64,000 bases of DNA from Corynebacterium spheniscorum (GTDB taxonomy: Bacteria > Actinomycetota > Actinomycetes > Mycobacteriales > Mycobacteriaceae), in the NCBI RefSeq assembly GCF_900113445.1, contig NZ_FOPJ01000007.1, positions 1 to 64,000 of the forward strand, read 5' to 3'. Both the position numbers and the translations under genes were made by a program. Below the pieces are notes generated by a model. That model worked only from the letters and a program-made list of their open reading frames with translations. It was not told the origin of the DNA and searched no databases. How positions within the stretch are numbered: the stretch's first letter is position 1; each line of letters begins with the position of its first letter. This document shows, in pieces, positions 1 to 64,000 of this stretch.

Positions 1-1
1 T

Positions 2-1219
2 TTAGGTGTTGCGGCGGCGTAGTGCGGCGAGCAGTACGGTGAGGCCTGCGACGCTGAGCATCGATGCGATGGCTAGGGTCAGTGTGCTGTTGGCGCCGGT
101 GTTAGCTAGGGTGCCGGTGCGCTTTGGTTGCTGTTGGGCAGGTTGTGCGCCCTTTGCGGGTTTGCTGGGGTCAGCGTTTGGGGCGGGATTCGGGGTCGGT
201 GCAGGTGCCGGTTGTGCGGAGCCGTTGCTGCTGCCGGAGGAGCCGAGCGCCATGCTGCCGAGGGCTAGGCCGGGCAGGATGAGGGAGCCGGCGTCGAATC
301 CAGGAGCCGGGGTGGTGGTCTCTTCGGGTTCGACTGGTGCTGTGGTGCTGCTTTCGGTCGTCGTCGGCAGCGCGGTGCCGGTTTCAGTTGAGGTGGTCGG
401 GGCCGGAGTGCTGGTAGTCGGTGGGTTAACTACGGTGACCGTTGCAACGGCATCGAAGCCATAATCACCGGAGTATCCATCGGGATAGCCCCACGCGCCA
501 TTGGTGCCGAGGCGGGACCACTGCTTCCCATCGACGGTGATGGTGCCCCTGAGCTCAAAGGTGCCGGGTTGATCCAGAGCGCCATCAGGGATGGCGTCCC
601 AGGTTACCTTGACATCTTTACGGCCGGTAGCGGTGGGATCTGCACATTCACGTGCCTGAGGCAATCCGGAAGCCTGAAGGTCGGTCGCGAAGTTAACGTT
701 CACTGTCTCCGGAAGTTTAGGAGCTTTGCCGACAGTGGTCGTTTCATTCACGGGGGTTTGCTGCATAGCGAGTAAGCGGTTCCACCGGACGTAATACCAT
801 GGGGAGCTCTTGCCATCAGCAGGATCGCCAGGCTGCACGATTTCGAACTTGATCCCTTCGGAGGTTCGGTCGAGACCCCAGAGTTTGTCAGCGGGGATGG
901 GATCCTGAACCCAGGATTGCCACTCATCTGCGGTCAGCTCATCACCTCCCATGTTCTTGATGATCTTGACCGGATACGTCTTGGTGGTGCCATCGGACAT
1001 GAGGAAAGGCATCTCAGTAGGCATCGCAGGAGGATTGACCAGAGGCTTGGAACCACAGAAAGGCCCAACTAAAGCGGTAGCAGGCGCTTCGGGTTCCACC
1101 AGGGAGACCGGCTCTGCAAGTGTCGGTTCCTCGTCTTGAGCAAGGGCATAGGGGGCAGCAGTGAAACTGAGGGCAGCTACGGCGAGAGTCGCAGTGGCTT
1201 TACGGATGGCGTAGCCCAC
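2..1219 (-). CDS. LAxTG-anchored cell-surface protein with Ig-like domain
   Basis: This is a 405-residue secreted wall protein. A signal peptide covers residues 1-28 (twin Ala stretch ending ALA-QD). A central region of about 165-265 looks like a bacterial Ig-like fold (VTWD...GTFELRGTI pattern). It is followed by Thr/Pro-rich and Pro/Ala-rich linkers. The C-terminus has LANTG at about 371-375, then a hydrophobic segment and an RRR tail, which is a sortase signal of the LAxTG type used by class E sortases. The GTG start is chosen because an AAAGGAC ribosome site lies 6 bases upstream. It lies next to an iron-uptake operon, but I see no NEAT or HtaA-type heme domain, so a role in iron capture is only a guess. 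No sortase gene is present in the window. Confidence 0.8.
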   Translation of the reverse strand: MGYAIRKATATLAVAALSFTAAPYALAQDEEPTLAEPVSLVEPEAPATALVGPFCGSKPLVNPPAMPTEMPFLMSDGTTKTYPVKIIKNMGGDELTADEWQSWVQDPIPADKLWGLDRTSEGIKFEIVQPGDPADGKSSPWYYVRWNRLLAMQQTPVNETTTVGKAPKLPETVNVNFATDLQASGLPQARECADPTATGRKDVKVTWDAIPDGALDQPGTFELRGTITVDGKQWSRLGTNGAWGYPDGYSGDYGFDAVATVTVVNPPTTSTPAPTTSTETGTALPTTTESSTTAPVEPEETTTPAPGFDAGSLILPGLALGSMALGSSGSSNGSAQPAPAPTPNPAPNADPSKPAKGAQPAQQQPKRTGTLANTGANSTLTLAIASMLSVAGLTVLLAALRRRNT

Positions 1220-1638
1220 AACCTGTCCTTTCGGTGAAGGTATTAATGAAGCAAGCTCAAGCTAACAACCGAAGTTGCCTTTATTCAACGAATCAGCACC
1301 CCTTTTAAGGTTAATTAAGTAATATCTAAAGACTGTGGGCCAATTTTTGCAATGTTCTGGAGCTACTTGGGAAACCCACGGTGGAGCTCGGCGGGTGATG
1401 CGCCCTAACAGCATTTTTGCAGTTAGTTGCAGGTGAACCGCGGATCCGACGGCTTCATCTCTTAAGGATTGCGCCTACCAGGTAGAAGGGTAAAGGTGAG
1501 AGGTCTTGCCCTTATTGATCAGTGCGGTAACAGCTGCCTTCCCCTAACTCGGGTGCACTCCCGAATTCCTTCAAATATGTGCTGCTGGCACGGTTATCTG
1601 ACCCTATAAATGACCCCGGCGAAGGCGGCTTTCCATGC
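1220..1638. other. Intergenic region, 419 bp
   Basis: There is no convincing gene here. The right part is downstream of the iron ABC operon and the left part must hold the promoter of the surface-protein gene. An AT-rich stretch near 1303-1327 (AAGGTTAATTAAGTAA) faintly resembles half of a DtxR box but has too many mismatches to call. Confidence 0.5.
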
Positions 1639-2466
1639 TTAGATCGGATCAGCCGCCGGAACTACCATCGGGCCGCCAGTTGCAGGATCGCGACCGATAA
1701 TCGCATCAAGCCCAAAACCTTCAGCAAGCAGCTCCGTGGTGAGCACCTTCCGGGCTGAACCTGTTTTCAGGATCTGTCCGCCCGAGCCCATAGCAATGAG
1801 ATGGTCCGAATAGCGCGCAGCCAAATTGAGATCATGAAGGACCATAACGATCGTGCGGCCATCCACGGTCGACAAAGATTTCACTAAGCGCAGCATGTCG
1901 ACGGCATGCGCTAAGTCGAGATAAGTAGTGGGTTCATCCAGAAGCATCACTTCGGTGTCCTGGGCAAGAACCATAGCTAGCCAGGCACGTTGACGCTGGC
2001 CACCAGAAAGTGCATTAAGAGGACGCTCCGCCAGATCTAATAGTGCAGTTCGTCGCAGCGCTTCACTAACGGCATGCTCATCTTCTTCGGTAAATCGCCC
2101 GTACCAGGACTGGTGCGGGTATCGACCACGAAGAACGAGCTCGCTGACTTTCAAAGTGCCGGGCGCACTAGGGGTTTGGGGTAGTAGTCCTACACGGGCT
2201 GCATAATCACGACGGGAAAGCTCGGAAATATTGGTGCCAGCGAAACTGATACGCCCCTTGTGGGGCTCCCGTACCCTTGCCAAAGTAGTGAGGAAAGTGG
2301 ATTTACCGCAGCCATTAGAGCCAATCAACGTGGTGATCTGCCTACGTGGGATCTCCACGTTCAAACCCTTGAGAACCGTGCGATCACCATAGCCAACATG
2401 GAGGTCAGACACGCTGATGATGCTGTCTGATGCAAGTTTCGGTGAAGAAGAAGCTGGTGATGTCAT
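1639..2466 (-). CDS. Siderophore ABC transporter, ATP-binding protein (FecE/FepC type)
   Basis: This 275-residue ATPase powers ferric-siderophore import. Walker A GSNGCGKS is at residues 49-56, the signature LSGGQRQR is near 153-160, Walker B VMLLDEPT follows, and the His switch (VLHD) comes after it. It is the last gene of a leftward operon of binding protein, permease 1, permease 2 and ATPase. Its ATG overlaps the stop of permease 2 as ATGA, so translation is coupled. The start has AAAGGAAA upstream. The family handles siderophores, vitamin B12 or heme, and the binding protein points to a ferric siderophore. The gene itself looks intact although two partners are frameshifted. Confidence 0.9.
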   Translation of the reverse strand: MTSPASSSPKLASDSIISVSDLHVGYGDRTVLKGLNVEIPRRQITTLIGSNGCGKSTFLTTLARVREPHKGRISFAGTNISELSRRDYAARVGLLPQTPSAPGTLKVSELVLRGRYPHQSWYGRFTEEDEHAVSEALRRTALLDLAERPLNALSGGQRQRAWLAMVLAQDTEVMLLDEPTTYLDLAHAVDMLRLVKSLSTVDGRTIVMVLHDLNLAARYSDHLIAMGSGGQILKTGSARKVLTTELLAEGFGLDAIIGRDPATGGPMVVPAADPI

Positions 2467-3591
2467 GTGAGTTTCCTTTGGCTAGTGCGCAAGAGGAGAT
2501 ACAGGAGTAAAGCGCCACCAAGCGCGGAGGTCACCACACCTACTGGCGGATCCGAGGGGATGAAGGTGCGTACCGCAATATCTGAACTCAGTACGACCAC
2601 TGCGCCGCTGAGAGTGGAAGCGGCGATCGGGGGTTGATGCGCACCGGTGAGCATGCGCGCCACATGTGGTGCAAGCAGTGCCGCGAAACCTAAGGGCCCA
2701 ACTGCTGCAGCTGCGGTGGAGGCTAAGAGCACCGCGATGAACAACACCACTATCCGGGTGCGCTTGATGTTGACCCCTAGGCCAGATGCCGTGTCCAACC
2801 CCAAATACATGCGGGCTAGTCGTGGTGCCGCCCAGCCTCCGATGGGCAGAGAAATGACAAGTGCCACAAATACTGGTGCAGTGCGTTCCCAGGATGTTGC
2901 TTCCAAGGAGCCATTCAGCCATGTCTGGGCATTAGCGGCATCCCATAGGTCCGCGTTGACTAGCAACCAATTGATATAGGCACCGCATAGCGCAGTAAGC
3001 AATACACCGGAAAGCAAAAGACGCATTAAGCCAGAACCGCGAAGACTGGACAACCCCCATAGAAACAAGGCAACGAGGATGCCACCCATAAGGGCAGCCA
3101 GCGGTAGGACCAGCGTTCCCTTCACCCCGGTGGTAGGTGCACCAATAACGATGACGGTGACTGCAGCCGCGGAAGCACCGCCGGTAATACCAAGTAGATC
3201 CGGGCTAGCCAGTGGGTTGCGAATGGTTGACTGAGTCAAAGCGCCGGCTGCCCCTAGCGCTGCCCCAGCTAGGAGCCCGGCTGCGGTGCGGGGGCCTCGC
3301 CAATCTAGCGACGGTGCGCTCGAGAGATTCACCACCGCCTTTAAGTACCTCAAAAATTTGTGTCAACGACAGCGTGTAATCCCCGACCGCCAAAGAAGTA
3401 GGCAGCAAGATCAAAAGGAGAATCACAAGCCCGAGTGCGCTTAGCAGCATGCGTGGGGCCCACACGCTGTTGGCTGCACCGACCTTCAGTCGTCGAAGAC
3501 TAGGCACGCTGGTGTCGTTAATACTTAGTAGACGAGCGCGGCGCGACTGTGGAGAGGATGCGTTGTGAGGTGACACAGTAGTTGAACTCAT
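2463..3591 (-). pseudogene. Siderophore ABC transporter permease 2 (FecCD family), frameshifted
   Basis: Two reading frames together make one FecCD permease of about 375 residues. The first frame (3591 down to about 3308) gives the N-terminus, the first membrane segment and GDYTLSLTQIFEVLKGGGESLERTV. The second frame resumes with LDWRGPRTAAGLLAGAALGAAGA and runs to the stop at 2463 with the usual RNPLASPDLLGI motif and remaining membrane helices. Removing one base near 3308-3312 joins them as ERTVLDWRGPRT, exactly the family pattern. This is either a real inactivating insertion or a sequencing error. The start overlaps the permease 1 stop by 4 bases (ATGA). Confidence 0.8.
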
Positions 3592-4691
3592 AGTTCCGGC
3601 AGCCTCCTTCGGGTAAGCAGTGCAAGGAGGAAAGGCACACCAATAACTGCGAGCATGATGCCGACCTGGAGTTCCCCGGGGCGGACCACCACCCGTGATG
3701 CAACATCAGCTAATAACAGCAGCGCTGCACCTGCTAGCGCAGAGTAGGGCACAGTCCAGCGATGATCGGCACCACTAATCGGGCGGACTAAATGTGGGCC
3801 GACTAAACCGACAAAGGAGATCGGCCCAGCAGCGGCAGCTGCAGCGCCAGCAAGCACAGCAACTGTGGCCAGCGCCGATCCGCGAACGCGCGCCGGGTTA
3901 ATGCCAAGTGCGGTGGCGGCAGCATCGCCGAGGTTCAAAATATTCAGCCTTGCAGCTACTGGTAGTGCCGCGATCAGACCTAACCCAATCGCTGGACTGA
4001 TGCCTAAGGCAACGGTCATATCACGTCCGGCGAGTGAACCTGCTGTCCAAAAGCGCATGCGATCTAAAGCTGTGAGATTAGCTAGCAATACTCCCGAGGT
4101 TAAGGCCAAGAGCACTGCTGATAGTGCGGCACCGCCGAGCACGATTCCGACTAAGGATTCTTCTCCACCGCGGCCGGCTCCGGTAGCTACGGCCAAAGAA
4201 TGCACGATTGCTGCTGCCGCGAGTGAACCTAAGAAACCAGCAAAAACCATGCTGTGCATACTCGCTAAACCGAGGTAACTAAGACCGATAACAACAGCGA
4301 AGGAAGCTCCCGCGGAGATCCCCAAAACACCGGGCCCAGCGCTCGGATTACGTGTGAGACCTTGGACGATGGCCCCAGCGGCGCCGAGCGCAGCGCCCAC
4401 CAATATTCCGACGAGAGTACGAGGGACGCGGAGTTGAGCAATCAATGAACCGGTAGAGATCCCATCGGCCTCACGCTGCTGGCTAATAATCTGCCAGGCC
4501 TCAAGCAGACTGCGGGACAGCTCATTGGCGGGAATAGGGCGTGAACCAACCGCCAACGAGAGCACTGAACTGAGCAGAACAACAAACACCAACAGTAGAA
4601 GAAACGCAGTACGTACCCCGTTATGCGCACGCAAGCGTGGGGAACTGCTTTCTCCTATGTGTTGGCGTTCCATTGGTGGGCGAAGCGACAT
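3588..4691 (-). CDS. Siderophore ABC transporter permease 1 (FecCD family)
   Basis: This 367-residue FecCD-type membrane permease has about nine to ten hydrophobic helices and the family motifs LRVPRTLVGILVGAALGAAGA and RNPSAGPGVLGISAGA. A cytoplasmic coupling region lies near LNLGDAAATALGINP. It is expected to pair with permease 2 to form the channel for a ferric siderophore. It starts 1 base inside the binding-protein stop (TAATG) and overlaps permease 2 by 4 bases, so the four genes form one tightly coupled operon. The reading frame is intact. Confidence 0.9.
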   Translation of the reverse strand: MSLRPPMERQHIGESSSPRLRAHNGVRTAFLLLLVFVVLLSSVLSLAVGSRPIPANELSRSLLEAWQIISQQREADGISTGSLIAQLRVPRTLVGILVGAALGAAGAIVQGLTRNPSAGPGVLGISAGASFAVVIGLSYLGLASMHSMVFAGFLGSLAAAAIVHSLAVATGAGRGGEESLVGIVLGGAALSAVLLALTSGVLLANLTALDRMRFWTAGSLAGRDMTVALGISPAIGLGLIAALPVAARLNILNLGDAAATALGINPARVRGSALATVAVLAGAAAAAAGPISFVGLVGPHLVRPISGADHRWTVPYSALAGAALLLLADVASRVVVRPGELQVGIMLAVIGVPFLLALLTRRRLPEL

Positions 4692-5778
4692 TAGTTCTTA
4701 TGAACCTTGGCCATCGCGGGTTCTAGTTCCTTAAGCAGCCAGGGAACAGCTGCCACATTGGGATCCTGTAAGGCGGTGGCAACTTCGCTGCTTAGAGCCA
4801 CATAGCGGTCTTGCAGGATGGACAGGTCCTTGATTGCAGGGTGATTTTCGAAGGCCTCTTGCCCCTCCGAAGAGCGGAAAGTCATGAGCAGGAGATCAGC
4901 ATCGTTGATGACACTGGCGTTTTCATAGCTCAGTCCCACGGCGGCCTTTAGACGAACTTTGCCGGGATCCATCTCAGCTACAGCGGGTAGCGGAGTTAAA
5001 CCAAGCTGTTCCATGAACCACACCGAAGCATCAGGTTTCTTCACCAGCATCACCATCTGGTCATCTCCAGCTTGGCCGTATAAATACGTGGCGTTTTCCA
5101 GCTGCGGATGAGCTTTTTTGAAATCTGCACGCGCCTTGTCAGCAGCGTCGATGAGTTCCTTTGCCTTTTCTGGGACACCAAGGACTTGGCCGATTCTTTC
5201 CGCAACTTCTGGTGCGGGGGACTTATAGAGTTCCTCTTGGTAAGTCACCACCGGCGCGATGGCGCTGAGCTTTTCATATAGTTCCTGGTCCATCATGAAG
5301 GCAGCATGCGCGAGGATGACATCGGGGTGCGTTGCAGCGACTTCCTCGACCTTCAGCTTCATCGGGTTAACCCAGGTGACGTCATCCTTAGGGGCGTCAA
5401 CATAAGGCAGCTTCGGATCCTCACTGACCCCGGCAATCTTGGAATAGGAAATAGGTGCGGCAACCACATTGGCACCCATTGCTAGAGCAAGGCCTCATCA
5501 CCAAAACCTAGAGTCGCAACACGATTAGGGCGTTCCTTAATGGTCACATCCCCGAAAGCAGTGGGCAGGGTAAGCGGATAGCTGACCGCATTTTCACTAT
5601 TAGCTGCGCTGCTCTCAGCTGAAGCTGCAGCGGAAGCCGAGCTGGATGCTGCCGAACCTGTTGCGCTTTCAGTGTTCTCGCCGTCACTGCTGCTACAACC
5701 GCTTAGTCCAAGTGCGGTAGCAGTGCCGAGAACCACCAGACTGCGCAATAAACGAGAAGAGGTGTGTGTCTTAGTCAT
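4691..5778 (-). pseudogene. Siderophore-binding lipoprotein (FecB/FepB type), frameshifted
   Basis: The first frame (5778-5482, 98 residues) has a lipoprotein signal ending LGLSGCSSS, an Ala/Ser-rich linker, and the start of the periplasmic-binding fold (NRVATLGFGDEALL). It then hits TAG. The second frame (5479-4691, 262 residues) continues the fold: DVILAHAAFM, the hinge helix, and the C-lobe up to VPWLLKELEPAM. One missing base at about 5478-5482 would read A-L-L-L-A-M-G-A-N across the joint, the expected sequence. An ATG lies two bases after the TAG, so a restart product lacking signal peptide and N-terminal edge could be made, but it would not be exported. This could be a decayed gene or a sequencing error. 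Confidence 0.8.
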
Positions 5779-5811
5779 CCTGTCTCCAAAGAGGGGTAGA
5801 AATACAGTTCC

Positions 5812-5839
5812 CGCAGGTGAATGAAGGATTAATCCTGCG
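5812..5839. promoter_or_regulatory. Inverted repeat before the siderophore operon
   Basis: CGCAGG at 5812-5817 pairs with CCTGCG at 5834-5839, and a perfect palindrome GGATTAATCC sits at 5826-5835. It lies 34-61 bases upstream of the binding-protein start, in the presumed leader or promoter. It does not match the DtxR consensus. The role as operator or leader hairpin is inferred. Confidence 0.35.
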
Positions 5840-6020
5840 AGAAGGTGGCAGCGGAAGGAAGGAGAAGGACGTGACTATGTGTGCGTTGAAGTGAAAAGAG
5901 AAGCACCACTAGAGGTAGAAGCCTGTGATGATCCCTTCCCTTGGGCCTGAGCTGCACTCAGACACTAAAGCTTGGTATCTGGCTAGCTATTCTTGGGAGG
6001 AGAAACATTTTTTAGCTAAC

Positions 6021-6629
6021 TCAGCTGGAACCAAGCTGTTGGGCGATCAAGGTGAATACATCTGCTGAACAGCAGTTTTCATCATGTTCTGTCCAACGCT
6101 CGCTTAGCTCTTTAAACCTGGAGTTGGACTCTTCTGTGGCGTTAGAGGTCACCAATCGCGGCATGTCTGCACCATGTTCCAGGCGTGCAACGGTGAACGT
6201 TGCTTGCCCAAGGATGGCGCTAAACATTGAGCGATAAAAGAGAAATGCTCGCTGGTCGCTTAGGCCAGCATCCTGGGCGCACTCGATGAGGTGCCTGGGG
6301 ATAGCAAGCCCAGTCGAACTAATTGCTCTGCCTGTGGGGATCAGCCCGATCATAAAGGGATTGTTGACCAGCACTTCGTGAAACGACTCAGCGATCATGA
6401 CAGCCCGCTGTGCCGGTGGAATATCCCGGGAAGGGAACTCCAACTTGCTGGCAATGCGGCCTGCAACCGCGGCGAGAAGATCATCGCGATTGCGGAAATA
6501 ACGGTATAAAGCCATAGGCGTCACGTTGAGTCTTTTCGCAAGTGCACGCATGCTGATTTCAGGATTATCTGATTCAGCAAGCATGGCTTGAGCCTCATCC
6601 AAGATGAGTTCTTCCCTTAGTGGCGGCAC
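6021..6629 (-). CDS. TetR-family transcriptional regulator
   Basis: This 202-residue regulator has an N-terminal helix-turn-helix at about residues 24-46 (ISMRALAKRLNVTPMALYRYFRNRDDLL), typical of TetR, followed by a helical ligand-binding region. It lies directly upstream of the siderophore operon in the same direction, about 240 bp away, which suggests but does not prove that it controls it. A perfect 16 bp palindrome 27 bases before the start is a good autoregulatory operator. The ligand cannot be predicted. Confidence 0.85.
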   Translation of the reverse strand: MPPLREELILDEAQAMLAESDNPEISMRALAKRLNVTPMALYRYFRNRDDLLAAVAGRIASKLEFPSRDIPPAQRAVMIAESFHEVLVNNPFMIGLIPTGRAISSTGLAIPRHLIECAQDAGLSDQRAFLFYRSMFSAILGQATFTVARLEHGADMPRLVTSNATEESNSRFKELSERWTEHDENCCSADVFTLIAQQLGSS

Positions 6630-6655
6630 GTGAAACTAATCCTTCCTTCGCGCTA

Positions 6656-6671
6656 GGTATACATGTATACC
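6656..6671. promoter_or_regulatory. Perfect 16 bp palindrome, probable TetR operator
   Basis: GGTATACATGTATACC reads the same on both strands and is placed 27 bases upstream of the TetR start codon, where a self-repressing TetR dimer would bind. No second copy was seen upstream of the siderophore operon. Confidence 0.6.
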
Positions 6672-6693
6672 AAGGCGAGCCAAACCTCAACGT

Positions 6694-6716
6694 TTGGGGG
6701 TATGTTCTACCCCCAA
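6694..6716. repeat. Inverted repeat with 9 bp arms, function unclear
   Basis: TTGGGGGTA at 6694-6702 and TACCCCCAA at 6708-6716 flank TGTTC. The arms are perfect. It lies between the end of the Mrp operon and the TetR operator. No T-run follows on either strand, so a second operator is more likely than a terminator. Confidence 0.4.
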
Positions 6717-6927
6717 TGTGGAGCGAGATTCCGCGCTGGCGGAACCTGGATGAAAAGAGCTAAGAGGTATCTTTAAAAAATTTTTTAGCACATCACCACC
6801 TGCATACTGGGACCGCTAAAGAGCCGGGTTCCGCTCTTAGCTTCTGGTTTTCCTCGGCTAGGAATTAACCAGGTCGCATTAGCTCCTGGTAGAGCAAATC
6901 TACAGGTCATAGGCCGTGAAAAATTTT

Positions 6928-7320
6928 TTAGGAGCGTTTCTTCGCTCGCTTCTTAAACAGCGAACTAGCGGGCGCCTCATTGACGCGCATGTACTCCGGA
7001 TCGCTATACAAACCTTCACGGCGAGCCACACGGCCTAAACGCTGCGCAGTCACCGGGCTAGTCAATAAAGCGAACAGCACGAGCAGAACCAATACCCCGA
7101 TATCGCCACGATCATTGTGTGTGAAGTCAGGAGAACCGATCACCCGAATCATCGCGCCCACCACAGTAAGGATCAGCCCCACGGTCTGTGGCTTGGTGAT
7201 TGCATGCACGCGGGAGAGGGCATCCCTAAAACGCACCAATCCTACGGCTGCAGAGAATACGAAGAACGCGCCGGCGAGAATAAAAACCAGGGAAATAATA
7301 TCCGTTATTAGGTGCAGCAT
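6928..7320 (-). CDS. mrpG: Mrp antiporter subunit G
   Basis: This 130-residue small membrane protein has three hydrophobic segments (about 8-30, 45-65, 72-92) and the MnhG/PhaG pattern LVRFRDALSRVHAITKPQTVGLIL. It is the last subunit of the Mrp Na+(K+)/H+ antiporter complex in the cytoplasmic membrane. Its start overlaps the stop of mrpF by one base. The basic C-terminal tail (KKRAKKRS) is cytoplasmic. Confidence 0.92.
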   Translation of the reverse strand: MLHLITDIISLVFILAGAFFVFSAAVGLVRFRDALSRVHAITKPQTVGLILTVVGAMIRVIGSPDFTHNDRGDIGVLVLLVLFALLTSPVTAQRLGRVARREGLYSDPEYMRVNEAPASSLFKKRAKKRS

Positions 7321-7595
7321 TAGGTGCCATCCTTCTTCCGGAAACGCGCGACCGACACTGAGCTAATGAAGCCGAGCAACGCAACCACCAACATTGCACC
7401 AGATACGGTGAGATCCAAAGACCAGCAGATATAGGTGGCTAGTGCGCATTGAATCATGGCCACTAAACCATCAAGCCCAAGCAGGCGGTCCAAAGAATTG
7501 GGTCCGGCGAGGATTCGATAGGAAGTGAGAATGAAGGCTGCGCCAAAGAAAAGAGCAGCAACTAAGAGGAAGCCGTTGTAGATAGCGGGATCCAT
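7320..7595 (-). CDS. mrpF: Mrp antiporter subunit F
   Basis: This 91-residue protein has three membrane helices and the MnhF motif YRILAGPNSLDRLLGLD. It is needed for assembly of the multi-subunit Na+(K+)/H+ antiporter. It lies five bases downstream of mrpE and overlaps mrpG by one base. Confidence 0.92.
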   Translation of the reverse strand: MDPAIYNGFLLVAALFFGAAFILTSYRILAGPNSLDRLLGLDGLVAMIQCALATYICWSLDLTVSGAMLVVALLGFISSVSVARFRKKDGT

Positions 7596-7600
7596 ATCAA

Positions 7601-8131
7601 CTAATTCCTCTCAAAGATGTGGATGAGGTCGCGTTCCAGTTTGGCCACATTCTCAATTTCTTGGGCTAACGCCTCCGGGGTACCAGCATCAAGCAGATGC
7701 ACCGTGAGCATACGATTCCCAATATCAATATCGGTGACCGAACCACCTGGCTGCAGATTAAACAAGGTGGTGGCAAAAGCCAGCACAATATCGGATTGCA
7801 CCCGCATCGGAACCTTAATGATGGCGGTCTGTGGCGGGTCTGCACGGCGCAAGGCTAACCAAGCGACCTTCACAGAGGCTTTGAGTAAATCCCAGAGCCA
7901 GCCGAGCATCAGCTTGGCGAACGCACCCCAGCGAATATTGGCACTCGCTAAGGGCATATTCGGAAGCGGCAAACCAAGGACAATCACCAACCCAATAAGC
8001 ACACCGGCGATAACATTCGCCCAGGTGAGTTGCCCCATGAGCATGACCCAGATGAAGGTAATCCAGACCACCGAACCTAAGTGGAATCGGCGCTGCACAC
8101 CAGCAAATTTCATGCCAGAAAATTTTTTCAT
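7601..8131 (-). CDS. mrpE: Mrp antiporter subunit E
   Basis: This 176-residue MnhE-family protein has hydrophobic segments at about 20-55 and a soluble C-terminal part containing TLFNLQPGGSVTDIDIG. It is part of the Mrp hexameric antiporter. Start and mrpD stop overlap by one base (TGATG), indicating translational coupling. Confidence 0.9.
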   Translation of the reverse strand: MKKFSGMKFAGVQRRFHLGSVVWITFIWVMLMGQLTWANVIAGVLIGLVIVLGLPLPNMPLASANIRWGAFAKLMLGWLWDLLKASVKVAWLALRRADPPQTAIIKVPMRVQSDIVLAFATTLFNLQPGGSVTDIDIGNRMLTVHLLDAGTPEALAQEIENVAKLERDLIHIFERN

Positions 8132-9975
8132 CAGCCCTGCTCACCTCCCTTAAGGCCCAGGGGCTTGGAACCTTCAGCATTATTGTGCGTGCTGGTACGC
8201 GGAGCTTTCTCAGGATGCGGGACAGGCTTCGGGGCTAAGGGACCTTCGGGTCGATCATCAATGGGGGACGGGTGATCGCGGTGAGAAAAATTATCTGCAC
8301 CACCGTTATGGCTTTCTTGGTTTAAGGTTCGTCCCGGGTTTAGGTAGTGATCTCCGAGCACAGCATCACGATAAATGGTTGCGTCTTGGGCTGATTCCGC
8401 AGCGCGGTCGGTCACCGCGGACAGCGGACCAGCTAATACCGTGATGCTTAAAGAAACGGTAACCAACGCCGCGGTGGAGGCCACCATGCCGAAGGGCATA
8501 CTGCCGACATCATCGCGTTCTTGAATATCTACTACATCGGTAACTTCTGCCAGTGGTGCCGGCCGGGCAATAGCTATGCTGCCTTCCGGGGCGTCTTGGC
8601 GGTCCCGCCAGAAGCCTTTCGACCACACCAACACCATGGTGTAGAGGGTGAGCAAACTGGTAGCTACCGCGCCGCCGATAAGCAGCCAGGGTAGGAAGCC
8701 ACCTTCATCGGCGCCGGCTTGGAGCAAAATTATTTTCCCGAGGAATCCCGATAGCGGGGGGATCCCGCCGAGGTTAATGGCTGGGATGAAATACAAGGCG
8801 GCTAGCACCGGAGAGTAGCGGGCCAAGGATCCCAACCGCCGCAGGGAAGAAGTACCCACTTGGCGTTCGATGAGTCCAACTACCAGGAAGAGCGCGGTTT
8901 GCACCAAGATGTGGTGCACGGCGTAGAAGATCGCGCCGGATAGGCCATGGGCACTACCAAGGGCAATGCCGAAAATCATGTAGCCAATATGGCTGACCAG
9001 GGTAAATGACAATAAACGTTTAATGTCGTTCTGCGCCATCGCACCTAAAATGCCCACCAGCATGGTTGCTAGGGCAACCCACATTAAAAGGGTGTCCAAG
9101 GAGCCATCGGTAAAGACCACCGAGCGCATCCGAATAATCGAGTAGACACCGACCTTGGTAAGCAGGCCAGCAAACACTGCCGTCACCAAGGAAGGCGCGG
9201 TGGGGTAGGAGTCCGGTAGCCAGGCATCGAGCGGGAAGACAGCGGCTTTAATACCAAAGGCAATGAGCAACATGCCGAAAATCGCGGCGCGCGTACCGCT
9301 GGGAATTTCGGCCATCCGAAGCCCAATATGTGCCATGTTCACGGTGCCCACGGAGGCATAGACCATACCGATGGCAAAGAGGAATACCAGAGAAGACACC
9401 ATGGAGACCATCACATAGCCAGCGCCAGCACGCACTCGCGCGGCCGATGCCCCCAAGGTCAGCAGCACATAGCTGGCCACTAAGAACACTTCGAAGCCGA
9501 CATAGAGGTTAAAGAGGTCACCAGCTAAGAAGGACATATTCACGCCCATGCTTAAGAGCAGGTAGCTGGGCAGGAAGACCGCGACGGGTTCATCATCCCC
9601 ACCATCGCGAATACCCTGGCTAATGGCGTACCACATCACGCAGAAGAGCACGAGCGCTGAGACCGTCAGCATCACGGTGGACAGCCGGTCAGCCACCAAA
9701 GTAATGCCCACCGGGGCATCCCAACCACCGATTTGGACGGTTTGAATTCCTTCGGCATCCACCAGCCACACCATGGCGATGTTCAGCACAATCAAGCTGA
9801 TGAGGGTGCCAAGCGCAATGATCCTTTGGAGCACCGGAAGTTTCGCGGACATTAACGCCAAGCCCGCTGCCACCGCCGGGAGTACTACCGGCAAGGGGAT
9901 CAGGAAGGGCATCAACGGCATTAAGGTGGCGCGAAGATCGGCGGCTCCGCTAAGGCCAAGAATCTGGGTGATCAT
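8131..9975 (-). CDS. mrpD: Mrp antiporter subunit D (NuoN/L-like)
   Basis: This 614-residue multi-pass membrane protein is related to complex I antiporter-like subunits. It shows the proton-translocation signature (FPLDAWLPDSYPTAPSLVTAVFAGLLTKVG) and the later KRLLSFTLVSHIGYM helix. About 14 membrane helices are followed by a hydrophilic C-terminal tail of roughly 100 residues rich in His/Asp/Pro, longer than in many homologues. It overlaps mrpC by 4 bases. Confidence 0.93.
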   Translation of the reverse strand: MITQILGLSGAADLRATLMPLMPFLIPLPVVLPAVAAGLALMSAKLPVLQRIIALGTLISLIVLNIAMVWLVDAEGIQTVQIGGWDAPVGITLVADRLSTVMLTVSALVLFCVMWYAISQGIRDGGDDEPVAVFLPSYLLLSMGVNMSFLAGDLFNLYVGFEVFLVASYVLLTLGASAARVRAGAGYVMVSMVSSLVFLFAIGMVYASVGTVNMAHIGLRMAEIPSGTRAAIFGMLLIAFGIKAAVFPLDAWLPDSYPTAPSLVTAVFAGLLTKVGVYSIIRMRSVVFTDGSLDTLLMWVALATMLVGILGAMAQNDIKRLLSFTLVSHIGYMIFGIALGSAHGLSGAIFYAVHHILVQTALFLVVGLIERQVGTSSLRRLGSLARYSPVLAALYFIPAINLGGIPPLSGFLGKIILLQAGADEGGFLPWLLIGGAVATSLLTLYTMVLVWSKGFWRDRQDAPEGSIAIARPAPLAEVTDVVDIQERDDVGSMPFGMVASTAALVTVSLSITVLAGPLSAVTDRAAESAQDATIYRDAVLGDHYLNPGRTLNQESHNGGADNFSHRDHPSPIDDRPEGPLAPKPVPHPEKAPRTSTHNNAEGSKPLGLKGGEQG

Positions 9976-10475
9976 GAGCGGCTATCACCATCTTCTTCGC
10001 TTTGGAGCGGCTGCTCGAATGATCGCGGGCCGAAGCTATCGCCCACACTGGTGGCACGCCCAGTTTCTGGATCATTAGAGGCATCGTGGTCAGGTGCCGC
10101 TGAAGCCGTAGGTGGGCGCTTAGCGATTGCGGTGTCTTCGGAGTCATCCTCAATCAAGTCCGCGGTGCGATAACCATATTGGCGGAAAGCCAAGGTCAAA
10201 ATGAAGGCAGTCATTGCCATGGAAATAACAATCGCCGTCAAAATCATGGCTTGGGCTAAGGGATCTGAGATTTGCTCACCATGAAGGACAGAATCGCGGC
10301 CCATAATCGGTGGGGAACCAGCCTTCCCGCCGGCTAGCAAGATAAGCAGGTTGGCACCATTGCCGGCCAGCATTAACCCCAACATCATCTTGGTCATGGC
10401 GCGATCCAAGATGAGGTACACACCGGCACCAATGAGTGCGCCGGCGGCGAGCAACAGACTGAGGTTCGCAATCAT
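9972..10475 (-). CDS. mrpC: Mrp antiporter subunit C (NuoK-like)
   Basis: This 167-residue subunit has three NuoK-like helices in the first 110 residues (LLLAAGALIGAGVYLILDRAM, MLGLMLAGNGANLLILLAGG, AMILTAIVISMAMTAFILTLA). The charged C-terminal extension of about 55 residues (DLIEDDSEDTAIAKRP onward) is extra relative to the NuoK core. It overlaps mrpA by 4 bases (ATGA) and mrpD by 4. Confidence 0.92.
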   Translation of the reverse strand: MIANLSLLLAAGALIGAGVYLILDRAMTKMMLGLMLAGNGANLLILLAGGKAGSPPIMGRDSVLHGEQISDPLAQAMILTAIVISMAMTAFILTLAFRQYGYRTADLIEDDSEDTAIAKRPPTASAAPDHDASNDPETGRATSVGDSFGPRSFEQPLQSEEDGDSRS

Positions 10476-13400
10476 GAAATCTTTCCTCCCTCTGTTGCCT
10501 TGCTAGCCGATGCCCGAGGCTTCTCAGCCTTCCCGGCCCCAGCCTTCTGCTCAGCTTCCGCGGCTTCTTGTTGTTTCCTTAACTCCCGGGCGCGTTTCAT
10601 AGAGCGCGCACGATCACGAGCACGTTGACGGCGTAGTGCCTCATCGGCATCAATCTTGCCGCCCAAAGCATGCAGAATATGCAATGCCACACCCACCACA
10701 ATCAGGTACACACCAGCATCAAAAAGCAGTGCCGAAGGAATATGCACATCCCCAATCACCGGGATGCTCCACTCCCATACCCGCGTGGTTAAAGGCGGGC
10801 GGCCTAAGAACATTGGCCAGATCACCGCAGCGGCGGCAGCTAGTACGCCGGTACCCATCATGCGGGCTGGGTCCACCGGCAAGGTTTCTTCTAATTCTGC
10901 ACGCCCACCAGCTAAATAGCGCAGGGTAATAGCTAGTGCTGCTACTAAACCACCAGCGAAACCACCGCCGGGGGCATTATGGCCACTAAAGAAGAAGTAG
11001 AAGGACACCGCCACCATGGTGGGGAAGAGCAGCCGGGTGGCCACATCCACCATCAGCGATCGACTACGGGCACGCTCACTGGTCACATCAGCGGCCAACC
11101 AACGCCGGCCTTCGGAACGCAAGGTAGGGCGACGGGAACGCCGCGTAAAAGAGCGGCTCCTAAACACCAGGGAAGCCACCCCGGTAGCAGCAATCACCAG
11201 CACCATAATCTCGCCGAAGGTATCCCAGGCTCGTTGGTCCACCAAGAGCACATTCACCGCATTCGCGCCGTGGGAAATATCCTTCGCCAAATCAGGGATG
11301 AACACACTAATCGGGGCGCTGCTGCGCGCATTCATGGCAAAGAGTGCCACCACTACCACGGAGAATCCCACTGCCACCGCTAACCAGGCGCGCATGCGGT
11401 CCACCGAGGCGCTGGGGCGCCAATGCGTTTCCGTAGGTAGTTTGCGCAGCACCAGCATGAACACCACCATCACCATGGTTTCCACCAAGGTTTGGGTTAA
11501 AGCCAAATCCGGGGCGCCTTGGAGCGCAAAAAGCACAGCCAGGGCGTAGCCGGTTACACCCACCACGATGAGTGCTGAGAGGCGATTATTTAGACGGGTG
11601 GCTGCGACCGCCATGACGATGATGATGGCTGCGGCTACTGCTTGCATGGGGGTATCCCAGAGCTGCATCCGCACGGTTGAGCGTGCACCACTAATCAGTG
11701 CGCTCAGTGGCAAAAGCACCACCACGGCGAAGATGATGGCCAAGTTAATACCTAAGGAACCGCGCTGGGTAGAAGCCGTAAGGCGCAGAGAAATCAGGCG
11801 GAAGATTGCTAGCACCTTGTCGTAGGCATGGTCGGCATTGCCGAAAGCGGCGGTCTTGAAGTGTGCCTTGGCCACCACCTCGCGCTGCCAGAACATCAGC
11901 GCACCACCAGCCAAAATCACGCCGGTGAGGACTAGCGGCAACCCAAAACCATGCCAGAGCGCCAAGGGGCTGGGGATATCCGCAGGCGCAGGCAGGTTAT
12001 CAATATGCATATCCAACAGGCGCCCCAAGATGCTAGGGAAAAGCCCGAGCACAATAGTGAACGTAGTGAGCACCAAGGGCGGGAACCAGAGGCGCGTGCG
12101 GATGGGCTGCATCTGGGCAATCGCGCGGCTTTCACACACCCGGCCGCTCTCACCTTCCGCAGCAGCGCAGGGCCCCTCTTGAGCTGCTTTGGTGGCAAAA
12201 GCCCCATAAAGGAAGTGCGCGCTATAGGCCACTGTGAGCACGGAACCTAAGACCAGCCCGGCCAACATGAGTTCGCGCGGCAACCCAATTAATAAGGCCT
12301 CATCCATGACGGTGCTCAGCGCAGTTTCTTTAGCCACGAAACCTAAAAGCGGTGGCACCCCAGCCATGGAGGCAGCGGAAATAATAGCCAACGCCATAAT
12401 GAAGGGCTCTTTGCGCCCCAACCCAGAGATCTCCCGGATATCGCGGGTGCCGGTGGTGTGGTCAATGGCGCCGACCACCATAAAGAGCGCGGCTTTGAAA
12501 AGCGCATGCCCGAAGGTGAGGGCCAACCCAGCCAGCAGCGCGGTGCGCGAACCAATCCCGATGACGGACATAATGAAGCCCAGTTGCGAGACCGTGCCAT
12601 AAGCCAAAATGAGTTTGAGGTCGCGTTGGCGTAGCGCCATCCACCCAGCCATCAACATGGTGAATACCCCCAGCGGGAGTACCACCAAATGCCAGGCGGA
12701 GAGCACATGCACATCTGGGGCAAGGCGGGCTACTAAATAAATGCCGGCTTTGACCATCGCCGCGGAGTGCAAATAGGCCGACACCGGGGTGGGGGCGGCC
12801 ATCGCGCCGGGAAGCCAAAAATGTGCCGGGGCGATCGCGGATTTAGAAAGCGCGCCGGCCAAGATCAATACGAAGGCCACTGCCAGCCGCGGCACAGTTT
12901 CTAGCTCCGGGATAAGTGGGATGGCGGATAGTTCCCAGACCCCGGTTTGGCGGCCCAGCAAAATAATGCCCACCAGCATCGCCAACCCACCCAAGGTGGT
13001 GATCATCAGTGCCTGCCCAGCGGCGCGCCGGGAGGAGGCGCGTTCCCCGTAGTAGCCGACCAGCAAGAAGGAGAGCACACTGGTGATCTCCCAAAAAACG
13101 TACATGAGCAGGAGGTTGTCGGAGACCACTAGCCCGAACATGGCCAGTGAGAAGCCCACCATGTGCATGCCGAAGGTGGCAAGGCGTCTGGGGTTGGAAT
13201 CAAAATAGCCGCGGCAATACAGCAGAATGAGCGCGCCGATGCCCAGAATAATCAGCGAGAATAACCCGGAGAGCGCATCAAGGCGCAAAGTGATATCCAG
13301 GTGCGCAGACGGCATCCACGGATAATGCACTTCTAGGGCCCCGCCACCGGCAAAGGTGTTGGTGGCAAAGAGTTGGCAGATCCATAAGAAGCCGCCGAAG

Positions 13401-13501
13401 GGGATGAGCGCTAAGAAGAGGAAGGCGTTTCTGCCCAGTTGGCGGATCAATAGGGGCGCCACCAGGGTAGCTAGGGTAAGGGCGCCGAGCAGGGTGAGCA
13501 C
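10472..13501 (-). CDS. mrpA: Mrp antiporter subunit A with fused B domain
   Basis: This is the largest Mrp subunit, at 1009 residues. The NuoL-like core has AGALSKSAIAPAHFWLPGAMAAPTPVSAYLHSAAMVKAGIYL and KLILAYGTVSQLGF. An MrpB-type domain follows at about 840-960 (FPTMVAVSFYFFFSGHNAPGGGFAGGLVAALA), so no separate mrpB gene exists. The C-terminal 60 residues are charged (Arg/Ala/Glu coiled-coil-like). It starts with GTG, with AAGGAGGA about a dozen bases upstream. It is first in the operon A-C-D-E-F-G, which supports pH, Na+ and K+ balance. Confidence 0.94.
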   Translation of the reverse strand: MLTLLGALTLATLVAPLLIRQLGRNAFLFLALIPFGGFLWICQLFATNTFAGGGALEVHYPWMPSAHLDITLRLDALSGLFSLIILGIGALILLYCRGYFDSNPRRLATFGMHMVGFSLAMFGLVVSDNLLLMYVFWEITSVLSFLLVGYYGERASSRRAAGQALMITTLGGLAMLVGIILLGRQTGVWELSAIPLIPELETVPRLAVAFVLILAGALSKSAIAPAHFWLPGAMAAPTPVSAYLHSAAMVKAGIYLVARLAPDVHVLSAWHLVVLPLGVFTMLMAGWMALRQRDLKLILAYGTVSQLGFIMSVIGIGSRTALLAGLALTFGHALFKAALFMVVGAIDHTTGTRDIREISGLGRKEPFIMALAIISAASMAGVPPLLGFVAKETALSTVMDEALLIGLPRELMLAGLVLGSVLTVAYSAHFLYGAFATKAAQEGPCAAAEGESGRVCESRAIAQMQPIRTRLWFPPLVLTTFTIVLGLFPSILGRLLDMHIDNLPAPADIPSPLALWHGFGLPLVLTGVILAGGALMFWQREVVAKAHFKTAAFGNADHAYDKVLAIFRLISLRLTASTQRGSLGINLAIIFAVVVLLPLSALISGARSTVRMQLWDTPMQAVAAAIIIVMAVAATRLNNRLSALIVVGVTGYALAVLFALQGAPDLALTQTLVETMVMVVFMLVLRKLPTETHWRPSASVDRMRAWLAVAVGFSVVVVALFAMNARSSAPISVFIPDLAKDISHGANAVNVLLVDQRAWDTFGEIMVLVIAATGVASLVFRSRSFTRRSRRPTLRSEGRRWLAADVTSERARSRSLMVDVATRLLFPTMVAVSFYFFFSGHNAPGGGFAGGLVAALAITLRYLAGGRAELEETLPVDPARMMGTGVLAAAAAVIWPMFLGRPPLTTRVWEWSIPVIGDVHIPSALLFDAGVYLIVVGVALHILHALGGKIDADEALRRQRARDRARSMKRARELRKQQEAAEAEQKAGAGKAEKPRASASKATEGGKIS

Positions 13502-13651
13502 GGGGTCTGGATTCCTCCTTGGGGTGAAGCTAGGCGCGCTAATTACCTTAAGCAGCGCCCGAAGTGCTGCCGAAGGTAATTCTTTTCGTCTTCTTCTGTG
13601 ACCCTTTAGTGTACCCAGCTGAGGATCACCCTGGTGATCCGCAGTGTGGTT

Positions 13652-14185
13652 TTAACGCCACCCGTAGAGCCGTTGGCTCGCCGCGCTCATGGCGTGGGCA
13701 ACGGAATCTTCTGGGGAACCAGCCATCCCCATCGCCCAGCGGGTTTTCCCGCTCATGGTGCAAGCCTTAATGAAGGTGACGGTGGATTCAAAAACTTCGA
13801 CCTGGTGGAAGTTGAGGATCTCCATGGGGCGCCCTGCTTCCGCGAAGATGGCGGTGCAGGCCGCAACCGGGCCGCCGGCCGCAATGTGGCGGTGCGTGGC
13901 GTAGCTGGGGCGGGTTTTGGAGTTGTGGCGGATTTCCGCGGAGTAGATGGTGGAACCAAAAGCCCCGGCATCGGGTTCAACGTTCATGGTGTTGATGGTC
14001 ATGGCCCCTGGGGTGGGCGCGTAGGTGGCCATGAAGAGGTACCAGCCCATGCCGCGGGCTTCTTCCCGCAGGCCGCGGGGCAGGCGGTGGCAGCCGAAGC
14101 GTTCGTAGAAACAATCTTCTGCGATGTGCGGGGTAGTGGCTTGCTCGATGCGGTAGTCGCTTAAGAAGGTGGTGTTGGTGTGCAT
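13652..14185 (-). CDS. Stand-alone LeuA regulatory-domain-like protein
   Basis: This 177-residue protein resembles the C-terminal allosteric/dimerisation domain of 2-isopropylmalate synthase with no catalytic TIM barrel. Shared landmarks are AEIRHNSKT, GGPVAACTAIFAEAGRPMEILNFHQ (LeuA: GPLAAYANALEKLGIDVEI..YNQH) and RWAMGMAGSPEDSVAHAMSAASQRL (LeuA: VWGVGIAGS...SLKAVTSAVNRAL). The ATG at 14185 is preferred because AAAGGAC lies upstream; a GTG at 14263 would add 26 residues but has no ribosome site. It could bind leucine or pair with LeuA. It is a single-gene unit between mrpA and an M20 peptidase. Confidence 0.6.
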   Translation of the reverse strand: MHTNTTFLSDYRIEQATTPHIAEDCFYERFGCHRLPRGLREEARGMGWYLFMATYAPTPGAMTINTMNVEPDAGAFGSTIYSAEIRHNSKTRPSYATHRHIAAGGPVAACTAIFAEAGRPMEILNFHQVEVFESTVTFIKACTMSGKTRWAMGMAGSPEDSVAHAMSAASQRLYGWR

Positions 14186-14714
14186 GATGTGCAGGTGTCC
14201 TTTGCTGCGCGAGAAAAATACTTTCTCAGCTACCAGGGCTTCACCTATTAGTGTCTCGCCCACGCATCTGAATCAAAGGGGGCAAGTGCGAGTTGGTGTG
14301 GTGCTGAGATGACCTGCTCAGTTCTTTTAGCCTGGGGTTAAGGTGCGGCTACGCTCCCTCGCGCGGGGAGCTAGTCACCTTAGCCCGCGTGAGGGTACGT
14401 AGCCTTTGCTACTACCACGAGGTTGAAAAGAAGCTGCATCATGACGCAAATAGTAACTCAGTTCATAACCGCTGCCAAAGTGTGACCCATCTGTACGAGT
14501 GTCTCGGGTGTAGCCACATTTAAAAACCTGCAGCTCATACAGGCTCCCAACATCTCCACGCCCCACCCCCGTAGGGTCAAACTCCCCGCCAAGAAAAGAA
14601 CCAGGCGTACCGAGCCTGCACACTCCAGACACTCGGTCTCGGGGAAAGTCCAAGGCCGGAAAAGAATAAAGCCCATGCTCCGCCAAAGGGAGCATGGGCT
14701 TAAGCGGCCAAGAA
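14186..14714. other. Intergenic region, 529 bp
   Basis: This region holds the promoter of the LeuA-like gene on the left and the M20 terminator on the right (14669-14701). Long overlapping frames on the minus strand here show no family resemblance and run into the terminator, so I treat them as non-coding. Confidence 0.5.
14669..14701 (-). terminator. Rho-independent terminator of the M20 peptidase gene
   Basis: A perfect 13 bp stem (AAGCCCATGCTCC with GGAGCATGGGCTT) encloses a 7-base loop. In the leftward direction it is followed by a T-rich stretch (TTTATTCTTTT). It begins 13 bases after the peptidase stop codon. Confidence 0.9.
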
Positions 14715-16088
14715 TTATTGCTTGAATCCGAGTAAGAAGGCGGCTTCGGCAACCGCAATATCCCGGATTTCTTGGGGATCCACGGACTCATTGGGGGCGT
14801 GGATCACGCAGGTGGGTTCCTCCACGCCATACAGCGCAATCTCGGCTTCGGGGAAGAGTTCCTGCAGCTTGGTGCACAGCGGAATGGAACCACCCGTGCC
14901 CAGCACCGCAGCCTCCTCCTTGCCATAGGCGGCAGCCAGGCAGCTAGAAAGCGCATCAAAAGCTTCGCCGGAAGGATCCGTAGCGAAAGGCTCATTGACG
15001 TCCGTAAGCTCGGCTTTAAGCTTCGCGCCCCAGGGCACATGGGCATGCAGGTGGGCGATGAGCTTTTCTGCGGTATCAGCGGCATTCATGCCTGCCGGAA
15101 CCCGTAGATTCAGCTGCGCAGAGGCAGTATTGGGCACCGCATTCACGGCCTCTTCCACCGGGGTGGAGCTAAACCCAATCACCGTCACCGCAGGGCGCGC
15201 CCACACAAAATCGCTGGGCATGTCATTTTCATCGCCCATCAACTCCACGCCGTCCAGCACCCCCGCATCGCGGCGGAAATCCTCCGGCAGGTAGGGCATG
15301 CCCTCCCAGCGGCGCGAACAATCCACCCCATCAATCACGGTGCGGCCGCGCTCATCACGCAGGGAATCCAGGGTGCGCATCAACGCCGCCACCGCATCCG
15401 GGGCAGCACCACCAAACCCACCAGAGTGCATGGCTGAGCGCAGGGTATCCACGGTGACGCGCACCTGCCCACCGCCGCGCAGCGAGGTGGTCATGGTGGG
15501 CACACCCACCGCGGCATTACCGGAATCGGCAATCAAAATAACATCGGCGCGGAAAAGCTCCGGGTGTTCATCAATGAGATGATCCAGGCCCTCCCCGCCG
15601 CGCTCTTCCGAACCCTCAATCAGCACCTTCAGGTTCAGCTTGGTGCCGCCGAGCTCCTCCACCGCGCGCAGCGCAGCCAGGTGCATCACCAGGTTTCCCT
15701 TGCAATCCGCAGCGCCCCGGGCATACCAGCGGCCATCCTTTTCGGTGAGCGAAAATGGGTCACTATCCCAGGCCTCCCGCGGGCCCGCGGGCACCACATC
15801 ATAGTGGCTATAGAGCATCACCGTCGGCGCATCCGGGTCGCCTGCCTTCGTCCCCAGCAGGGTCTGCGACTTATCCACCGTGGGATAGGCCTTCATCTCA
15901 AACCCGGCGGCCTCAAAATGCTCCTTCACCCACGCGGCTGCCCCATCGAGCTGCTCCGCCAGCTCCGGCACGCTATGCACGGAATTAAAAGAAGTGATCT
16001 CCTTCAACTGCTCAAAGATCTGCTCACGCTGCGCGCCGAGCTCCTCACGCAGCTGCTCGATCCGGTCTTTCTCCACAATTTTCGTCAT
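14715..16088 (-). CDS. M20-family metallopeptidase (dipeptidase)
   Basis: This 457-residue zinc peptidase of the M20/M25/M40 family hydrolyses dipeptides or N-acyl amino acids in the cytosol. Metal and catalytic motifs are visible: SHYDVVPAG (His-x-Asp), ARGAADCKGN (Asp), EGSEERGGEGL (catalytic Glu pair) and a late His in CVIHAPNES. The bacterial dimerisation domain sits in between. The ATG at 16088 (MTKIVEKDRI) is chosen; the open frame extends 34 residues upstream but those look unlike the family. The exact substrate is unknown. Confidence 0.88.
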   Translation of the reverse strand: MTKIVEKDRIEQLREELGAQREQIFEQLKEITSFNSVHSVPELAEQLDGAAAWVKEHFEAAGFEMKAYPTVDKSQTLLGTKAGDPDAPTVMLYSHYDVVPAGPREAWDSDPFSLTEKDGRWYARGAADCKGNLVMHLAALRAVEELGGTKLNLKVLIEGSEERGGEGLDHLIDEHPELFRADVILIADSGNAAVGVPTMTTSLRGGGQVRVTVDTLRSAMHSGGFGGAAPDAVAALMRTLDSLRDERGRTVIDGVDCSRRWEGMPYLPEDFRRDAGVLDGVELMGDENDMPSDFVWARPAVTVIGFSSTPVEEAVNAVPNTASAQLNLRVPAGMNAADTAEKLIAHLHAHVPWGAKLKAELTDVNEPFATDPSGEAFDALSSCLAAAYGKEEAAVLGTGGSIPLCTKLQELFPEAEIALYGVEEPTCVIHAPNESVDPQEIRDIAVAEAAFLLGFKQ

Positions 16089-18114
<2,026 letters not shown>

Positions 18115-18138
18115 GCCCCGTATAAAGCGCTAAGCCTT

Positions 18139-18185
18139 AAGCGCGGGAGTGTACTTCAGATATGAAGCGCACTCCCGCGCTTTTC
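18139..18185 (+). terminator. Terminator of groEL
   Basis: The stem AGCGCGGGAGTG / CACTCCCGCGCT is perfect over 12 pairs, with an 18-base loop region and a following TTTT. It starts about 25 bases after the groEL stop. Confidence 0.85.
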
Positions 18186-18774
18186 TGCGTCTAAGGGGAA
18201 GGGAGAGGCAGCGCCGCTGGAAGGAGGTCTCTGTGTGGCCTCTATATATAGGAATAGGGAGGTACCGCCACGGTGCGTGCCTCGGCGCCTTATACGGCGC
18301 TCTAAGAGCCCTAGAACGCCGCCTAAGGCTGCTGAGAACTTACCTGTAGAACATGTCTTAGGGTTCGACGTGGGTGGAAAAATCCCCCGGGAGCTACACC
18401 CCCGGGCCTTAGTGTGTCGCAGATTACTTTTAAAGATCCGTGCGTTAGATGTGTGCGCCTATGAAATCGCGTCCAAGGAGAAGAATTCTTAGGTGCTGAG
18501 TGATAGCTAGAAGAAGCGCTCCAGCTGCATGAATAGGTGCAAATTACCCCCGGATTAGGGGACTTTGAAAAATCTTTTTTGGGGTGGGCGGCGCTTTATC
18601 GCAGGCCGTTATCAGCACGTTACATAACAACGCGACAAGAAAGCGGAATGAGATTGAGAAAATAGCAACTGAGCTGCGGCGATAGCCCAAAATTCGCTGA
18701 CGTAGAACTTTTTACAGATGTGGCTAACGTGAGGAGCGTGACTAGGGGGAAGGGAAAACTTCCGTGGGCTCTGC

Positions 18775-18802
18775 TTGACGGTGGGAGAATCTATGTCAGA
18801 AT
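18775..18802 (+). promoter_or_regulatory. Likely porH promoter
   Basis: TTGACG at 18775-18780 and CAGAAT at 18797-18802 are spaced by 16 bases and fit a SigA-type promoter. Transcription would begin about 75 bases before porH. The strength suits a highly expressed envelope protein. Confidence 0.55.
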
Positions 18803-18885
18803 GTATGACGTGACGCCCAGAGGGGTGTCAGCTACTGGAAACCTCACCAGCCAACGCTGGTTCCTCTCTAATTAGGAGATTTTTC

Positions 18886-19020
18886 ATGGATATCGCTGCC
18901 ATCCGCGAACTGCTCGGCAACTTCGGCACCTTCGTCAAGAACTTCGCTGAGTTCTTCCCGAACCTCTTTGACGGCATCGATGAGGCTGTTGCCTTCTCTT
19001 CCGTCATCGCTGCTCTTTAA
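18886..19020 (+). CDS. porH: PorH-like channel-forming peptide (44 aa)
   Basis: This is a short gene with a strong ribosome site (TTAGGAG, then ATG). The peptide has no signal sequence. Its alternating charged and hydrophobic residues (MDIAAIRELLGNFGTFVKNF...) would form an amphipathic helix rich in Phe. In corynebacteria PorH and PorA are 40-60 residue outer-membrane pore peptides encoded side by side after groEL2 and carrying mycolic acid esters. Position, size and character match although the sequence itself is very divergent. Which of the two peptides corresponds to PorH is assigned by order (porH before porA). Confidence 0.78.
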   Translation: MDIAAIRELLGNFGTFVKNFAEFFPNLFDGIDEAVAFSSVIAAL

Positions 19021-19102
19021 GTCGTAGCCAACCGGCATCTAGTAGTCTAGTTGCCACCGGCTATGCCTCTACCGGTGTAGCCATAGTAAACATCACATAG
19101 AT

Positions 19103-19125
19103 CTCGAGATTTACGATTTCTCGAG
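19103..19125 (+). repeat. Hairpin between porH and porA
   Basis: CTCGAGA and TCTCGAG pair across 9 bases, just before the porA ribosome site. It has no T-run, so it may adjust the porH to porA expression ratio or shield the RNA. Confidence 0.4.
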
Positions 19126-19145
19126 GCTACTCGAAAGGTACTTAC

Positions 19146-19283
19146 ATGCTCTCCACCGCTGCTTTCCTGCAGGATCTCGCCAACCTCGTTACCAACACCT
19201 TCTTCTACAACTTCGTCGTTTCCCTCAAGGGTCTCGCCGAGGCTGCTGGTAACCTGAACGGCCTGCTCGGTCTGATCAAGTAA
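19146..19283 (+). CDS. porA: PorA-like channel-forming peptide (45 aa)
   Basis: This 45-residue peptide is the same length as the C. glutamicum PorA I recall. It starts with ATG after AAAGG. It has no signal sequence and no cysteine, with a long amphipathic helix (LQDLANLVTNTFFYNFVVSLKGLAEA) and the ending GNLNGLLGLIK. It lies 125 bases after porH, shares its terminator and is followed by ppk2, as in the known porH-porA locus. It probably forms a hetero-oligomeric mycomembrane channel with PorH and is probably O-mycoloylated on a Ser. Confidence 0.78.
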   Translation: MLSTAAFLQDLANLVTNTFFYNFVVSLKGLAEAAGNLNGLLGLIK

Positions 19284-19344
19284 TACAGCTCTGAGCGATA
19301 ATCTTCTTCCATTAGGGAAGAAGATCAACAACTCAAGACTTTAA

Positions 19345-19386
19345 GACCCCTGCCTGCCACATGAATGTGGCAGGCAGGGGTTTTGT
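19345..19386 (+). terminator. Strong terminator after porA
   Basis: A perfect 16 bp stem (CCCCTGCCTGCCACAT with its complement) is followed by TTTTG. It lies about 60 bases after the porA stop and separates porins from ppk2. Confidence 0.92.
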
Positions 19387-19529
19387 CGTGCCTCAAACTA
19401 GCCTCCCGGCGGCCTTGAGAGGGAATGCGCCGGAATAGATCCAGCAGTACCGAGCGTGTTGCCCGCCACACCGGGGCTAAAAGTAGTGCTCTTGCCTCAG
19501 AAACTTTGCTGGCCCGGTAGAATCTTGGT

Positions 19530-20429
19530 ATGGCTGAGCACAAAGAAGACGAACTCCCGGTCATCGATCTGGCCCGTACTGAAGGCTATGTCGTAGACGA
19601 CTCCGATGAAGACGATCCGATTTTGATCCGACCGGATGGTTCACCTGTGGAAACCTGGCGGGAAAACTACCCCTACCAGGAGCGTCTCTCCCGCGATGAG
19701 TATGAACACGTAAAGCGTGCCCTCCAAATCGAGCTCCTGAAATGGCAGAACTGGACCAAAGAAACCGGCCAGCGCCACATCATCCTCTTCGAGGGCCGCG
19801 ATGCCGCCGGTAAGGGGGGCACCATCAAACGCTTCAATGAGCACCTCAACCCCCGTGGTGCCCGTACCGTCGCCCTGGAGAAGCCCTCCCCACGTGAATC
19901 CACCTCCTGGTATTTCCAACGCTACATCGAGCACTTCCCCTGCGCCGGCGAAATCGTATTCTTCGACCGCTCTTGGTATAACCGCTCCGGCGTGGAACGC
20001 GTCATGGGTTTCTGCACCGAATCCCAACACGCTGAGTTTCTCCGCGAAGTCCCCATGTTGGAGAACATGCTCCTAGGTAGTGGCATCTCGCTGACCAAGT
20101 TCTGGTTCTCTGTCACCCAGAAGGAACAACGCACCCGTTTTGCGATCCGCCAGGTGGACCCAGTGCGCCAGTGGAAGCTCTCCCCAATGGACTTGGCCTC
20201 CTTGGATAAGTGGGAGGACTACACCCGCGCTAAGGAAGAGCAATTCCGCTACACCGACACTGATGAATCCCCCTGGATTACGATCCGCTCGAATGATAAG
20301 AAGCGGGCACGTCTTAACGCCATGCGTTATGTGCTGAGCAAGTTCGAGTACACCGATAAGGACCATGAACTTGTTGGTGAACCCGATCCGAAGATCGTGA
20401 TGCGTGGCCGCGACCAGATCGGCGACTAA
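19530..20429 (+). CDS. ppk2: Polyphosphate kinase 2 (PPK2)
   Basis: This 299-residue cytosolic kinase moves phosphate between polyphosphate and nucleoside diphosphates. Walker A is GRDAAGKGG (residues 89-97), Walker B Asp is in FFDRSWYNR (about 146), and a lid region with many Arg residues follows. Length and motifs fit single-domain PPK2. The neighbour of porA in C. glutamicum is also a ppk2 gene. The start ATG is in MAEHKEDELP; the upstream region to the porA terminator is 140 bases. Confidence 0.93.
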   Translation: MAEHKEDELPVIDLARTEGYVVDDSDEDDPILIRPDGSPVETWRENYPYQERLSRDEYEHVKRALQIELLKWQNWTKETGQRHIILFEGRDAAGKGGTIKRFNEHLNPRGARTVALEKPSPRESTSWYFQRYIEHFPCAGEIVFFDRSWYNRSGVERVMGFCTESQHAEFLREVPMLENMLLGSGISLTKFWFSVTQKEQRTRFAIRQVDPVRQWKLSPMDLASLDKWEDYTRAKEEQFRYTDTDESPWITIRSNDKKRARLNAMRYVLSKFEYTDKDHELVGEPDPKIVMRGRDQIGD

Positions 20430-20490
20430 TCCCACTCTGTGCGGGTACAGCCCGCGCAGCTGAGGGTGCTCTCAGCCAGCACCACGTGAA

Positions 20491-20533
20491 AAACCCCGCT
20501 GAGCAAGAAGAACCTATCTTGCCTAGCGGGGTT
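20491..20533. terminator. Bidirectional terminator between ppk2 and marR
   Basis: AAACCCCGCT-GAGCAAG pairs with CTTGC-CTAGCGGGGTT. A-rich and T-rich ends fit both directions and the hairpin lies between convergent genes. Confidence 0.8.
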
Positions 20534-20551
20534 ATGTTGTGCCTTGCGCGA

Positions 20552-21031
20552 TTATTGTTCCTGCTTGGCGCTGTGGCTATGCTGATCTTCTTCTTCACTG
20601 GCAATAATCGCGGCAGCTAGCTTGCGCAGATGCTTGAGCTGCTTCTGAGTGGACTCATCTAATGCTCGATCCTCCGCATTAGATACTAAGCGGTTTAACT
20701 CCACCCGCTTATGGCGGCCAGCAGCGCTGAGAGTAATAATCTGGCGGCGGCGATCGCGTGGATCACGCTCACGCTTTGCCCACCCGCGCTCTTCTAAAGC
20801 ATCAATAATGCGCACCATATCGGATGCGTCAATGGCTAATAATTCGCAGAGCGATGTTTGGCTAGCAGCATCACGATCAGCCAAGCACGTCATCACCCAA
20901 TACTCCCTCAACGTGGTGTTATCGGGTTGAAGCGCCAACTCAACTTCCTCGCGGGTGCGGCGGCGTAAGCGATCAAGCTGGAAGGAGGGCGACTCTAATA
21001 ATGCAGCAGGAATATCTTGGCTATACGGCAT
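20552..21031 (-). CDS. MarR-family transcriptional regulator
   Basis: This winged-helix regulator has SLCELLAIDASDMVRIIDALEERGWAKRERDPRDRRRQIITLSAAG, the MarR recognition helix and wing. I use the ATG at 21031 (MPYSQDIPAALL, 159 residues); an ATG at 21043 or a TTG at 21064 would lengthen it by 4 or 11 residues, and none has a good ribosome site. A palindrome (21036-21057) lies just before the chosen start and could be the self-operator. The C-terminus is acidic and His/Gln-rich. The target is unknown. Confidence 0.8.
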   Translation of the reverse strand: MPYSQDIPAALLESPSFQLDRLRRRTREEVELALQPDNTTLREYWVMTCLADRDAASQTSLCELLAIDASDMVRIIDALEERGWAKRERDPRDRRRQIITLSAAGRHKRVELNRLVSNAEDRALDESTQKQLKHLRKLAAAIIASEEEDQHSHSAKQEQ

Positions 21032-21035
21032 GGGT

Positions 21036-21057
21036 CCCAGCATATTGCATAGCTGGG
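21036..21057. promoter_or_regulatory. Palindrome at the marR start, possible operator
   Basis: CCCAGC and GCTGGG are separated by 10 bases, and the central ATATTGCAT is partly symmetric. It touches the start region of the MarR gene. MarR proteins usually bind palindromes of about this size over their own promoter. Confidence 0.4.
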
Positions 21058-21120
21058 AGTTCAACTATGGGTTCGTCCCCATACTTTCGTTCGCAGTAGG
21101 AAATAATCCCTCATCTGGGG

Positions 21121-21169
21121 TTAAAAAGACCCTAAGGCCCGTACTTTTAGCTGACGTAGCCTTAGGGTC
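21121..21169 (-). terminator. Terminator of the rhodanese gene
   Basis: GACCCTAAGGC and GCCTTAGGGTC form an 11 bp stem. Leftward it is followed by TTTTTAA. Confidence 0.8.
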
Positions 21170-21205
21170 ACTCTTCAGCGCGGGAACCTAGCTCTCCGCT
21201 GGAGC

Positions 21206-21496
21206 CTAGCTCTCCATGGGGAGGTTAGCTTGCTGCCAAGCACCCGTTCCGCCTTCAACATTAATGGCCTCGATACCGCGGGCCTCCAGATATTCACAGA
21301 CCTTCGCGGAGCGACCGCCACCTTGGCAGATGACATAGATATCGCGTTGCTGATCCAACTTATCGACATGTTGCACGAACTCGCTCATCGGCAGGTTCAC
21401 TGCATTAGCGGCATGCCCGGCGGCATACTCATCAACTTCGCGGACATCAATGAGTTGGGCGTCTTGGGGAACATTCTGAACAGTCACAGACTTCAT
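21206..21496 (-). CDS. Single-domain rhodanese-like protein
   Basis: This 96-residue sulfurtransferase fold has LIDVREVDEYAAGHAANAVNLPMSEF and the active loop CQGGGRS with catalytic Cys near residue 57. The loop of six residues fits thiosulfate or persulfide transfer (GlpE/PspE-like) and not Cdc25-type phosphatase. It is monocistronic with its own terminator. The physiological sulfur donor is unknown. Confidence 0.9.
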   Translation of the reverse strand: MKSVTVQNVPQDAQLIDVREVDEYAAGHAANAVNLPMSEFVQHVDKLDQQRDIYVICQGGGRSAKVCEYLEARGIEAINVEGGTGAWQQANLPMES

Positions 21497-21642
21497 GGCG
21501 GTATCTACTAACTCCTAAAAAAAAAGGGGTGGCGGTTCAGCTTCATCAAGAAGCCGAAAACAATCGAGGAACCTTAGGTGCAAAAAAGGGGAGGTAAATA
21601 GCTGGCGAAAAGGGGCGCTGCCAGCAGCACCTGGCCTCTATT

Positions 21643-22343
21643 TTATGGTGCTGATGGACAATGAAGCTGTTCCGCTAACCCTTCCACCCCCGTCATCATG
21701 ATTTGCGGATCATCATCGCGAGCATGCTGAGCCCAGGCTTGAGCATTAATGACCCAGCACTCATGAGCATCATCGGTATGCCCAGCCATGTGATAACCCA
21801 AACTGCGGCTAAGCTCCACCGACGCGCGGTTAAGTGGTTGTGCTGCTGACTCCACTTCTTTAAGCCCGAAACCTTCGAAGGCAAGATGGAGCAGCATGCG
21901 GCGCATTAAGCGCCCATAGCCTTGGCCTTGGAACTCACGGAATAAATAAGAGCCGGTGTCATAGAGCACCTGCTCACCGCGGATAATCCGCCGCAAGGAG
22001 CATGTACCCATGAGGTCTTCACCTTTAAAGCACGCCAGCTTTAATTCCCAGGGGCTGCGCTCATCTTTGGGGGTTAAAGAAGCTAGTGAGGCGTAGGAAA
22101 AGAAATGATCTCTGCGGGTGCGGCATCTACCCAGCCGAAGACCCAGGGGGCGGTGGGGTCAGGGAAAATATCTTCGGCTTGGTTTCTTATCCCCAGCTCT
22201 ACGATGCTGCGATCATCAACTACCCGTAGGTGGATCTGTTGGTTTTGATGGTGAGGATCTTTGGCGAGCAGGCGTAGCGACGCTGGGGGCCACGCTGTAG
22301 GGGAAGGAGCAGTAGAAGATTGCTCTCGGTGTGCACTGTGCAT
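21643..22343 (-). pseudogene. GNAT acetyltransferase, frameshifted
   Basis: The C-terminal frame (from 22011) has the acetyl-CoA loop FQGQGYGRLMRRMLLHLAFEGFGLKEVE and SRSLGY, typical of RimJ/RimL-type GNATs. The upstream frame (22343-22083) ends PAEIISFPTPH and then stops. Reading through the other frame gives SYASLASLTPKDERSPWELKLACFKGEDLMGTCSLR, the expected beta strand before the acetyl-CoA loop. The two frames meet near 22085-22100, where the plus strand reads AAAAGAAA. A one-base slip there would restore about 233 residues. It may be a pseudogene or a homopolymer sequencing error. Confidence 0.65.
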
Positions 22344-22376
22344 GAAGAAAACATTTTCATGCCCTAGCTGGATTAA

Positions 22377-22423
22377 AAAATATCCCCTCAGCACCGCAAC
22401 GCGCGGGGTACTGAGGGGAGCTT
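22377..22423 (-). terminator. Terminator of ppa
   Basis: TCCCCTCAG pairs with CTGAGGGGA around a GC-rich inner stem, and the leftward direction continues with TTTTTTAATC. It is 16 bases after the ppa stop. Confidence 0.85.
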
Positions 22424-22438
22424 ATCTACCGAGAACTC

Positions 22439-22915
22439 TTAGTCCTTGTAGCGGTCGATAGCCTCCTGCAAGATGCGCTCGGCATCTTCACGGCTACCCC
22501 AACCAGCGGCCTGGACTTCCTTGCCGGGCTCCAGGTCCTTGTAGTGGCAGAAGAAGTGCTCGATCTCGTCCTTGACGAACTGCGAGATATCTTCGATTTC
22601 TTGGTACTGCTCGAAACGCACATCATCAAGCACGCAGAGCAGCTTGTCATCGCCGCCAGCTTCATCGGTCATCTTGAAGACACCGACCGGGCGGGCCTTG
22701 CAGATCACACCGGGGAAGAGCGGTTCCGGCAGGATTACCAGAGCATCCAAAGGATCGCCGTCTTCGCCGAGGGTGTGGTCAATGAAGCCATAGTCGGCGG
22801 GGTACGCCATCGGGGTGAACAGGTAGCGGTCCAGGTGCACCCGGCCGGACTCGTGATCAACCTCGTACTTATTGCGCGACCCCTTCGGGATCTCGATGGT
22901 CACCTCAACGTTCAT
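22439..22915 (-). CDS. ppa: Inorganic pyrophosphatase (family I)
   Basis: This 158-residue cytosolic enzyme hydrolyses pyrophosphate to drive biosynthesis. Family I motifs are present: [46 protein letters not shown], including the DxxDxxD-type metal site, and KDLEPGK. The start [15 protein letters not shown] is preceded by GGAG; the longer open frame upstream is not used. It is transcribed opposite to dacB, with about 90 bases between them. Confidence 0.96.
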
Positions 22916-23007
22916 TGAGTTTCCAACTCCTTCAGTCCTCAAACAGAAATAACAAGTAGCACCCATCGTAGCGCTACCGGGTCAGCTACCCAGTAGGCTG
23001 TGGTGCA

Positions 23008-24399
23008 ATGAGCAAGAAGGTGTGGTGGATGACCTCCGCCGTAGTTGTCACAGTCGCGGTCACCGGTGTCGCCGGTGTGGGAATCACCGCGCAAAAAAAC
23101 TACGCCGATGTGGTGCATAAAGCACCGTGGGAGCTATCGGCATCCACGGACGCTGAACTTATCCCGGCACGCGGCCAAGCTGAGGTGGACCTAGGAAGTC
23201 TGCGAAGCACCCTAAAAGAGCTAAGCGCCAACCCGGCACTGGGCAGTTTCGGGGTACAGATTCTTGATTCCAGCACCGGGGAAGAGGTCTATTCTTACGA
23301 TGCGCAGATCCCGCTGCGCCCAGCGAGTGCTACAAAAATTTTGACCAGTGCCGCAGCGATTAAAGCACTTGGCCCGGATGATCGGATTAGAACCGATATT
23401 GTGCGCGGGCCCATGGAAGGTTCGGTGGTGATTCGCGCTGCTGGGGATGTGTGGTTAGATCGCGCGGATCTGATGCGTGCCGCGGAAGCCATCCAAGTTA
23501 GTGGCATGAAGGTTACCCAGGTACTGATTGATACCAGCGTGTGGACTGGCCCAGATTTCTTAACTGGTTGGGATGAAAGCGATATTGATGCCGGGTTTGT
23601 TGCCCCCATGCAGCCAGCCATGATTCATGGTGGCCGCCTGGGTGAGGTGGAAAGCGGTGATGTGCCGCGTAGCCACACCCCGGCTTTCACGGTAGCCCAA
23701 GCCCTTGGCGAAGAACTAGGGGTAAGCACCATTGGTGTCACTGAACTAACTGAGCAACCAGTGGAAACGCTGTATACCATTGAGTCCCCGCGTTTATCTG
23801 AACGCCTAAGGGCCATGATGCAGCATTCCGATAATGTGATGGCCGAAGCCATTGGCCGGGAAGTGGCCATTAAACGCGGAAAAGGCAGTGACGCGCAGGC
23901 AGCCACCGAAGCGGTGCTGGAAGTACTTAATGAACTAGGGATTGATACCTCCACCACGAAGCTGGAGGATACCTGCGGGTTATCTATTCATAACCGGATT
24001 CCGGCTGAAGTGCTGGCGGAAATTATGGACACCGCAGCCCAAACCCAAGTACTAAGGCCACTGCTTGATGTGCTGCCTGTAGCTGGTGGTTCTGGCACTT
24101 TAGCTTCGCGTTTTATTGGCACACCTGGGCGTGGTGTGGTGCGCGCTAAAACCGGGACCTTGACGGGAACCTCGGCCTTAACCGGTGTGGTGACCGGGCA
24201 AAGCGGGCATGTCTATAGCTTCGGGATGATCTCCAATGACACTGATGTGCTTGGTCAGCGCCAGGCTTTAGACCGCATTGCCTCGGCCTTAAGTGAAGAT
24301 GCCGCGGCAAACAGTGGTGTGCAGGCGGCGAAAGCAAACGCCGACGCCCAGCCCACGATCTCGGAAAGCAAACACAACCCCAGCACCAGCGATCGCTAA
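23008..24399 (+). CDS. dacB: D-alanyl-D-alanine carboxypeptidase/endopeptidase (PBP4, DacB)
   Basis: This 463-residue exported serine peptidase of family S13 trims peptidoglycan cross-links. An N-terminal membrane segment/signal spans about 7-28. The three penicillin-binding motifs are SATK (107-110), SDN (274-276) and KTG (381-383). The C-terminal 40 residues are low-complexity. It stands first in the rightward run dacB-tilS-hpt and overlaps nothing; tilS begins 5 bases later. Confidence 0.92.
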   Translation: MSKKVWWMTSAVVVTVAVTGVAGVGITAQKNYADVVHKAPWELSASTDAELIPARGQAEVDLGSLRSTLKELSANPALGSFGVQILDSSTGEEVYSYDAQIPLRPASATKILTSAAAIKALGPDDRIRTDIVRGPMEGSVVIRAAGDVWLDRADLMRAAEAIQVSGMKVTQVLIDTSVWTGPDFLTGWDESDIDAGFVAPMQPAMIHGGRLGEVESGDVPRSHTPAFTVAQALGEELGVSTIGVTELTEQPVETLYTIESPRLSERLRAMMQHSDNVMAEAIGREVAIKRGKGSDAQAATEAVLEVLNELGIDTSTTKLEDTCGLSIHNRIPAEVLAEIMDTAAQTQVLRPLLDVLPVAGGSGTLASRFIGTPGRGVVRAKTGTLTGTSALTGVVTGQSGHVYSFGMISNDTDVLGQRQALDRIASALSEDAAANSGVQAAKANADAQPTISESKHNPSTSDR

Positions 24400-24404
24400 G
24401 GGCC

Positions 24405-25454
24405 ATGGCGAGCGTTCTTAAGTTTCCGCGGGCATCTAAGAATTTATTGGCGTGCCGCCGGGGAATCCGCGGGCTCTATGAGCATGGGGTGGATGCGGGT
24501 GAGGAGCTAGCGATTGGGCTATCTGGGGGACCGGATTCTTTGGCGTTGGTGATTGCGGCGCGCGCGGAAGGACATGAGGTGTTGGCCTTGTGTGTGGATC
24601 ATCAATTGCAAGAAGGATCTGCGCAGGTAGCTGCAGAGGCGGCGAGTAAAGCCCAAGCCTGGGGAGCGCGCGCGAAGGTGTTGCGCGTGGACGTTGTGGA
24701 CCGTGGGGAAGGGACGGAGGCGGCGGCGCGCCGGGCGAGGTATGAGGCGTTGTCCAAAGCCGCTGGAAAGTTGCCGCTATTGGTGGCGCATACCGCTGAA
24801 GATCAGGCGGAGACCCTGTTATTGGGGGCATTACGCGGTAAAGCGAGTGGGATGTCGGTGAAGGCAGTAAGCGAAGGTGGGGTGGTGTATCGACCATTTT
24901 TGGGTTTAAGGCGCGCACAGACGGTGGGGACCTGTGTGGATTGCGGGGTGGATTTTTGGTCAGATCCGCACAATGAGCGCTTAAGTTTCCGGCGGGTGGC
25001 GGTGCGGAAGAATATTATGCCGGCTTTGGGGGAGATTCTGGGCAATGGCGATGCCACTGCAGTGTTGGCGCAGGCTGCGGCGATGGTGGCTGAGGATAAT
25101 GCGTATTTGACTTCTTTGGTGCCGGAATGTGCACGTCAACCGCAGGATTTAGCGGTTGAGGTGATTGCGCGGCTACCGGAAGCTGTCGGCCGGCGCGCGG
25201 TGTTGGCGTGGCTGCATGCCCATGGGGAGGCGCACCCGCAGTGGCAGATGCGTTTAAGTAGTGCCGCGGTGGGTGATGTGCTGCGGCTATGTACGAAGTG
25301 GCGGGGCCAAGGGGCGGTGGCTGTGGGTAAGGACTTAGCTGCGGAATGTGGGGAAGGTACCCCCGAAGGTTTGGGGGCTGCGCGTGGGGTGCCAAGATTG
25401 GTTGTTGTACGGCTCAATGGCACACTAACGGTGACGACGCAGAAAGGTCACTAA
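24405..25454 (+). CDS. tilS: tRNA(Ile)-lysidine synthase
   Basis: This 349-residue PP-loop ATPase converts C34 of the CAU anticodon of isoleucine tRNA to lysidine. The SGGPDSLAL loop (about 40-48) and the later HTAEDQAETLLLGALRGK motif are diagnostic. It sits five bases after dacB and just before hpt, a conserved actinobacterial order. It is shorter than E. coli TilS, as usual in Gram-positives. Confidence 0.93.
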   Translation: MASVLKFPRASKNLLACRRGIRGLYEHGVDAGEELAIGLSGGPDSLALVIAARAEGHEVLALCVDHQLQEGSAQVAAEAASKAQAWGARAKVLRVDVVDRGEGTEAAARRARYEALSKAAGKLPLLVAHTAEDQAETLLLGALRGKASGMSVKAVSEGGVVYRPFLGLRRAQTVGTCVDCGVDFWSDPHNERLSFRRVAVRKNIMPALGEILGNGDATAVLAQAAAMVAEDNAYLTSLVPECARQPQDLAVEVIARLPEAVGRRAVLAWLHAHGEAHPQWQMRLSSAAVGDVLRLCTKWRGQGAVAVGKDLAAECGEGTPEGLGAARGVPRLVVVRLNGTLTVTTQKGH

Positions 25455-25460
25455 ATTTCT

Positions 25461-26051
25461 ATGCACGACACCAAGGACATGAACGTTCCGACTAATCCCT
25501 ATGGGGCTGATATTGAGGCAGTGCTGGTTTCTGAAGAACAATTGCAGGCCAGGGTTGCTGAAATGGCGCAGCGCGTGTCCGAGGAATACCGCGGGAAAGA
25601 TGATGACCTGGTCCTCATCGGGGTGTTAAAGGGCGCGGTTTTCTTTATTACTGATTTTGCCCGCCAGCTAAGCATCCCCAGCCAAGTGGAGTTTATGGCG
25701 GTGTCTTCTTATGGCAATGCCACGAGTTCTTCTGGGGTGGTGCGGATTTTGAAGGACCTGGATCGCGATATTGAAGATCGCGATGTGTTGGTGGTCGAAG
25801 ATATCATTGACTCCGGGTTGACGCTTTCGTGGTTGATGAAGAACCTGCAGGCCCGCCGCCCACGCAGCTTGAAGGTGGTGACCTTGCTGCGCAAACCAGA
25901 GGTGCAGACCGCGAAGGTGGATCTTTTTGATGTGGGCTTTGAGATCCCCAATGAGTTTGTGATCGGCTATGGCCTGGATTATGCCGAGCGTTATCGTGAT
26001 CTTCCCTTTGTGGGGACCTTGCACCCGCGGGTGTATAGCGAAGATAACTAG
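25461..26051 (+). CDS. hpt: Hypoxanthine phosphoribosyltransferase
   Basis: This 196-residue purine salvage enzyme attaches ribose phosphate from PRPP to hypoxanthine and guanine. The PRPP motif [14 protein letters not shown] is at about 112-125, and [13 protein letters not shown] lies in the N-terminal half. The first ATG gives [12 protein letters not shown]; a second ATG six codons later is an alternative start. Confidence 0.95.
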
Positions 26052-26573
26052 CCGCCTGGGGGCGGGCGTCAGCTGACAGCGTTGGCTGATGGCGGGCGTC
26101 CGGGCAGGGGAGGCGTGGCGCCGCGCGCGCCGGGAAGCTCCTCGGGAACGTTTCTTTGTTGCCATGCGTTGATTCTGCGCAGAGACAGCGAATGTCGGTT
26201 GTGCCTCCTCGGGTTGCCGTGGCTTCGGGTTGCCCTGCCTTTAGGTGACCTGTTTAGGTGACCTGGGGAGGCGGATCACGCGCTGGCCCTTTAAAGTAGG
26301 GAAGATGTGTACCACAGGCATTGCCGCTTAGCGTGGCAAACGCTGTGCGCGGTGCATATATTTCTTGCTTGAAGAACATCGACATTTATCTTCACGTTCA
26401 CTGACCCTCCACGTTCCTAAGAAAGGCCTCAACCCCAAGACAGCACAAGAACGCAGCCCTTAGACTCTGGGCAATCTCCCGCACCCCGCTTTTCTCCTGT
26501 GCAAGATATGAAAGCGGAAGAGACTGCTCATGGATGAGCGCGATGCGATCCCCGCTGGCTTCGGGCACTGCCT
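26052..26573. other. Intergenic region, 522 bp, before ftsH
   Basis: No gene is seen. The left half has short direct repeats, including a perfect tandem 13 bp repeat (26240-26265) and GGCGGGCGTC twice near 26064 and 26093. The right half presumably carries the ftsH promoter and leader. Confidence 0.5.
26240..26265. repeat. Perfect tandem 13 bp repeat
   Basis: TTTAGGTGACCTG occurs twice head to tail, and each unit contains the palindrome AGGTGACCT-like core (AGGT/ACCT). It lies about 310 bases before ftsH and could be a pair of operator half sites. Confidence 0.5.
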
Positions 26574-29108
26574 ATGAATAACAAGAGAATCCTCCAAATC
26601 GCCTTAAGCGCTTCGGTGCTACTCATCATGCTTTTTGTGGTGAGCCTGCTCACCGATGACACGCGAACCTTCCAAAAGGTTGATACCTCGGTTGCGATCG
26701 CCCAGCTTCAGGACAATAACGTCAAGGAAGCTCAGATCGATGACCGCGAACAGCGCCTGCGCTTAACGCTCAAAGAACCCATCGATGTTGAAGAGCGCGA
26801 AGATGTTGAGGAGATTCTGACCCAATATCCAGCGCGCACCGCCCCCGATATTTTCAAGGCCGTGCGGGACTCCGACACCGAGAAGTACGCCACCAAGGTC
26901 ACCCAGGAATCCTTCCTGCTCAATACCCTCGGCTTCATCCTGCCGATGCTCTTGGTCTTTGGCCTTTTGATGTTCTTCTTTAGCCGCATGCAATCCGGCG
27001 GGCTCTTTGGCATCGGTGGCTCCAAGGCCAAGGAATTAACCAAGGACATGCCCACCAACACCTTCAAGGATGTTGCGGGCGCGGATGAGGCCGTTGATGA
27101 GCTTCATGAAATCAAGGACTTCTTGGAAGATCCTTCGCACTATGAGCGCTTAGGGGCGAAGATCCCGCGCGGCGTGCTGCTTTATGGCCCGCCCGGTACC
27201 GGTAAGACCTTGTTGGCCCGTGCGGTGGCTGGTGAAGCTGGGGTACCTTTCTATTCCATTTCCGGTTCGGACTTCGTGGAGATGTTCGTCGGTGTGGGTG
27301 CCTCGCGTGTGCGTGACCTCTTTAAACAAGCCAAGGCCAATAGCCCCTGCATTATCTTCGTCGATGAGATTGATGCAGTGGGGCGTCGCCGTGGCTCCGG
27401 CATGGGGGGCGGTTTGGATGAACGTGAACAAACCCTCAACCAACTGCTAGTGGAAATGGATGGCTTCGATGATCGCCAAGGCGTGATCCTCATGGCGGCC
27501 ACTAACCGCCCCGATATTTTGGATCCCGCACTTCTGCGCCCGGGTCGTTTCGATCGCCAAATCCCGGTGACCAACCCGGATCTCAAGGGACGCCAGCAGA
27601 TTCTGAAGGTCCACGCGGAAGGCAAACCGCTGGGCCCGGATGCCGACCTGAATGCTTTGGCGAAGCGTACCGCCGGTATGTCCGGTGCGGACCTGGCTAA
27701 TGTGCTCAATGAAGCTGCCCTTCTGACCGCCCGCATTGGCGGCAATGTGATTACCGCGGACGCCCTGGAAGAAGCCACGGACCGCGTGATTGGTGGTCCA
27801 CGTCGAAGCTCCAAGATCATTTCCGAGAAGGAAAAGAAGATCACCGCCTATCACGAGGGCGGGCATACGCTATCTGCCTGGGCGATGAAGAATATTGAGC
27901 GCGTCTACAAGGTCACCATCCTGGCCCGTGGGCGTACCGGTGGTCATGCCATGACTGCCGAAGAAGATGACAAGGGCATGTACAACCGCGATGAGCTTTT
28001 TGCACGCCTAGTCTTCGCCATGGGTGGGCGTGCCGCTGAGGAGCTGGTGTTTGGTGAACCCACCACCGGTGCCTCTGCTGATATTGAGCAGGCCACCAAG
28101 ATCGCTCGCGCCATGATCACCGAATATGGCATGTCACCCACCTTGGGCGCCGTGAAATATGGTGAGGAACAGGGCGATCCCTTCTCTGGCCGCGGTGGCG
28201 GCGGAACCTTGGAGTACTCCCCGAAGATCGCTGCGGAGATTGATGAGGAGATCCGCTACCTGCTGGATAAAGCCCATGAAAAGGCCTACCGCATTCTCGA
28301 AGAACACCGCGATTATCTGGATCGCTTGGCGGAGAAACTCCTGGAGAAGGAAACCCTGCGCCGCCCCGATTTGGAAGCGCTCTTTGAAGGCATTGACCCG
28401 CAAGAAGTCGATGAAGTCTTCCCCGGTGAAGATGTGCGCTTCCCTCGCCAGCTGGGCTACACCCCGGTGAAAACACCTACTGAGTTGGCCATCGAACGCG
28501 GTGAGGAACCACCGAAGCCCTTCTCCTTATTGGAGGCCTCCCAAAAGGCCCGCGCGCGCCGCCGTAAGCAACTAGATGCCCAACGTGCCGCCGGTGGTGG
28601 GGCGCCGATGCCCTGGCGTGGTACACGCCCTGCCAATACCTCGGATGCTTCTACCAGCCCCGGGGAAGAAGCCCAAGGCCGGCATGCAGCCCCCAGCTAT
28701 GGTGGCACCCCGCCACCAGCAGGATGGACGGTTCCAGGCAGTGGCCAACAACCCAGCGGCCCCAGCGTTCCGCAGGCACCTTCGAGTCCGGAGAATATGC
28801 GCGGTTTGGGGATCCACCCTGGGATGAAGGCTTATGGGGAAGAACCTGAGGCAGAAGCCGGCCAGAATAATATTCCGGTTGCTGATGCCCCCGGCCCGGA
28901 GGACGACACTGAGCTGATTGGTTTCCGTCTACCGGAACGCGAGCGCCCGGATTACCCGGAAACCCCAGTGGAGAAAGCCCCGGAGGAGACCCCCACGGAG
29001 TCACATCCAGTGGTGGAACCAGAACCTCATACTTGTTTACCTGGGGAGGAGAACCCGGAAGGTGAGCTACCTACTGATCCGGACTCAGAATCCCCGAAGA
29101 ATTTTTAA
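26574..29108 (+). CDS. ftsH: ATP-dependent zinc metalloprotease FtsH
   Basis: This 844-residue membrane AAA protease degrades misfolded and regulatory membrane proteins. A first membrane helix spans about 7-26, then an extracytoplasmic domain and a second helix at about 115-137. Walker A is GPPGTGKT (205-212), Walker B IIFVDEID, then the second region of homology. The zinc site is HEGGH (427-431, with Gly at the third position). After residue 640 a Pro/Glu-rich disordered tail of about 200 residues extends it well beyond the E. coli length, as in actinobacteria. It precedes the folate genes. Confidence 0.96.
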
Positions 29109-29122
29109 CCCTGCTCAATAAC

Positions 29123-29163
29123 AAAAGGGGGGTGTGCGGACAGTCCCTGCGCACCCCCCTTTT
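29123..29163 (+). terminator. Terminator between ftsH and folE
   Basis: AAAAGGGGGGTG and CACCCCCCTTTT form the stem of a hairpin ending in TTTT. It lies 15 bases after the ftsH stop, so folE either has its own promoter (29164-29325) or depends on readthrough. Confidence 0.85.
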
Positions 29164-29325
29164 CCCCAACACCTAGCCTGCACGCTGGAACACTGGCTGG
29201 CTGCACACCAACGAGCTGGAACCATAATGGGGCTAGAAACCAAGCAACACTCCGCGACAGTTTTTCAGTGGGAGCGTTGCGCGGCGGATGGTTTAGCGAA
29301 GGAAAGCGAGATCCGAACACACACC

Positions 29326-29910
29326 ATGGACGACAAGCAATTAACACACTTCGACCAGGAACGCGCCGAAAAAGCGGTGCGCGAATTACTCCTGGCAGTC
29401 GGTGAGGATCCGGATCGCGAAGGCCTAAAACAAACCCCAGCGCGGGTGGCGCGCGCCTTCCAAGAAACCTTCGCTGGTTTGCATAGCGACCCTCGTGAGG
29501 TGCTGTCCACCACCTTCGATGAAAACCACCAAGAGCTCGTGCTGGTGCGCGATATCCCCATTTACTCCACCTGCGAACACCACTTGGTGCCCTTCTTCGG
29601 CAAAGCTCATATCGGCTATATCCCCGGCAAAGATGGCAAGGTCACCGGACTCAGCAAACTAGCTCGCCTGGTCGACGGTTATGCCAAACGCCCGCAGGTC
29701 CAAGAACGCCTAACCACCCAGGTTGCTGATGCGCTGGTGGAATGCCTGGATGCCCAATCAGTGATTGTGGTCATTGAGTGCGAACACCTCTGCATGGCCA
29801 TGCGTGGGATCCGCAAGCCCGGGGCGATGACGACCACCTCGGCAGTGCGCGGAGGCTTTAAACGCAATGCGGCTTCACGCGCGGAAGTCTTAAGCCTGAT
29901 TAGGCAATAA
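29326..29910 (+). CDS. folE: GTP cyclohydrolase I
   Basis: This 194-residue enzyme forms dihydroneopterin triphosphate from GTP, the first step of folate synthesis. Zinc and active-site features are visible: [20 protein letters not shown] (Cys and His pair) and [12 protein letters not shown] with the second Cys. The ATG at 29326 ([11 protein letters not shown]) is chosen because length then matches the family; the open frame runs upstream into the terminator. Confidence 0.95.
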
Positions 29911-30009
29911 CTCCCGCCAAAAATTTTTCCACAAAGGCCATCACCTCAAGGCCAACGCCTCAAGGCCAACGCCCCAAGGCCACCATTCCGCTCAGGAGAC
30001 TCCGCGATT

Positions 30010-30993
30010 GTGAGCACTACCGCGAACACCACCGCCCAGCACGCTACCGCCGTGCAGGCTACCCCAAACACCACCGCACACCACACCCCCACCGATGCCC
30101 TGGCGCGCCTCACCGTGCCCGGCCGCACCGCGGTGATGGGCATCGTGAATGTCACCCCGGACTCCTTCAGCGACGGCGGTCTTTGGGCCGACCAAGACCG
30201 CGCCATCGCGCACGCCCATGAACTCATCAACGCCGGCGCCGACATTATCGACATCGGCGGGGAATCCACCCGCCCCGGCGCCGAGCGCGTCACCGAAGAA
30301 GAAGAACTCCGCCGCGTCCTCCCCGTGGTCAAGGCCCTCCACCAAGAAGGCATCAACACCAGTGTGGATACCATGCGCGCCACTGTCGCCGCCGCCTGCG
30401 CTGAGGTCGGGGTCAGCATGATCAACGATGTATCCGGCGGCCTGGCGGATAAAAACATGCACGCCGTGATGGCCGATACCCAACTCCCGGTCTGCCTCAT
30501 GCATTGGCGCGCCCTTCGCTTCGGCAACGCCGCCGGTGCTGCACACCATGAAGGTGGCGTCGTCGCCGATGTGCACCACACCCTCGCCGATCTCGTCGAT
30601 CAAGCCGTCGCCGCTGGCGTGAACCCTGGCTCCATTGTGCTCGACCCCGGCCTGGGTTTCGCCAAAACCGCGGAAGATAATTGGGCACTGCTTCACGCCC
30701 TCCCGGAGTTCATCACAGGCGAATTCCCCATCCTGGTAGGTGCCTCCCGTAAGCGATTCCTCAGTGCCATCCGCGCTGATCGTGGGCTTTCCGGCAGCCC
30801 CGTGGATGCCGACCCAGCCACCGCCGCGGTCACCGCGATCTCTGCGCATCTGGGGGCTTGGGGGGTGCGCGTGCATAACGTACCGGTGTCTCGCGACGCC
30901 GTGGATGTGGCAACACGCTGGCGCCATGGCCAGCAGCCCACTAGCGTAAAGGCAAGCGAAAATCCGCTGGAAGGAGGCTCCCACCATGGCTGA
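30010..30993 (+). CDS. folP: Dihydropteroate synthase
   Basis: This 327-residue TIM-barrel enzyme joins p-aminobenzoate to the pterin and is the sulfonamide target. Motifs are MGIVNVTPDSFSDGG, DIGGESTRPGAE, LDPGLGFAKT and GASRKRFL. It begins with GTG and has an unusual N-terminal extension of about 30 residues rich in Thr, His and Ala (TTANTTAQHATAVQATPNT). A later start would also be compatible. It overlaps the folBK gene by 8 bases. Confidence 0.94.
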   Translation: MSTTANTTAQHATAVQATPNTTAHHTPTDALARLTVPGRTAVMGIVNVTPDSFSDGGLWADQDRAIAHAHELINAGADIIDIGGESTRPGAERVTEEEELRRVLPVVKALHQEGINTSVDTMRATVAAACAEVGVSMINDVSGGLADKNMHAVMADTQLPVCLMHWRALRFGNAAGAAHHEGGVVADVHHTLADLVDQAVAAGVNPGSIVLDPGLGFAKTAEDNWALLHALPEFITGEFPILVGASRKRFLSAIRADRGLSGSPVDADPATAAVTAISAHLGAWGVRVHNVPVSRDAVDVATRWRHGQQPTSVKASENPLEGGSHHG

Positions 30994-31894
30994 TCGCATT
31001 GAACTGCGCGGCCTGCGCTGCCGCGGCTTCCACGGGGTCTTCGAGGAAGAAAAGCGCGAAGGCCAAGACTTCATCTGCGATATCACCTGCTGGCTGGATT
31101 TCCCTACCGCCGATGATCTTTCCGGCACCGTCAACTACGCGGAACTCGCCGAACTCGCCCACAGCATCCTCAGCGGCCCCGCCCATGATCTCATCGAAAC
31201 CGTTGCCAATGAGATCGCCGAAACCATCATGCACCGCTTTGACCTCCTCCACGCCGTCGAGGTCACGGTGCACAAACCCCACGCCCCCATCCCGCTGGAG
31301 TTCCAGGACGTGTCGGTAGTGGCGCGACGTTCCCGCAAACACATGCGCACGCTTAGCCCGCGCACCATTCCCGCCGCTGAAGCCGAAGGCCCACTGCGCG
31401 CCGTTTTATCCATCGGCTCAAATATGGCGGATCGCGAAGCCATGTTGCACAGTGTCGCCGAAGAATTCCGCGAGCAAATCATCGCCGCCTCCAGCCTCTA
31501 CCAAACCAAACCCTGGGGCGAAACAGACCAACCCGATTTCCTCAACGCCGTCATCATCGTTGAAGTCCCCAGCACCGCCCTCGAGCTCCTCCACCGCGGC
31601 CAAGCACTCGAAGCCGCCGCGCAACGCACCCGCGAAAAGCACTGGGGTCCCCGCACCCTCGACGTCGACATTGTCACGGTCACAGATGCTAAAGGCAGGG
31701 AGCTTATCTCCGAGACCGAGGAGCTGAGGTTGCCGCATCCCTATGCCTCGGCACGGGCTTTTGTTTGCCTCCCGTGGTTAGAAGCCGACCCGAGTGCGCG
31801 ACTTTCCGGCCAAGCCATAAAAAACCTCCTTAAAGCCGAGGAGCTGCAAGAAGATCTCGCAGCCATGCACAAACTTAAGCAGGATTGGCTATGA
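30986..31894 (+). CDS. folBK: Fused dihydroneopterin aldolase / HPPK (FolB-FolK)
   Basis: This 302-residue bifunctional protein covers two consecutive folate steps. Residues 1-115 are FolB (RGLRCRGFHGVFEEEKREGQDF, catalytic Tyr in VNYAELAEL, TVHKP). Residues about 137-302 are FolK (VLSIGSNMADRE, ASSLYQTKPWGETDQPDFLNAV, RTREKHWGPRTLDVDIV, LPHPYASARAFVCLPWLE). A linker of about 20 residues joins them with no frameshift. The stop overlaps the next start as ATGA. The fusion would channel 6-hydroxymethyl-dihydropterin to pyrophosphorylation and then to FolP. Confidence 0.93.
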   Translation: MADRIELRGLRCRGFHGVFEEEKREGQDFICDITCWLDFPTADDLSGTVNYAELAELAHSILSGPAHDLIETVANEIAETIMHRFDLLHAVEVTVHKPHAPIPLEFQDVSVVARRSRKHMRTLSPRTIPAAEAEGPLRAVLSIGSNMADREAMLHSVAEEFREQIIAASSLYQTKPWGETDQPDFLNAVIIVEVPSTALELLHRGQALEAAAQRTREKHWGPRTLDVDIVTVTDAKGRELISETEELRLPHPYASARAFVCLPWLEADPSARLSGQAIKNLLKAEELQEDLAAMHKLKQDWL

Positions 31895-32358
31895 GCCGCA
31901 CCAATCTTCTAGCCCTCGCCGCTGCAGCCGCCTTTTGTGCGCTCGCCACCTTGATCATCACCTGGCGTTTCTATGGCAACCTCACCGCGGTACCCGCATC
32001 CGGTGGTGCCCTCATGTGGTGTCTTGCGGTGTTATGCGTGATTATCGCGCTGCGGGTTCGGGACCGTAAAAAAGATAATCGGATCGGCTTGGACCGCTCC
32101 CAACTCAACCCGCTACGGGTCGCGCAATTCTTAGTCATTGGCAAAGCTTCTGCTTGGACTGGGGCTATTATTGGCGGGTCCTATATCGGCATGGCTTGTT
32201 ATGTTTTGCCCATGGCCGCAAAGCTCAGTGCTGCTGCTGATGACACCCCCACTGTGCTCTTCGCGGCCCTTGGCGGGGTGGCTTTATCGGCAGCGGGGGT
32301 ATGGCTAGAACGCACCTGCGAGGTCCCGCCGCCCACAGATGCCGAGCTGGTTGGGTAG
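31891..32358 (+). CDS. DUF3180 family membrane protein
   Basis: This 155-residue protein has four hydrophobic helices (about 5-25, 37-55, 85-110, 125-143). DUF3180 members sit directly after folK in many actinobacteria, including the Rv3605c position. Their function is not known. The start is coupled to folBK through ATGA. The C-terminus is short and cytoplasmic. Confidence 0.82.
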   Translation: MSRTNLLALAAAAAFCALATLIITWRFYGNLTAVPASGGALMWCLAVLCVIIALRVRDRKKDNRIGLDRSQLNPLRVAQFLVIGKASAWTGAIIGGSYIGMACYVLPMAAKLSAAADDTPTVLFAALGGVALSAAGVWLERTCEVPPPTDAELVG

Positions 32359-32368
32359 ATTAATACCC

Positions 32369-33643
32369 ATGAGTCCCGAGAATGCTGCTGAGGACTACGC
32401 CCAAGACACCACCGGGCGTAGTGGAGGAAAAGTCACGGGGGCGCACATCGCCCTCATCGCGCTCGTCGTCCTGGCCCTAGTTGCCAGCATCATCATGCTG
32501 GTCGCCGATAGTGCCGGTGCCCTCAAGCTCGCGCTGTTGGCTTCCCTCTGGGCAGCGATCCTCGGTTTCTTCCTGGTTAGCCGCTACCGTCGCCTCGCCG
32601 ATGCTGCAGAAGCTGAACTCGATAACGAGATCGCCCTGCATGATGCTGAGTTGGCCCGCATTGATGCCCAACAACGCGCCAATGAAGAAACCCTCGCCCG
32701 GCTTAAAGCCGAAGCGAAGAATCCCGCAGCTGCATCGGATGACACGGCCGAAACCTTGGCGGAGATTCGCAAAGAATTAGAGCAATTGCGCAACCACCTC
32801 GAAGACATCACCGGCTGGGTATTAGCCGATGAACCCGCCGTGGTGCGTGCTGAGGCACGCCGCATCCTCGAGCTGGAGGAGGAAGTCTCCCGTAAGAATC
32901 AGGACTCGCAGGCTTCCCAAACCCGCCAAAGCCTAGCCGATAAGGTGAAGGCCCCGAAGCAACCCGCAGCACCTCAGACCCCGCCCGCACCGCCAGCCGA
33001 CTCACCTGATTCCCCGCGCCCACCGAAACCGAAGCAGAGTGCCCCGCGTGGCCCGCGTGCTTTTGATACCGGTGCGTTTGCGGCAGTGAAGTGGGATGAT
33101 GGTGGCGAAAATAAGCAGAAGGATCCCTTCGCTGATTATTTCGCTGGCCTAGAAAAGCAAGCTGCTGCCGCCAAGCAAGCACAGCAACAGCCCAAGCAAC
33201 CGGAGCAGGCGAAGCAACCGCAGCAGGCGAAGCAAACCCAAGAGCCTAAGCCAGCTCATGATGAGGCTGCTAAATCTGCCGCCACTTTAGCTCGCGAAGC
33301 TCAGGAACGCGCCGCTAAGGAAGCTAAGGCCCGCCGCCAGAAGGAACAAGCCGCTAAGGAAGCCGCCGAAAAGGCTGCCGCCGAGAAGAGCGCTGCTGAG
33401 AAGGCTGAAGCCCTGAAGAAGGCTGAGACGGAAAAGAAAGCTGCTGAACAGCGCAAGCTCGCCGAAAAGAAAGCCGCTGAGCAGAAAGCCGCCGAGCAGA
33501 AGAAGGCCGCTGAAGAAAAGGAAGCAGCCCAGAAGAAGGCTGCCGCCGAGGAAGAAGAACGCCGTGGTGGGCGTCGCCGCCGCGATGAGCGTTCCGGCAG
33601 CATCACCGTTGCTGAATTACTAGCCCGCCGCGATGAGGACTAA
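32369..33643 (+). CDS. Membrane protein with Ala/Lys-rich coiled-coil tail (DUF6779-like)
   Basis: This 424-residue protein has two N-terminal membrane helices (about 25-47 and 50-70). A Glu/Lys/Ala coiled coil follows (about 75-180), then a Pro-rich stretch and a long TolA-like Ala-Lys-Glu region (about 270-395) built from AAEKKAAEQ-type units. It ends in a basic GGRRRRDERSG patch and a conserved-looking C-terminus SITVAELLARRDED. I recall similar corynebacterial proteins as DUF6779. The function is unknown. The ATG at 32369 is chosen because it follows the upstream stop by 10 bases. Confidence 0.75.
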   Translation: MSPENAAEDYAQDTTGRSGGKVTGAHIALIALVVLALVASIIMLVADSAGALKLALLASLWAAILGFFLVSRYRRLADAAEAELDNEIALHDAELARIDAQQRANEETLARLKAEAKNPAAASDDTAETLAEIRKELEQLRNHLEDITGWVLADEPAVVRAEARRILELEEEVSRKNQDSQASQTRQSLADKVKAPKQPAAPQTPPAPPADSPDSPRPPKPKQSAPRGPRAFDTGAFAAVKWDDGGENKQKDPFADYFAGLEKQAAAAKQAQQQPKQPEQAKQPQQAKQTQEPKPAHDEAAKSAATLAREAQERAAKEAKARRQKEQAAKEAAEKAAAEKSAAEKAEALKKAETEKKAAEQRKLAEKKAAEQKAAEQKKAAEEKEAAQKKAAAEEEERRGGRRRRDERSGSITVAELLARRDED

Positions 33644-33652
33644 TCCACCTTC

Positions 33653-34207
33653 ATGAACGCACCTCGTGTGAAGGTGGGGCTGATTGGCTCCGAGCACATC
33701 AGCTTTAGCCGCTACCTCAGCAACGCTGGCAACTCTGTGGAGCGCATCCAGGATCTCGATGACGTCAAAAATTTTGAAGCCATCTTGATTGATGTGCGCG
33801 ATGATGAACTATCTGATGTGGTGCTCGATCTAGTACCAAGGGTTCGCGAAGGCCAGATCATCATCCATAATTGCCCCAGCCAACCAGCAGAAGCACTCCA
33901 ACCACTAGCCGATTACCTCACCTTCTGCGCTGCGGTGGTGCCACTGAACCCCCAAGGCACGCTCTTTTTCTGTGAGGCACTTGGTGAGTTAGCTGAGAAC
34001 CTCATTGAGCTTTTAGTTATGGAGGTCTGCCAGGCAGCTGCCCCTGGTAGGGTGGCTCCGCGGATCCTCTCCCATGGGCCACGTACCGCCACGGAAGCGC
34101 TGAGGGCGATTGATAATGTACGAGACGCGATGCTCGCGTTAATGGGAACCTTGGGACCTGCGGAAGGCCAGATTATTTTAGCTGAGTTGCTGCAGGAACA
34201 GAGCTAA
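33653..34207 (+). CDS. Rossmann-like protein upstream of panC
   Basis: This 184-residue protein starts VKVGLIGSEHISFSRYLSNAGNSV and continues FEAILIDVRDDELSDVVLDLVPRVREGQIIIHNCPSQ, resembling a shortened NAD(P)-binding fold of the DUF2520/ketopantoate-reductase-like group. Mycobacteria carry a longer such protein (Rv3603c) at the same place before panC. Here the nucleotide loop GxxGxxx is degenerate (GLIGSEH) and the C-terminal domain is short. A role in pantothenate synthesis is inferred only from position. Confidence 0.6.
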   Translation: MNAPRVKVGLIGSEHISFSRYLSNAGNSVERIQDLDDVKNFEAILIDVRDDELSDVVLDLVPRVREGQIIIHNCPSQPAEALQPLADYLTFCAAVVPLNPQGTLFFCEALGELAENLIELLVMEVCQAAAPGRVAPRILSHGPRTATEALRAIDNVRDAMLALMGTLGPAEGQIILAELLQEQS

Positions 34208-34226
34208 AAATTTTTTCGGAGGGACA

Positions 34227-35036
34227 ATGACTTTTCAACCCGGGCAAGGTGAACTTTTCCAGCTCAGCGACCTTTTCCATGCGCGTAGCTTCGCGAATGC
34301 GCTACAGCGCACCGGCCGCCCCGTCAGCTTGATCTGCATCCACGCTGAGCAACTCCACCCCGGCCACATGGCGCTCATGCAGGCAGCTGCCACCATCCCG
34401 CGCGGCATTACGGTGGTGTGCAGCAAGCACCGGCTCTCCAAGAAAGATCAGCGCGCTTTAAGCGCGGCGAAGGTAGCGGCGTACCTTCATGCCCCGGAAG
34501 AGATGGTGTGGCCACGCGGCCAACATATTCAGCTCACCACCCCGCAGGGTTCGCGCACGCAACAGCGCCAGGATGAGATCAACCAGAAGCTGAACTATAT
34601 TGCCGCTGTGTTGATTGCTATAAACCCCAGTGATCTTTTCTTAGGGGAAAAGGACCGCGAGTTCTTGTTGGAAGTGCACCGTTTGATTCGAGAGTTTCAC
34701 TTTGATGTGAAAGCCCATGGGGTGCCCACTTTGAGGATGAATGATGGGGTGCCGTTTAGCCACCGCTACCGCGGTCTATCTGAAGAAGAACAAGAAGAAT
34801 TACGCGTGCTATCGGCAGCTTTGGTGGCAGCCACGCATGCTGCCGATAAAGGCCCTAAGGCTGTTCGTCAGGTAGCCGAAGAGGTGTGCGCTGGTGCCGG
34901 GGTGCAGCTTCAGCGCGTGACGCTGCTCAGCCCAGAACTAAAAGAGGATGATATAGACGGTGATGCCTATATCATCCTCGAAACCCAGGTGGGTGGGAAG
35001 ATCGCCAGCGATAATGCGGCGCTAAGTTTTAACTAG
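34227..35036 (+). CDS. Divergent pantoate-beta-alanine ligase-like protein
   Basis: This 269-residue nucleotidyl-transferase fold resembles PanC, which makes pantothenate from pantoate and beta-alanine. It keeps LHPGHMALMQAA (HxGH-like motif) and LGEKDREFL. The usual N-terminal PTMGxLHxGH is replaced by SLICIHAEQLHPGH, and the Ser-Ser-Arg-Asn motif after RxxDGL appears as MNDGVPFSHRYRGLS. Loss of these residues suggests reduced or altered activity. A true PanC may lie elsewhere. The stop overlaps that of hpaI on the other strand. Confidence 0.7.
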   Translation: MTFQPGQGELFQLSDLFHARSFANALQRTGRPVSLICIHAEQLHPGHMALMQAAATIPRGITVVCSKHRLSKKDQRALSAAKVAAYLHAPEEMVWPRGQHIQLTTPQGSRTQQRQDEINQKLNYIAAVLIAINPSDLFLGEKDREFLLEVHRLIREFHFDVKAHGVPTLRMNDGVPFSHRYRGLSEEEQEELRVLSAALVAATHAADKGPKAVRQVAEEVCAGAGVQLQRVTLLSPELKEDDIDGDAYIILETQVGGKIASDNAALSFN

Positions 35037-35821
35037 CTCTCCGGCGGGCAGAATTCACTAGCTAAAGCCCGCGCGCGGGTGGCAAGTAGTTGCACATCCG
35101 CACCGATGGCGGCGAAATCTGCGCCTTGGTCAAGGTAGCTGCGGGCTTGGGCCAGGTCGAAGGCATTAACGCCTACTGGTTTGCCGGCATCATGGACTGC
35201 CTGGAAGACGTGGGCGACCGCCTCAGTGACCTTGGGGTGGGCTTGTTGGCCGATATAGCCCATGGAAGCGGCCAGATCGCTGGGACCGACGAAAACTTGG
35301 TCCACACCGTCGACAGCAGCAATGGCGGCGGCGTTGTCCACCGCGGCCGCGGACTCGATTTGCACGCACAGGCTAAGCGTCTCACTCGCGTTGGTGAGGT
35401 AATTGGGCACCCCATTCCACCGTGAGGAACGTGCTAGGGCACTACCCACACCACGCACACCGCGCGGCGGATAATGCATAGCTTTGACCGCCGCTTCGGC
35501 TTCCTCAGCACTATCAATCATGGGGACCATGAGGTTCTGGACACCTAGGTCCAGGTACTGCTTGATCAGCACCGTGTCATTTACTGGGGCGCGCACAATC
35601 ATGGTCGCCGGGTAGGCGGCTGCAGCGCGCAGTAACGAGGTGATGGTTTCCAGAGAATAAGGCGAATGCTCACCATCGATAAGAACCCAATCGAAACCAC
35701 TACCAGCAGCGATTTCGCAGCACACCTCCGAGCCACTGGAGACCCACATGCCCACCAGCGGGCGGGAGCTTTCTTTGAGCTTGTGGGCGAACGTGCCGGG
35801 GAGCTCTAGATGAAACGACAT
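35033..35821 (-). CDS. hpaI: 4-Hydroxy-2-oxoheptanedioate aldolase (HpaI)
   Basis: This 262-residue class II HpcH/HpaI aldolase splits 2,4-dihydroxyhept-2-enedioate into pyruvate and succinate semialdehyde, the last step of the homoprotocatechuate route. Visible features: WVLIDGEHSPY (metal Glu region), PMIDSAEEAEAAVKAMHYPPRGVRGVG, and VQIESAAAVDN with FVGPSDLAASMG (metal Glu and Asp). The ATG follows TAGGAG and lies inside the end of hpaH (16-base overlap). It is convergent with the PanC-like gene, sharing a CTAG at the stops. Confidence 0.93.
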   Translation of the reverse strand: MSFHLELPGTFAHKLKESSRPLVGMWVSSGSEVCCEIAAGSGFDWVLIDGEHSPYSLETITSLLRAAAAYPATMIVRAPVNDTVLIKQYLDLGVQNLMVPMIDSAEEAEAAVKAMHYPPRGVRGVGSALARSSRWNGVPNYLTNASETLSLCVQIESAAAVDNAAAIAAVDGVDQVFVGPSDLAASMGYIGQQAHPKVTEAVAHVFQAVHDAGKPVGVNAFDLAQARSYLDQGADFAAIGADVQLLATRARALASEFCPPES

Positions 35822-36591
35822 GTGATTGCTCCTAAGGAACCATAATCAGCGTGCACAGTATCGCCGGGATGTACCCACATGGGTTTGGTGAAAGAACCAG
35901 CCAAAATAATATCCCCGGCAGCCAAGGTATCGCCGTGCGCATGGAGTTTATTGGCCAGCCACGCAACACCCATAGCGGGGTGGTTCAACACCGCGGCCGC
36001 CACCCCGGTGTCCTCGATGGACTCATTGCGATAGAGCAAGGCCGATACCCAACGTAGATCCACCGCATCGGGGGCGACGGGGTTACCGCCATACACCATG
36101 GCACCCATGGCGGCATTATCGCTAATGGTGTCCACAATGGTGCGGCCATCCATCTCGATGCGGGAATCGAGGATCTCTAAGGCCGGGACCACATATTCGG
36201 TGGCGCTAAGCACATCGAAGATGGTGGCATTGGGGCCGCTGAGTTCCTTTTTTAATTTGAAGGCCAGCTCAACTTCAATGCGCACACTGGAGAAACGATC
36301 GTGTTCAATGACCGAGCCGTTTTCGAAGATCATGTCTTCGAAGATGGCGCCATAGTCCGGTTCGGTAATGCCGGTGGCTTCTTGCATGACCTTGGAGGTT
36401 AAGCCGATTTTTCGGCCGACTAGGCGGCGCCCATTTTCGATGCCGCGGCGAACCCACTCGCGTTGGACAGCGTAGGAATCCTCCACAGTCATATCGGGGA
36501 AACGCTGGGTTAAAAGCGGCACCATGGTGTGGGTGCGTTCGGCTTCGGCGAGTTCATCAGCGATGCTGATGTGCTGCTCTTTGCTCAACAT
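35806..36591 (-). CDS. hpaH: 2-Oxo-hept-4-ene-1,7-dioate hydratase (HpaH)
   Basis: This 261-residue enzyme of the FAH/hydratase superfamily adds water to the C7 ring-cleavage product. Motifs: GRKIGLTSKVMQEATGITEPDYGAIFEDM, RIEVELAFKL (E-x-E metal ligands), EILDSRI, and LAGSFTKPMWVHPGDTVHADYGSLG. AGGAG precedes the ATG. It is coupled to hpaI by overlap. The 188-base gap to hpaD holds a hairpin. Confidence 0.93.
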   Translation of the reverse strand: MLSKEQHISIADELAEAERTHTMVPLLTQRFPDMTVEDSYAVQREWVRRGIENGRRLVGRKIGLTSKVMQEATGITEPDYGAIFEDMIFENGSVIEHDRFSSVRIEVELAFKLKKELSGPNATIFDVLSATEYVVPALEILDSRIEMDGRTIVDTISDNAAMGAMVYGGNPVAPDAVDLRWVSALLYRNESIEDTGVAAAVLNHPAMGVAWLANKLHAHGDTLAAGDIILAGSFTKPMWVHPGDTVHADYGSLGAITCRFI

Positions 36592-36729
36592 AGTGCGCTG
36601 AACTCCTAAAAGTGGCGGGGGTTAAAACAGAATCAGAAATAAGAATTATCAATCTCAGGTTAAGCACATCAGAAGGTGCGGCATACCTGCGGGAGGGAAA
36701 CTCCCGGGCGGGGAAGCACTCCGCGTGGT

Positions 36730-36765
36730 GCCCCACGATCTCGAGGAAAGCCCAGATCGTGGGGC
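36730..36765 (-). repeat. Hairpin between hpaD and hpaH
   Basis: GCCCCACGATCT and AGATCGTGGGGC form a perfect 12 bp stem with a 12-base loop, 15 bases after the hpaD stop. No T-run follows leftward, so it may protect or attenuate instead of fully terminating. A second small stem (CGGGAG/CTCCCG) lies at 36690-36706. Confidence 0.6.
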
Positions 36766-36779
36766 GAGGGCGTGGAAAT

Positions 36780-37874
36780 TTAGAGCGAATGGCCGAGCTT
36801 GAACTCGCCCTTCTTCCAATCGGGCATCTCGCCTTCATCGGGGGAGCGGGTGTAGGAGAAACCGTCGGCGCCGATGGTTTGCTCCAGCTCGGAAGCCTCG
36901 GTGCGATGCACCAGGGGCACGAGGTTGCCGTCGAGGTCGAGCACGCGAGAACCGTCGCGGTACCAGGAGGGAACCACCGGGGTGCCCCACCAGTCGCGGC
37001 GCTGGTTATCGTGAACATCCCAGGTCACGCGCGGATTATCGGGGTCGCCGGTGTAATAATCCTGGGTGTAGATCTCCACGCGGTGGCCATCCGGGTCGCG
37101 CAGGTAGAGGTAGAAAGCATTGGAGACACCGTGGCGGCCGGGGCCGCGTTCGATGGCATCCGAGCGACGCAGGGCGCCGAGCTTATCGCAGATGGCGAGA
37201 ATATTGTGCTTCTCGTGGGTGGCGAAAGCGATGTGGTGCATACGGGGGCCATCGCCGCCGGTCATGGCAGTGTCATGCACGGTGGGCTTGCGGCGCATCC
37301 AGGCGGCGTAGACAGTGCCTTCTTCATCCTGAATGTCTTCAGTGACGCGGAAGCCGAGGTCTTCCATGTACTGCACGGCGGTGGGAACATCCGGGGTGAT
37401 CTGGTTGAAGTGATCGAGGCGGACCAGCGCGCCGGGGCCGTAGAGGTGGTAGTGCCAGGCGAGGCGCTCGACATGCTCAATTTCGTAGAAGAACTCATAG
37501 GGGAAGCCCAGCGGGTCTTCCACGCGAACGGCGTCGCCGATGCCCTTGACGAAGCCATCCTTCTTGCGCTCCACGCGGCAGCCGCGGGCGCGGTAGAACT
37601 CTTCGGCGAGATCCAGATCCTTGGGGCTGCGCACGCGGAAACCGAAAGCAGCGACGGCGGCTTCGGGGCCTTGGCGAAGCACCAGGTTGTGGTGGATGAA
37701 TTCCTCGAAGGTGCGCAGGTAGATGGCGTTTTCATCTTCCTCGGTGACGACTAGGCCGAGGACGTCGACGTAGAACTCACGGGAGGCCTTGAGATCGGTG
37801 ACGACGATCTCCATGTAGGCGCAGCGCAGAATATCGGGGGCTTGGGGAGCGTTGGTGGTGGATTGATCAGACAT
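36780..37874 (-). CDS. hpaD: Homoprotocatechuate 2,3-dioxygenase (HpaD)
   Basis: This 364-residue extradiol dioxygenase of the vicinal-oxygen-chelate fold opens 3,4-dihydroxyphenylacetate next to the hydroxyls. It strongly resembles the Brevibacterium fuscum enzyme as I recall it (start PDILRCAY, YEDEN/IYLR, EFIHHNLVL). The metal ligands fall at identical numbers: His155 (RLDHFNQ), His214 (MHHIAF), Glu267 (RVEIYTQDYY). Second-shell His200, Tyr257, and the carboxylate-binding Arg243, His248 and Arg293 are also kept. This supports a phenylacetate-type substrate over catechol or protocatechuate. The start MSDQSTTNAP has AAGGAG upstream. Confidence 0.95.
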   Translation of the reverse strand: MSDQSTTNAPQAPDILRCAYMEIVVTDLKASREFYVDVLGLVVTEEDENAIYLRTFEEFIHHNLVLRQGPEAAVAAFGFRVRSPKDLDLAEEFYRARGCRVERKKDGFVKGIGDAVRVEDPLGFPYEFFYEIEHVERLAWHYHLYGPGALVRLDHFNQITPDVPTAVQYMEDLGFRVTEDIQDEEGTVYAAWMRRKPTVHDTAMTGGDGPRMHHIAFATHEKHNILAICDKLGALRRSDAIERGPGRHGVSNAFYLYLRDPDGHRVEIYTQDYYTGDPDNPRVTWDVHDNQRRDWWGTPVVPSWYRDGSRVLDLDGNLVPLVHRTEASELEQTIGADGFSYTRSPDEGEMPDWKKGEFKLGHSL

Positions 37875-37984
37875 GACTGGGAGTGTTCTCCTTGTGTTAT
37901 GGGGAAAGGAAGATGAGGAAACCACACATCCTTGAGTGCGCTAGGAGCGCTGGGGGCAGGTAAGAGCGATTCGAGCTGGAGGGG

Positions 37985-38041
37985 TGCGGGGAAGCTTGCG
38001 GGAAGCTATGGGAGGCTGCCTGCTGCGGTTGCTTCCCCGCA
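37985..38041 (-). repeat. Hairpin between hpaE and hpaD
   Basis: TGCGGGGAAGC (37985-37995) and GCTTCCCCGCA (38031-38041) form a perfect 11 bp stem. The 35-base loop can fold further. It lies 28 bases after the hpaE stop, with no T-run. Confidence 0.55.
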
Positions 38042-38068
38042 GGGGTGGTGTCTTTAGGTGCTGCGGGG

Positions 38069-39598
38069 TTAGCCCTGCTTGCCGAAGACGGGGTTGTGCA
38101 CTTCGCCGAGGTTGATGTGCACGGCCTGCTGGTCGGTGTAGAAGTCGATGGAGCGGTAGCCGCCTTCATGGCCAAGACCAGAAGCCTTCACGCCACCGAA
38201 GGGAGTGCGCAGGTCACGGACGTTATTGGAGTTCAGCCACACCATGCCGGCCTCGATATCGTGGGCGAGGTTGTGGGCGCGCTTGAGATCCGAAGTCCAC
38301 ACATAGGCGGCCAGGCCATAGCGGGTGTTGTTGGCGAGCTCCAGGGCTTCTTCATCGGTGTCGAAGGGCGTGATGGCAACGACGGGGCCGAAGATTTCTT
38401 CTTGGAAGATGCGGGCATCCGGGCTGACATCGGCGAAGACGGTGGGTTGGATGAAGTTGCCTTCGGGGAAGCCTTCGGGGCGTTCGCCGCCGGCCTTGAG
38501 GGTGGCTTCTTGCTTACCGATCTCGATGTAGCTGGTGACCTTCTCATAGTGCTCGGGGTGCACCAGGGCGCCGACCTCGGTGGTGGGATCAGAGGGCAGA
38601 CCAACCTTCACGCGCTTAGCTTGGGCAGCGTAGCGCTCCACGAACTCCTCGTAGATGGGGCGTTCCACCAAGATGCGAGAACCAGCGGTGCAGCGCTCAC
38701 CATTTAAGGAGAAGACACCGAAGATGGTGGCATCGATGGCAGTATCTAGGTCAGCATCAGCGAAAACGATGGCCGGGGACTTGCCGCCGAGCTCCATGGA
38801 CAGGCCCTTAAGGAAGGGGGCGGCGTTGCCGAAGATGATCTGGCCGGTGCGGGATTCACCGGTGAAGGAGATCAGCGGAACATCGGGGTGCTTGACCAGC
38901 GGGTCGCCCGCGTAGCCTTCTTCACCAAAGCCATTGACCAGGTTGAAGACACCCTTGGGTAGGCCAGCTTCTTCGAAGATTCCGGCCCACAGTTGTGCCG
39001 ACAGCGGAGTGAATTCGGCGGGCTTGAGGACCACGCTATTGCCGGTGGCGATGGCGGGGGCGAGCTTCCAGCTTTCCAGCATGAAGGGGGTGTTCCAGGG
39101 CGTGATCAGGCCAGCAACGCCGATGGGCTTGCGGTTGACGTAGTTGATCTGGCGCTCGGGAACCTTGAAGGCATCATCGGTTTGGGCGACGATGAGGTCA
39201 GCGAAGAAACGGAAGTTCTCAGCTGCGCGGCGGGCCTGGCCCTTAGCCTGGGAGATTGGCAGACCGGAGTCGAAGGATTCCCAAGCGGCGAGGGTATCGC
39301 CACGGGTTTCCGCGATATCGGCGATGCGGTGCAGAATGCGGGAGCGTTCACGCGGCAGCATCCGCGCCCAGGGGCCTTCGTCGAAGGCTTTTTTAGCGGC
39401 TGCGACAGCGGCATCAATATCGGCGGGCTTGCCGGAAGCGGCCTTGATATAAGGCTTGTTGGTTACCGGATCGAGGACGTCGAATTCATCGCCATCGATG
39501 GAGTCAACGAATTCGCCATTGATGTAGTGGCGGATCTTCTCGGGAAGGTCCTTGGGCTTTGCAGCGGAGTTATCAAAGTTCTTATCAGCGTTTGCCAT
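38069..39598 (-). CDS. hpaE: 5-Carboxymethyl-2-hydroxymuconate semialdehyde dehydrogenase (HpaE)
   Basis: This 509-residue NAD-dependent aldehyde dehydrogenase oxidises the HpaD product to the tricarboxylic acid CHM. Catalytic Glu lies in SMELGGKSPAIVFADADLD and Cys in NGERCTAGSRILV; the cofactor loop SFTGESRTGQIIF is present. C-terminal PFGGVKASGLGHEGGYRSIDFYTDQQAVHI is typical of HpaE/HpcC. AGGAGG precedes the ATG. The HpaE assignment instead of another dehydrogenase rests on gene context plus family resemblance. Confidence 0.92.
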   Translation of the reverse strand: MANADKNFDNSAAKPKDLPEKIRHYINGEFVDSIDGDEFDVLDPVTNKPYIKAASGKPADIDAAVAAAKKAFDEGPWARMLPRERSRILHRIADIAETRGDTLAAWESFDSGLPISQAKGQARRAAENFRFFADLIVAQTDDAFKVPERQINYVNRKPIGVAGLITPWNTPFMLESWKLAPAIATGNSVVLKPAEFTPLSAQLWAGIFEEAGLPKGVFNLVNGFGEEGYAGDPLVKHPDVPLISFTGESRTGQIIFGNAAPFLKGLSMELGGKSPAIVFADADLDTAIDATIFGVFSLNGERCTAGSRILVERPIYEEFVERYAAQAKRVKVGLPSDPTTEVGALVHPEHYEKVTSYIEIGKQEATLKAGGERPEGFPEGNFIQPTVFADVSPDARIFQEEIFGPVVAITPFDTDEEALELANNTRYGLAAYVWTSDLKRAHNLAHDIEAGMVWLNSNNVRDLRTPFGGVKASGLGHEGGYRSIDFYTDQQAVHINLGEVHNPVFGKQG

Positions 39599-39826
39599 GT
39601 TGTGACAATGCCTCCTAAAAATCAGGTGCGTGGCGGGCGTTGGGTAGATGCTTGTGGGGTAACGCCCTGGGGAGCTTCGCGAGGTCCGCGAGACCGCTGG
39701 TGGGGGTTGCCGGTTCGCGTGGTTTGCGATCAGTAATGAAGTTGAAGAGTGAAAGAAAGTGCTTAACGCGGGTGCTTAGAGTCTTGCCTGGGTTCCTGCT
39801 AGGTGGTGCTTGGTGGTGCTTGGTGG

Positions 39827-39872
39827 GGCGGGGCCCCGTAGTGCGGGGATCGTCTCCTCGTGGGGCCTCGCC
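39827..39872 (-). repeat. Hairpin between gntR and hpaE
   Basis: GGCGGGGCCCC and GGGGCCTCGCC form an 11 bp stem with one mismatch, 17 bases after the gntR stop. Near it a short direct repeat (TGGTGGTGCT twice) occurs at 39803-39822. Confidence 0.5.
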
Positions 39873-39888
39873 CTGGTGATCAGCGGTG

Positions 39889-40590
39889 TTAGTTGCTGCT
39901 CATCTTGGTGAAACTATCTACGTCTTTGAGGCGATCGGTTTCATCCAATTTCTTGCGGTACTTGACCATGGTGTTCATCCGGTGATCACGCATTTGCGCT
40001 TCCAAGTAGCTGGGTTCAGCACCGGCGGCGATCAGGTCAAGCATGCGGGAGTGTTCAGCCACCGATTCCATTGCGCGATCTGGGATATATCGGAAGGTAG
40101 ATACCCGCAGATAATCCAATTTCTCCCATTCCGTGTAGACGATCTCGGCGAGATGTCGGTTGGGGCAACGGTCGAAAAGTACGCGGTGGAATTGGCGGTT
40201 TAACTCGGTGAAAGCTGCGGCATCGAAGTCATCGAGCAGAGCTTCCATCTTGTCGTTGAATTCCCGTGCGGTGGCTAGGTCAGTGGGAGTGAGATGAGGT
40301 ACTGCTAGGGCAGTGGCATAGCCTTCCAATATCGCGAGGGTTTCCATGGTTTGGAAATAAACCTCACGGTTCAAAGTGGAGACCCGGGCACCTACGTTGT
40401 GTTCGTAGGTGACTTGGCCTTCTGCTTCGAGCTGGCGAATAGCTTCGCGCACAGGAACTGTGGACACATTCAGTTCCGAAGCGATGGCAGATAGAACAAG
40501 CCGGTGGCCGGGTTCGAACTCGCGGGTGCGAATGCGCTCCCGGATCCACTGGTAGGCCAGTTCTGATTTGCTTTGCTGACGGTCATTCAT
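39889..40590 (-). CDS. GntR-family regulator (FCD type) of the hpa cluster
   Basis: This 233-residue regulator has an N-terminal winged helix (LVLSAIASELNVSTVPVREAIRQLEAEGQVTYEHNVGARV) and a C-terminal FCD ligand domain (ELNRQFHRVLFDRC, His residues for metal, EHSRMLDLIAAG). Such proteins respond to small carboxylic acids. It lies within the hpa genes, so a pathway intermediate is the probable signal. The candidate operators are the shared motifs at 42251 and 44005. Confidence 0.9.
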   Translation of the reverse strand: MNDRQQSKSELAYQWIRERIRTREFEPGHRLVLSAIASELNVSTVPVREAIRQLEAEGQVTYEHNVGARVSTLNREVYFQTMETLAILEGYATALAVPHLTPTDLATAREFNDKMEALLDDFDAAAFTELNRQFHRVLFDRCPNRHLAEIVYTEWEKLDYLRVSTFRYIPDRAMESVAEHSRMLDLIAAGAEPSYLEAQMRDHRMNTMVKYRKKLDETDRLKDVDSFTKMSSN

Positions 40591-40666
40591 GATCGTGATG
40601 CGTTGTCCTTGAACTAAAGAAAGAGAATCGGCGCTGGCAGGAGGAAATTCCTGCTAGTTCTCTGTT

Positions 40667-42190
40667 CTAGCTGGACACTCCTTCAGCCGGGTTGGCTGGC
40701 GGGTTATCCGCTAAGAACTTCTGGTAATTCTCTTTATTCTCCCCGGTGGGCGGGAAGAGTCCATCCAAAGAACCACCCTGGGCGACCTGTTCAGCCACCC
40801 ATTCGTCTTCATGTTCCTTGGCTAGAGCTGCATCAACAACCTCTTCGACCAGGTCACGTGGGATCACGATGACGCCATCATCATCACCAACGATGATGTC
40901 ACCGGGAACCACCGTGGCATTGCCACAAGCAATTGCCAGGTCAACATCCCAAGGCACATGCTTGCGACCCAAGACCGCTGGATGCGCACCTTGGGTAAAA
41001 ACTGGTAGTCCGATTTCCTTGACTGCTTCATAGTCGCGGACGCAACCGTCGGTGACCACACCCGCAGCGCCGCGGAACTTAGCGCGCAGCGCCAGAACAT
41101 CGCCCATGGTGCCGGAGCCGGGTTCGCGGCGAGCTTCAATAACCAACACTTCGCCGGGGCGAACGTTATCGAAGGCACGCTTTTGAGCATTGAAGCCGCC
41201 GCCATGGGACTTGAAGAGGTCCTCACGGCCGGGAAGGAAACGTAAGGTGCGGGCCACGCCGACCACCTTGGTGCCCTTGGTTTGGGGATAGACACCTTCG
41301 ATGACGACTTGGTTGAGTCCGCGGTTACGCAGCTGTGCTGACAGTCCCGCAGTTGGTGCCGCCATGAGGCGGGCGCGCAGCTCATCAGAGATTGCATTGG
41401 GATCCTCGGGCAGCCCCGCGGATGTGCGATCACCATAAGCATCTTCACGTTGCTTATCGTCGATCTGTGGCAGCAAGCCGATCTCGGGATCGAAGTCACC
41501 CGGGCCTTCCACCACGGTGGTCTTCAATTTGCCGGAGGTCGGTTGGCCTTCAGCATGTGGGGCATCCACTTCCACCTCAACAACATCGCCGGGGTGAATC
41601 ACAGTGGACCCAGCTGGCGTGCCGGTCAGAATGATATCGCCGGTTTCCAGGGTCATGTGTTGGGAAAGATCCGCCACGAATTGTGCGAGCGGGAAGATCA
41701 TATGCGCATCAGAGGTGTCATCGTCTTGGACGACTTCACCATTTACCCAGGTGCGTAGCCGCAGCTGAGTGGGGTCAATGCTTTGCGCATCAATCAGTTC
41801 CGGCCCGAGCGGGGTGTAACCATCACGGGACTTAGAGCGGGTATTAGAACCCTTATCCTGCGCGCGATAGTCATAGATACCCAGGTCATTAGAGGCAGTC
41901 ACATAAGCAACGTGATCCCAGGCTTCAGCCAGGGACACGTGCTGAGCGGGCTTACCAATGATCAGGGCGATTTCGCCTTCAAACGCTAGGAGTTCCGTGC
42001 CGGCGGGGCGAATAACCTCGCTACCGCTTTCAGCTAAAGAGCTCGAGGCCTTAAGGAAATAGGAAGGCTTCTTTGGCCAACGGCCACGCTGTGCAGCCCG
42101 AGACTCGAAAGCCACATGCACAGCAATGATTTTGCCCGGTTTCTGCGGCAGTACCGCGGGAACCTTGGGCTGGCTGGGGTGATCAACCAT
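40667..42190 (-). CDS. FAH-RraA fusion: OPET decarboxylase/HHDD isomerase-like (HpaG role)
   Basis: This 507-residue two-domain protein starts with MVDHPSQPKVPA after AAAGGAG. Residues about 15-245 form an FAH-superfamily domain with FEGEIALIIGKPA (metal E-x-E), DLGIYDYRAQDKGSNTRSKSRDGYTPLGP and GDIILTGTPAG. Residues about 285-470 form an RraA/HMG-aldolase domain with RTLRFLPGREDL, GTMGDVLALRAKFRGAAGVVTDGCVRDYEAV (Arg-Asp metal motif) and PGDIIVGDDDGVIVIP. Enterobacterial HpaG has two FAH domains; here the second is an RraA domain, a family that includes oxaloacetate and hydroxymethyl-oxoglutarate lyases. The decarboxylation step may therefore be done by a non-homologous domain. Confidence 0.85.
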   Translation of the reverse strand: MVDHPSQPKVPAVLPQKPGKIIAVHVAFESRAAQRGRWPKKPSYFLKASSSLAESGSEVIRPAGTELLAFEGEIALIIGKPAQHVSLAEAWDHVAYVTASNDLGIYDYRAQDKGSNTRSKSRDGYTPLGPELIDAQSIDPTQLRLRTWVNGEVVQDDDTSDAHMIFPLAQFVADLSQHMTLETGDIILTGTPAGSTVIHPGDVVEVEVDAPHAEGQPTSGKLKTTVVEGPGDFDPEIGLLPQIDDKQREDAYGDRTSAGLPEDPNAISDELRARLMAAPTAGLSAQLRNRGLNQVVIEGVYPQTKGTKVVGVARTLRFLPGREDLFKSHGGGFNAQKRAFDNVRPGEVLVIEARREPGSGTMGDVLALRAKFRGAAGVVTDGCVRDYEAVKEIGLPVFTQGAHPAVLGRKHVPWDVDLAIACGNATVVPGDIIVGDDDGVIVIPRDLVEEVVDAALAKEHEDEWVAEQVAQGGSLDGLFPPTGENKENYQKFLADNPPANPAEGVSS

Positions 42191-42250
42191 GAGTTCTCCT
42201 TTGCGGGGGAGGAAGAAAAGATTTTGGGGGAAACCCTTGCAATCTATCCA

Positions 42251-42268
42251 GGATCGTATATTATTTGC
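42251..42268. promoter_or_regulatory. Shared hpa motif, copy 1 (hpaG/transporter promoter)
   Basis: GGATCGTATATTATTTGC lies 61 bases before the FAH-RraA start and 85 bases before the transporter start. It agrees at 16 of 18 positions with a copy upstream of the hydroxylase gene (44005-44022). TATATT in it may serve as a -10. It is a candidate binding site of the GntR regulator. Confidence 0.55.
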
Positions 42269-42280
42269 CAGGCGAGTGCA

Positions 42281-42296
42281 AGTGTGCAGCGTCACA
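42281..42296. promoter_or_regulatory. Weak GlxR/CRP-like site
   Basis: AGTGTGCAGCGTCACA keeps the right half TCACA and GTG of the left half of the corynebacterial GlxR consensus TGTGA-N6-TCACA, with four mismatches. Catabolite control of an aromatic cluster would be sensible, but the match is poor. Confidence 0.25.
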
Positions 42297-42352
42297 AAGT
42301 GTGTCCCGGAATGGGCGCAGACACAGACAATAAATAATCAGGAGGGACACTT

Positions 42353-43735
42353 ATGTCCTCGAAGTACAAAAATGATTCGGTGGTGCACCCAGAAATAACG
42401 ACCAGTGCTGCCGAACGCCGCCGGGTGGTAGCTGCAACCACCATCGGCACGGCAATCGAGTGGTACGACTACTTCCTCTATGCCAGTGTGGCTGGCTTGG
42501 TGTTTCACAAGCTCATGTTCGGCCCACTTGAAGGTGGCCTAGCAGCTGTTATCAGCTTCGCTACCGTGGGTATTTCCTTCCTCTTCCGGCCACTCGGCGC
42601 ATTCCTTGCCGGACACTATGGCGACAAGCTTGGCCGTCGCCTGGTGCTAATGGTCACCCTCTTTACGATGGGCGGCGCAACCGCATTAATCGGCTTGCTG
42701 CCCACCTACGATTCCATCGGCGTTGCCGCCCCGATCCTCTTGGTGCTCCTCCGTATCCTGCAGGGTGTTTCCGCAGGTGGCGAATGGGGTGGCGCCGTGT
42801 TGCTGGCCGTGGAACACGCACCAGCTAAAAAGCGTGGCCTCTATGGAGCTGGCCCGCAGATCGGCGTTCCGGCTGGTCTGTTGCTTTCCTCTGGTGTGCT
42901 GGCGGTTATGAACGCCATCGCCCCAGGTGAGGCTTTCCTTGAGTGGGGATGGCGCGTGCCCTTCCTCTTCTCCATCGTCCTGGTAGGTATCGGCTACTAC
43001 ATCCGCCGCGGCGTGGAAGAATCCCCCGTTTTCGAAGAGCTCGTGGAGATCACCGAGCACGAAGCAAAACACCCGCTCAAGGTGCTATTCCGCGAGCACA
43101 CTCCGCTGGTATTCATTGCCGCTTTGGTATTCGCCGGCAACGGCACCGTTGGTTATATGACCACCGGTGGTTATATCCAGAACTACGCCACCAACACAGA
43201 AGGCCTGGCCATGGACCGTGGCGGCGTGCTGATTGCCGTCACCCTATCGGCAGCGAGCTGGATGGTCTTCACCCTATTTGCCGGATTTATTTCCGATTAT
43301 CTGGGCCGACGCAATACCTACATCCTCGGATTCATCCTCCAAGCTATCGGCGTTTTCGCTCTCTTCCCGCTGGTCAACACCGGCGATATGATGAAGCTGA
43401 CTATCGCTTTGCTGGGCCTGACCGTTGGCTTGGGTCTGACCTATGGCCAGCAATCCGCTATGTACGCCGAGCTCTTCCCGGCCTCCATCCGCGCCTCCGG
43501 TGTGTCCATCACTTACGCCATTGGTTCCCTGCTCGGCGGCGCTTTTGCCCCGATGATTGCGGCCGCTTTGGTTCGCGCCACCGGGTCTACCACCGCTGTT
43601 ACCGGTTATCTGGTCAGCGCCACCATTGTGGGGCTGATCGCCGCCATGATTCTGCGCGACCGCACCCGCATCCCGCTGGGTCGCGACCACGAAGCAGATC
43701 AAGCAAGTGGTCACTTCCTATTCTCCAAGGTCTAA
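42353..43735 (+). CDS. MFS transporter, metabolite:H+ symporter (MHS) type
   Basis: This 460-residue carrier has 12 predicted membrane helices. The signatures GTAIEWYDYFLYASVAGLVFHKLMFG, RPLGAFLAGHYGDKLGRRLVLMVTL and RILQGVSAGGEWGGAVLLAVEHAP are typical of the MHS subfamily (ShiA, ProP, KgtP). CAGGAGGG precedes the ATG. It is divergent from the hpa operon and followed by the hydroxylase gene, so uptake of a hydroxyphenyl carboxylic acid is the likely role. Confidence 0.9.
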   Translation: MSSKYKNDSVVHPEITTSAAERRRVVAATTIGTAIEWYDYFLYASVAGLVFHKLMFGPLEGGLAAVISFATVGISFLFRPLGAFLAGHYGDKLGRRLVLMVTLFTMGGATALIGLLPTYDSIGVAAPILLVLLRILQGVSAGGEWGGAVLLAVEHAPAKKRGLYGAGPQIGVPAGLLLSSGVLAVMNAIAPGEAFLEWGWRVPFLFSIVLVGIGYYIRRGVEESPVFEELVEITEHEAKHPLKVLFREHTPLVFIAALVFAGNGTVGYMTTGGYIQNYATNTEGLAMDRGGVLIAVTLSAASWMVFTLFAGFISDYLGRRNTYILGFILQAIGVFALFPLVNTGDMMKLTIALLGLTVGLGLTYGQQSAMYAELFPASIRASGVSITYAIGSLLGGAFAPMIAAALVRATGSTTAVTGYLVSATIVGLIAAMILRDRTRIPLGRDHEADQASGHFLFSKV

Positions 43736-44428
43736 CGCCCTAGCGCCTCAACACACTGTGCCGATGTGCCCACACATTCCCATGCACTAGCTGCCGCGCA
43801 CTAGGTTCCAAGCACTAACGCTCCTGCTCAGTGCTCCAAAGGCTTAGTTACATACCCAAGCTGAGCGACCATCATCGCTAAAAACTAAGACCCGTGGGGT
43901 GTAGAGCAGGTGCCAAGCTTTCCAGCACACCACCGCAACAAGAGCAGATATTCATAACCCCGAGTGTTATGAGTCTGAACTCAAAGTCTTGCGCGATCAC
44001 ATATGGATCGTATATGGTTTGCTACATAACTGAATGCGACTGGAATCACAATCGTCAATGATTGGTGTGGGCAGTCACCCTAAAAGCTTTAGGTCGAAGC
44101 GAAGACATGCAGTAGTGAACTTCGATCGGTTGAAATAAGGATGTACCTCCGTACGCACCCCCTTTGCACGTTCGTAGGGTTGCCTAATTTTGAGAGATTC
44201 TGCGTGAAAACCTCAGAATCATCACCCCACATATAGGGGTGTGGAGAAAAGGCATGATCATTCAAGAACATTCAGTGAGCTCAACAGCTCGTAGATCCAC
44301 CCCAATGCTTTACCTTGCGCTAGCCATTTGCCCAGCGCAAAGCTCCAAAGTTTCACAACTGAAAACCCTTAAATCACCATCCCCACACACCCAAATACAG
44401 CACCCCTTATCGAGGAGGTCGACAACTC
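43736..44428. other. Intergenic region, 693 bp, between transporter and hydroxylase
   Basis: No convincing gene is present. The hpa motif copy 2 lies in the middle at 44005-44022, leaving about 400 bases of leader before the hydroxylase start. That leader is AT-richer than the surrounding genes. Short open frames here have no family resemblance. Confidence 0.5.
44005..44022. promoter_or_regulatory. Shared hpa motif, copy 2 (hydroxylase promoter)
   Basis: GGATCGTATATGGTTTGC differs at two positions from copy 1 at 42251. It is preceded by TTGCGCG and contains GTATAT, so it may overlap a -10 element in the plus direction. It lies 424 bases upstream of the hydroxylase. Confidence 0.55.
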
Positions 44429-46321
44429 GTGCAGTTTCACCACTACGGCTATGTCTCCGAGGATCCCCGTGTTCTTCCCGCCTCAGGCTATGGCCTGAAC
44501 CGCCCAGAGGAACTACCGGATGAGATGGATGTTCTCATCGTTGGCTCCGGTCCCGCCGGAATGATCGCCGCCGCGCAGTTGTCGATGTTCCCCGACGTGC
44601 GCACCCATGTCATTGAAAAGCGTGATGGCCGGCTAGTCCTCGGCCAAGCCGATGGTATCCAAGCCCGCTCGGTAGAAACCTTCCAGGCTTTCGGCTTTGC
44701 CACCGAAATCGAGGACGAGGCCTACCGCATCACCGAAATGTCCTTCTGGAATCAGGACCCCGAGAGGCCTGAAAACATCATCCGCATGGGTCGCCCCATC
44801 GACGATGAATTCGGCATCTCCGAATTCCCGCACCTCATCGTCAACCAGGCGCGCGTGCTGGACTACTTCGCACGCTTCATGCGCTACTCGCCTTCCAAGA
44901 TGACCCCGGACTACGGCTGGGAATTCGCGGACCTGAAGGTGGAAGAAGAAGGGGAGTACCCCGTCGAGGTCACCTTGCGCCGCTGCGCTGAGGACGAAGA
45001 GGAACACACCCGCACCGTGCGCACGAAGTTCGTTATCGGCTGCGATGGTGCTCGCTCCCAGGTCCGTAAATCCATTGGCCGTCGCCTCAGCGGTGACTCC
45101 GCCAACCACGCCTGGGGTGTGATGGATGTCCTGGCCGTCACCGACTTCCCGGATCTACGCACCAAGTGCGCCATCCACTCCAAGAGCGGTTCCATCCTGC
45201 ACATCCCACGTGAAGGTGGCTACCTCAGCCGCATGTACGTGGATCTTGGCGATGTGCCGGAAGACCCCAAGCATTCGGTTCGTGACACCCCGCTCGAAGA
45301 AGTCATTGAACGCGCCAACGCCATCCTTCACCCCTACACCCTCGACGTGAAGAATGTTGCCTGGAACTCCATTTACGAAGTTGGCCACCGACTGGTCGAC
45401 GCCTTCGATGATCGCCCCGCGGACTGCCCCGAGGACACCGTTCCGCGCGTCTTCCTCACCGGTGATGCCTGCCATACGCACTCCGCTAAGGCCGGCCAGG
45501 GCATGAATGTGTCCATGCAGGATGGTTTCAATATCGGCTGGAAACTTGGGCATGTGGTTTCCGGGCGCGCCCCAGTCGAATTGCTCGGTACCTACCATGA
45601 CGAGCGCCAACCGGCTGCCCAGAACCTCATCAACTTCGATAAGGAATGGTCCACGCTGATGGCCACTCCTCAAGATGAGCTCGGCTCCCCGGATGAGATT
45701 GAGAAGTACTACGTCCAGGCAGAAGAGTTCGCTGCCGGATTCCTCACGCAGTACTCCGACAACATCATCACCGGCACTGATGAGCACCAAGACCTGGCCA
45801 GTGGTTTCCCGATTGGCCGCCGCTTCAAGTCGCACCCGGCGATGCGCCGCTGCGATGCGCTACCCAAGCACATTGGGCATGAGCACTTCGCTGATGGCCG
45901 CTACCGCATCTACGTCTTTGCCGACCCGGCTGCCCCGAGCGATCCGGATTCCCCGACCGCTAAGTGGGCTGAGTGGATGTCGAGCGATGAGAATTCGCCC
46001 TTCAAGCGCTGCACCCCCGCTGATGGCGATGAAAATGCCATCTTCGATATCAAGGTGATCTACCAGCAGCACTACCGCGACTTTGAGGTCACTGACGCGC
46101 CGAAGCTCTTCCGTCCGAATGTTGGCCCCTTCGATCTCCATAACCTGGAAAACGTCTGGTCCGCCATTAAGGACAACGACATCTTCGAAGCTCGTGGCAT
46201 TAGCCGTGATGGCGCCATCGTGGTGGTCCGCCCGGATCAATATGTGTCCGCAGTGCTCCCGCTTGATGATCGCGAAGAACTCACCAAGCTATTTGAAGGC
46301 CTGCTGAACTCCGCGAACTAA
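44429..46321 (+). CDS. FAD aromatic hydroxylase, MobA/phenol 2-monooxygenase family
   Basis: This 630-residue single-component flavoprotein inserts one oxygen ortho to a phenol group using NAD(P)H. FAD motifs: VLIVGSGPAGMIAAAQLS (about 36-53), FVIGCDGARSQVRKSIG, and VFLTGDACHTHSAKAGQGMNVSMQD. The C-terminal thioredoxin-like domain ends ARGISRDGAIVVVRPDQYVSAVLPL. Start (MQFHHYGY), core and end closely parallel Comamonas 3-hydroxybenzoate 4-monooxygenase MobA. GTG start with GAGGAGG upstream. Next to hpaD the expected product is 3,4-dihydroxyphenylacetate, so 3- or 4-hydroxyphenylacetate is the inferred substrate; 3-hydroxybenzoate remains possible. Confidence 0.88.
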   Translation: MQFHHYGYVSEDPRVLPASGYGLNRPEELPDEMDVLIVGSGPAGMIAAAQLSMFPDVRTHVIEKRDGRLVLGQADGIQARSVETFQAFGFATEIEDEAYRITEMSFWNQDPERPENIIRMGRPIDDEFGISEFPHLIVNQARVLDYFARFMRYSPSKMTPDYGWEFADLKVEEEGEYPVEVTLRRCAEDEEEHTRTVRTKFVIGCDGARSQVRKSIGRRLSGDSANHAWGVMDVLAVTDFPDLRTKCAIHSKSGSILHIPREGGYLSRMYVDLGDVPEDPKHSVRDTPLEEVIERANAILHPYTLDVKNVAWNSIYEVGHRLVDAFDDRPADCPEDTVPRVFLTGDACHTHSAKAGQGMNVSMQDGFNIGWKLGHVVSGRAPVELLGTYHDERQPAAQNLINFDKEWSTLMATPQDELGSPDEIEKYYVQAEEFAAGFLTQYSDNIITGTDEHQDLASGFPIGRRFKSHPAMRRCDALPKHIGHEHFADGRYRIYVFADPAAPSDPDSPTAKWAEWMSSDENSPFKRCTPADGDENAIFDIKVIYQQHYRDFEVTDAPKLFRPNVGPFDLHNLENVWSAIKDNDIFEARGISRDGAIVVVRPDQYVSAVLPLDDREELTKLFEGLLNSAN

Positions 46322-46332
46322 GAAAAGCTATT

Positions 46333-46397
46333 CCCTCCCACCGTTTTCTCTACGTAGCCTGCCAAGGCCAACGGGAAAAACGGTGGGAGGGATTTTT
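46333..46397. terminator. Bidirectional terminator, hydroxylase / ABC-F
   Basis: TCCCTCCCACCGTTTT pairs with AAAACGGTGGGAGGGA and is followed by TTTTTT. It separates convergent genes and begins about 12 bases after the hydroxylase stop. Confidence 0.85.
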
Positions 46398-48025
46398 TAA
46401 TGCTCTGGGAAGCTTTCTTCAATCTGGCCGTCGACTACTGTGAGCACCCGGGTGGCGCGGAAAGAATCCACCATGCGGCGATCGTGGCTGACGAAGAGAA
46501 CGGTGCCTCGATAGTCCTGCAAAGCGCGCTCTAATTCCTCAATCGCTGCCACATCCAAGTGGTTGGTGGGCTCATCTAGGACTAAGAAGTTGGTGGATGT
46601 GGCCTGTAATAAGGCCATAAGAGCGCGAGTGCGTTCACCAGGGGAGAGGCTTCTCGCTGCACGCCCTATTACCTGGGATTTCACCAAGCCGAACTTCGAC
46701 AACAGCGTCCGCAACTCGGCATCCTGGAATGCGGGCAAATAGGTGGAAAACACCGCCATCAGATCAACGTCTTGATCCAACAGCCCCCGCAACTGATCAA
46801 TACTGCCCAACGCCACTGCGGAACCTAGGTTCTCTTCGCGGCACAGCGCACGCAACAAGGTGGTTTTACCTGCACCATTGGCACCACGAATGAGCACGCG
46901 ATCCCCATAGTTCAGCTGCACAGTCCAGGGCCCAAAAGCTTTCTCACCTAGCTGCATCAGCTCATCGTCAAGCACCGATACCACCTGCCCGGAACGTGGG
47001 GCATCCGGAAGCCCTAAGTGCAGCACCCATTCTTTCCGTGGTTCTGGGACTTCCGTTAGTCGCTCAATGGCGCGTTCGGATTGCGCAATCTTCCCCGCCT
47101 GCTTTTCCGACCTCGCTGCCGAGCGGTTCCTTAAAATTTTGTCATTATCCGGAGCCTTCTTCAGCGCATTCTTCACGCCCTTGTCCAACCAGGTTTTCTG
47201 GGTTTGGATGCGCTCCCCAAGTTTTTCGCGCTTAGCTGCATATTCCTCATAGGATTCCCGTGCCCGCTGTCGTGCCCGGGCGCGTTCGACCACATAAGCG
47301 TCATAGCCGCCATGGAAGACCCTGATGCTTTCTTGGGCGGAATCCAATTCCACCATGTCTGTAATGGTGCGCGCTAAGAACTCACGATCATGTGACACCA
47401 CCACCATGGGCCGCGGATCTGTCGACACATACTCCTCTAGAAGCGCCAGGTCTTGAGCATCGAGGTCATTGGTGGGCTCATCCAATAACAACAGATCATG
47501 CTGGGATAGCAGAATCACCGCCAGGTTAACCCGCGCTGCTTGGCCACCAGAAAGCCCGCTCATCGGCACATTTAAAAATTCCTGCAGGCCTAAAGTCTCG
47601 GTGACTTCCGCTAAGCGCTGCTCATAATCGGCACCACCTAAAGCCAACCACGCTTCCAAGGCGTCAGAATATTTATCGCCCACATCAGCACTTCCCAGGG
47701 CCTCGGCCAACTCATCCATCGAAGCGGTCGCATCGCGCACCCCGGTGCGCCGTTCAATATATTCCGCAGCGCTTTCTTCCCTACGTTCCACCTCTTGAGT
47801 GAGGTACCCAATGCTGGCATCCGCTGGGCTGAGCTCAAAGGAACCATCGACTACCACCGCTGGGTCAGCGGCCTCGGCCAAGATAGCCAGCAACGTTGAT
47901 TTCCCGGCACCATTAGGGCCGCTTAGCCCCACTTTTTGGTTCCCCGAAACAACCAGGTTCAACCCGGCAAATAAGGTGCGCTCCCCATAGGAAGCCCCCA
48001 GGTTATGAATTTTTAACGTGGCCAT
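46397..48025 (-). CDS. ABC-F family ATPase
   Basis: This 542-residue soluble protein has two ABC domains and no membrane part. Walker A boxes are GPNGAGKS (about 36-43) and GANGAGKT (about 360). Signatures are LSGGQAARVNLA and LSPGERTRALMA, and Walker B LLLLDEPTNDLD and FLVLDEPTNHLD. The linker carries the basic P-site tRNA interaction region (RARARQRARESYEEYAAKREK...). ABC-F proteins act on the ribosome, either as translation factors or as antibiotic protection. Which one applies here is not clear. The start codon is embedded in a triple 18 bp repeat. Confidence 0.9.
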   Translation of the reverse strand: MATLKIHNLGASYGERTLFAGLNLVVSGNQKVGLSGPNGAGKSTLLAILAEAADPAVVVDGSFELSPADASIGYLTQEVERREESAAEYIERRTGVRDATASMDELAEALGSADVGDKYSDALEAWLALGGADYEQRLAEVTETLGLQEFLNVPMSGLSGGQAARVNLAVILLSQHDLLLLDEPTNDLDAQDLALLEEYVSTDPRPMVVVSHDREFLARTITDMVELDSAQESIRVFHGGYDAYVVERARARQRARESYEEYAAKREKLGERIQTQKTWLDKGVKNALKKAPDNDKILRNRSAARSEKQAGKIAQSERAIERLTEVPEPRKEWVLHLGLPDAPRSGQVVSVLDDELMQLGEKAFGPWTVQLNYGDRVLIRGANGAGKTTLLRALCREENLGSAVALGSIDQLRGLLDQDVDLMAVFSTYLPAFQDAELRTLLSKFGLVKSQVIGRAARSLSPGERTRALMALLQATSTNFLVLDEPTNHLDVAAIEELERALQDYRGTVLFVSHDRRMVDSFRATRVLTVVDGQIEESFPEH

Positions 48026-48076
48026 GAAGCCCTATCCGAGCATGAAGCCCTATCCGAGCATGAAGCCCTATCCGGG
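48023..48076 (-). repeat. Three tandem 18 bp repeats at the ABC-F start
   Basis: CATGAAGCCCTATCCGAG occurs three times (third copy ends CCGGG). On the gene strand each unit reads TAGGGCTTC-ATG, that is a weak Shine-Dalgarno and an ATG. The first unit supplies the real start; the two upstream ATGs each open a frame of Met-Leu-Gly (or Met-Leu-Gly) and TAG. It could be a short leader-peptide array or a replication slippage product. Confidence 0.7.
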
Positions 48077-48089
48077 CGCGGGGCCCTTA

Positions 48090-49067
48090 CTATGAGCGCG
48101 ATAAGCCTAAAGCCTCAGCGTACTCGCGCAAGCCCGCAAAACCTTGCACCTCCGTGGCTAAAAGCGGCACCCGCACAATCAGCGCATCCCCAACACTGGC
48201 GCGCAACTGCGCAATAAAGCCTTCCTCACGCTCCCGCCGAGCAGCTAAAAACTCACCTTGATCAGCCGGGGAACAACGGTTGACCACATAGCCGGCCACC
48301 GGCACCCCAATGCGCGCTAGTTCTTCTTTAAACTCCACCGACTCCAATACCGGAAGGCGTTCAGGGACCAGCACAATCACACACACGGCGTGCTTGAGCT
48401 CGTGGCGAAGCTTCGCGAACTTCTCCTTGCGGCGCAATAAAATATGCCGAATCCGATTATTACGGCGCTCCACCGGTGAATCCCCACTCACCCCAGCGGC
48501 CTTATCCTTCCCCGTGGCATCAAAGCCGCGCACCACCTCACCAAATTTTTCTGATTGCGCGCGGCGCTGCAATAACCCCTCAGTCCACGCGCCCATCAGT
48601 TCCGGCATATCCAGTAGGTGCGCGGTGTGCCCTGAAGGTGCGGTATCAACAATCACATGCTCATAGCCGCGTTCCTCCCGGGTAGTAATCAGGTCCGCCA
48701 GGCGTTCTAAGATGGCGGCCTCATGCGCGCCGGGAGTGCTCGCCGATAAAGCAAGGTGGTGGTCTACTTCCTTATGCAGGCGCTCCGGCATCATCGAATA
48801 CATCACCTCTCGTGCCTGCTCGAGGTGCTTCTTGGTGGTTAGTGCCGGATCAATCTCGCAGACCTCCAGGTTCTCACTCAGGGAGTATTCTTGGTCCCCG
48901 ATCTTCACGCCCCACAGATGCCCCAAGTTGTGTGCCGGGTCGGTGGAAACCAGCAGTACCTTTCGGCCAGCTTCGCTTAAGGCTAGGGCCACTGCCGCTG
49001 CGGTGGTGGTTTTCCCGACTCCGCCTTTGCCGCCAAAAAACACCAGCGGTGGAAGATCTAGCAGCAT
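48090..49067 (-). CDS. ArsA/Get3-like ATPase
   Basis: This 325-residue P-loop ATPase of the ArsA/Get3 group has FFGGKGGVGKTTTAAA (deviant Walker A), LLVSTDPAHNLGHLWG (switch region), VIVDTAPSGHTAHLLDMPELM and GYVVNRCSP. There is a single ATPase domain and no CxxC zinc pair as in yeast Get3. Neither arsB nor ars regulators are nearby, so arsenite export is unlikely; a Get3-like or envelope-maintenance role as for the mycobacterial Rv3679/Rv3680 pair is possible. The ATG at 49067 overlaps the CC-star gene by 10 bases. Confidence 0.85.
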   Translation of the reverse strand: MLLDLPPLVFFGGKGGVGKTTTAAAVALALSEAGRKVLLVSTDPAHNLGHLWGVKIGDQEYSLSENLEVCEIDPALTTKKHLEQAREVMYSMMPERLHKEVDHHLALSASTPGAHEAAILERLADLITTREERGYEHVIVDTAPSGHTAHLLDMPELMGAWTEGLLQRRAQSEKFGEVVRGFDATGKDKAAGVSGDSPVERRNNRIRHILLRRKEKFAKLRHELKHAVCVIVLVPERLPVLESVEFKEELARIGVPVAGYVVNRCSPADQGEFLAARREREEGFIAQLRASVGDALIVRVPLLATEVQGFAGLREYAEALGLSRS

Positions 49068-49321
49068 CGAATATTCTCCAGGGGTGAATGTTCCATTCCC
49101 ATGCGCTGATGCCAAGCATGGAAATCTTCATAGATGATGGGCAAAAGTTCGAGGGTATAAAAGGCCGCCGGGTTAGGCACCCCAAGGGCTTCACCTAAGA
49201 CCAGCAACATAAAGAGGTCTTCTTCTTCGCGTTGCGCGCGAAGGAAGGCACTGCGATAAGGCGCGGCATAAAACTCATTCAAGCCACGCCCAAAGGCCCG
49301 CAGTTTTTCTAAAAAATCCAC
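49058..49321 (-). CDS. Cory-CC-star-type small protein
   Basis: This protein of about 87 residues begins at a GTG (VDFLEKLRAFGRGLNEFYAAPYRSAFLRAQREEEDLF); an ATG at 49372 would add 17 residues. It ends HSPLENIRCC and stops, matching the corynebacterial family known for a terminal Cys-Cys. It has a hydrophobic stretch (LFMLLVLGEALGVPNPAAFYTLELLPIIY). The last codons TGC-TGC-TAG are the same bases as the ArsA start ATG-CTG-CTA-G, so the two are translationally coupled and probably cooperate. The function is unknown; paired cysteines might bind metal or disulfide. Confidence 0.75.
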   Translation of the reverse strand: MDFLEKLRAFGRGLNEFYAAPYRSAFLRAQREEEDLFMLLVLGEALGVPNPAAFYTLELLPIIYEDFHAWHQRMGMEHSPLENIRCC

Positions 49322-49436
49322 GTTCTTATTCTCGCATTCTCGCGTGCCCCGCGGGACTATCCGGTGCGGCATACCTGCACCCCGGACATACCGCGGGGAT
49401 ATGTGCCCTCCTGCACCGCGGCCGATCTCGGGGAAA

Positions 49437-49471
49437 GCAAAAGAGCTCCAGGGGAGGAGACCCCTAGAGCC
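49437..49471 (-). terminator. Terminator of the first cstA gene
   Basis: GCTC-C-AGGGG pairs with CCCCT-A-GAGC, and leftward it is followed by TTTTGCTTT. It lies about 30 bases after the stop. Confidence 0.65.
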
Positions 49472-49499
49472 CCAATGCAGCGGTTAAGCTCTCCAGGAG

Positions 49500-51284
49500 C
49501 TACGCCCTTGCCCCCGGCTCAGCAGCACCCGAACCCGAGGCACCAGCCGAACCAGCAGACCCAGCAGCGCTCTCCGCGGCAGTCATGGGTGCGTCCAGGT
49601 CATTATCACTCCAGGTCACCTGCGGTTCCTTGCGTGCGCGGTTCATGGCGGCGAAGGCTTCCACCGTGATCCAGCAGGCCGCGACCAGGATGATCAGGTC
49701 GAGCACCAGCAGCAGCCACTGTCCCTTGGCGTAGAAGCCTTCGATCTGCGCGACAGCTGCCCACAGGCTCATGATCAGCACGAAGACCAGCGGGATGAGG
49801 ATGGGCCAGGTGGGGCGACGCAGGCGGGTGAGCATGACCGCCAGGATGGACATGGTCAGCGCCGCCATCAGCTGGTTGGTGGTGCCAAACAGCGGCCAGA
49901 TGATCATGCCGCCGGAACCATCGCCACCAGCGGAGAAGGTCAGGCCCACACCCACGGCCAGCACAATGATGGTGGCGGCAGCGGAGTTGAGCTTCCCGCC
50001 CATCACCTCAGCGATTTCTTGGACCACTAGGCGCTGGAGGCGAATACCGGTATCCATGGTGGTGGCGGCAAAAAGCACCGCCATGGTGGCCAGGATGGTG
50101 GCCGAGAGAGAGGTGGGGATGCCCAGGCCCTCATTGACCAGGTGCCCGCCGCCCTTGACGAAGGCACCGACGCCGCCTTGGCCGAAGGCGCTGTAGATTT
50201 CCTCCCATTGCTGCAGCGACTTAAAGCCAGCGGTGGTAGCGATGATCGCGCCCAGGGCCAACAGCCCTTCGCCCACGGCACCGAAGTAGCCGACAAAGCG
50301 CGCGTCGGTTTCCTTATCCAGCTGCTTGGAGGAGGTTCCGGAAGCCACCACCCCGTGGAAACCAGAGATCGCACCACAGGCGATGGTGACAAAGAGCAGT
50401 GGCAGGATAGAGGGCATGGGCGAACCATCGGCGCTGGTATCTGGCACATTCACCATGGGGGCGACCAGGGTAGGCGCCGTGAGCAGGAAGCTGGCATAGA
50501 GGATGCCCAGGCCCACGAAGAGCTGCAGGCCGTTGATGTAGTCGCGCGGTTGCAGCAGCACCCACACCGGCAGCAGCGAGGCGATGCCGCCGTAGATGAA
50601 CAAAATAATGATCCAGATGGCTGCTGGCGGCAGACCGAAGGTGGATTCCGGCAGCTCAATGGGGTAGCGATCGCCAATCACCATGAGTGAATACAGCGCA
50701 ATCACACCGACCACGGAAACCAGCGGCAGGTTCCACTTCAGGCGGTAGATCGCTTGGCCCACCAGCAGAGCCACCAGGATGGCACCCCAGGTGGGGATCA
50801 CCGCGGATGGGGTGGAGACCAAAAGCCCGGCGATCACCACGGCGAAGGCTGCGACCACCATGAGCAGTAGCAGGAAGATCACCACGAGGAAGAGGTTGCG
50901 GCCCCGGGATCCGATATAGCGCCCCGATAGCGTGCCAATGGATTGCCCGCGGTGGCGCTGCGAGGCCCAGAGCGCACCGAAGTCATGCATGCCGGCGATA
51001 AAAACGGTGCCGATGGTGACCCAGAGGAAGGCGGGCAGCCAACCCCAGATCACGGCGACCGCCGGGCCCACGATGGGGGCGGCACCGGCAACCGAGGTGA
51101 AGTGGTGTCCCCACAGCACGTATTTATTGGTGGGCACATAATCGACACCATCTTCCATGGTGTGCGCGGGTGTCCGATAGTTCTTAGAAAGCCCGTAGAC
51201 GCGCTTACCGAGGAATGTGGAATAGAGCAGGTAGCCGGCGATCATCATGCCGACGCCAATAAAAGCTAGAACAAGAGAATTCAT
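49500..51284 (-). CDS. cstA: CstA-family carbon-starvation carrier, copy 1
   Basis: This 594-residue membrane protein has about 16-18 helices and the CstA motifs YRTPAHTMEDGVDYVPTNKYVLWGHHFTSVAGAAPIVGPAVAVIWGWLPA, GMHDFGALWASQRHRGQSIG and ISGFHGVVASGTSSKQL. CstA/BtsT proteins import pyruvate or peptides. The start MNSLVLAFIGVG is chosen; the frame extends 14 residues upstream. The C-terminus ends in an Ala/Gly/Ser-rich tail. It is very similar to the next gene upstream, so the pair is a tandem duplication. Confidence 0.92.
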   Translation of the reverse strand: MNSLVLAFIGVGMMIAGYLLYSTFLGKRVYGLSKNYRTPAHTMEDGVDYVPTNKYVLWGHHFTSVAGAAPIVGPAVAVIWGWLPAFLWVTIGTVFIAGMHDFGALWASQRHRGQSIGTLSGRYIGSRGRNLFLVVIFLLLLMVVAAFAVVIAGLLVSTPSAVIPTWGAILVALLVGQAIYRLKWNLPLVSVVGVIALYSLMVIGDRYPIELPESTFGLPPAAIWIIILFIYGGIASLLPVWVLLQPRDYINGLQLFVGLGILYASFLLTAPTLVAPMVNVPDTSADGSPMPSILPLLFVTIACGAISGFHGVVASGTSSKQLDKETDARFVGYFGAVGEGLLALGAIIATTAGFKSLQQWEEIYSAFGQGGVGAFVKGGGHLVNEGLGIPTSLSATILATMAVLFAATTMDTGIRLQRLVVQEIAEVMGGKLNSAAATIIVLAVGVGLTFSAGGDGSGGMIIWPLFGTTNQLMAALTMSILAVMLTRLRRPTWPILIPLVFVLIMSLWAAVAQIEGFYAKGQWLLLVLDLIILVAACWITVEAFAAMNRARKEPQVTWSDNDLDAPMTAAESAAGSAGSAGASGSGAAEPGARA

Positions 51285-51456
51285 TGAAACCTTCCAGTTA
51301 AACCTTCCAGCCGTGGTGTAGCTCACTATATTGACAGAATGGCGAAAGGATCACCTAATACTGGCGTGATTTTTATTCATTCTTAGGTTTAGCTTCTCGA
51401 GATCCTAGGCTTAGGCTGCTGCTTTTTCGCTGCACCCCGGGCAGGGGGCCGGGGTC

Positions 51457-51470
51457 TGCCACGCGTGATT
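51457..51470. promoter_or_regulatory. Motif shared by both cstA upstream regions, copy 1
   Basis: TGCCACGCGTGATT is found about 173 bases before cstA copy 1, and TGCCACACGTGATT about 147 bases before copy 2 (53490-53503). A second shared element, CTCACTATA then GACA, lies closer to each start (about 51324 and 53379). These are probably promoter parts kept since the duplication. Confidence 0.45.
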
Positions 51471-51546
51471 ACTCGGCGTGGCGCGAGTAGGCGAGGGCTG
51501 GGGCCGGTTGCGCCACGGGCCGGTTGTGCCACGGGCGAGTTGTGTC

Positions 51547-53343
51547 TTAGGCGCGTGGGTCTGGGGCGGTAGTCGGCGTCTCAGAGTCCAGCCGGGCATC
51601 GGGACCCACTGGGGCATCGGGCCCCACTGGGGCCTCTGCCATCACCGGCGAATCCAGATCATTATCCGTCCACACCATGGGTTCTTCCTTACGCGCACGA
51701 TTCATCGCCGCAATCGCTTCCACAGTGATCCAGCACGCTGCGATGAGCACAATGATGTCCAATACGAGCAGCAGCCACTGGCCTTTGGCGTAGAAGCTTT
51801 CCACCTGGATGATCGCCGCCCACATGCTCATAAAGAGCACAAACACCAAGGGGATCAGGATCGGCCAGGTGGGGCGACGCAGCTTCGTCAAAATCACGGC
51901 CAAAATCGCCAGGGTCAGTGCCGCCATCAGCTGGTTGGTGGTACCCAACAGCGGCCAAATAATCATGCCGCCAGAACCATCGCCACCGGTCGAGAAGCTC
52001 AGCCCCAAGCCCATGATCAACGCAATGATTGTTGCGGTGGTGGCACTTAATTTCCCGCCAACTACCTGCGCAATTTCCTGAACCACCAGGCGTTGTAGGC
52101 GAATACCGGTATCCATGGTGGTGGCGGCAAAAAGCACCGCCATGGTGGCCAAAATCGTGGCCGAAAGGGAAGCCGGAATGCCCAGGCCTTCATTAACCAG
52201 GCTGCCGCCGCCCTTCACAAAGGCGCCCACGCCACCTTCGCCGAAGGCATGGTAGATCTCTTCCCATTGCTGCACGGACTTAAACCCAGCGGTGGTAGCC
52301 ACAATGGAGCCCAAGGCCAATAGCCCTTCGCCGACAGCACCGAAGTAGCCCACAAAGCGCGCATCGGTTTCCTTATTCAATTGCTTAGAGGTGGTGCCAG
52401 AAGCCACCATCCCATGGAAACCAGAGATCGCACCACAGGCAATAGTCACAAAAAGCAGCGGCAGAATCGAGGGCATCGCAGAACCATCACTGCTGCTGGC
52501 AGTCAGGTTCAGCATGGGCGCAACCACCGTTGGCGCAGTAAGCAAGAAGCTGCCATAAAGAATGCCCAAGCCCACGAAAAGCTGCAGGCCGTTGATGTAG
52601 TCGCGCGGTTGCAGCAGCACCCACACCGGTAGCAGTGAGGCAATACCGCCATAAAGATAAAGCAGGATGATCCAAATCGCGGCCGGTGGTAACCCGAAGG
52701 TAGATTCCGGCAGCTCCATGGGGTAGCGATCACCAATCGCCATCAGCGAATACAGCGCAACCACACCAATAACCGACACCAGCGGCAGGTTCCACTTGAA
52801 GCGATAAATCGCTTGGCCCACCAGCACCGCCACCACAATCGCACCCCAGGTGGGGATCACCGCGGTCGGGGTAGAAACCAGTAGCCCACCAATCACCACC
52901 GCAAAGCCTGAAACCACAATCAGAATCAGGAGGAAGATCACCACCAAGAAAAGGTTGCGACCCCGCGGCCCGATATAACGCCCAGACAGCGTGCCAATGG
53001 ATTGTCCGCGGTGTCGCTGCGAGGCCCACAGCGCACCAAAGTCATGCATGCCGGCAATAAATACCGTGCCAATGGTCACCCAGAGGAAAGCCGGCAGCCA
53101 ACCCCAAATCACCGCCACTGCGGGGCCCACAATGGGGGCGGCACCTGCAACGGAGGTGAAGTGGTGTCCCCAGAGCACATATTTATTGGTGGGCACATAG
53201 TCCACGCCATCTTCCATGGTGTGCGCGGGAGTGCGGTAGCTCGCCGAGAGCCCATATACCCGCTGCGCCAAAAACTTCGAGTACAGCACATAGCCGGCAA
53301 TCATCATGCCGACGCCAATAAAAACCAGGATGAGTGAGTTCAT
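51547..53343 (-). CDS. cstA: CstA-family carbon-starvation carrier, copy 2
   Basis: This 598-residue paralogue of the neighbouring carrier has nearly the same sequence through the membrane core (same PAHTMEDGVDYVPTNKYVLWGHH and GFHGMVASGTTSKQL regions). The tail differs, with VGPDAPVGPDARLDSETPTTAPDPRA, including a short VGPDAP repeat. The start MNSLILVFIGVG follows AAGGATC; 64 further upstream codons in the open frame have no family resemblance and are left out. Copies may differ in substrate or expression. Confidence 0.92.
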   Translation of the reverse strand: MNSLILVFIGVGMMIAGYVLYSKFLAQRVYGLSASYRTPAHTMEDGVDYVPTNKYVLWGHHFTSVAGAAPIVGPAVAVIWGWLPAFLWVTIGTVFIAGMHDFGALWASQRHRGQSIGTLSGRYIGPRGRNLFLVVIFLLILIVVSGFAVVIGGLLVSTPTAVIPTWGAIVVAVLVGQAIYRFKWNLPLVSVIGVVALYSLMAIGDRYPMELPESTFGLPPAAIWIILLYLYGGIASLLPVWVLLQPRDYINGLQLFVGLGILYGSFLLTAPTVVAPMLNLTASSSDGSAMPSILPLLFVTIACGAISGFHGMVASGTTSKQLNKETDARFVGYFGAVGEGLLALGSIVATTAGFKSVQQWEEIYHAFGEGGVGAFVKGGGSLVNEGLGIPASLSATILATMAVLFAATTMDTGIRLQRLVVQEIAQVVGGKLSATTATIIALIMGLGLSFSTGGDGSGGMIIWPLLGTTNQLMAALTLAILAVILTKLRRPTWPILIPLVFVLFMSMWAAIIQVESFYAKGQWLLLVLDIIVLIAACWITVEAIAAMNRARKEEPMVWTDNDLDSPVMAEAPVGPDAPVGPDARLDSETPTTAPDPRA

Positions 53344-53489
53344 GTCGCGCTGATCCTTCCCGCGCCAAAAAGAGGTTTTGCTCACTATAGACATAATCTT
53401 CTGCATTTGTTTCCCAAACGAGCATTCTTCGAGATCGAATGCTTGGGGGCCCGGCAGGGACACACCCCCGTGACAGCACGGCTGGGGTA

Positions 53490-53503
53490 TGCCACACGTG
53501 ATT
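53490..53503. promoter_or_regulatory. Motif shared by both cstA upstream regions, copy 2
   Basis: TGCCACACGTGATT matches the copy at 51457 at 13 of 14 positions. It lies between lysS and cstA copy 2 and contains the palindrome CACGTG-like core (ACACGTGA). Confidence 0.45.
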
Positions 53504-53553
53504 GGGGTGTGCGATGGTCTTAGTGCGATCTTCATCGACTACCCTGGGACAAC

Positions 53554-55131
53554 GTGACTAAGCAGAAACCAAGCCAAAAGCAAACCACTGATCTTCCGGA
53601 GCAGTTGCGGATTCGCCGCGAAAAGCGCCAACGCTTACTTGATTCCGGGATTGATCCTTATCCGGTAGTGGTGGATCGCACCATCTCTTTGGCGGATTTA
53701 CGTGCCCAATTCCAGGTCCTCCCGGAAGGTGAAACCGGTGATGAACCAGGTGTTACCTACTTGCATGCCGGGGAAGAAACCGATGTTGAGGTCGCTATTA
53801 CCGGGCGCCTCATCTTCATGCGCAATACCGGCAAACTCTGCTTCGCCACTCTCCAAGCCGGTGATGGCACCCAAGTTCAAGCCATGCTTTCGCTCGCTGA
53901 AGTAGGCCAAGAAGCCTTGGATGCCTGGAAGTCCGATGTGGACCTCGGCGACTTTATTGGTGTACGCGGCCGCGTGATTGCCTCTAAACGCGGTGAGCTT
54001 TCAGTGATGGCTAAGACCTGGCAGCTCGCTGCGAAGTCACTACGCCCCCTGCCGGTGGCTTTTGCCGATATGAGCGAAGACACCCGCGTTCGCCACCGCT
54101 ATACCGACCTGATTATGCGCGAGCAGGCCCGCAAGAATGCGCTGACCCGCATTAAGGTGATGCGCGCACTGCGCCACTTCTTGGAAGATGAAGGCTTCCT
54201 CGAGGTCGAAACCCCGATGCTCCAAACCCTGCACGGTGGTGCCGCAGCGCGGCCTTTTGAAACGCACTCCAATGCCCTCGATATTGACCTTTACCTGCGT
54301 ATCGCCCCAGAGCTTTATCTCAAGCGCTGCGTAGTCGGCGGTATTGAAAAGGTCTTCGAGGTCAACCGCAACTTCCGTAATGAAGGTGTGGATTCCTCCC
54401 ACAGCCCCGAATTCGCAATGCTGGAAACCTACCAGGCCTGGGGCACCTACGATGATGGGGCTGACCTGATCAAGCGCCTGATCCAACACTGCGCCCAAGA
54501 AGTATTCGGCAGCCTAGTGGTCACCTTGGCTGATGGCAGCACCTATGACTTCGGTGGCGAATGGCGCGAGATGGAAATGTACCCCTCGCTGAATGAGGCC
54601 CTGGCCAAGAAATTCCCCGGCCAAGCAGAAGTCACCATTGATTCCACCGTGGAAGAGCTTAAGGCCCTCGCCGAGGTTGTGGGCGTGGAAGTTCCCAAGA
54701 ACGCTGGTTGGGGACACGGCAAGCTCGTCGAAGAAATCTGGGAAGCGCTCTGCGCTGACCAGCTTTACGGCCCGGTCTTTGTCCGTGACTTCCCGGTAGA
54801 GACCTCCCCGCTGACCCGCCAGCACCGCTCCAAGCCCGGGGTGACTGAGAAGTGGGACCTCTACGTCCGCGGTTTCGAGTTGGCCACCGGCTACTCCGAG
54901 CTGGTGGATCCCGTGGTACAGCGTGAGCGGTTCGAAGACCAAGCCCGCCTGGCAGCCGATGGTGATGAAGAAGCCATGGTGCTCGATGAAGACTTCCTCG
55001 CCGCCATGGAACAGGGTATGCCGCCGACTTCCGGTAACGGCATGGGTATCGATCGCCTGCTGATGGCTCTTACAGGTTTGGGTATCCGCGAGACGGTTCT
55101 CTTCCCCATGGTGAAACCAGAAGCCCGCTAA
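53554..55131 (+). CDS. lysS: Lysyl-tRNA synthetase, class II
   Basis: This 525-residue cytosolic enzyme charges tRNA-Lys. An N-terminal OB-fold anticodon domain ([23 protein letters not shown]) precedes the class II core: motif 1 region [31 protein letters not shown], motif 2 [24 protein letters not shown], and motif 3 [15 protein letters not shown]. It begins at GTG. It ends before a long intergenic region and its own terminator. Confidence 0.96.
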
Positions 55132-55181
55132 ACCAATAAAACCAGGTTGATCGCCTATAGCACCCTCTGAGTAGGGTAGCG

Positions 55182-55231
55182 ACTGGCCAAGGATAAATTT
55201 CCTTAAACAGCTCTTCCCTGGCCAGTTTTTC
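55182..55231 (+). terminator. Terminator of lysS
   Basis: ACTGGCCAAGG pairs with CCTGGCCAGT, with TTTTTC after the stem. It starts about 50 bases after the lysS stop. Confidence 0.7.
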
Positions 55232-55404
55232 TTTAGCTTAGCCTCAGGAAACTCTACAGCACATAACGAAAAAGTGGAGGTTTTCCCCTTACCTATTTCA
55301 AGGGTTATATACATATCCGAGTCGTACTTTCGGTTAGCCCTTAGGTGGTAAAAACTTCTGCCAACAACTTGCTAAGTATGGCCGACCTGGGTAACGTACT
55401 GGCT

Positions 55405-55455
55405 GGCAACCGATGTTGCTCCCTGTATGTGGGTGAGGGAGCGATATTGGTTGCC
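55405..55455 (+). ncRNA. Strong plus-strand RNA hairpin, possible small RNA
   Basis: The arm at 55405-55424 (GGCAACCGATGTTGCTCCCT) pairs over all 20 positions with 55436-55455 if three G-U wobbles are allowed. The loop is 11 bases. On the opposite strand the wobbles would become A-C mismatches, so the fold is favoured only in plus-strand RNA. It could be part of a small RNA, a leader of clpC or an unusual terminator (CCTTTATAT follows). Confidence 0.5.
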
Positions 55456-55790
55456 GCCTTTATATCTGAGCAGTGCTTTCAGGGGGTTTGTGGCGGGTTA
55501 TAATTAAGCCTTCATCGGTGATCTTTCAAGGTAAAGTCAATGCCGGTAGAGTATTGCCTTTCTCACTTTCCTGACAATTATGACGCCAATTTAATTAATG
55601 CGTTCAGATAAAAATGGAACGCTATCTCAACCCTTGGGAGTTATAAAGTTTGGGGACATATTACTGACCTGGGGTTTCATTTGGCATTACACTCTTTGTG
55701 GAGGAATTGCCCCCACTTGTGAGAAAAGTGCTGCGTAACCCGAAGTTTCCCGCGTGGTAGAAATCCCTCCCCGAAGGTGTCTTATAGGTG

Positions 55791-55808
55791 TGTTCGCTAT
55801 CGGCGTAC
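55791..55808 (+). promoter_or_regulatory. ClgR activator site upstream of clpC
   Basis: TGTTCGCTATCGGCGTAC fits the ClgR consensus WNNWCGCYNANRGCGWWS at 17 of 18 positions. ClgR is known to activate clpC and clpP in corynebacteria and other actinobacteria. Confidence 0.7.
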
Positions 55809-55961
55809 AAGCCCACCGGGAGCGCCCTGAACTGCGCGGATGCTAAGCGTAGCTGGGGTTTTGGGCGGGCAGGTGTTCGAGTGAGGGGAAGAAGTGGCCG
55901 GCACGCGCGTTAGAGTGGGTGGAACAAAATTTTAACGCGAGCGAAAACAAGGGGTTATTAA

Positions 55962-58775
55962 ATGTTCGAGAGGTTCACGGACCGCGCACGACGCGTTGTC
56001 GTCCTGGCCCAGAATGAGGCCCGGGCGCTCAACCACAACTACATCGGGACCGAGCACATCCTGCTTGGCCTGATTCGTGAGGGTGAGGGTGTAGCCGCCA
56101 AGGCACTGGAGTCGATGGGCATTAGCCTCGACGCAGTCCGCCAAGAGGTCGAGGAATTTATCGGCCAAGGCACCAAAGCCCCGGAAGCAGAAATCCACTT
56201 CACCCCACGCGCCAAGAAGGTTCTGGAACTTTCTCTGCGTGAAGGCCTGCAGATGGGCCACAAATATATCGGCACCGAATTCCTGCTGCTCGGGCTTATC
56301 CGCGAAGGCGATGGCGTAGCAGCACAGGTGCTCGTTAAATTAGGTGCCGATCTCCCGCGGGTTCGCCAACAGGTGATCCAGCTACTGAGCGGTTATGAAG
56401 GTGGCCAAGGAACCCCCGAAGGAACCTCGCAAGCCGGTGGCGGCACCGTGGGTGCGGGGGCTGCTGGTTCCCGCGGCGGAAGCGCCGCTGGTGCCGGTGG
56501 CGGGGAACGCTCCAACTCCTTAGTGCTCGACCAATTCGGCCGTAACCTCACCGCGGCTGCCAAGGAAGGCAAGCTCGACCCAGTGGTCGGCCGCGATAAG
56601 GAAATTGAGCGCATTATGCAGGTGCTCTCGCGCCGCACCAAGAACAACCCCGTGCTCATCGGTGAACCCGGTGTGGGTAAAACCGCCGTCGTCGAAGGCT
56701 TAGCCCTCGACATTGTTAATGGCAAGGTTCCGGAGACCCTGAAGGATAAGCAGGTGTACTCCCTCGACTTAGGTTCCCTGGTTGCCGGCTCGCGCTACCG
56801 CGGTGACTTCGAAGAGCGTCTGAAGAAGGTGCTCAAGGAAATCAACCAGCGCGGCGACATTATCTTGTTCATCGACGAGATCCACACCCTCGTTGGTGCT
56901 GGTGCCGCCGAAGGTGCCATTGACGCTGCTAGCTTGTTAAAGCCCAAGCTCGCCCGCGGTGAACTCCAAACCATTGGTGCCACCACCTTGGATGAGTACC
57001 GCAAGCACATCGAAAAGGATGCTGCCCTGGAGCGTCGTTTCCAGCCGGTGCAGGTTGATGAACCTTCGGTGGAATTAACCATCGAAATCCTTAAAGGTCT
57101 GCGTGACCGCTACGAGGCACACCACCGCGTGTCCATTACTGATGGTGCGCTGACTGCTGCTGCGCAGCTCTCGGATCGCTATATCAATGACCGCTTCTTG
57201 CCGGATAAGGCAGTGGACCTCATTGATGAGGCCGGCGCCCGCATGCGCATTAAGCGCATGACCGCCCCGGCGTCGCTGCGAGAAATCGATGAGCGCATCG
57301 CGGAAGTTCGCCGCGAAAAGGAAGCCGCCATTGATGCTCAGGACTTCGAGAAGGCCGCTGGTCTTCGCGATAAGGAGCATAAGCTCGGCGATGAACGCGC
57401 CGAGAAGGAAAAGCAGTGGCGTTCCGGTGACCTCGAAGAAATCGCTGAGGTCGGCGAAGAGCAGATCGCTGAGGTGCTCGGCAATTGGACCGGCATCCCG
57501 GTCTTCAAGCTCACCGAAGAAGAATCTGCGCGCCTGCTGCGCATGGAAGATGAACTGCACAAGCGCATCATCGGCCAAGATGATGCGGTTAAGGCTGTTT
57601 CCCGTGCCATCCGCCGTACCCGCGCTGGCCTGAAGGATCCGAAGCGTCCCTCTGGTTCCTTCATCTTCGCGGGTCCTTCCGGTGTGGGTAAGACCGAGCT
57701 TTCCAAGGCTTTGGCGGAATTCCTCTTCGGTGAAGATGATGCGCTCATCCAAATCGACATGGGTGAGTTCCACGATCGCTTCACGGCTTCCCGCCTCTTC
57801 GGTGCGCCCCCTGGATATGTGGGCTATGAAGAAGGCGGCCAACTCACCGAAAAGGTGCGCCGCAAGCCCTTCTCTGTGGTGCTCTTCGATGAGATCGAAA
57901 AGGCCCACAAGGAGATCTATAACACCCTGTTGCAGGTGCTCGAAGATGGTCGCCTCACCGATGGCCAAGGCCGCATCGTCGACTTTAAGAACACGGTGCT
58001 GATCTTCACCTCCAACCTTGGTACCCAAGATATTTCCAAGGCTGTGGGTATGGGCTTTACCGGTTCTTCGGAAACCGATGAGGAAGCTCGCTATGAGCGG
58101 ATGAAGAATAAGGTTAACGATGAGCTCAAGAAGCACTTCCGCCCTGAGTTCCTCAACCGCATCGACGATATCGTGGTCTTCCACCAGCTCACCCGCGAAC
58201 AAATCGTGGAGATGGTGGAACTGCTCATCGACCGTGTGCGCAAGGCACTTAAGGCCAAGGACATGGACATTGAGCTTTCCGATAAGGCGAAGAACCTGCT
58301 GGCGCTGCGCGGCTTCGACCCCGTCTTGGGTGCCCGCCCGCTGCGTCGCACCATTCAGCGTGAAATCGAAGACGCCATGAGTGAGAAGATCCTCTTCGGT
58401 GAACTCGGCGCCGGTGAAATCGTTGAGGTCGGTGTTGATGGTTGGGATGGCGAGTCCAAGGACACCGAAAAGGCCACCTTCACCTTCACCCCGCGCCCCA
58501 AGCCGCTGCCGGAAGACACCTTCGATGAGATGTCCGTGGAAGCTGCCGAAGCTATCACTGATGTTGCTGAAGCTGCTGAAGGCGATGTGCCAGAAAGCGA
58601 CACCGCTGAAGGCCTCGACATGGAAGAAGTGCGCGAGCACGGCGAGCATGTCGAAGACGCCCAAGGCGAATACGGTGATGCTTCTCAGGTGAGCCAGGAC
58701 AATGACTCCGATGAAGAAGGCCCCGAAGCCGGCTTCGGTTATGGTCAACCGCAACCACAACCCAAACCGGAATAG
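55962..58775 (+). CDS. clpC: ATP-dependent Clp protease ATPase subunit ClpC
   Basis: This 937-residue HSP100 unfoldase feeds ClpP. The N-terminal ClpN repeats start [21 protein letters not shown]. First ATPase: Walker A GEPGVGKT (234-241) and [23 protein letters not shown]-type middle region (about 430-465) precedes the second ATPase, Walker A GPSGVGKT (571-578). After about residue 830 an acidic tail ends in [12 protein letters not shown], longer than in Bacillus ClpC. The ATG follows CAAGGGG. A terminator follows. Confidence 0.96.
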
Positions 58776-58798
58776 TAGGTCTTAAGACCTCAAGCTCT

Positions 58799-58843
58799 AC
58801 ATCCCCCGCACACCTGGGCAGGTGTGCGGGGGATTCTTCTTTC
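58799..58843 (+). terminator. Terminator of clpC
   Basis: ATCCCCCGCACACCT pairs with AGGTGTGCGGGGGAT, followed by TCTTCTTT. It is 24 bases past the stop. Confidence 0.9.
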
Positions 58844-58969
58844 CTCTTGCCCCTGGCTCAAAAATTGTTTATCAGCAACCAGCTGGGTATCAACCAGGTG
58901 TGTGGCCAGCTACACGCGGTAGACTTCACAGAAACTAAAACAACATAGACACCTCAACGGGAGAAACGC

Positions 58970-59161
58970 ATGGGCATCCAATACCGCAAGCGCAAGAAGC
59001 TGGGTAAGAATAGCTGGCTGAATATTTCCGGCTCCGGGGTCTCTGGCTCCACCAAGGTTGGGCCGGTGACCTTCAACTCCCGTGGTGGACTGTGGGTGAA
59101 CCTTCCCGGTGGCTTAACTTTCCGTGGCCGTTGGAAGGGCCGGAAGAACCGCAGCAAATAA
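58970..59161 (+). CDS. DUF4236-like small basic protein
   Basis: This 63-residue protein starts with ATG behind GGGAG. It is highly basic (MGIQYRKRKKLGKNSWLNISGSGVSGSTKVGPVTFNSRGG), with the DUF4236 pattern of YRKR..LG...WLNIS.SG.S.S...G. DUF4236 is of unknown function, often an N-terminal piece of larger proteins; here it stands alone. It ends 13 bases before the stop of the opposite-strand mutY. Confidence 0.75.
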   Translation: MGIQYRKRKKLGKNSWLNISGSGVSGSTKVGPVTFNSRGGLWVNLPGGLTFRGRWKGRKNRSK

Positions 59162-59174
59162 AACCGCTCCGGGA

Positions 59175-60113
59175 CTACACGGGTAGGCGGAAAACCCCAG
59201 CTTTATGTTCTTCGGCTAACCCATCATCAATTAAAGAGAAAAGCGCGCGGGATAGTTGCGCCGGCTTCGGCCATAGCGCATCAATATCGGCGCGCTTTAC
59301 CTCTTTGCTTTCCCGCAGCAAAGCCATAATCTTGCCGCGCACCTGGCGGTCGGTGCCAATAAACTTTTGCACCCGCTTCTTCTTCGCTGCCTGCTCCTGC
59401 GCACTAGGTTCAGGGCAACCAGCGCGCTGCCAGGCACATTCACGGTACACCGGGCAGTGCCCACAATCCGGGGAGCTAGCGGTGCACACTAAGGCCCCTA
59501 ATTCCATGAGTGCCACTGCGCACTCTGGTTCTTTACCGGACGGATAAAAGTCTGCGATTAAACGCAGCTCACTTTTGCGGGCAGGAGGGGAATAAAAAGT
59601 GGCCTGCACCAGCCGCGCATACACGCGGCGCACATTGGTATCCACCACTGGAACCGGCTGATGATAGGCGAAACACGCCACCGCCCGCGCGGTGTAATCA
59701 CCGATGCCTGGTAGGGCAAGCAGGTCCTCCACCTGATGAGGTACCTCGCCGTTAAAGCGAGTGCTGATCTCTCGGGCGCATTCTAAAAGCCGTAGTGCTC
59801 GCCGCGGATAACCCAACCGACCCCATGCGCGCAGCACCTCATCAGTACTGGCTTGAGCAAAATCATTCGGGGTGGGCCAACGTCGCATCCATTCTTCCCA
59901 TTGAGGGATCACCCGGGCTACGGGGGTTTGTTGGCTCATGACCTCGCTAAGCAGCACCGCCCATGGGCTGGTGCCTTCGGCGCGCCACGGTAAATCGCGG
60001 GCATTCTGACGATACCAATCGATCACTTTGAGCGCGCAAGTATGATCATTGGGTTTTTCGGGGGTAAACAATCGGCGGTTATTCAAGGTCATGGGCACTA
60101 AAGATCCTAGCAA
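59175..60113 (-). CDS. mutY: A/G-specific adenine glycosylase
   Basis: This repair enzyme removes adenine mispaired with 8-oxoguanine. The helix-hairpin-helix LLALPGIGDYTARAVACFAY with catalytic Asp in VVDTNVRRVYARL is present. The iron-sulfur cluster pattern C-x6-C-x2-C-x5-C is complete (CTASSPDCGHCPVYREC). The listed start gives 312 residues; MTLNNRRLF at 60092 is an alternative 7 codons later. The C-terminal NUDIX-like domain is missing or very short, as in mycobacterial MutY. Divergent from carbonic anhydrase. Confidence 0.93.
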   Translation of the reverse strand: MLGSLVPMTLNNRRLFTPEKPNDHTCALKVIDWYRQNARDLPWRAEGTSPWAVLLSEVMSQQTPVARVIPQWEEWMRRWPTPNDFAQASTDEVLRAWGRLGYPRRALRLLECAREISTRFNGEVPHQVEDLLALPGIGDYTARAVACFAYHQPVPVVDTNVRRVYARLVQATFYSPPARKSELRLIADFYPSGKEPECAVALMELGALVCTASSPDCGHCPVYRECAWQRAGCPEPSAQEQAAKKKRVQKFIGTDRQVRGKIMALLRESKEVKRADIDALWPKPAQLSRALFSLIDDGLAEEHKAGVFRLPV

Positions 60114-60130
60114 GTGCGAGAATAAGAACT

Positions 60131-60784
60131 ATGCCGATGCGTGATGTGGACAGAAACCCCAAAGCTGTATGGGACGCCATGCAAAAGGGGAACCGTCGTT
60201 TCATTGAGGACGCCCAACAGCGACCCAACCAAGACCAAAGTCGCCGCAGCCAACTCCGGGAGGGCCAAAACCCCCGTGCAGTGGTGCTGGCCTGCTCGGA
60301 CTCCCGAGTCCCGGTGGAAATCGTCTTCGATGTGGGACTAGGTGACCTCTTCGTTATCCGCACCGCCGGTGAAATCATTGACCTCTCGGTCCTCGCCAGC
60401 CTCGAATACGCCGTAGAAAGCCTCGGCGTGGAATTAGTTGTAGTGATGGGCCATGAGTCCTGCGGTGCTGTGAAAGCCACCGCGGATGCCCTTGATGGCG
60501 GTACCATCCCGGATGGTTTCCAACGCGTCCTGATTGAAAAGGTCAGCCCCTCGATTCTGGTGTCGAAGGCAGAGAACCGGAATACCGTTTCCGACTTTGA
60601 GCGCCAACACATCATTGAGACCGTGGGCCAGGTCATCTCGCGTTCGCCAGAGCTGAAAGCGCACCTAGACAATGGCACTGTTGGTGTGGTGGGTCTGCGC
60701 TATCGCCTCTCTGATGGTTTGGCGGAGCCGGTGTGTACCTTCGGGGTCAGCGATGAAGACACGAACGGTGTGGGTACCTCCTAG
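60131..60784 (+). CDS. Beta-carbonic anhydrase
   Basis: This 217-residue zinc enzyme interconverts carbon dioxide and bicarbonate. Zinc ligands appear in ACSDSRVP (Cys with the Asp-Arg dyad) and GHESCGAV (His, Cys). The start is 17 bases from the mutY start on the other strand. The mutY/carbonic anhydrase divergent pair is the same as in C. glutamicum as I recall it. Confidence 0.94.
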   Translation: MPMRDVDRNPKAVWDAMQKGNRRFIEDAQQRPNQDQSRRSQLREGQNPRAVVLACSDSRVPVEIVFDVGLGDLFVIRTAGEIIDLSVLASLEYAVESLGVELVVVMGHESCGAVKATADALDGGTIPDGFQRVLIEKVSPSILVSKAENRNTVSDFERQHIIETVGQVISRSPELKAHLDNGTVGVVGLRYRLSDGLAEPVCTFGVSDEDTNGVGTS

Positions 60785-60813
60785 GACGGCGAAAGCCACC
60801 TAAACTACAGGGC

Positions 60814-61527
60814 GTGAGCTCCCCACGTCCTCCCCGCCGTAACTCCTATGATCAAGAACAGGCTCCTCGTCAGCCTGAGGTGATCTACGTTCGCCGCCGC
60901 GTCGCTGCGCTCTTTTTGCTGCTGGTGGTGATCGCGATACTGATTTTTGCGATGGTCAAATTCGCCGGTAAGAAGGACGAATCCACCGACGTCGCCGCCA
61001 CCACAACCACAACCACCAGCGTTGAGGCCACCGAGACAACAAGCACGAGCGAATCCACTGAGGAGTCCAGCAGCGAGTCCACTTCGGAGAGCACCAGCGA
61101 AAGCACCGAGGCGAGCGCTGAAGCTCCAAAGAAACAAAGCTGCGAGCTTCATGATCTTAGGATCACCGCGACTTCTGATCAGCCGAACTACGCGGGCAAT
61201 GTGGAGCCCAAGTTCTATATGACGGTGAAAAACCCCACCGACGCGGATTGCGAGATCGACCTAGATCGCGACATTCTGCGCTTTGAGGTTTATGACCTGG
61301 CCACCAACCAACGCGTGTGGGCGGATGTGGATTGCAACGCCTCGGAAGGAACCGGTACCCGCATCTTTCCGGCTGGAGAGGAACGCCACTTTGAGGCGAG
61401 GTGGTCGCGCACCACCTCCGCCCCGGAGATGTGCCAGCAGCGCCAACCTGTACCGGCTGGCAGCTACTTCCTCCATGCCGTGATTGGGGATAACCCGTCG
61501 GACGCGCACACCTTCAACTTGGGTTAA
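60814..61527 (+). CDS. Membrane-anchored extracellular protein, unknown function
   Basis: This 237-residue protein has a short Pro/Arg-rich cytoplasmic start, a membrane helix at about 30-50, then a Thr/Ser/Glu-rich stalk (TTTTTTSVEATETTSTSESTEE...). The folded domain from about 110 has four cysteines (SCELHDL, DADCEIDL, VDCNASEG, EMCQQRQ) and looks like an Ig-like or DUF4232-type beta fold. It begins with GTG and shares TTAA at its stop with the convergent phosphatase gene. I do not recognise a function. Confidence 0.7.
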   Translation: MSSPRPPRRNSYDQEQAPRQPEVIYVRRRVAALFLLLVVIAILIFAMVKFAGKKDESTDVAATTTTTTSVEATETTSTSESTEESSSESTSESTSESTEASAEAPKKQSCELHDLRITATSDQPNYAGNVEPKFYMTVKNPTDADCEIDLDRDILRFEVYDLATNQRVWADVDCNASEGTGTRIFPAGEERHFEARWSRTTSAPEMCQQRQPVPAGSYFLHAVIGDNPSDAHTFNLG

Positions 61528-62042
61528 AGCTCAAACCAATCGGCGAAGAGATCATCGATATCGCGAAGATAATCATCGATGAGCTCTAGGGTTCGGTGGA
61601 AGACCTCCGGGTCTTCCCTCACCGGGTCCGGGATATCGGGGGCAGGCTCAATCAAGCGCCGAGAACGGTGCATGTGTTTTACGGACTCACCGGGGTAGGT
61701 GCGGCATAGTGCTGCGAGTTCCCCCAAGGTGAAAGTACGCGGGATGGCATTGGGGGCTAATTTCGCTAATTCGGCGGATTGACGCTGGCTCATGGTGAGT
61801 ACCAGTGCGTTATCCACCATGGGGGCGGTGAATTGGCGGGAAACAAAGCTAGCGTCTGCTGGGATATTCGCGGCAGCCAGGGCTGCTTTGGAGCGACCAT
61901 CCATCCCAGCACCAACGACGGCACCAAGACCTGCGGAGCGGATCCGGCTGGGATCAACCTGGGGGAAATATTGGCGGGTGAGTGTTTCGGCCATAGGGGA
62001 GCGGCAAATATTTCCCTGGCAGATGAAAAGCACGGTGTTCAT
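61524..62042 (-). CDS. Low-molecular-weight protein tyrosine phosphatase
   Basis: This 172-residue LMW-PTP has the catalytic loop CQGNICRS (residues 8-15, C-x5-R) directly at the N-terminus and the general acid in PDIPDPVREDPEVF (Asp-Pro motif). The start MNTVLFICQG is chosen; the open frame extends 82 codons upstream without family similarity. LMW-PTPs of this kind act on BY-kinases in exopolysaccharide export, and a BY-kinase gene starts 540 bases away in the opposite direction. Confidence 0.88.
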   Translation of the reverse strand: MNTVLFICQGNICRSPMAETLTRQYFPQVDPSRIRSAGLGAVVGAGMDGRSKAALAAANIPADASFVSRQFTAPMVDNALVLTMSQRQSAELAKLAPNAIPRTFTLGELAALCRTYPGESVKHMHRSRRLIEPAPDIPDPVREDPEVFHRTLELIDDYLRDIDDLFADWFEL

Positions 62043-62579
62043 GGGGCTGACTAAGGGTCTTTCTTGAAAAGAGGCTGTTGTTGGGCTGGGGGCGATGGCA
62101 CTAAGTATGCCTGGCGGTTGGTCAAGGCACCGCATTGCCCATACGCCCGAGGAATTACTCATCATAAAGCTTAAAGTGACGAGTATCTCTACTTTTGAGT
62201 TCCTCAGGATCTTTCCAAAAGTAAATAGAGTTGGGTCAACCAGCGTTCTAGTACAAGGTAGCTTTTCTTGTGGTGACCGATTAGACACTCCTGGTGGGTG
62301 TTTCCTTGTATGACGAGCTTAAATGTTGTGACTAGGTATTTTGCAAATTAAGTGGATAGTCAACTTTTATTGATAGGTCAAATATTGGAACCTTCGGCAT
62401 AGTGGCTGGTCGGGATATGTGTTAGTTTTTTTAGGTTCACATACTGACCCAGTGGTTCGCCCTAGATAGTTTGCGGATCAAATCTGTGCATGCAGCCGAT
62501 TCTAGTGCCCCAAATGATAACGAATCATTTATCCATCAAGGTTAATTCGTGGGTGATTTCAAGGAGAAGACCATAACGT
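62043..62579. other. AT-rich divergent promoter region, phosphatase / BY-kinase
   Basis: This 537 bp region is distinctly AT-richer than neighbouring genes and has no gene. It has a perfect palindrome (62512-62530) 50 bases before the kinase start and a looser inverted repeat TATGTG/CACATA at 62416-62443. Composition like this is common before capsule or exopolysaccharide loci and can hint at transfer. Confidence 0.5.
62512..62530. promoter_or_regulatory. Palindromic operator candidate before the BY-kinase
   Basis: AAATGAT-AACGA-ATCATTT has perfect 7 bp arms. It ends 50 bases before the start codon, in the right place to control transcription. The AT-rich form recalls Fur/Zur-type sites, but the regulator is unknown. 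Confidence 0.5.
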
Positions 62580-64000
62580 ATGAATGAAATAGCCACCCTG
62601 GTAACGGTGGTAACTCGACGCTGGATTACTGTGCTGGTATGCGCCTTATTAGGCCTCGCCTGCGCGATTGGCTACGCCGGGATCCGGCCACAGGAGTATC
62701 AGTCCTCTGTTACCTTAACCGTCTCAACCACGAATGCTGATGGTGGGGGAAACGCCTACCAAGCTTCCATGGCCGCCAACCAGCGCGTGCGCACCTACGC
62801 CGCCATGGTTGCCCAATCCGATGTGTTTAACCGCGTCGCCGCGGATAGCGAAGGCCAATTAAAGATCGGGCAACTGCGTGGTGCTGTTCGCGCCATGGCC
62901 CAAGCCGATACTTCATTGATCCGCATCACCGCCATGGATGAAGATCCAGACACCGCAGAAGAAATGGTCAGCTTAACCTCTATTGCGCTAACTGACCTGG
63001 TGGCGGAAGTTGAAACCCCGGCGGGTAGTGATGTTCCCACCGCCTACCTCTACATGGTGGGCCAACCTAGCACCACGGACTCCCCGGTGGGCTTAAAAGC
63101 CTGGGAAATTGTTGCTCTGGGACTATTTATCGGGCTGGTCTTAGGCCTGATTGCGGCGGTTATTCGGGAATACTATGACCGCACCCTGCGCACCGTGGAT
63201 GATGCAGTGGATATCACCGGGGCTGGTGTACTCGGCAAGATTATGGTGGCTAAGGAGATTCCGGAACCCGGCCACCAGGTGAAAACCGGGGAAGCGAATG
63301 CGGAAGCCTTCCGTCACTTGCGCACCAACTTGGCCTTCGTGGCTGTGGACCACACCCCACGCGTTCTTCTCTTTACCAGCTCTGTGCCTAATGAAGGCAA
63401 GAGCTTTATCTCCTTGAATGTCGCGGCAGTTCTGGCCGAAGCCGGCAATAAGGTTGTGTTGGTGGATGCCGACCTGCGCGCCGGGCAAGCCAATGCCAGC
63501 TTCGGTACCGCCGCGCATGTGGGGCTCACCAATGTTTTAGCCGGCAGCGTTGAGGTTGATGATGTTCTGCAGACCCTAAACGCTGGGGTGGATTTGCTGC
63601 CCGCCGGTTCGCCCCCACCGAACCCTTCAGAATTGCTGGGTTCCCAAGCGATGTCCCGGGTCTTAGCAGCGCTGAAAGAACAATACGATTATGTGATTGT
63701 GGACTCCCCGCCATCGCTGCCGGTGACGGATGCGTTGATCCTGGCACCGCAGGTAGATGCGGTGGCATTGGTTGCTCGACTTGGGTTGGTTCAGACCACT
63801 CAGCTGCAACAATCCATGGAGTTGTTGGAAAAGACTGGTTCGCAGATCGCCGGGATTATCGTTAATGGTTTGAAGGCCTCTAAGTCTGAGGGCTATGGCT
63901 ACGGATATGGGTATGACTCCCAAGCAGAGGCTATGGTTACGACCGCTCCCCAAAAGGAGCATTCTTTGGCGCAGCAGGCTCGCAACGCGGTACATGATGA
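62580..64000 (+). CDS. Wzz/BY-kinase exopolysaccharide biosynthesis protein (3' end outside)
   Basis: The gene begins at ATG (MNEIATLVTVVTRRWITVLV) after AAGGAG and is open to the window end, 473 residues visible. The N-terminal Wzz/chain-length domain has membrane helices at about 13-35 and 178-200. The cytoplasmic tyrosine kinase has Walker A SSVPNEGKSFISLN, Walker A' VVLVDADLRAG and Walker B YVIVDSPPS. A Tyr cluster (EGYGYGYGYDSQ) follows the kinase core, a likely autophosphorylation site. Together with the nearby LMW-PTP it indicates control of a surface polysaccharide. Confidence 0.9.
   Translation, partial: MNEIATLVTVVTRRWITVLVCALLGLACAIGYAGIRPQEYQSSVTLTVSTTNADGGGNAYQASMAANQRVRTYAAMVAQSDVFNRVAADSEGQLKIGQLRGAVRAMAQADTSLIRITAMDEDPDTAEEMVSLTSIALTDLVAEVETPAGSDVPTAYLYMVGQPSTTDSPVGLKAWEIVALGLFIGLVLGLIAAVIREYYDRTLRTVDDAVDITGAGVLGKIMVAKEIPEPGHQVKTGEANAEAFRHLRTNLAFVAVDHTPRVLLFTSSVPNEGKSFISLNVAAVLAEAGNKVVLVDADLRAGQANASFGTAAHVGLTNVLAGSVEVDDVLQTLNAGVDLLPAGSPPPNPSELLGSQAMSRVLAALKEQYDYVIVDSPPSLPVTDALILAPQVDAVALVARLGLVQTTQLQQSMELLEKTGSQIAGIIVNGLKASKSEGYGYGYGYDSQAEAMVTTAPQKEHSLAQQARNAVHD

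Follow-up and report, generated by a model that had tools for sequence, protein, structure and literature searches.

The window, i.e., the whole stretch of 64,000 nt of Corynebacterium spheniscorum DNA that was analyzed, contains on the minus strand a gene (40667..42190, an open frame from ATG to stop) whose 507-aa product combines an FAH domain with an RraA-like domain. In the Pfam search, residues 25–227 match FAA_hydrolase (E 4e-50; 41510..42118, minus strand) and residues 280–442 match RraA-like (E 2.4e-33; 40865..41353, minus strand), with a weakly conserved interdomain linker (41354..41509, minus strand); PF02962 (HpaF) is not among the Pfam families of the protein at E 0.001. The protein is a member of the NCBIfam family NF009399 (PRK12764), the model of which covers residues 10–494 with 812.4 bits versus the curated cut-off of 444. 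This family already catalogues the whole fusion architecture, under a name that gives only “fumarylacetoacetate hydrolase family protein” and no reaction. The longer GTG frame reported by the ORF finder, reaching position 42295, is superfluous, as the ATG at 42190 is directly preceded by a ribosome-binding-like sequence, AAAGGAGAACTC. The closest named homolog among the matches listed, from Corynebacterium hylobatis, is 82% identical.

The fusion gene heads a set of minus-strand genes constituting a homoprotocatechuate (hpa) cluster. It is followed by the gene of a GntR/FCD regulator (39889..40590; Pfam GntR and FCD), hpaE encoding CHMS dehydrogenase (38069..39598; TIGR02299, 650 bits), hpaD encoding homoprotocatechuate 2,3-dioxygenase (36780..37925; TIGR02295, 429 bits), and hpaH encoding 2-oxo-hept-4-ene-1,7-dioate hydratase (35806..36591; TIGR02312, 367 bits), the latter three being over the cut-offs, in support of the hpa context of the original prediction. 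The last gene, encoding an HpaI-like pyruvate aldolase (35033..35821), overlaps hpaH by 16 bases and scores 312 bits with TIGR02311, below the cut-off of 368.8. On the plus strand, a divergent MFS transporter gene (42353..43735, identified by family matches) has homologs in 18 of the 44 fusion loci considered below, and the gene of a single-component FAD monooxygenase of the phenol hydroxylase type (44429..46321; FAD_binding_3 and Phe_hydrox_dim, NF006144 with 987 bits), possibly the ring hydroxylase of the pathway, has homologs in 24. Besides hpaH, two more FAH genes are present elsewhere in the genome. Most likely, the fusion gene encodes the central enzyme of the meta-cleavage pathway of homoprotocatechuate (3,4-dihydroxyphenylacetate), a tyrosine-derived aromatic acid.

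The family is tightly associated with HpaD. Among 151 genomes of the genus, 28 have the fusion over the cut-off, 28 have HpaD, and 27 have both; the two discordant genomes, one with the fusion and no HpaD (G131) and one with HpaD and no fusion (G119), are incomplete assemblies (82 and 53% complete). Among 394 genomes of the class, the fusion is found over the cut-off in 31 and HpaD in 32, and all 31 fusion genomes have HpaD. This distribution rules out a chance or mis-assembled fusion. The fusion is split into two frames in one genome of the genus (G112) and cut by the contig end in one genome of the class (G389). In G473, HpaD is spread over two overlapping frames and is accompanied by a part of HpaE, with no fusion; a Pfam scan of five neighboring frames gave matches for two of them, neither being FAH or RraA. 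HpaD-like matches below the cut-off are found in the absence of the fusion in G292 and, in the genus, in G040 and G147, while G139, also of the genus, has such a match in addition to its HpaD.

The domain architecture, for which a database search was suggested with the original prediction, is catalogued as NF009399, and its neighborhood is conserved. Out of 80 homologous loci, 44 with long matches (L092–L135) were counted as fusions, and the other 36 (L136–L171) were handled separately. In the 44 named fusion loci, some of them on short contigs, GntR is found nearby in all 44, hpaE and hpaD in 40 each, hpaH in 27, hpaI in 24, and HpaF in none. At the thresholds used, and again with some contigs being short, L113, L126, L128, and L129 showed no HpaE nearby, and L127, L128, L130, and L131 no HpaD; an additional FAH-type gene is present near the fusion in two loci (L126 and L133). 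The same cluster is carried by plasmids of Rhodococcus sp. NBC_00297 and Paenarthrobacter aurescens TC1. In the latter the fusion is labeled “putative Dimethylmenaquinone methyltransferase,” likely a misannotation, and the plasmid gene table, which is incomplete in PLSDB, lists no hpaD. According to PMC3534580, Arthrobacter sp. Rue61a is able to use 4-hydroxyphenylacetate, homoprotocatechuate, and tyrosine for growth, and A. aurescens TC1 is named there as the closest relative with a sequenced genome. This growth may be taken as a hint of the pathway operating in vivo.

In the textbook homoprotocatechuate pathway, the CHM isomerase HpaF acts before HpaG. In the C. spheniscorum genome PF02962 yields no match even at E 10, no PF01361 (4-OT-type) tautomerase is found by a search in which the controls were detected, and PF14552 gives only a match of E 0.29, below the cut-off; the search comprised these three families. 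Out of four other fusion genomes searched, three have PF01361 somewhere in the genome (G552, G553, and G554) and one has none (G551). PF02962 gave no match in any of the 151 genomes of the genus, but as the control genomes gave none in that search either, this result carries no weight by itself. In the class it exceeds the cut-off in 26 of 394 genomes; G358 is the single one among them that carries the fusion as well, the two lying on different contigs. We observe no negative association of HpaD and HpaF in the class (Fisher p 0.71), because 25 of these 26 genomes have no HpaD, and hence the argument is based on comparison of clusters. As a positive control, PF02962 was found in three out of three hpa plasmids from outside Actinomycetes and in none of four fusion plasmids, these being plasmid records and not whole genomes. 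Near the fusion, HpaF was found in 0 of 44 named loci with an HMM of three sequences, built from three of the 15 HpaF-bearing loci described below, and again in 0 of 44 with an HMM of 15 sequences and filters off.

For comparison, we considered 16 non-fusion loci, stretches of only about 17–21 kb from outside Actinomycetes (Deinococcus, Alphaproteobacteria, Burkholderia, Erwinia, and Alloalcanivorax). This is not a random sample: L086–L088 and L194–L204 were hand-picked from the listed plasmid matches, and L152 and L168 were added from the 80 loci mentioned above. HpaF is present in 15 of these loci and RraA in none, and ten have a single FAH domain, all of these ten having HpaF. HpaE was not found in L202 and L204, and HpaD was not found at the threshold used in L152, L168, L196, and L197; the record of L197 annotates an hpaD. 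The single exception with respect to HpaF is the Alloalcanivorax locus L152: in its 21 kb, hpaH, hpaI, and two FAH genes are present, but neither HpaF nor RraA. In Erwinia sp. E602, the HpaD of which is 77.5% identical to that of Corynebacterium, the operon contains a two-FAH HpaG and HpaF. Hence, the RraA module alternates with HpaF, in 15 of these 16 loci, rather than with the second FAH half. This bears directly on the original prediction, which placed the RraA-type domain “in place of the second HpaG half”: RraA does stand beside one FAH domain, but the description is incomplete, since 10 of 16 non-fusion loci hold a single FAH, and what disappears is HpaF. With single-FAH clusters this common, replacement of the second HpaG half as a settled point is rejected.

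The AlphaFold2 model of the fusion, built with 40 sequences, consists of two confident domains (mean pLDDT 89.9, pTM 0.74). One fusion alignment (A2) comprised 39 of 44 fusion loci and the studied protein, with L116, L120, L128, L133, and L135 left out. The structure model, together with the Pfam and NF009399 matches, agrees with the predicted fusion of an FAH domain to an RraA-type one. In VIA-align comparisons, residues 265–471 superimpose on RraAS2 (5x15; Z 28.1, rmsd 1.4, 198 aligned) and residues 263–487 on HMG/CHA aldolase (3noj; Z 22.8, rmsd 3.2, 205 aligned), while the N-terminal part matches FAH enzymes, including HpcE (1i7o; Z 25.0, rmsd 2.3, 200 aligned). The Asp-Gly-x-x-Arg-Asp metal motif noted earlier is retained as D381-G382-C-V-R385-D386, and in the 3noj alignment D364, R385, and D386 fall on D102, R123, and D124 of HMG/CHA aldolase (positions counted by hand). 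These three residues are invariant in all 45 aligned fusions, as are the loop residues H403, R409, and H411 of the RraA half. The FAH half has the superfamily signature of Glu-x-Glu…Asp ligands and the active-site Lys: E71 and E73 are kept in 44 of 45 fusions, and D102 and K120 in all 45, the one row lacking the two Glu (L135) having a gap caused by the chosen start position and not a substitution. The odd residues at positions 25 and 31 of the fusion alignment belong to L128.

Both halves are constrained to a similar extent: 64 of 214 columns in FAH and 60 of 195 in RraA are at least 95% identical, compared to 4 of 43 in the linker (residues 232–274). Moreover, the halves diverge together, with the Pearson correlation of distances equal to 0.63 and none of 2000 permutations as high. 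Co-divergence, similar constraint, and a loose linker fit a single old fusion with both halves working.

The FAH half is closer to the C-terminal half of HpaG than to the N-terminal one. It scores 157.2 bits with TIGR02303 (HpaG C-terminal subunit; not a member, the cut-off being 276.4) and 104.6 bits with TIGR02305; against 1gtt the scores are 123.9 bits for the C-half and 55.4 for the other, and with a profile, 171.1 and 79.2. In the same alignments the two metal Glu of the FAH half are not matched by Glu in the N-terminal domain of HpaG. In the available text of PMC12718150, the C-terminal domain of HpcE, with its Ca-binding Glu/Asp triad, is assigned as the decarboxylase and the N-terminal domain as the isomerase, on structural grounds only. 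The FAHD1-type lid dyad H30/E33 (PMC7115867; PMC8398924, as far as their available text goes) is not matched: the studied fusion has R31/Q34, with Arg in 43 and Gln in 38 of 45 fusions. The lid is Arg/Glu in the neighboring standalone FAHs, in the fusions L126, L130, and L131, and in the Agrobacterium hpa FAH. Since the neighboring standalone proteins have Arg/Glu, the lid Arg probably predates the fusion, and we do not regard the altered lid as decisive. The FAH tree comprised 14 chosen fusion rows out of 45, L133, and a second copy of L126 in addition to the standalone FAHs; an RraA tree used 14 fusion rows. The standalone FAHs branching near the fusion halves (L143, L144, and L155) belong to clusters that also encode an aldolase, a hydratase, an extradiol dioxygenase, and an ALDH resembling HpaE, and in which no RraA or HpaF was found; among seven genomes searched of the standalone-FAH group, PF01361 is absent in three and present in four.

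Based on these observations, we suggest that the fusion most likely takes the place of two separate proteins of other bacteria, HpaF and HpaG. That it covers the segment from CHM via OPET to HHDD/OHED in one chain seems quite probable, as judged from sequence; L152 and the presence of PF01361 in other fusion genomes keep us from a stronger statement. It is supported by the intact conserved metal sites, the association with HpaD, and the searches of the genome, in which no HpaF-type or 4-OT-type tautomerase was found. For the division of labor, we favor decarboxylation by the FAH half and isomerization by the RraA half, though we would give this assignment only an even chance. With E71, E73, and D102 as ligands of a divalent metal that binds the 2-oxo acid, the FAH half would decarboxylate OPET, the reaction assigned to the C-half of HpaG. 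In the RraA half, a metal at D386, together with R385, would hold the same kind of 2-oxo or 2-hydroxy acid while a proton is moved, converting CHM to OPET and perhaps also HHDD to OHED. The tautomerase HpaF would thus be displaced by an unrelated metal-dependent fold. Homology and parsimony are the reasons to leave decarboxylation to FAH and to have proton transfer supplied by RraA. Enolization lies within RraA-fold chemistry: according to the available text of PMC5065237, the methyl protons of pyruvate are exchanged by HMG/CHA aldolase at a rate of 604 per s when phosphate is present. The fullest form of this reading, with one polypeptide being the CHM isomerase, OPET decarboxylase, and HHDD isomerase, and with non-orthologous replacement of HpaF by an RraA-fold metal-dependent isomerase across Actinomycetes using the pathway, is put forward more tentatively, with somewhat less than an even chance of being correct.

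Several points stand against the favored assignment. CHMI speeds the process, but CHM isomerizes slowly unaided (PMC12718150, available text), so that the loss of HpaF need not be compensated, and L152 shows that HpaF can be missing from a cluster without RraA. The PF01361 proteins of G552, G553, and G554 could serve as another tautomerase there. RraA-fold enzymes are known decarboxylases, and the Arg/Gln lid may mean that the FAH half has changed its role, yet Arg/Glu is seen in the standalone FAHs and in three fusions. Further FAH genes exist, both near the fusion (2 of 44 loci) and elsewhere in the studied genome (two besides hpaH). Some of these points fit the reverse division, in which the RraA half is the OPET decarboxylase, as suggested by the original prediction, and the FAH half isomerizes CHM and/or HHDD. 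The premise that RraA-like enzymes include decarboxylases holds: in the available texts, HMG/CHA aldolase decarboxylates oxaloacetate via pyruvate enolate (PMC5065237), and FlDet of the RraA family is reported as a dehydratase/decarboxylase of KDGR (2-keto-3-deoxy-hexarate; PMC8563752), while FAHD1 is described as an oxaloacetate tautomerase besides a decarboxylase (PMC12176266). The Arg/Gln lid of most fusions, as well as a standalone-RraA operon in the same genus with an extradiol dioxygenase, an ALDH, and RidA, and no FAH among ten proteins scanned, also agree with this possibility. Nevertheless, we consider it not well supported and less likely than the favored assignment, as the FAH half is nearest to the HpaG half assigned as the decarboxylase (157 vs. 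104 bits) and keeps the metal triad. Moreover, 10 of the 16 non-fusion loci combine a single FAH domain with HpaF, so that FAH is likely the decarboxylase there.

Both sites might also serve one step, RraA replacing the HHDD-isomerase partner that boosts the decarboxylase, with CHM isomerizing spontaneously or by another tautomerase. In Acinetobacter baumannii the activity of OPETD rises 60-fold in complex with HHDDI (PMC12718150, available text), and this gain, the slow isomerization of CHM without CHMI, both FAH genes in the HpaF-less cluster L152, and PF01361 in three of four other fusion genomes speak for this reading. On the other hand, ten of 16 loci outside Actinomycetes manage with a single FAH and no second partner, all ten with HpaF, and HpaF is kept in none of the 44 fusion loci, which leaves this reading well behind, with only a slight probability. 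The Asp/Arg/Asp site, matching that of HMG/CHA aldolase, could belong to a second pyruvate aldolase acting on the last intermediate, all the more as the HpaI-like protein of the studied cluster is under the HpaI cut-off and 20 of 44 loci, some on short contigs, showed no HpaI close to the fusion. This is very improbable, given the HpaI-type aldolase that the operon studied shares with 24 of 44 fusion loci and the invariance of H403, R409, and H411 in 45 of 45 fusions, pointing to a substrate of its own. Still harder to believe is a non-catalytic RraA half, be it a relic or an RNase-regulator-like module, even though regulation of RNase E was the first role known for RraA proteins (PMC5065237, available text): D364, R385, and D386 are invariant, and the RraA columns are held about as strongly as those of FAH.

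The preferred reading, with FAH as the decarboxylase and RraA as the isomerase, retains one part of the original prediction, namely that within a single polypeptide a non-homologous domain has taken over a pathway function, which our analysis supports as an inference. The Actinomycete hpa clusters examined have no recognizable HpaF, and therefore one step had no enzyme; the fusion family would fill this step, and a catalogued NCBI family would obtain a function. In the open-licence literature searched, we found no function for the NF009399/PRK12764 family, and no paper mentioning RraA together with fumarylacetoacetate hydrolase. The fusion family as such is already known from NCBIfam; the proposed displacement of HpaF is new, and the association with HpaD and the alternation with HpaF are results of this analysis. 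Such a displacement would clearly exemplify the swapping of one fold for another within a fused enzyme and would add a catalytic role to the RraA fold: we know of no RraA isomerase, and this one, if true, would to our knowledge be the first with that fold.

Known systems share different parts of this arrangement. NF009399/PRK12764 proteins have the same length and architecture as the studied fusion, with no difference in architecture. HpaG/HpcE of enterobacteria (1gtt, 1i7o; PRK15203) has the pathway and one FAH half in common with it, but the second module is FAH there and RraA here, and with its one FAH domain the fusion does not belong to the two-FAH family PRK15203 (135.4 bits vs. the cut-off of 811); moreover, HpaG of Erwinia sp. 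E602 travels with HpaF, and the fusion, without it. The split genes hpaG1 and hpaG2 of A. baumannii (OPETD and HHDDI) likewise provide two cooperating modules for the same segment, but, as described in the available text of PMC12718150, both are FAH, encoded separately, and accompanied by CHMI (HpaF). Single-FAH hpa clusters of Deinococcus and Rhizobiales use one FAH domain for the segment, as the fusion does, with HpaF present and RraA absent, the reverse of fusion loci. HMG/CHA aldolase of the LigK type (3noj) and RraAS2 (5x15) have the fold of the C-terminal half, and 3noj shares the metal-site residues, whereas the fusion is below the LigK equivalog cut-offs (88.9 bits vs. 304.5 for TIGR02798, 93.5 vs. 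179 for NF006731), and its RraA half is joined to FAH and has loop residues of its own. Finally, FlDet, compared here by description and not by sequence, has the RraA family and 2-oxo acid chemistry in common with the fusion, but acts in another pathway and, in the available text of PMC8563752, is not described as fused.

Fusion-type FAH genes are also found in three alphaproteobacterial clusters (L143, L144 and L155), together with genes for a BphC-type dioxygenase, an HpaE-like aldehyde dehydrogenase, and HpaI-like and HpaH-like proteins; in the L143 cluster, a ketosteroid dehydrogenase-like gene is located downstream. The Alloalcanivorax locus (L152, 9872–12913) has two FAH genes with hpaH and hpaI, and no HpaF, RraA or HpaD was found in the 21 kb covered.

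HpaD itself has a close homologue on a plasmid of Erwinia sp. E602 (L200, 9962–11035), 77.5% identical to the Corynebacterium protein and located in an operon of enterobacterial type that also encodes HpaG and HpaF. Possibly, hpaD alone was transferred. Homologues of HpaF (PF02962) are common in one large-genome genus of the class search (g27), with scores of about 20–53 bits, and among the g27 genomes having such a homologue, HpaD exceeds the cut-off only in G358, a fusion carrier.

Two copies of the fusion are irregular. One (L128, 3417–4934), with unusual lid residues (His at 31), lies on a 5.4-kb contig filed under Stenotrophomonas maltophilia P13, and reflects either contamination or transfer. 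The other, from genome G112 (L179, 9207–10806), is in two reading frames, with the split falling within the FAH domain, either a real break or a sequencing error.

A separate conserved operon with a standalone RraA is shared by a locus from the same genus (L193, 3896–11692) and a Streptomyces coelicoflavus plasmid (L173). It encodes an HpaB-type hydroxylase, a VOC dioxygenase-like protein, RraA, a cupin, an aldehyde dehydrogenase, RidA, a permease and a flavin reductase. This set of genes resembles a meta-type pathway in which RraA would act as a lyase or decarboxylase.

The hpa cluster is adjoined by a gene of a single-component, phenol-hydroxylase-type FAD monooxygenase (44429–46321), whose homologues are close to the fusion in 24 of the 44 fusion loci. 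This protein may be a hydroxylase of 4- or 3-hydroxyphenylacetate; in certain other hpa operons examined, its place is taken by HpaB or HpaBC.
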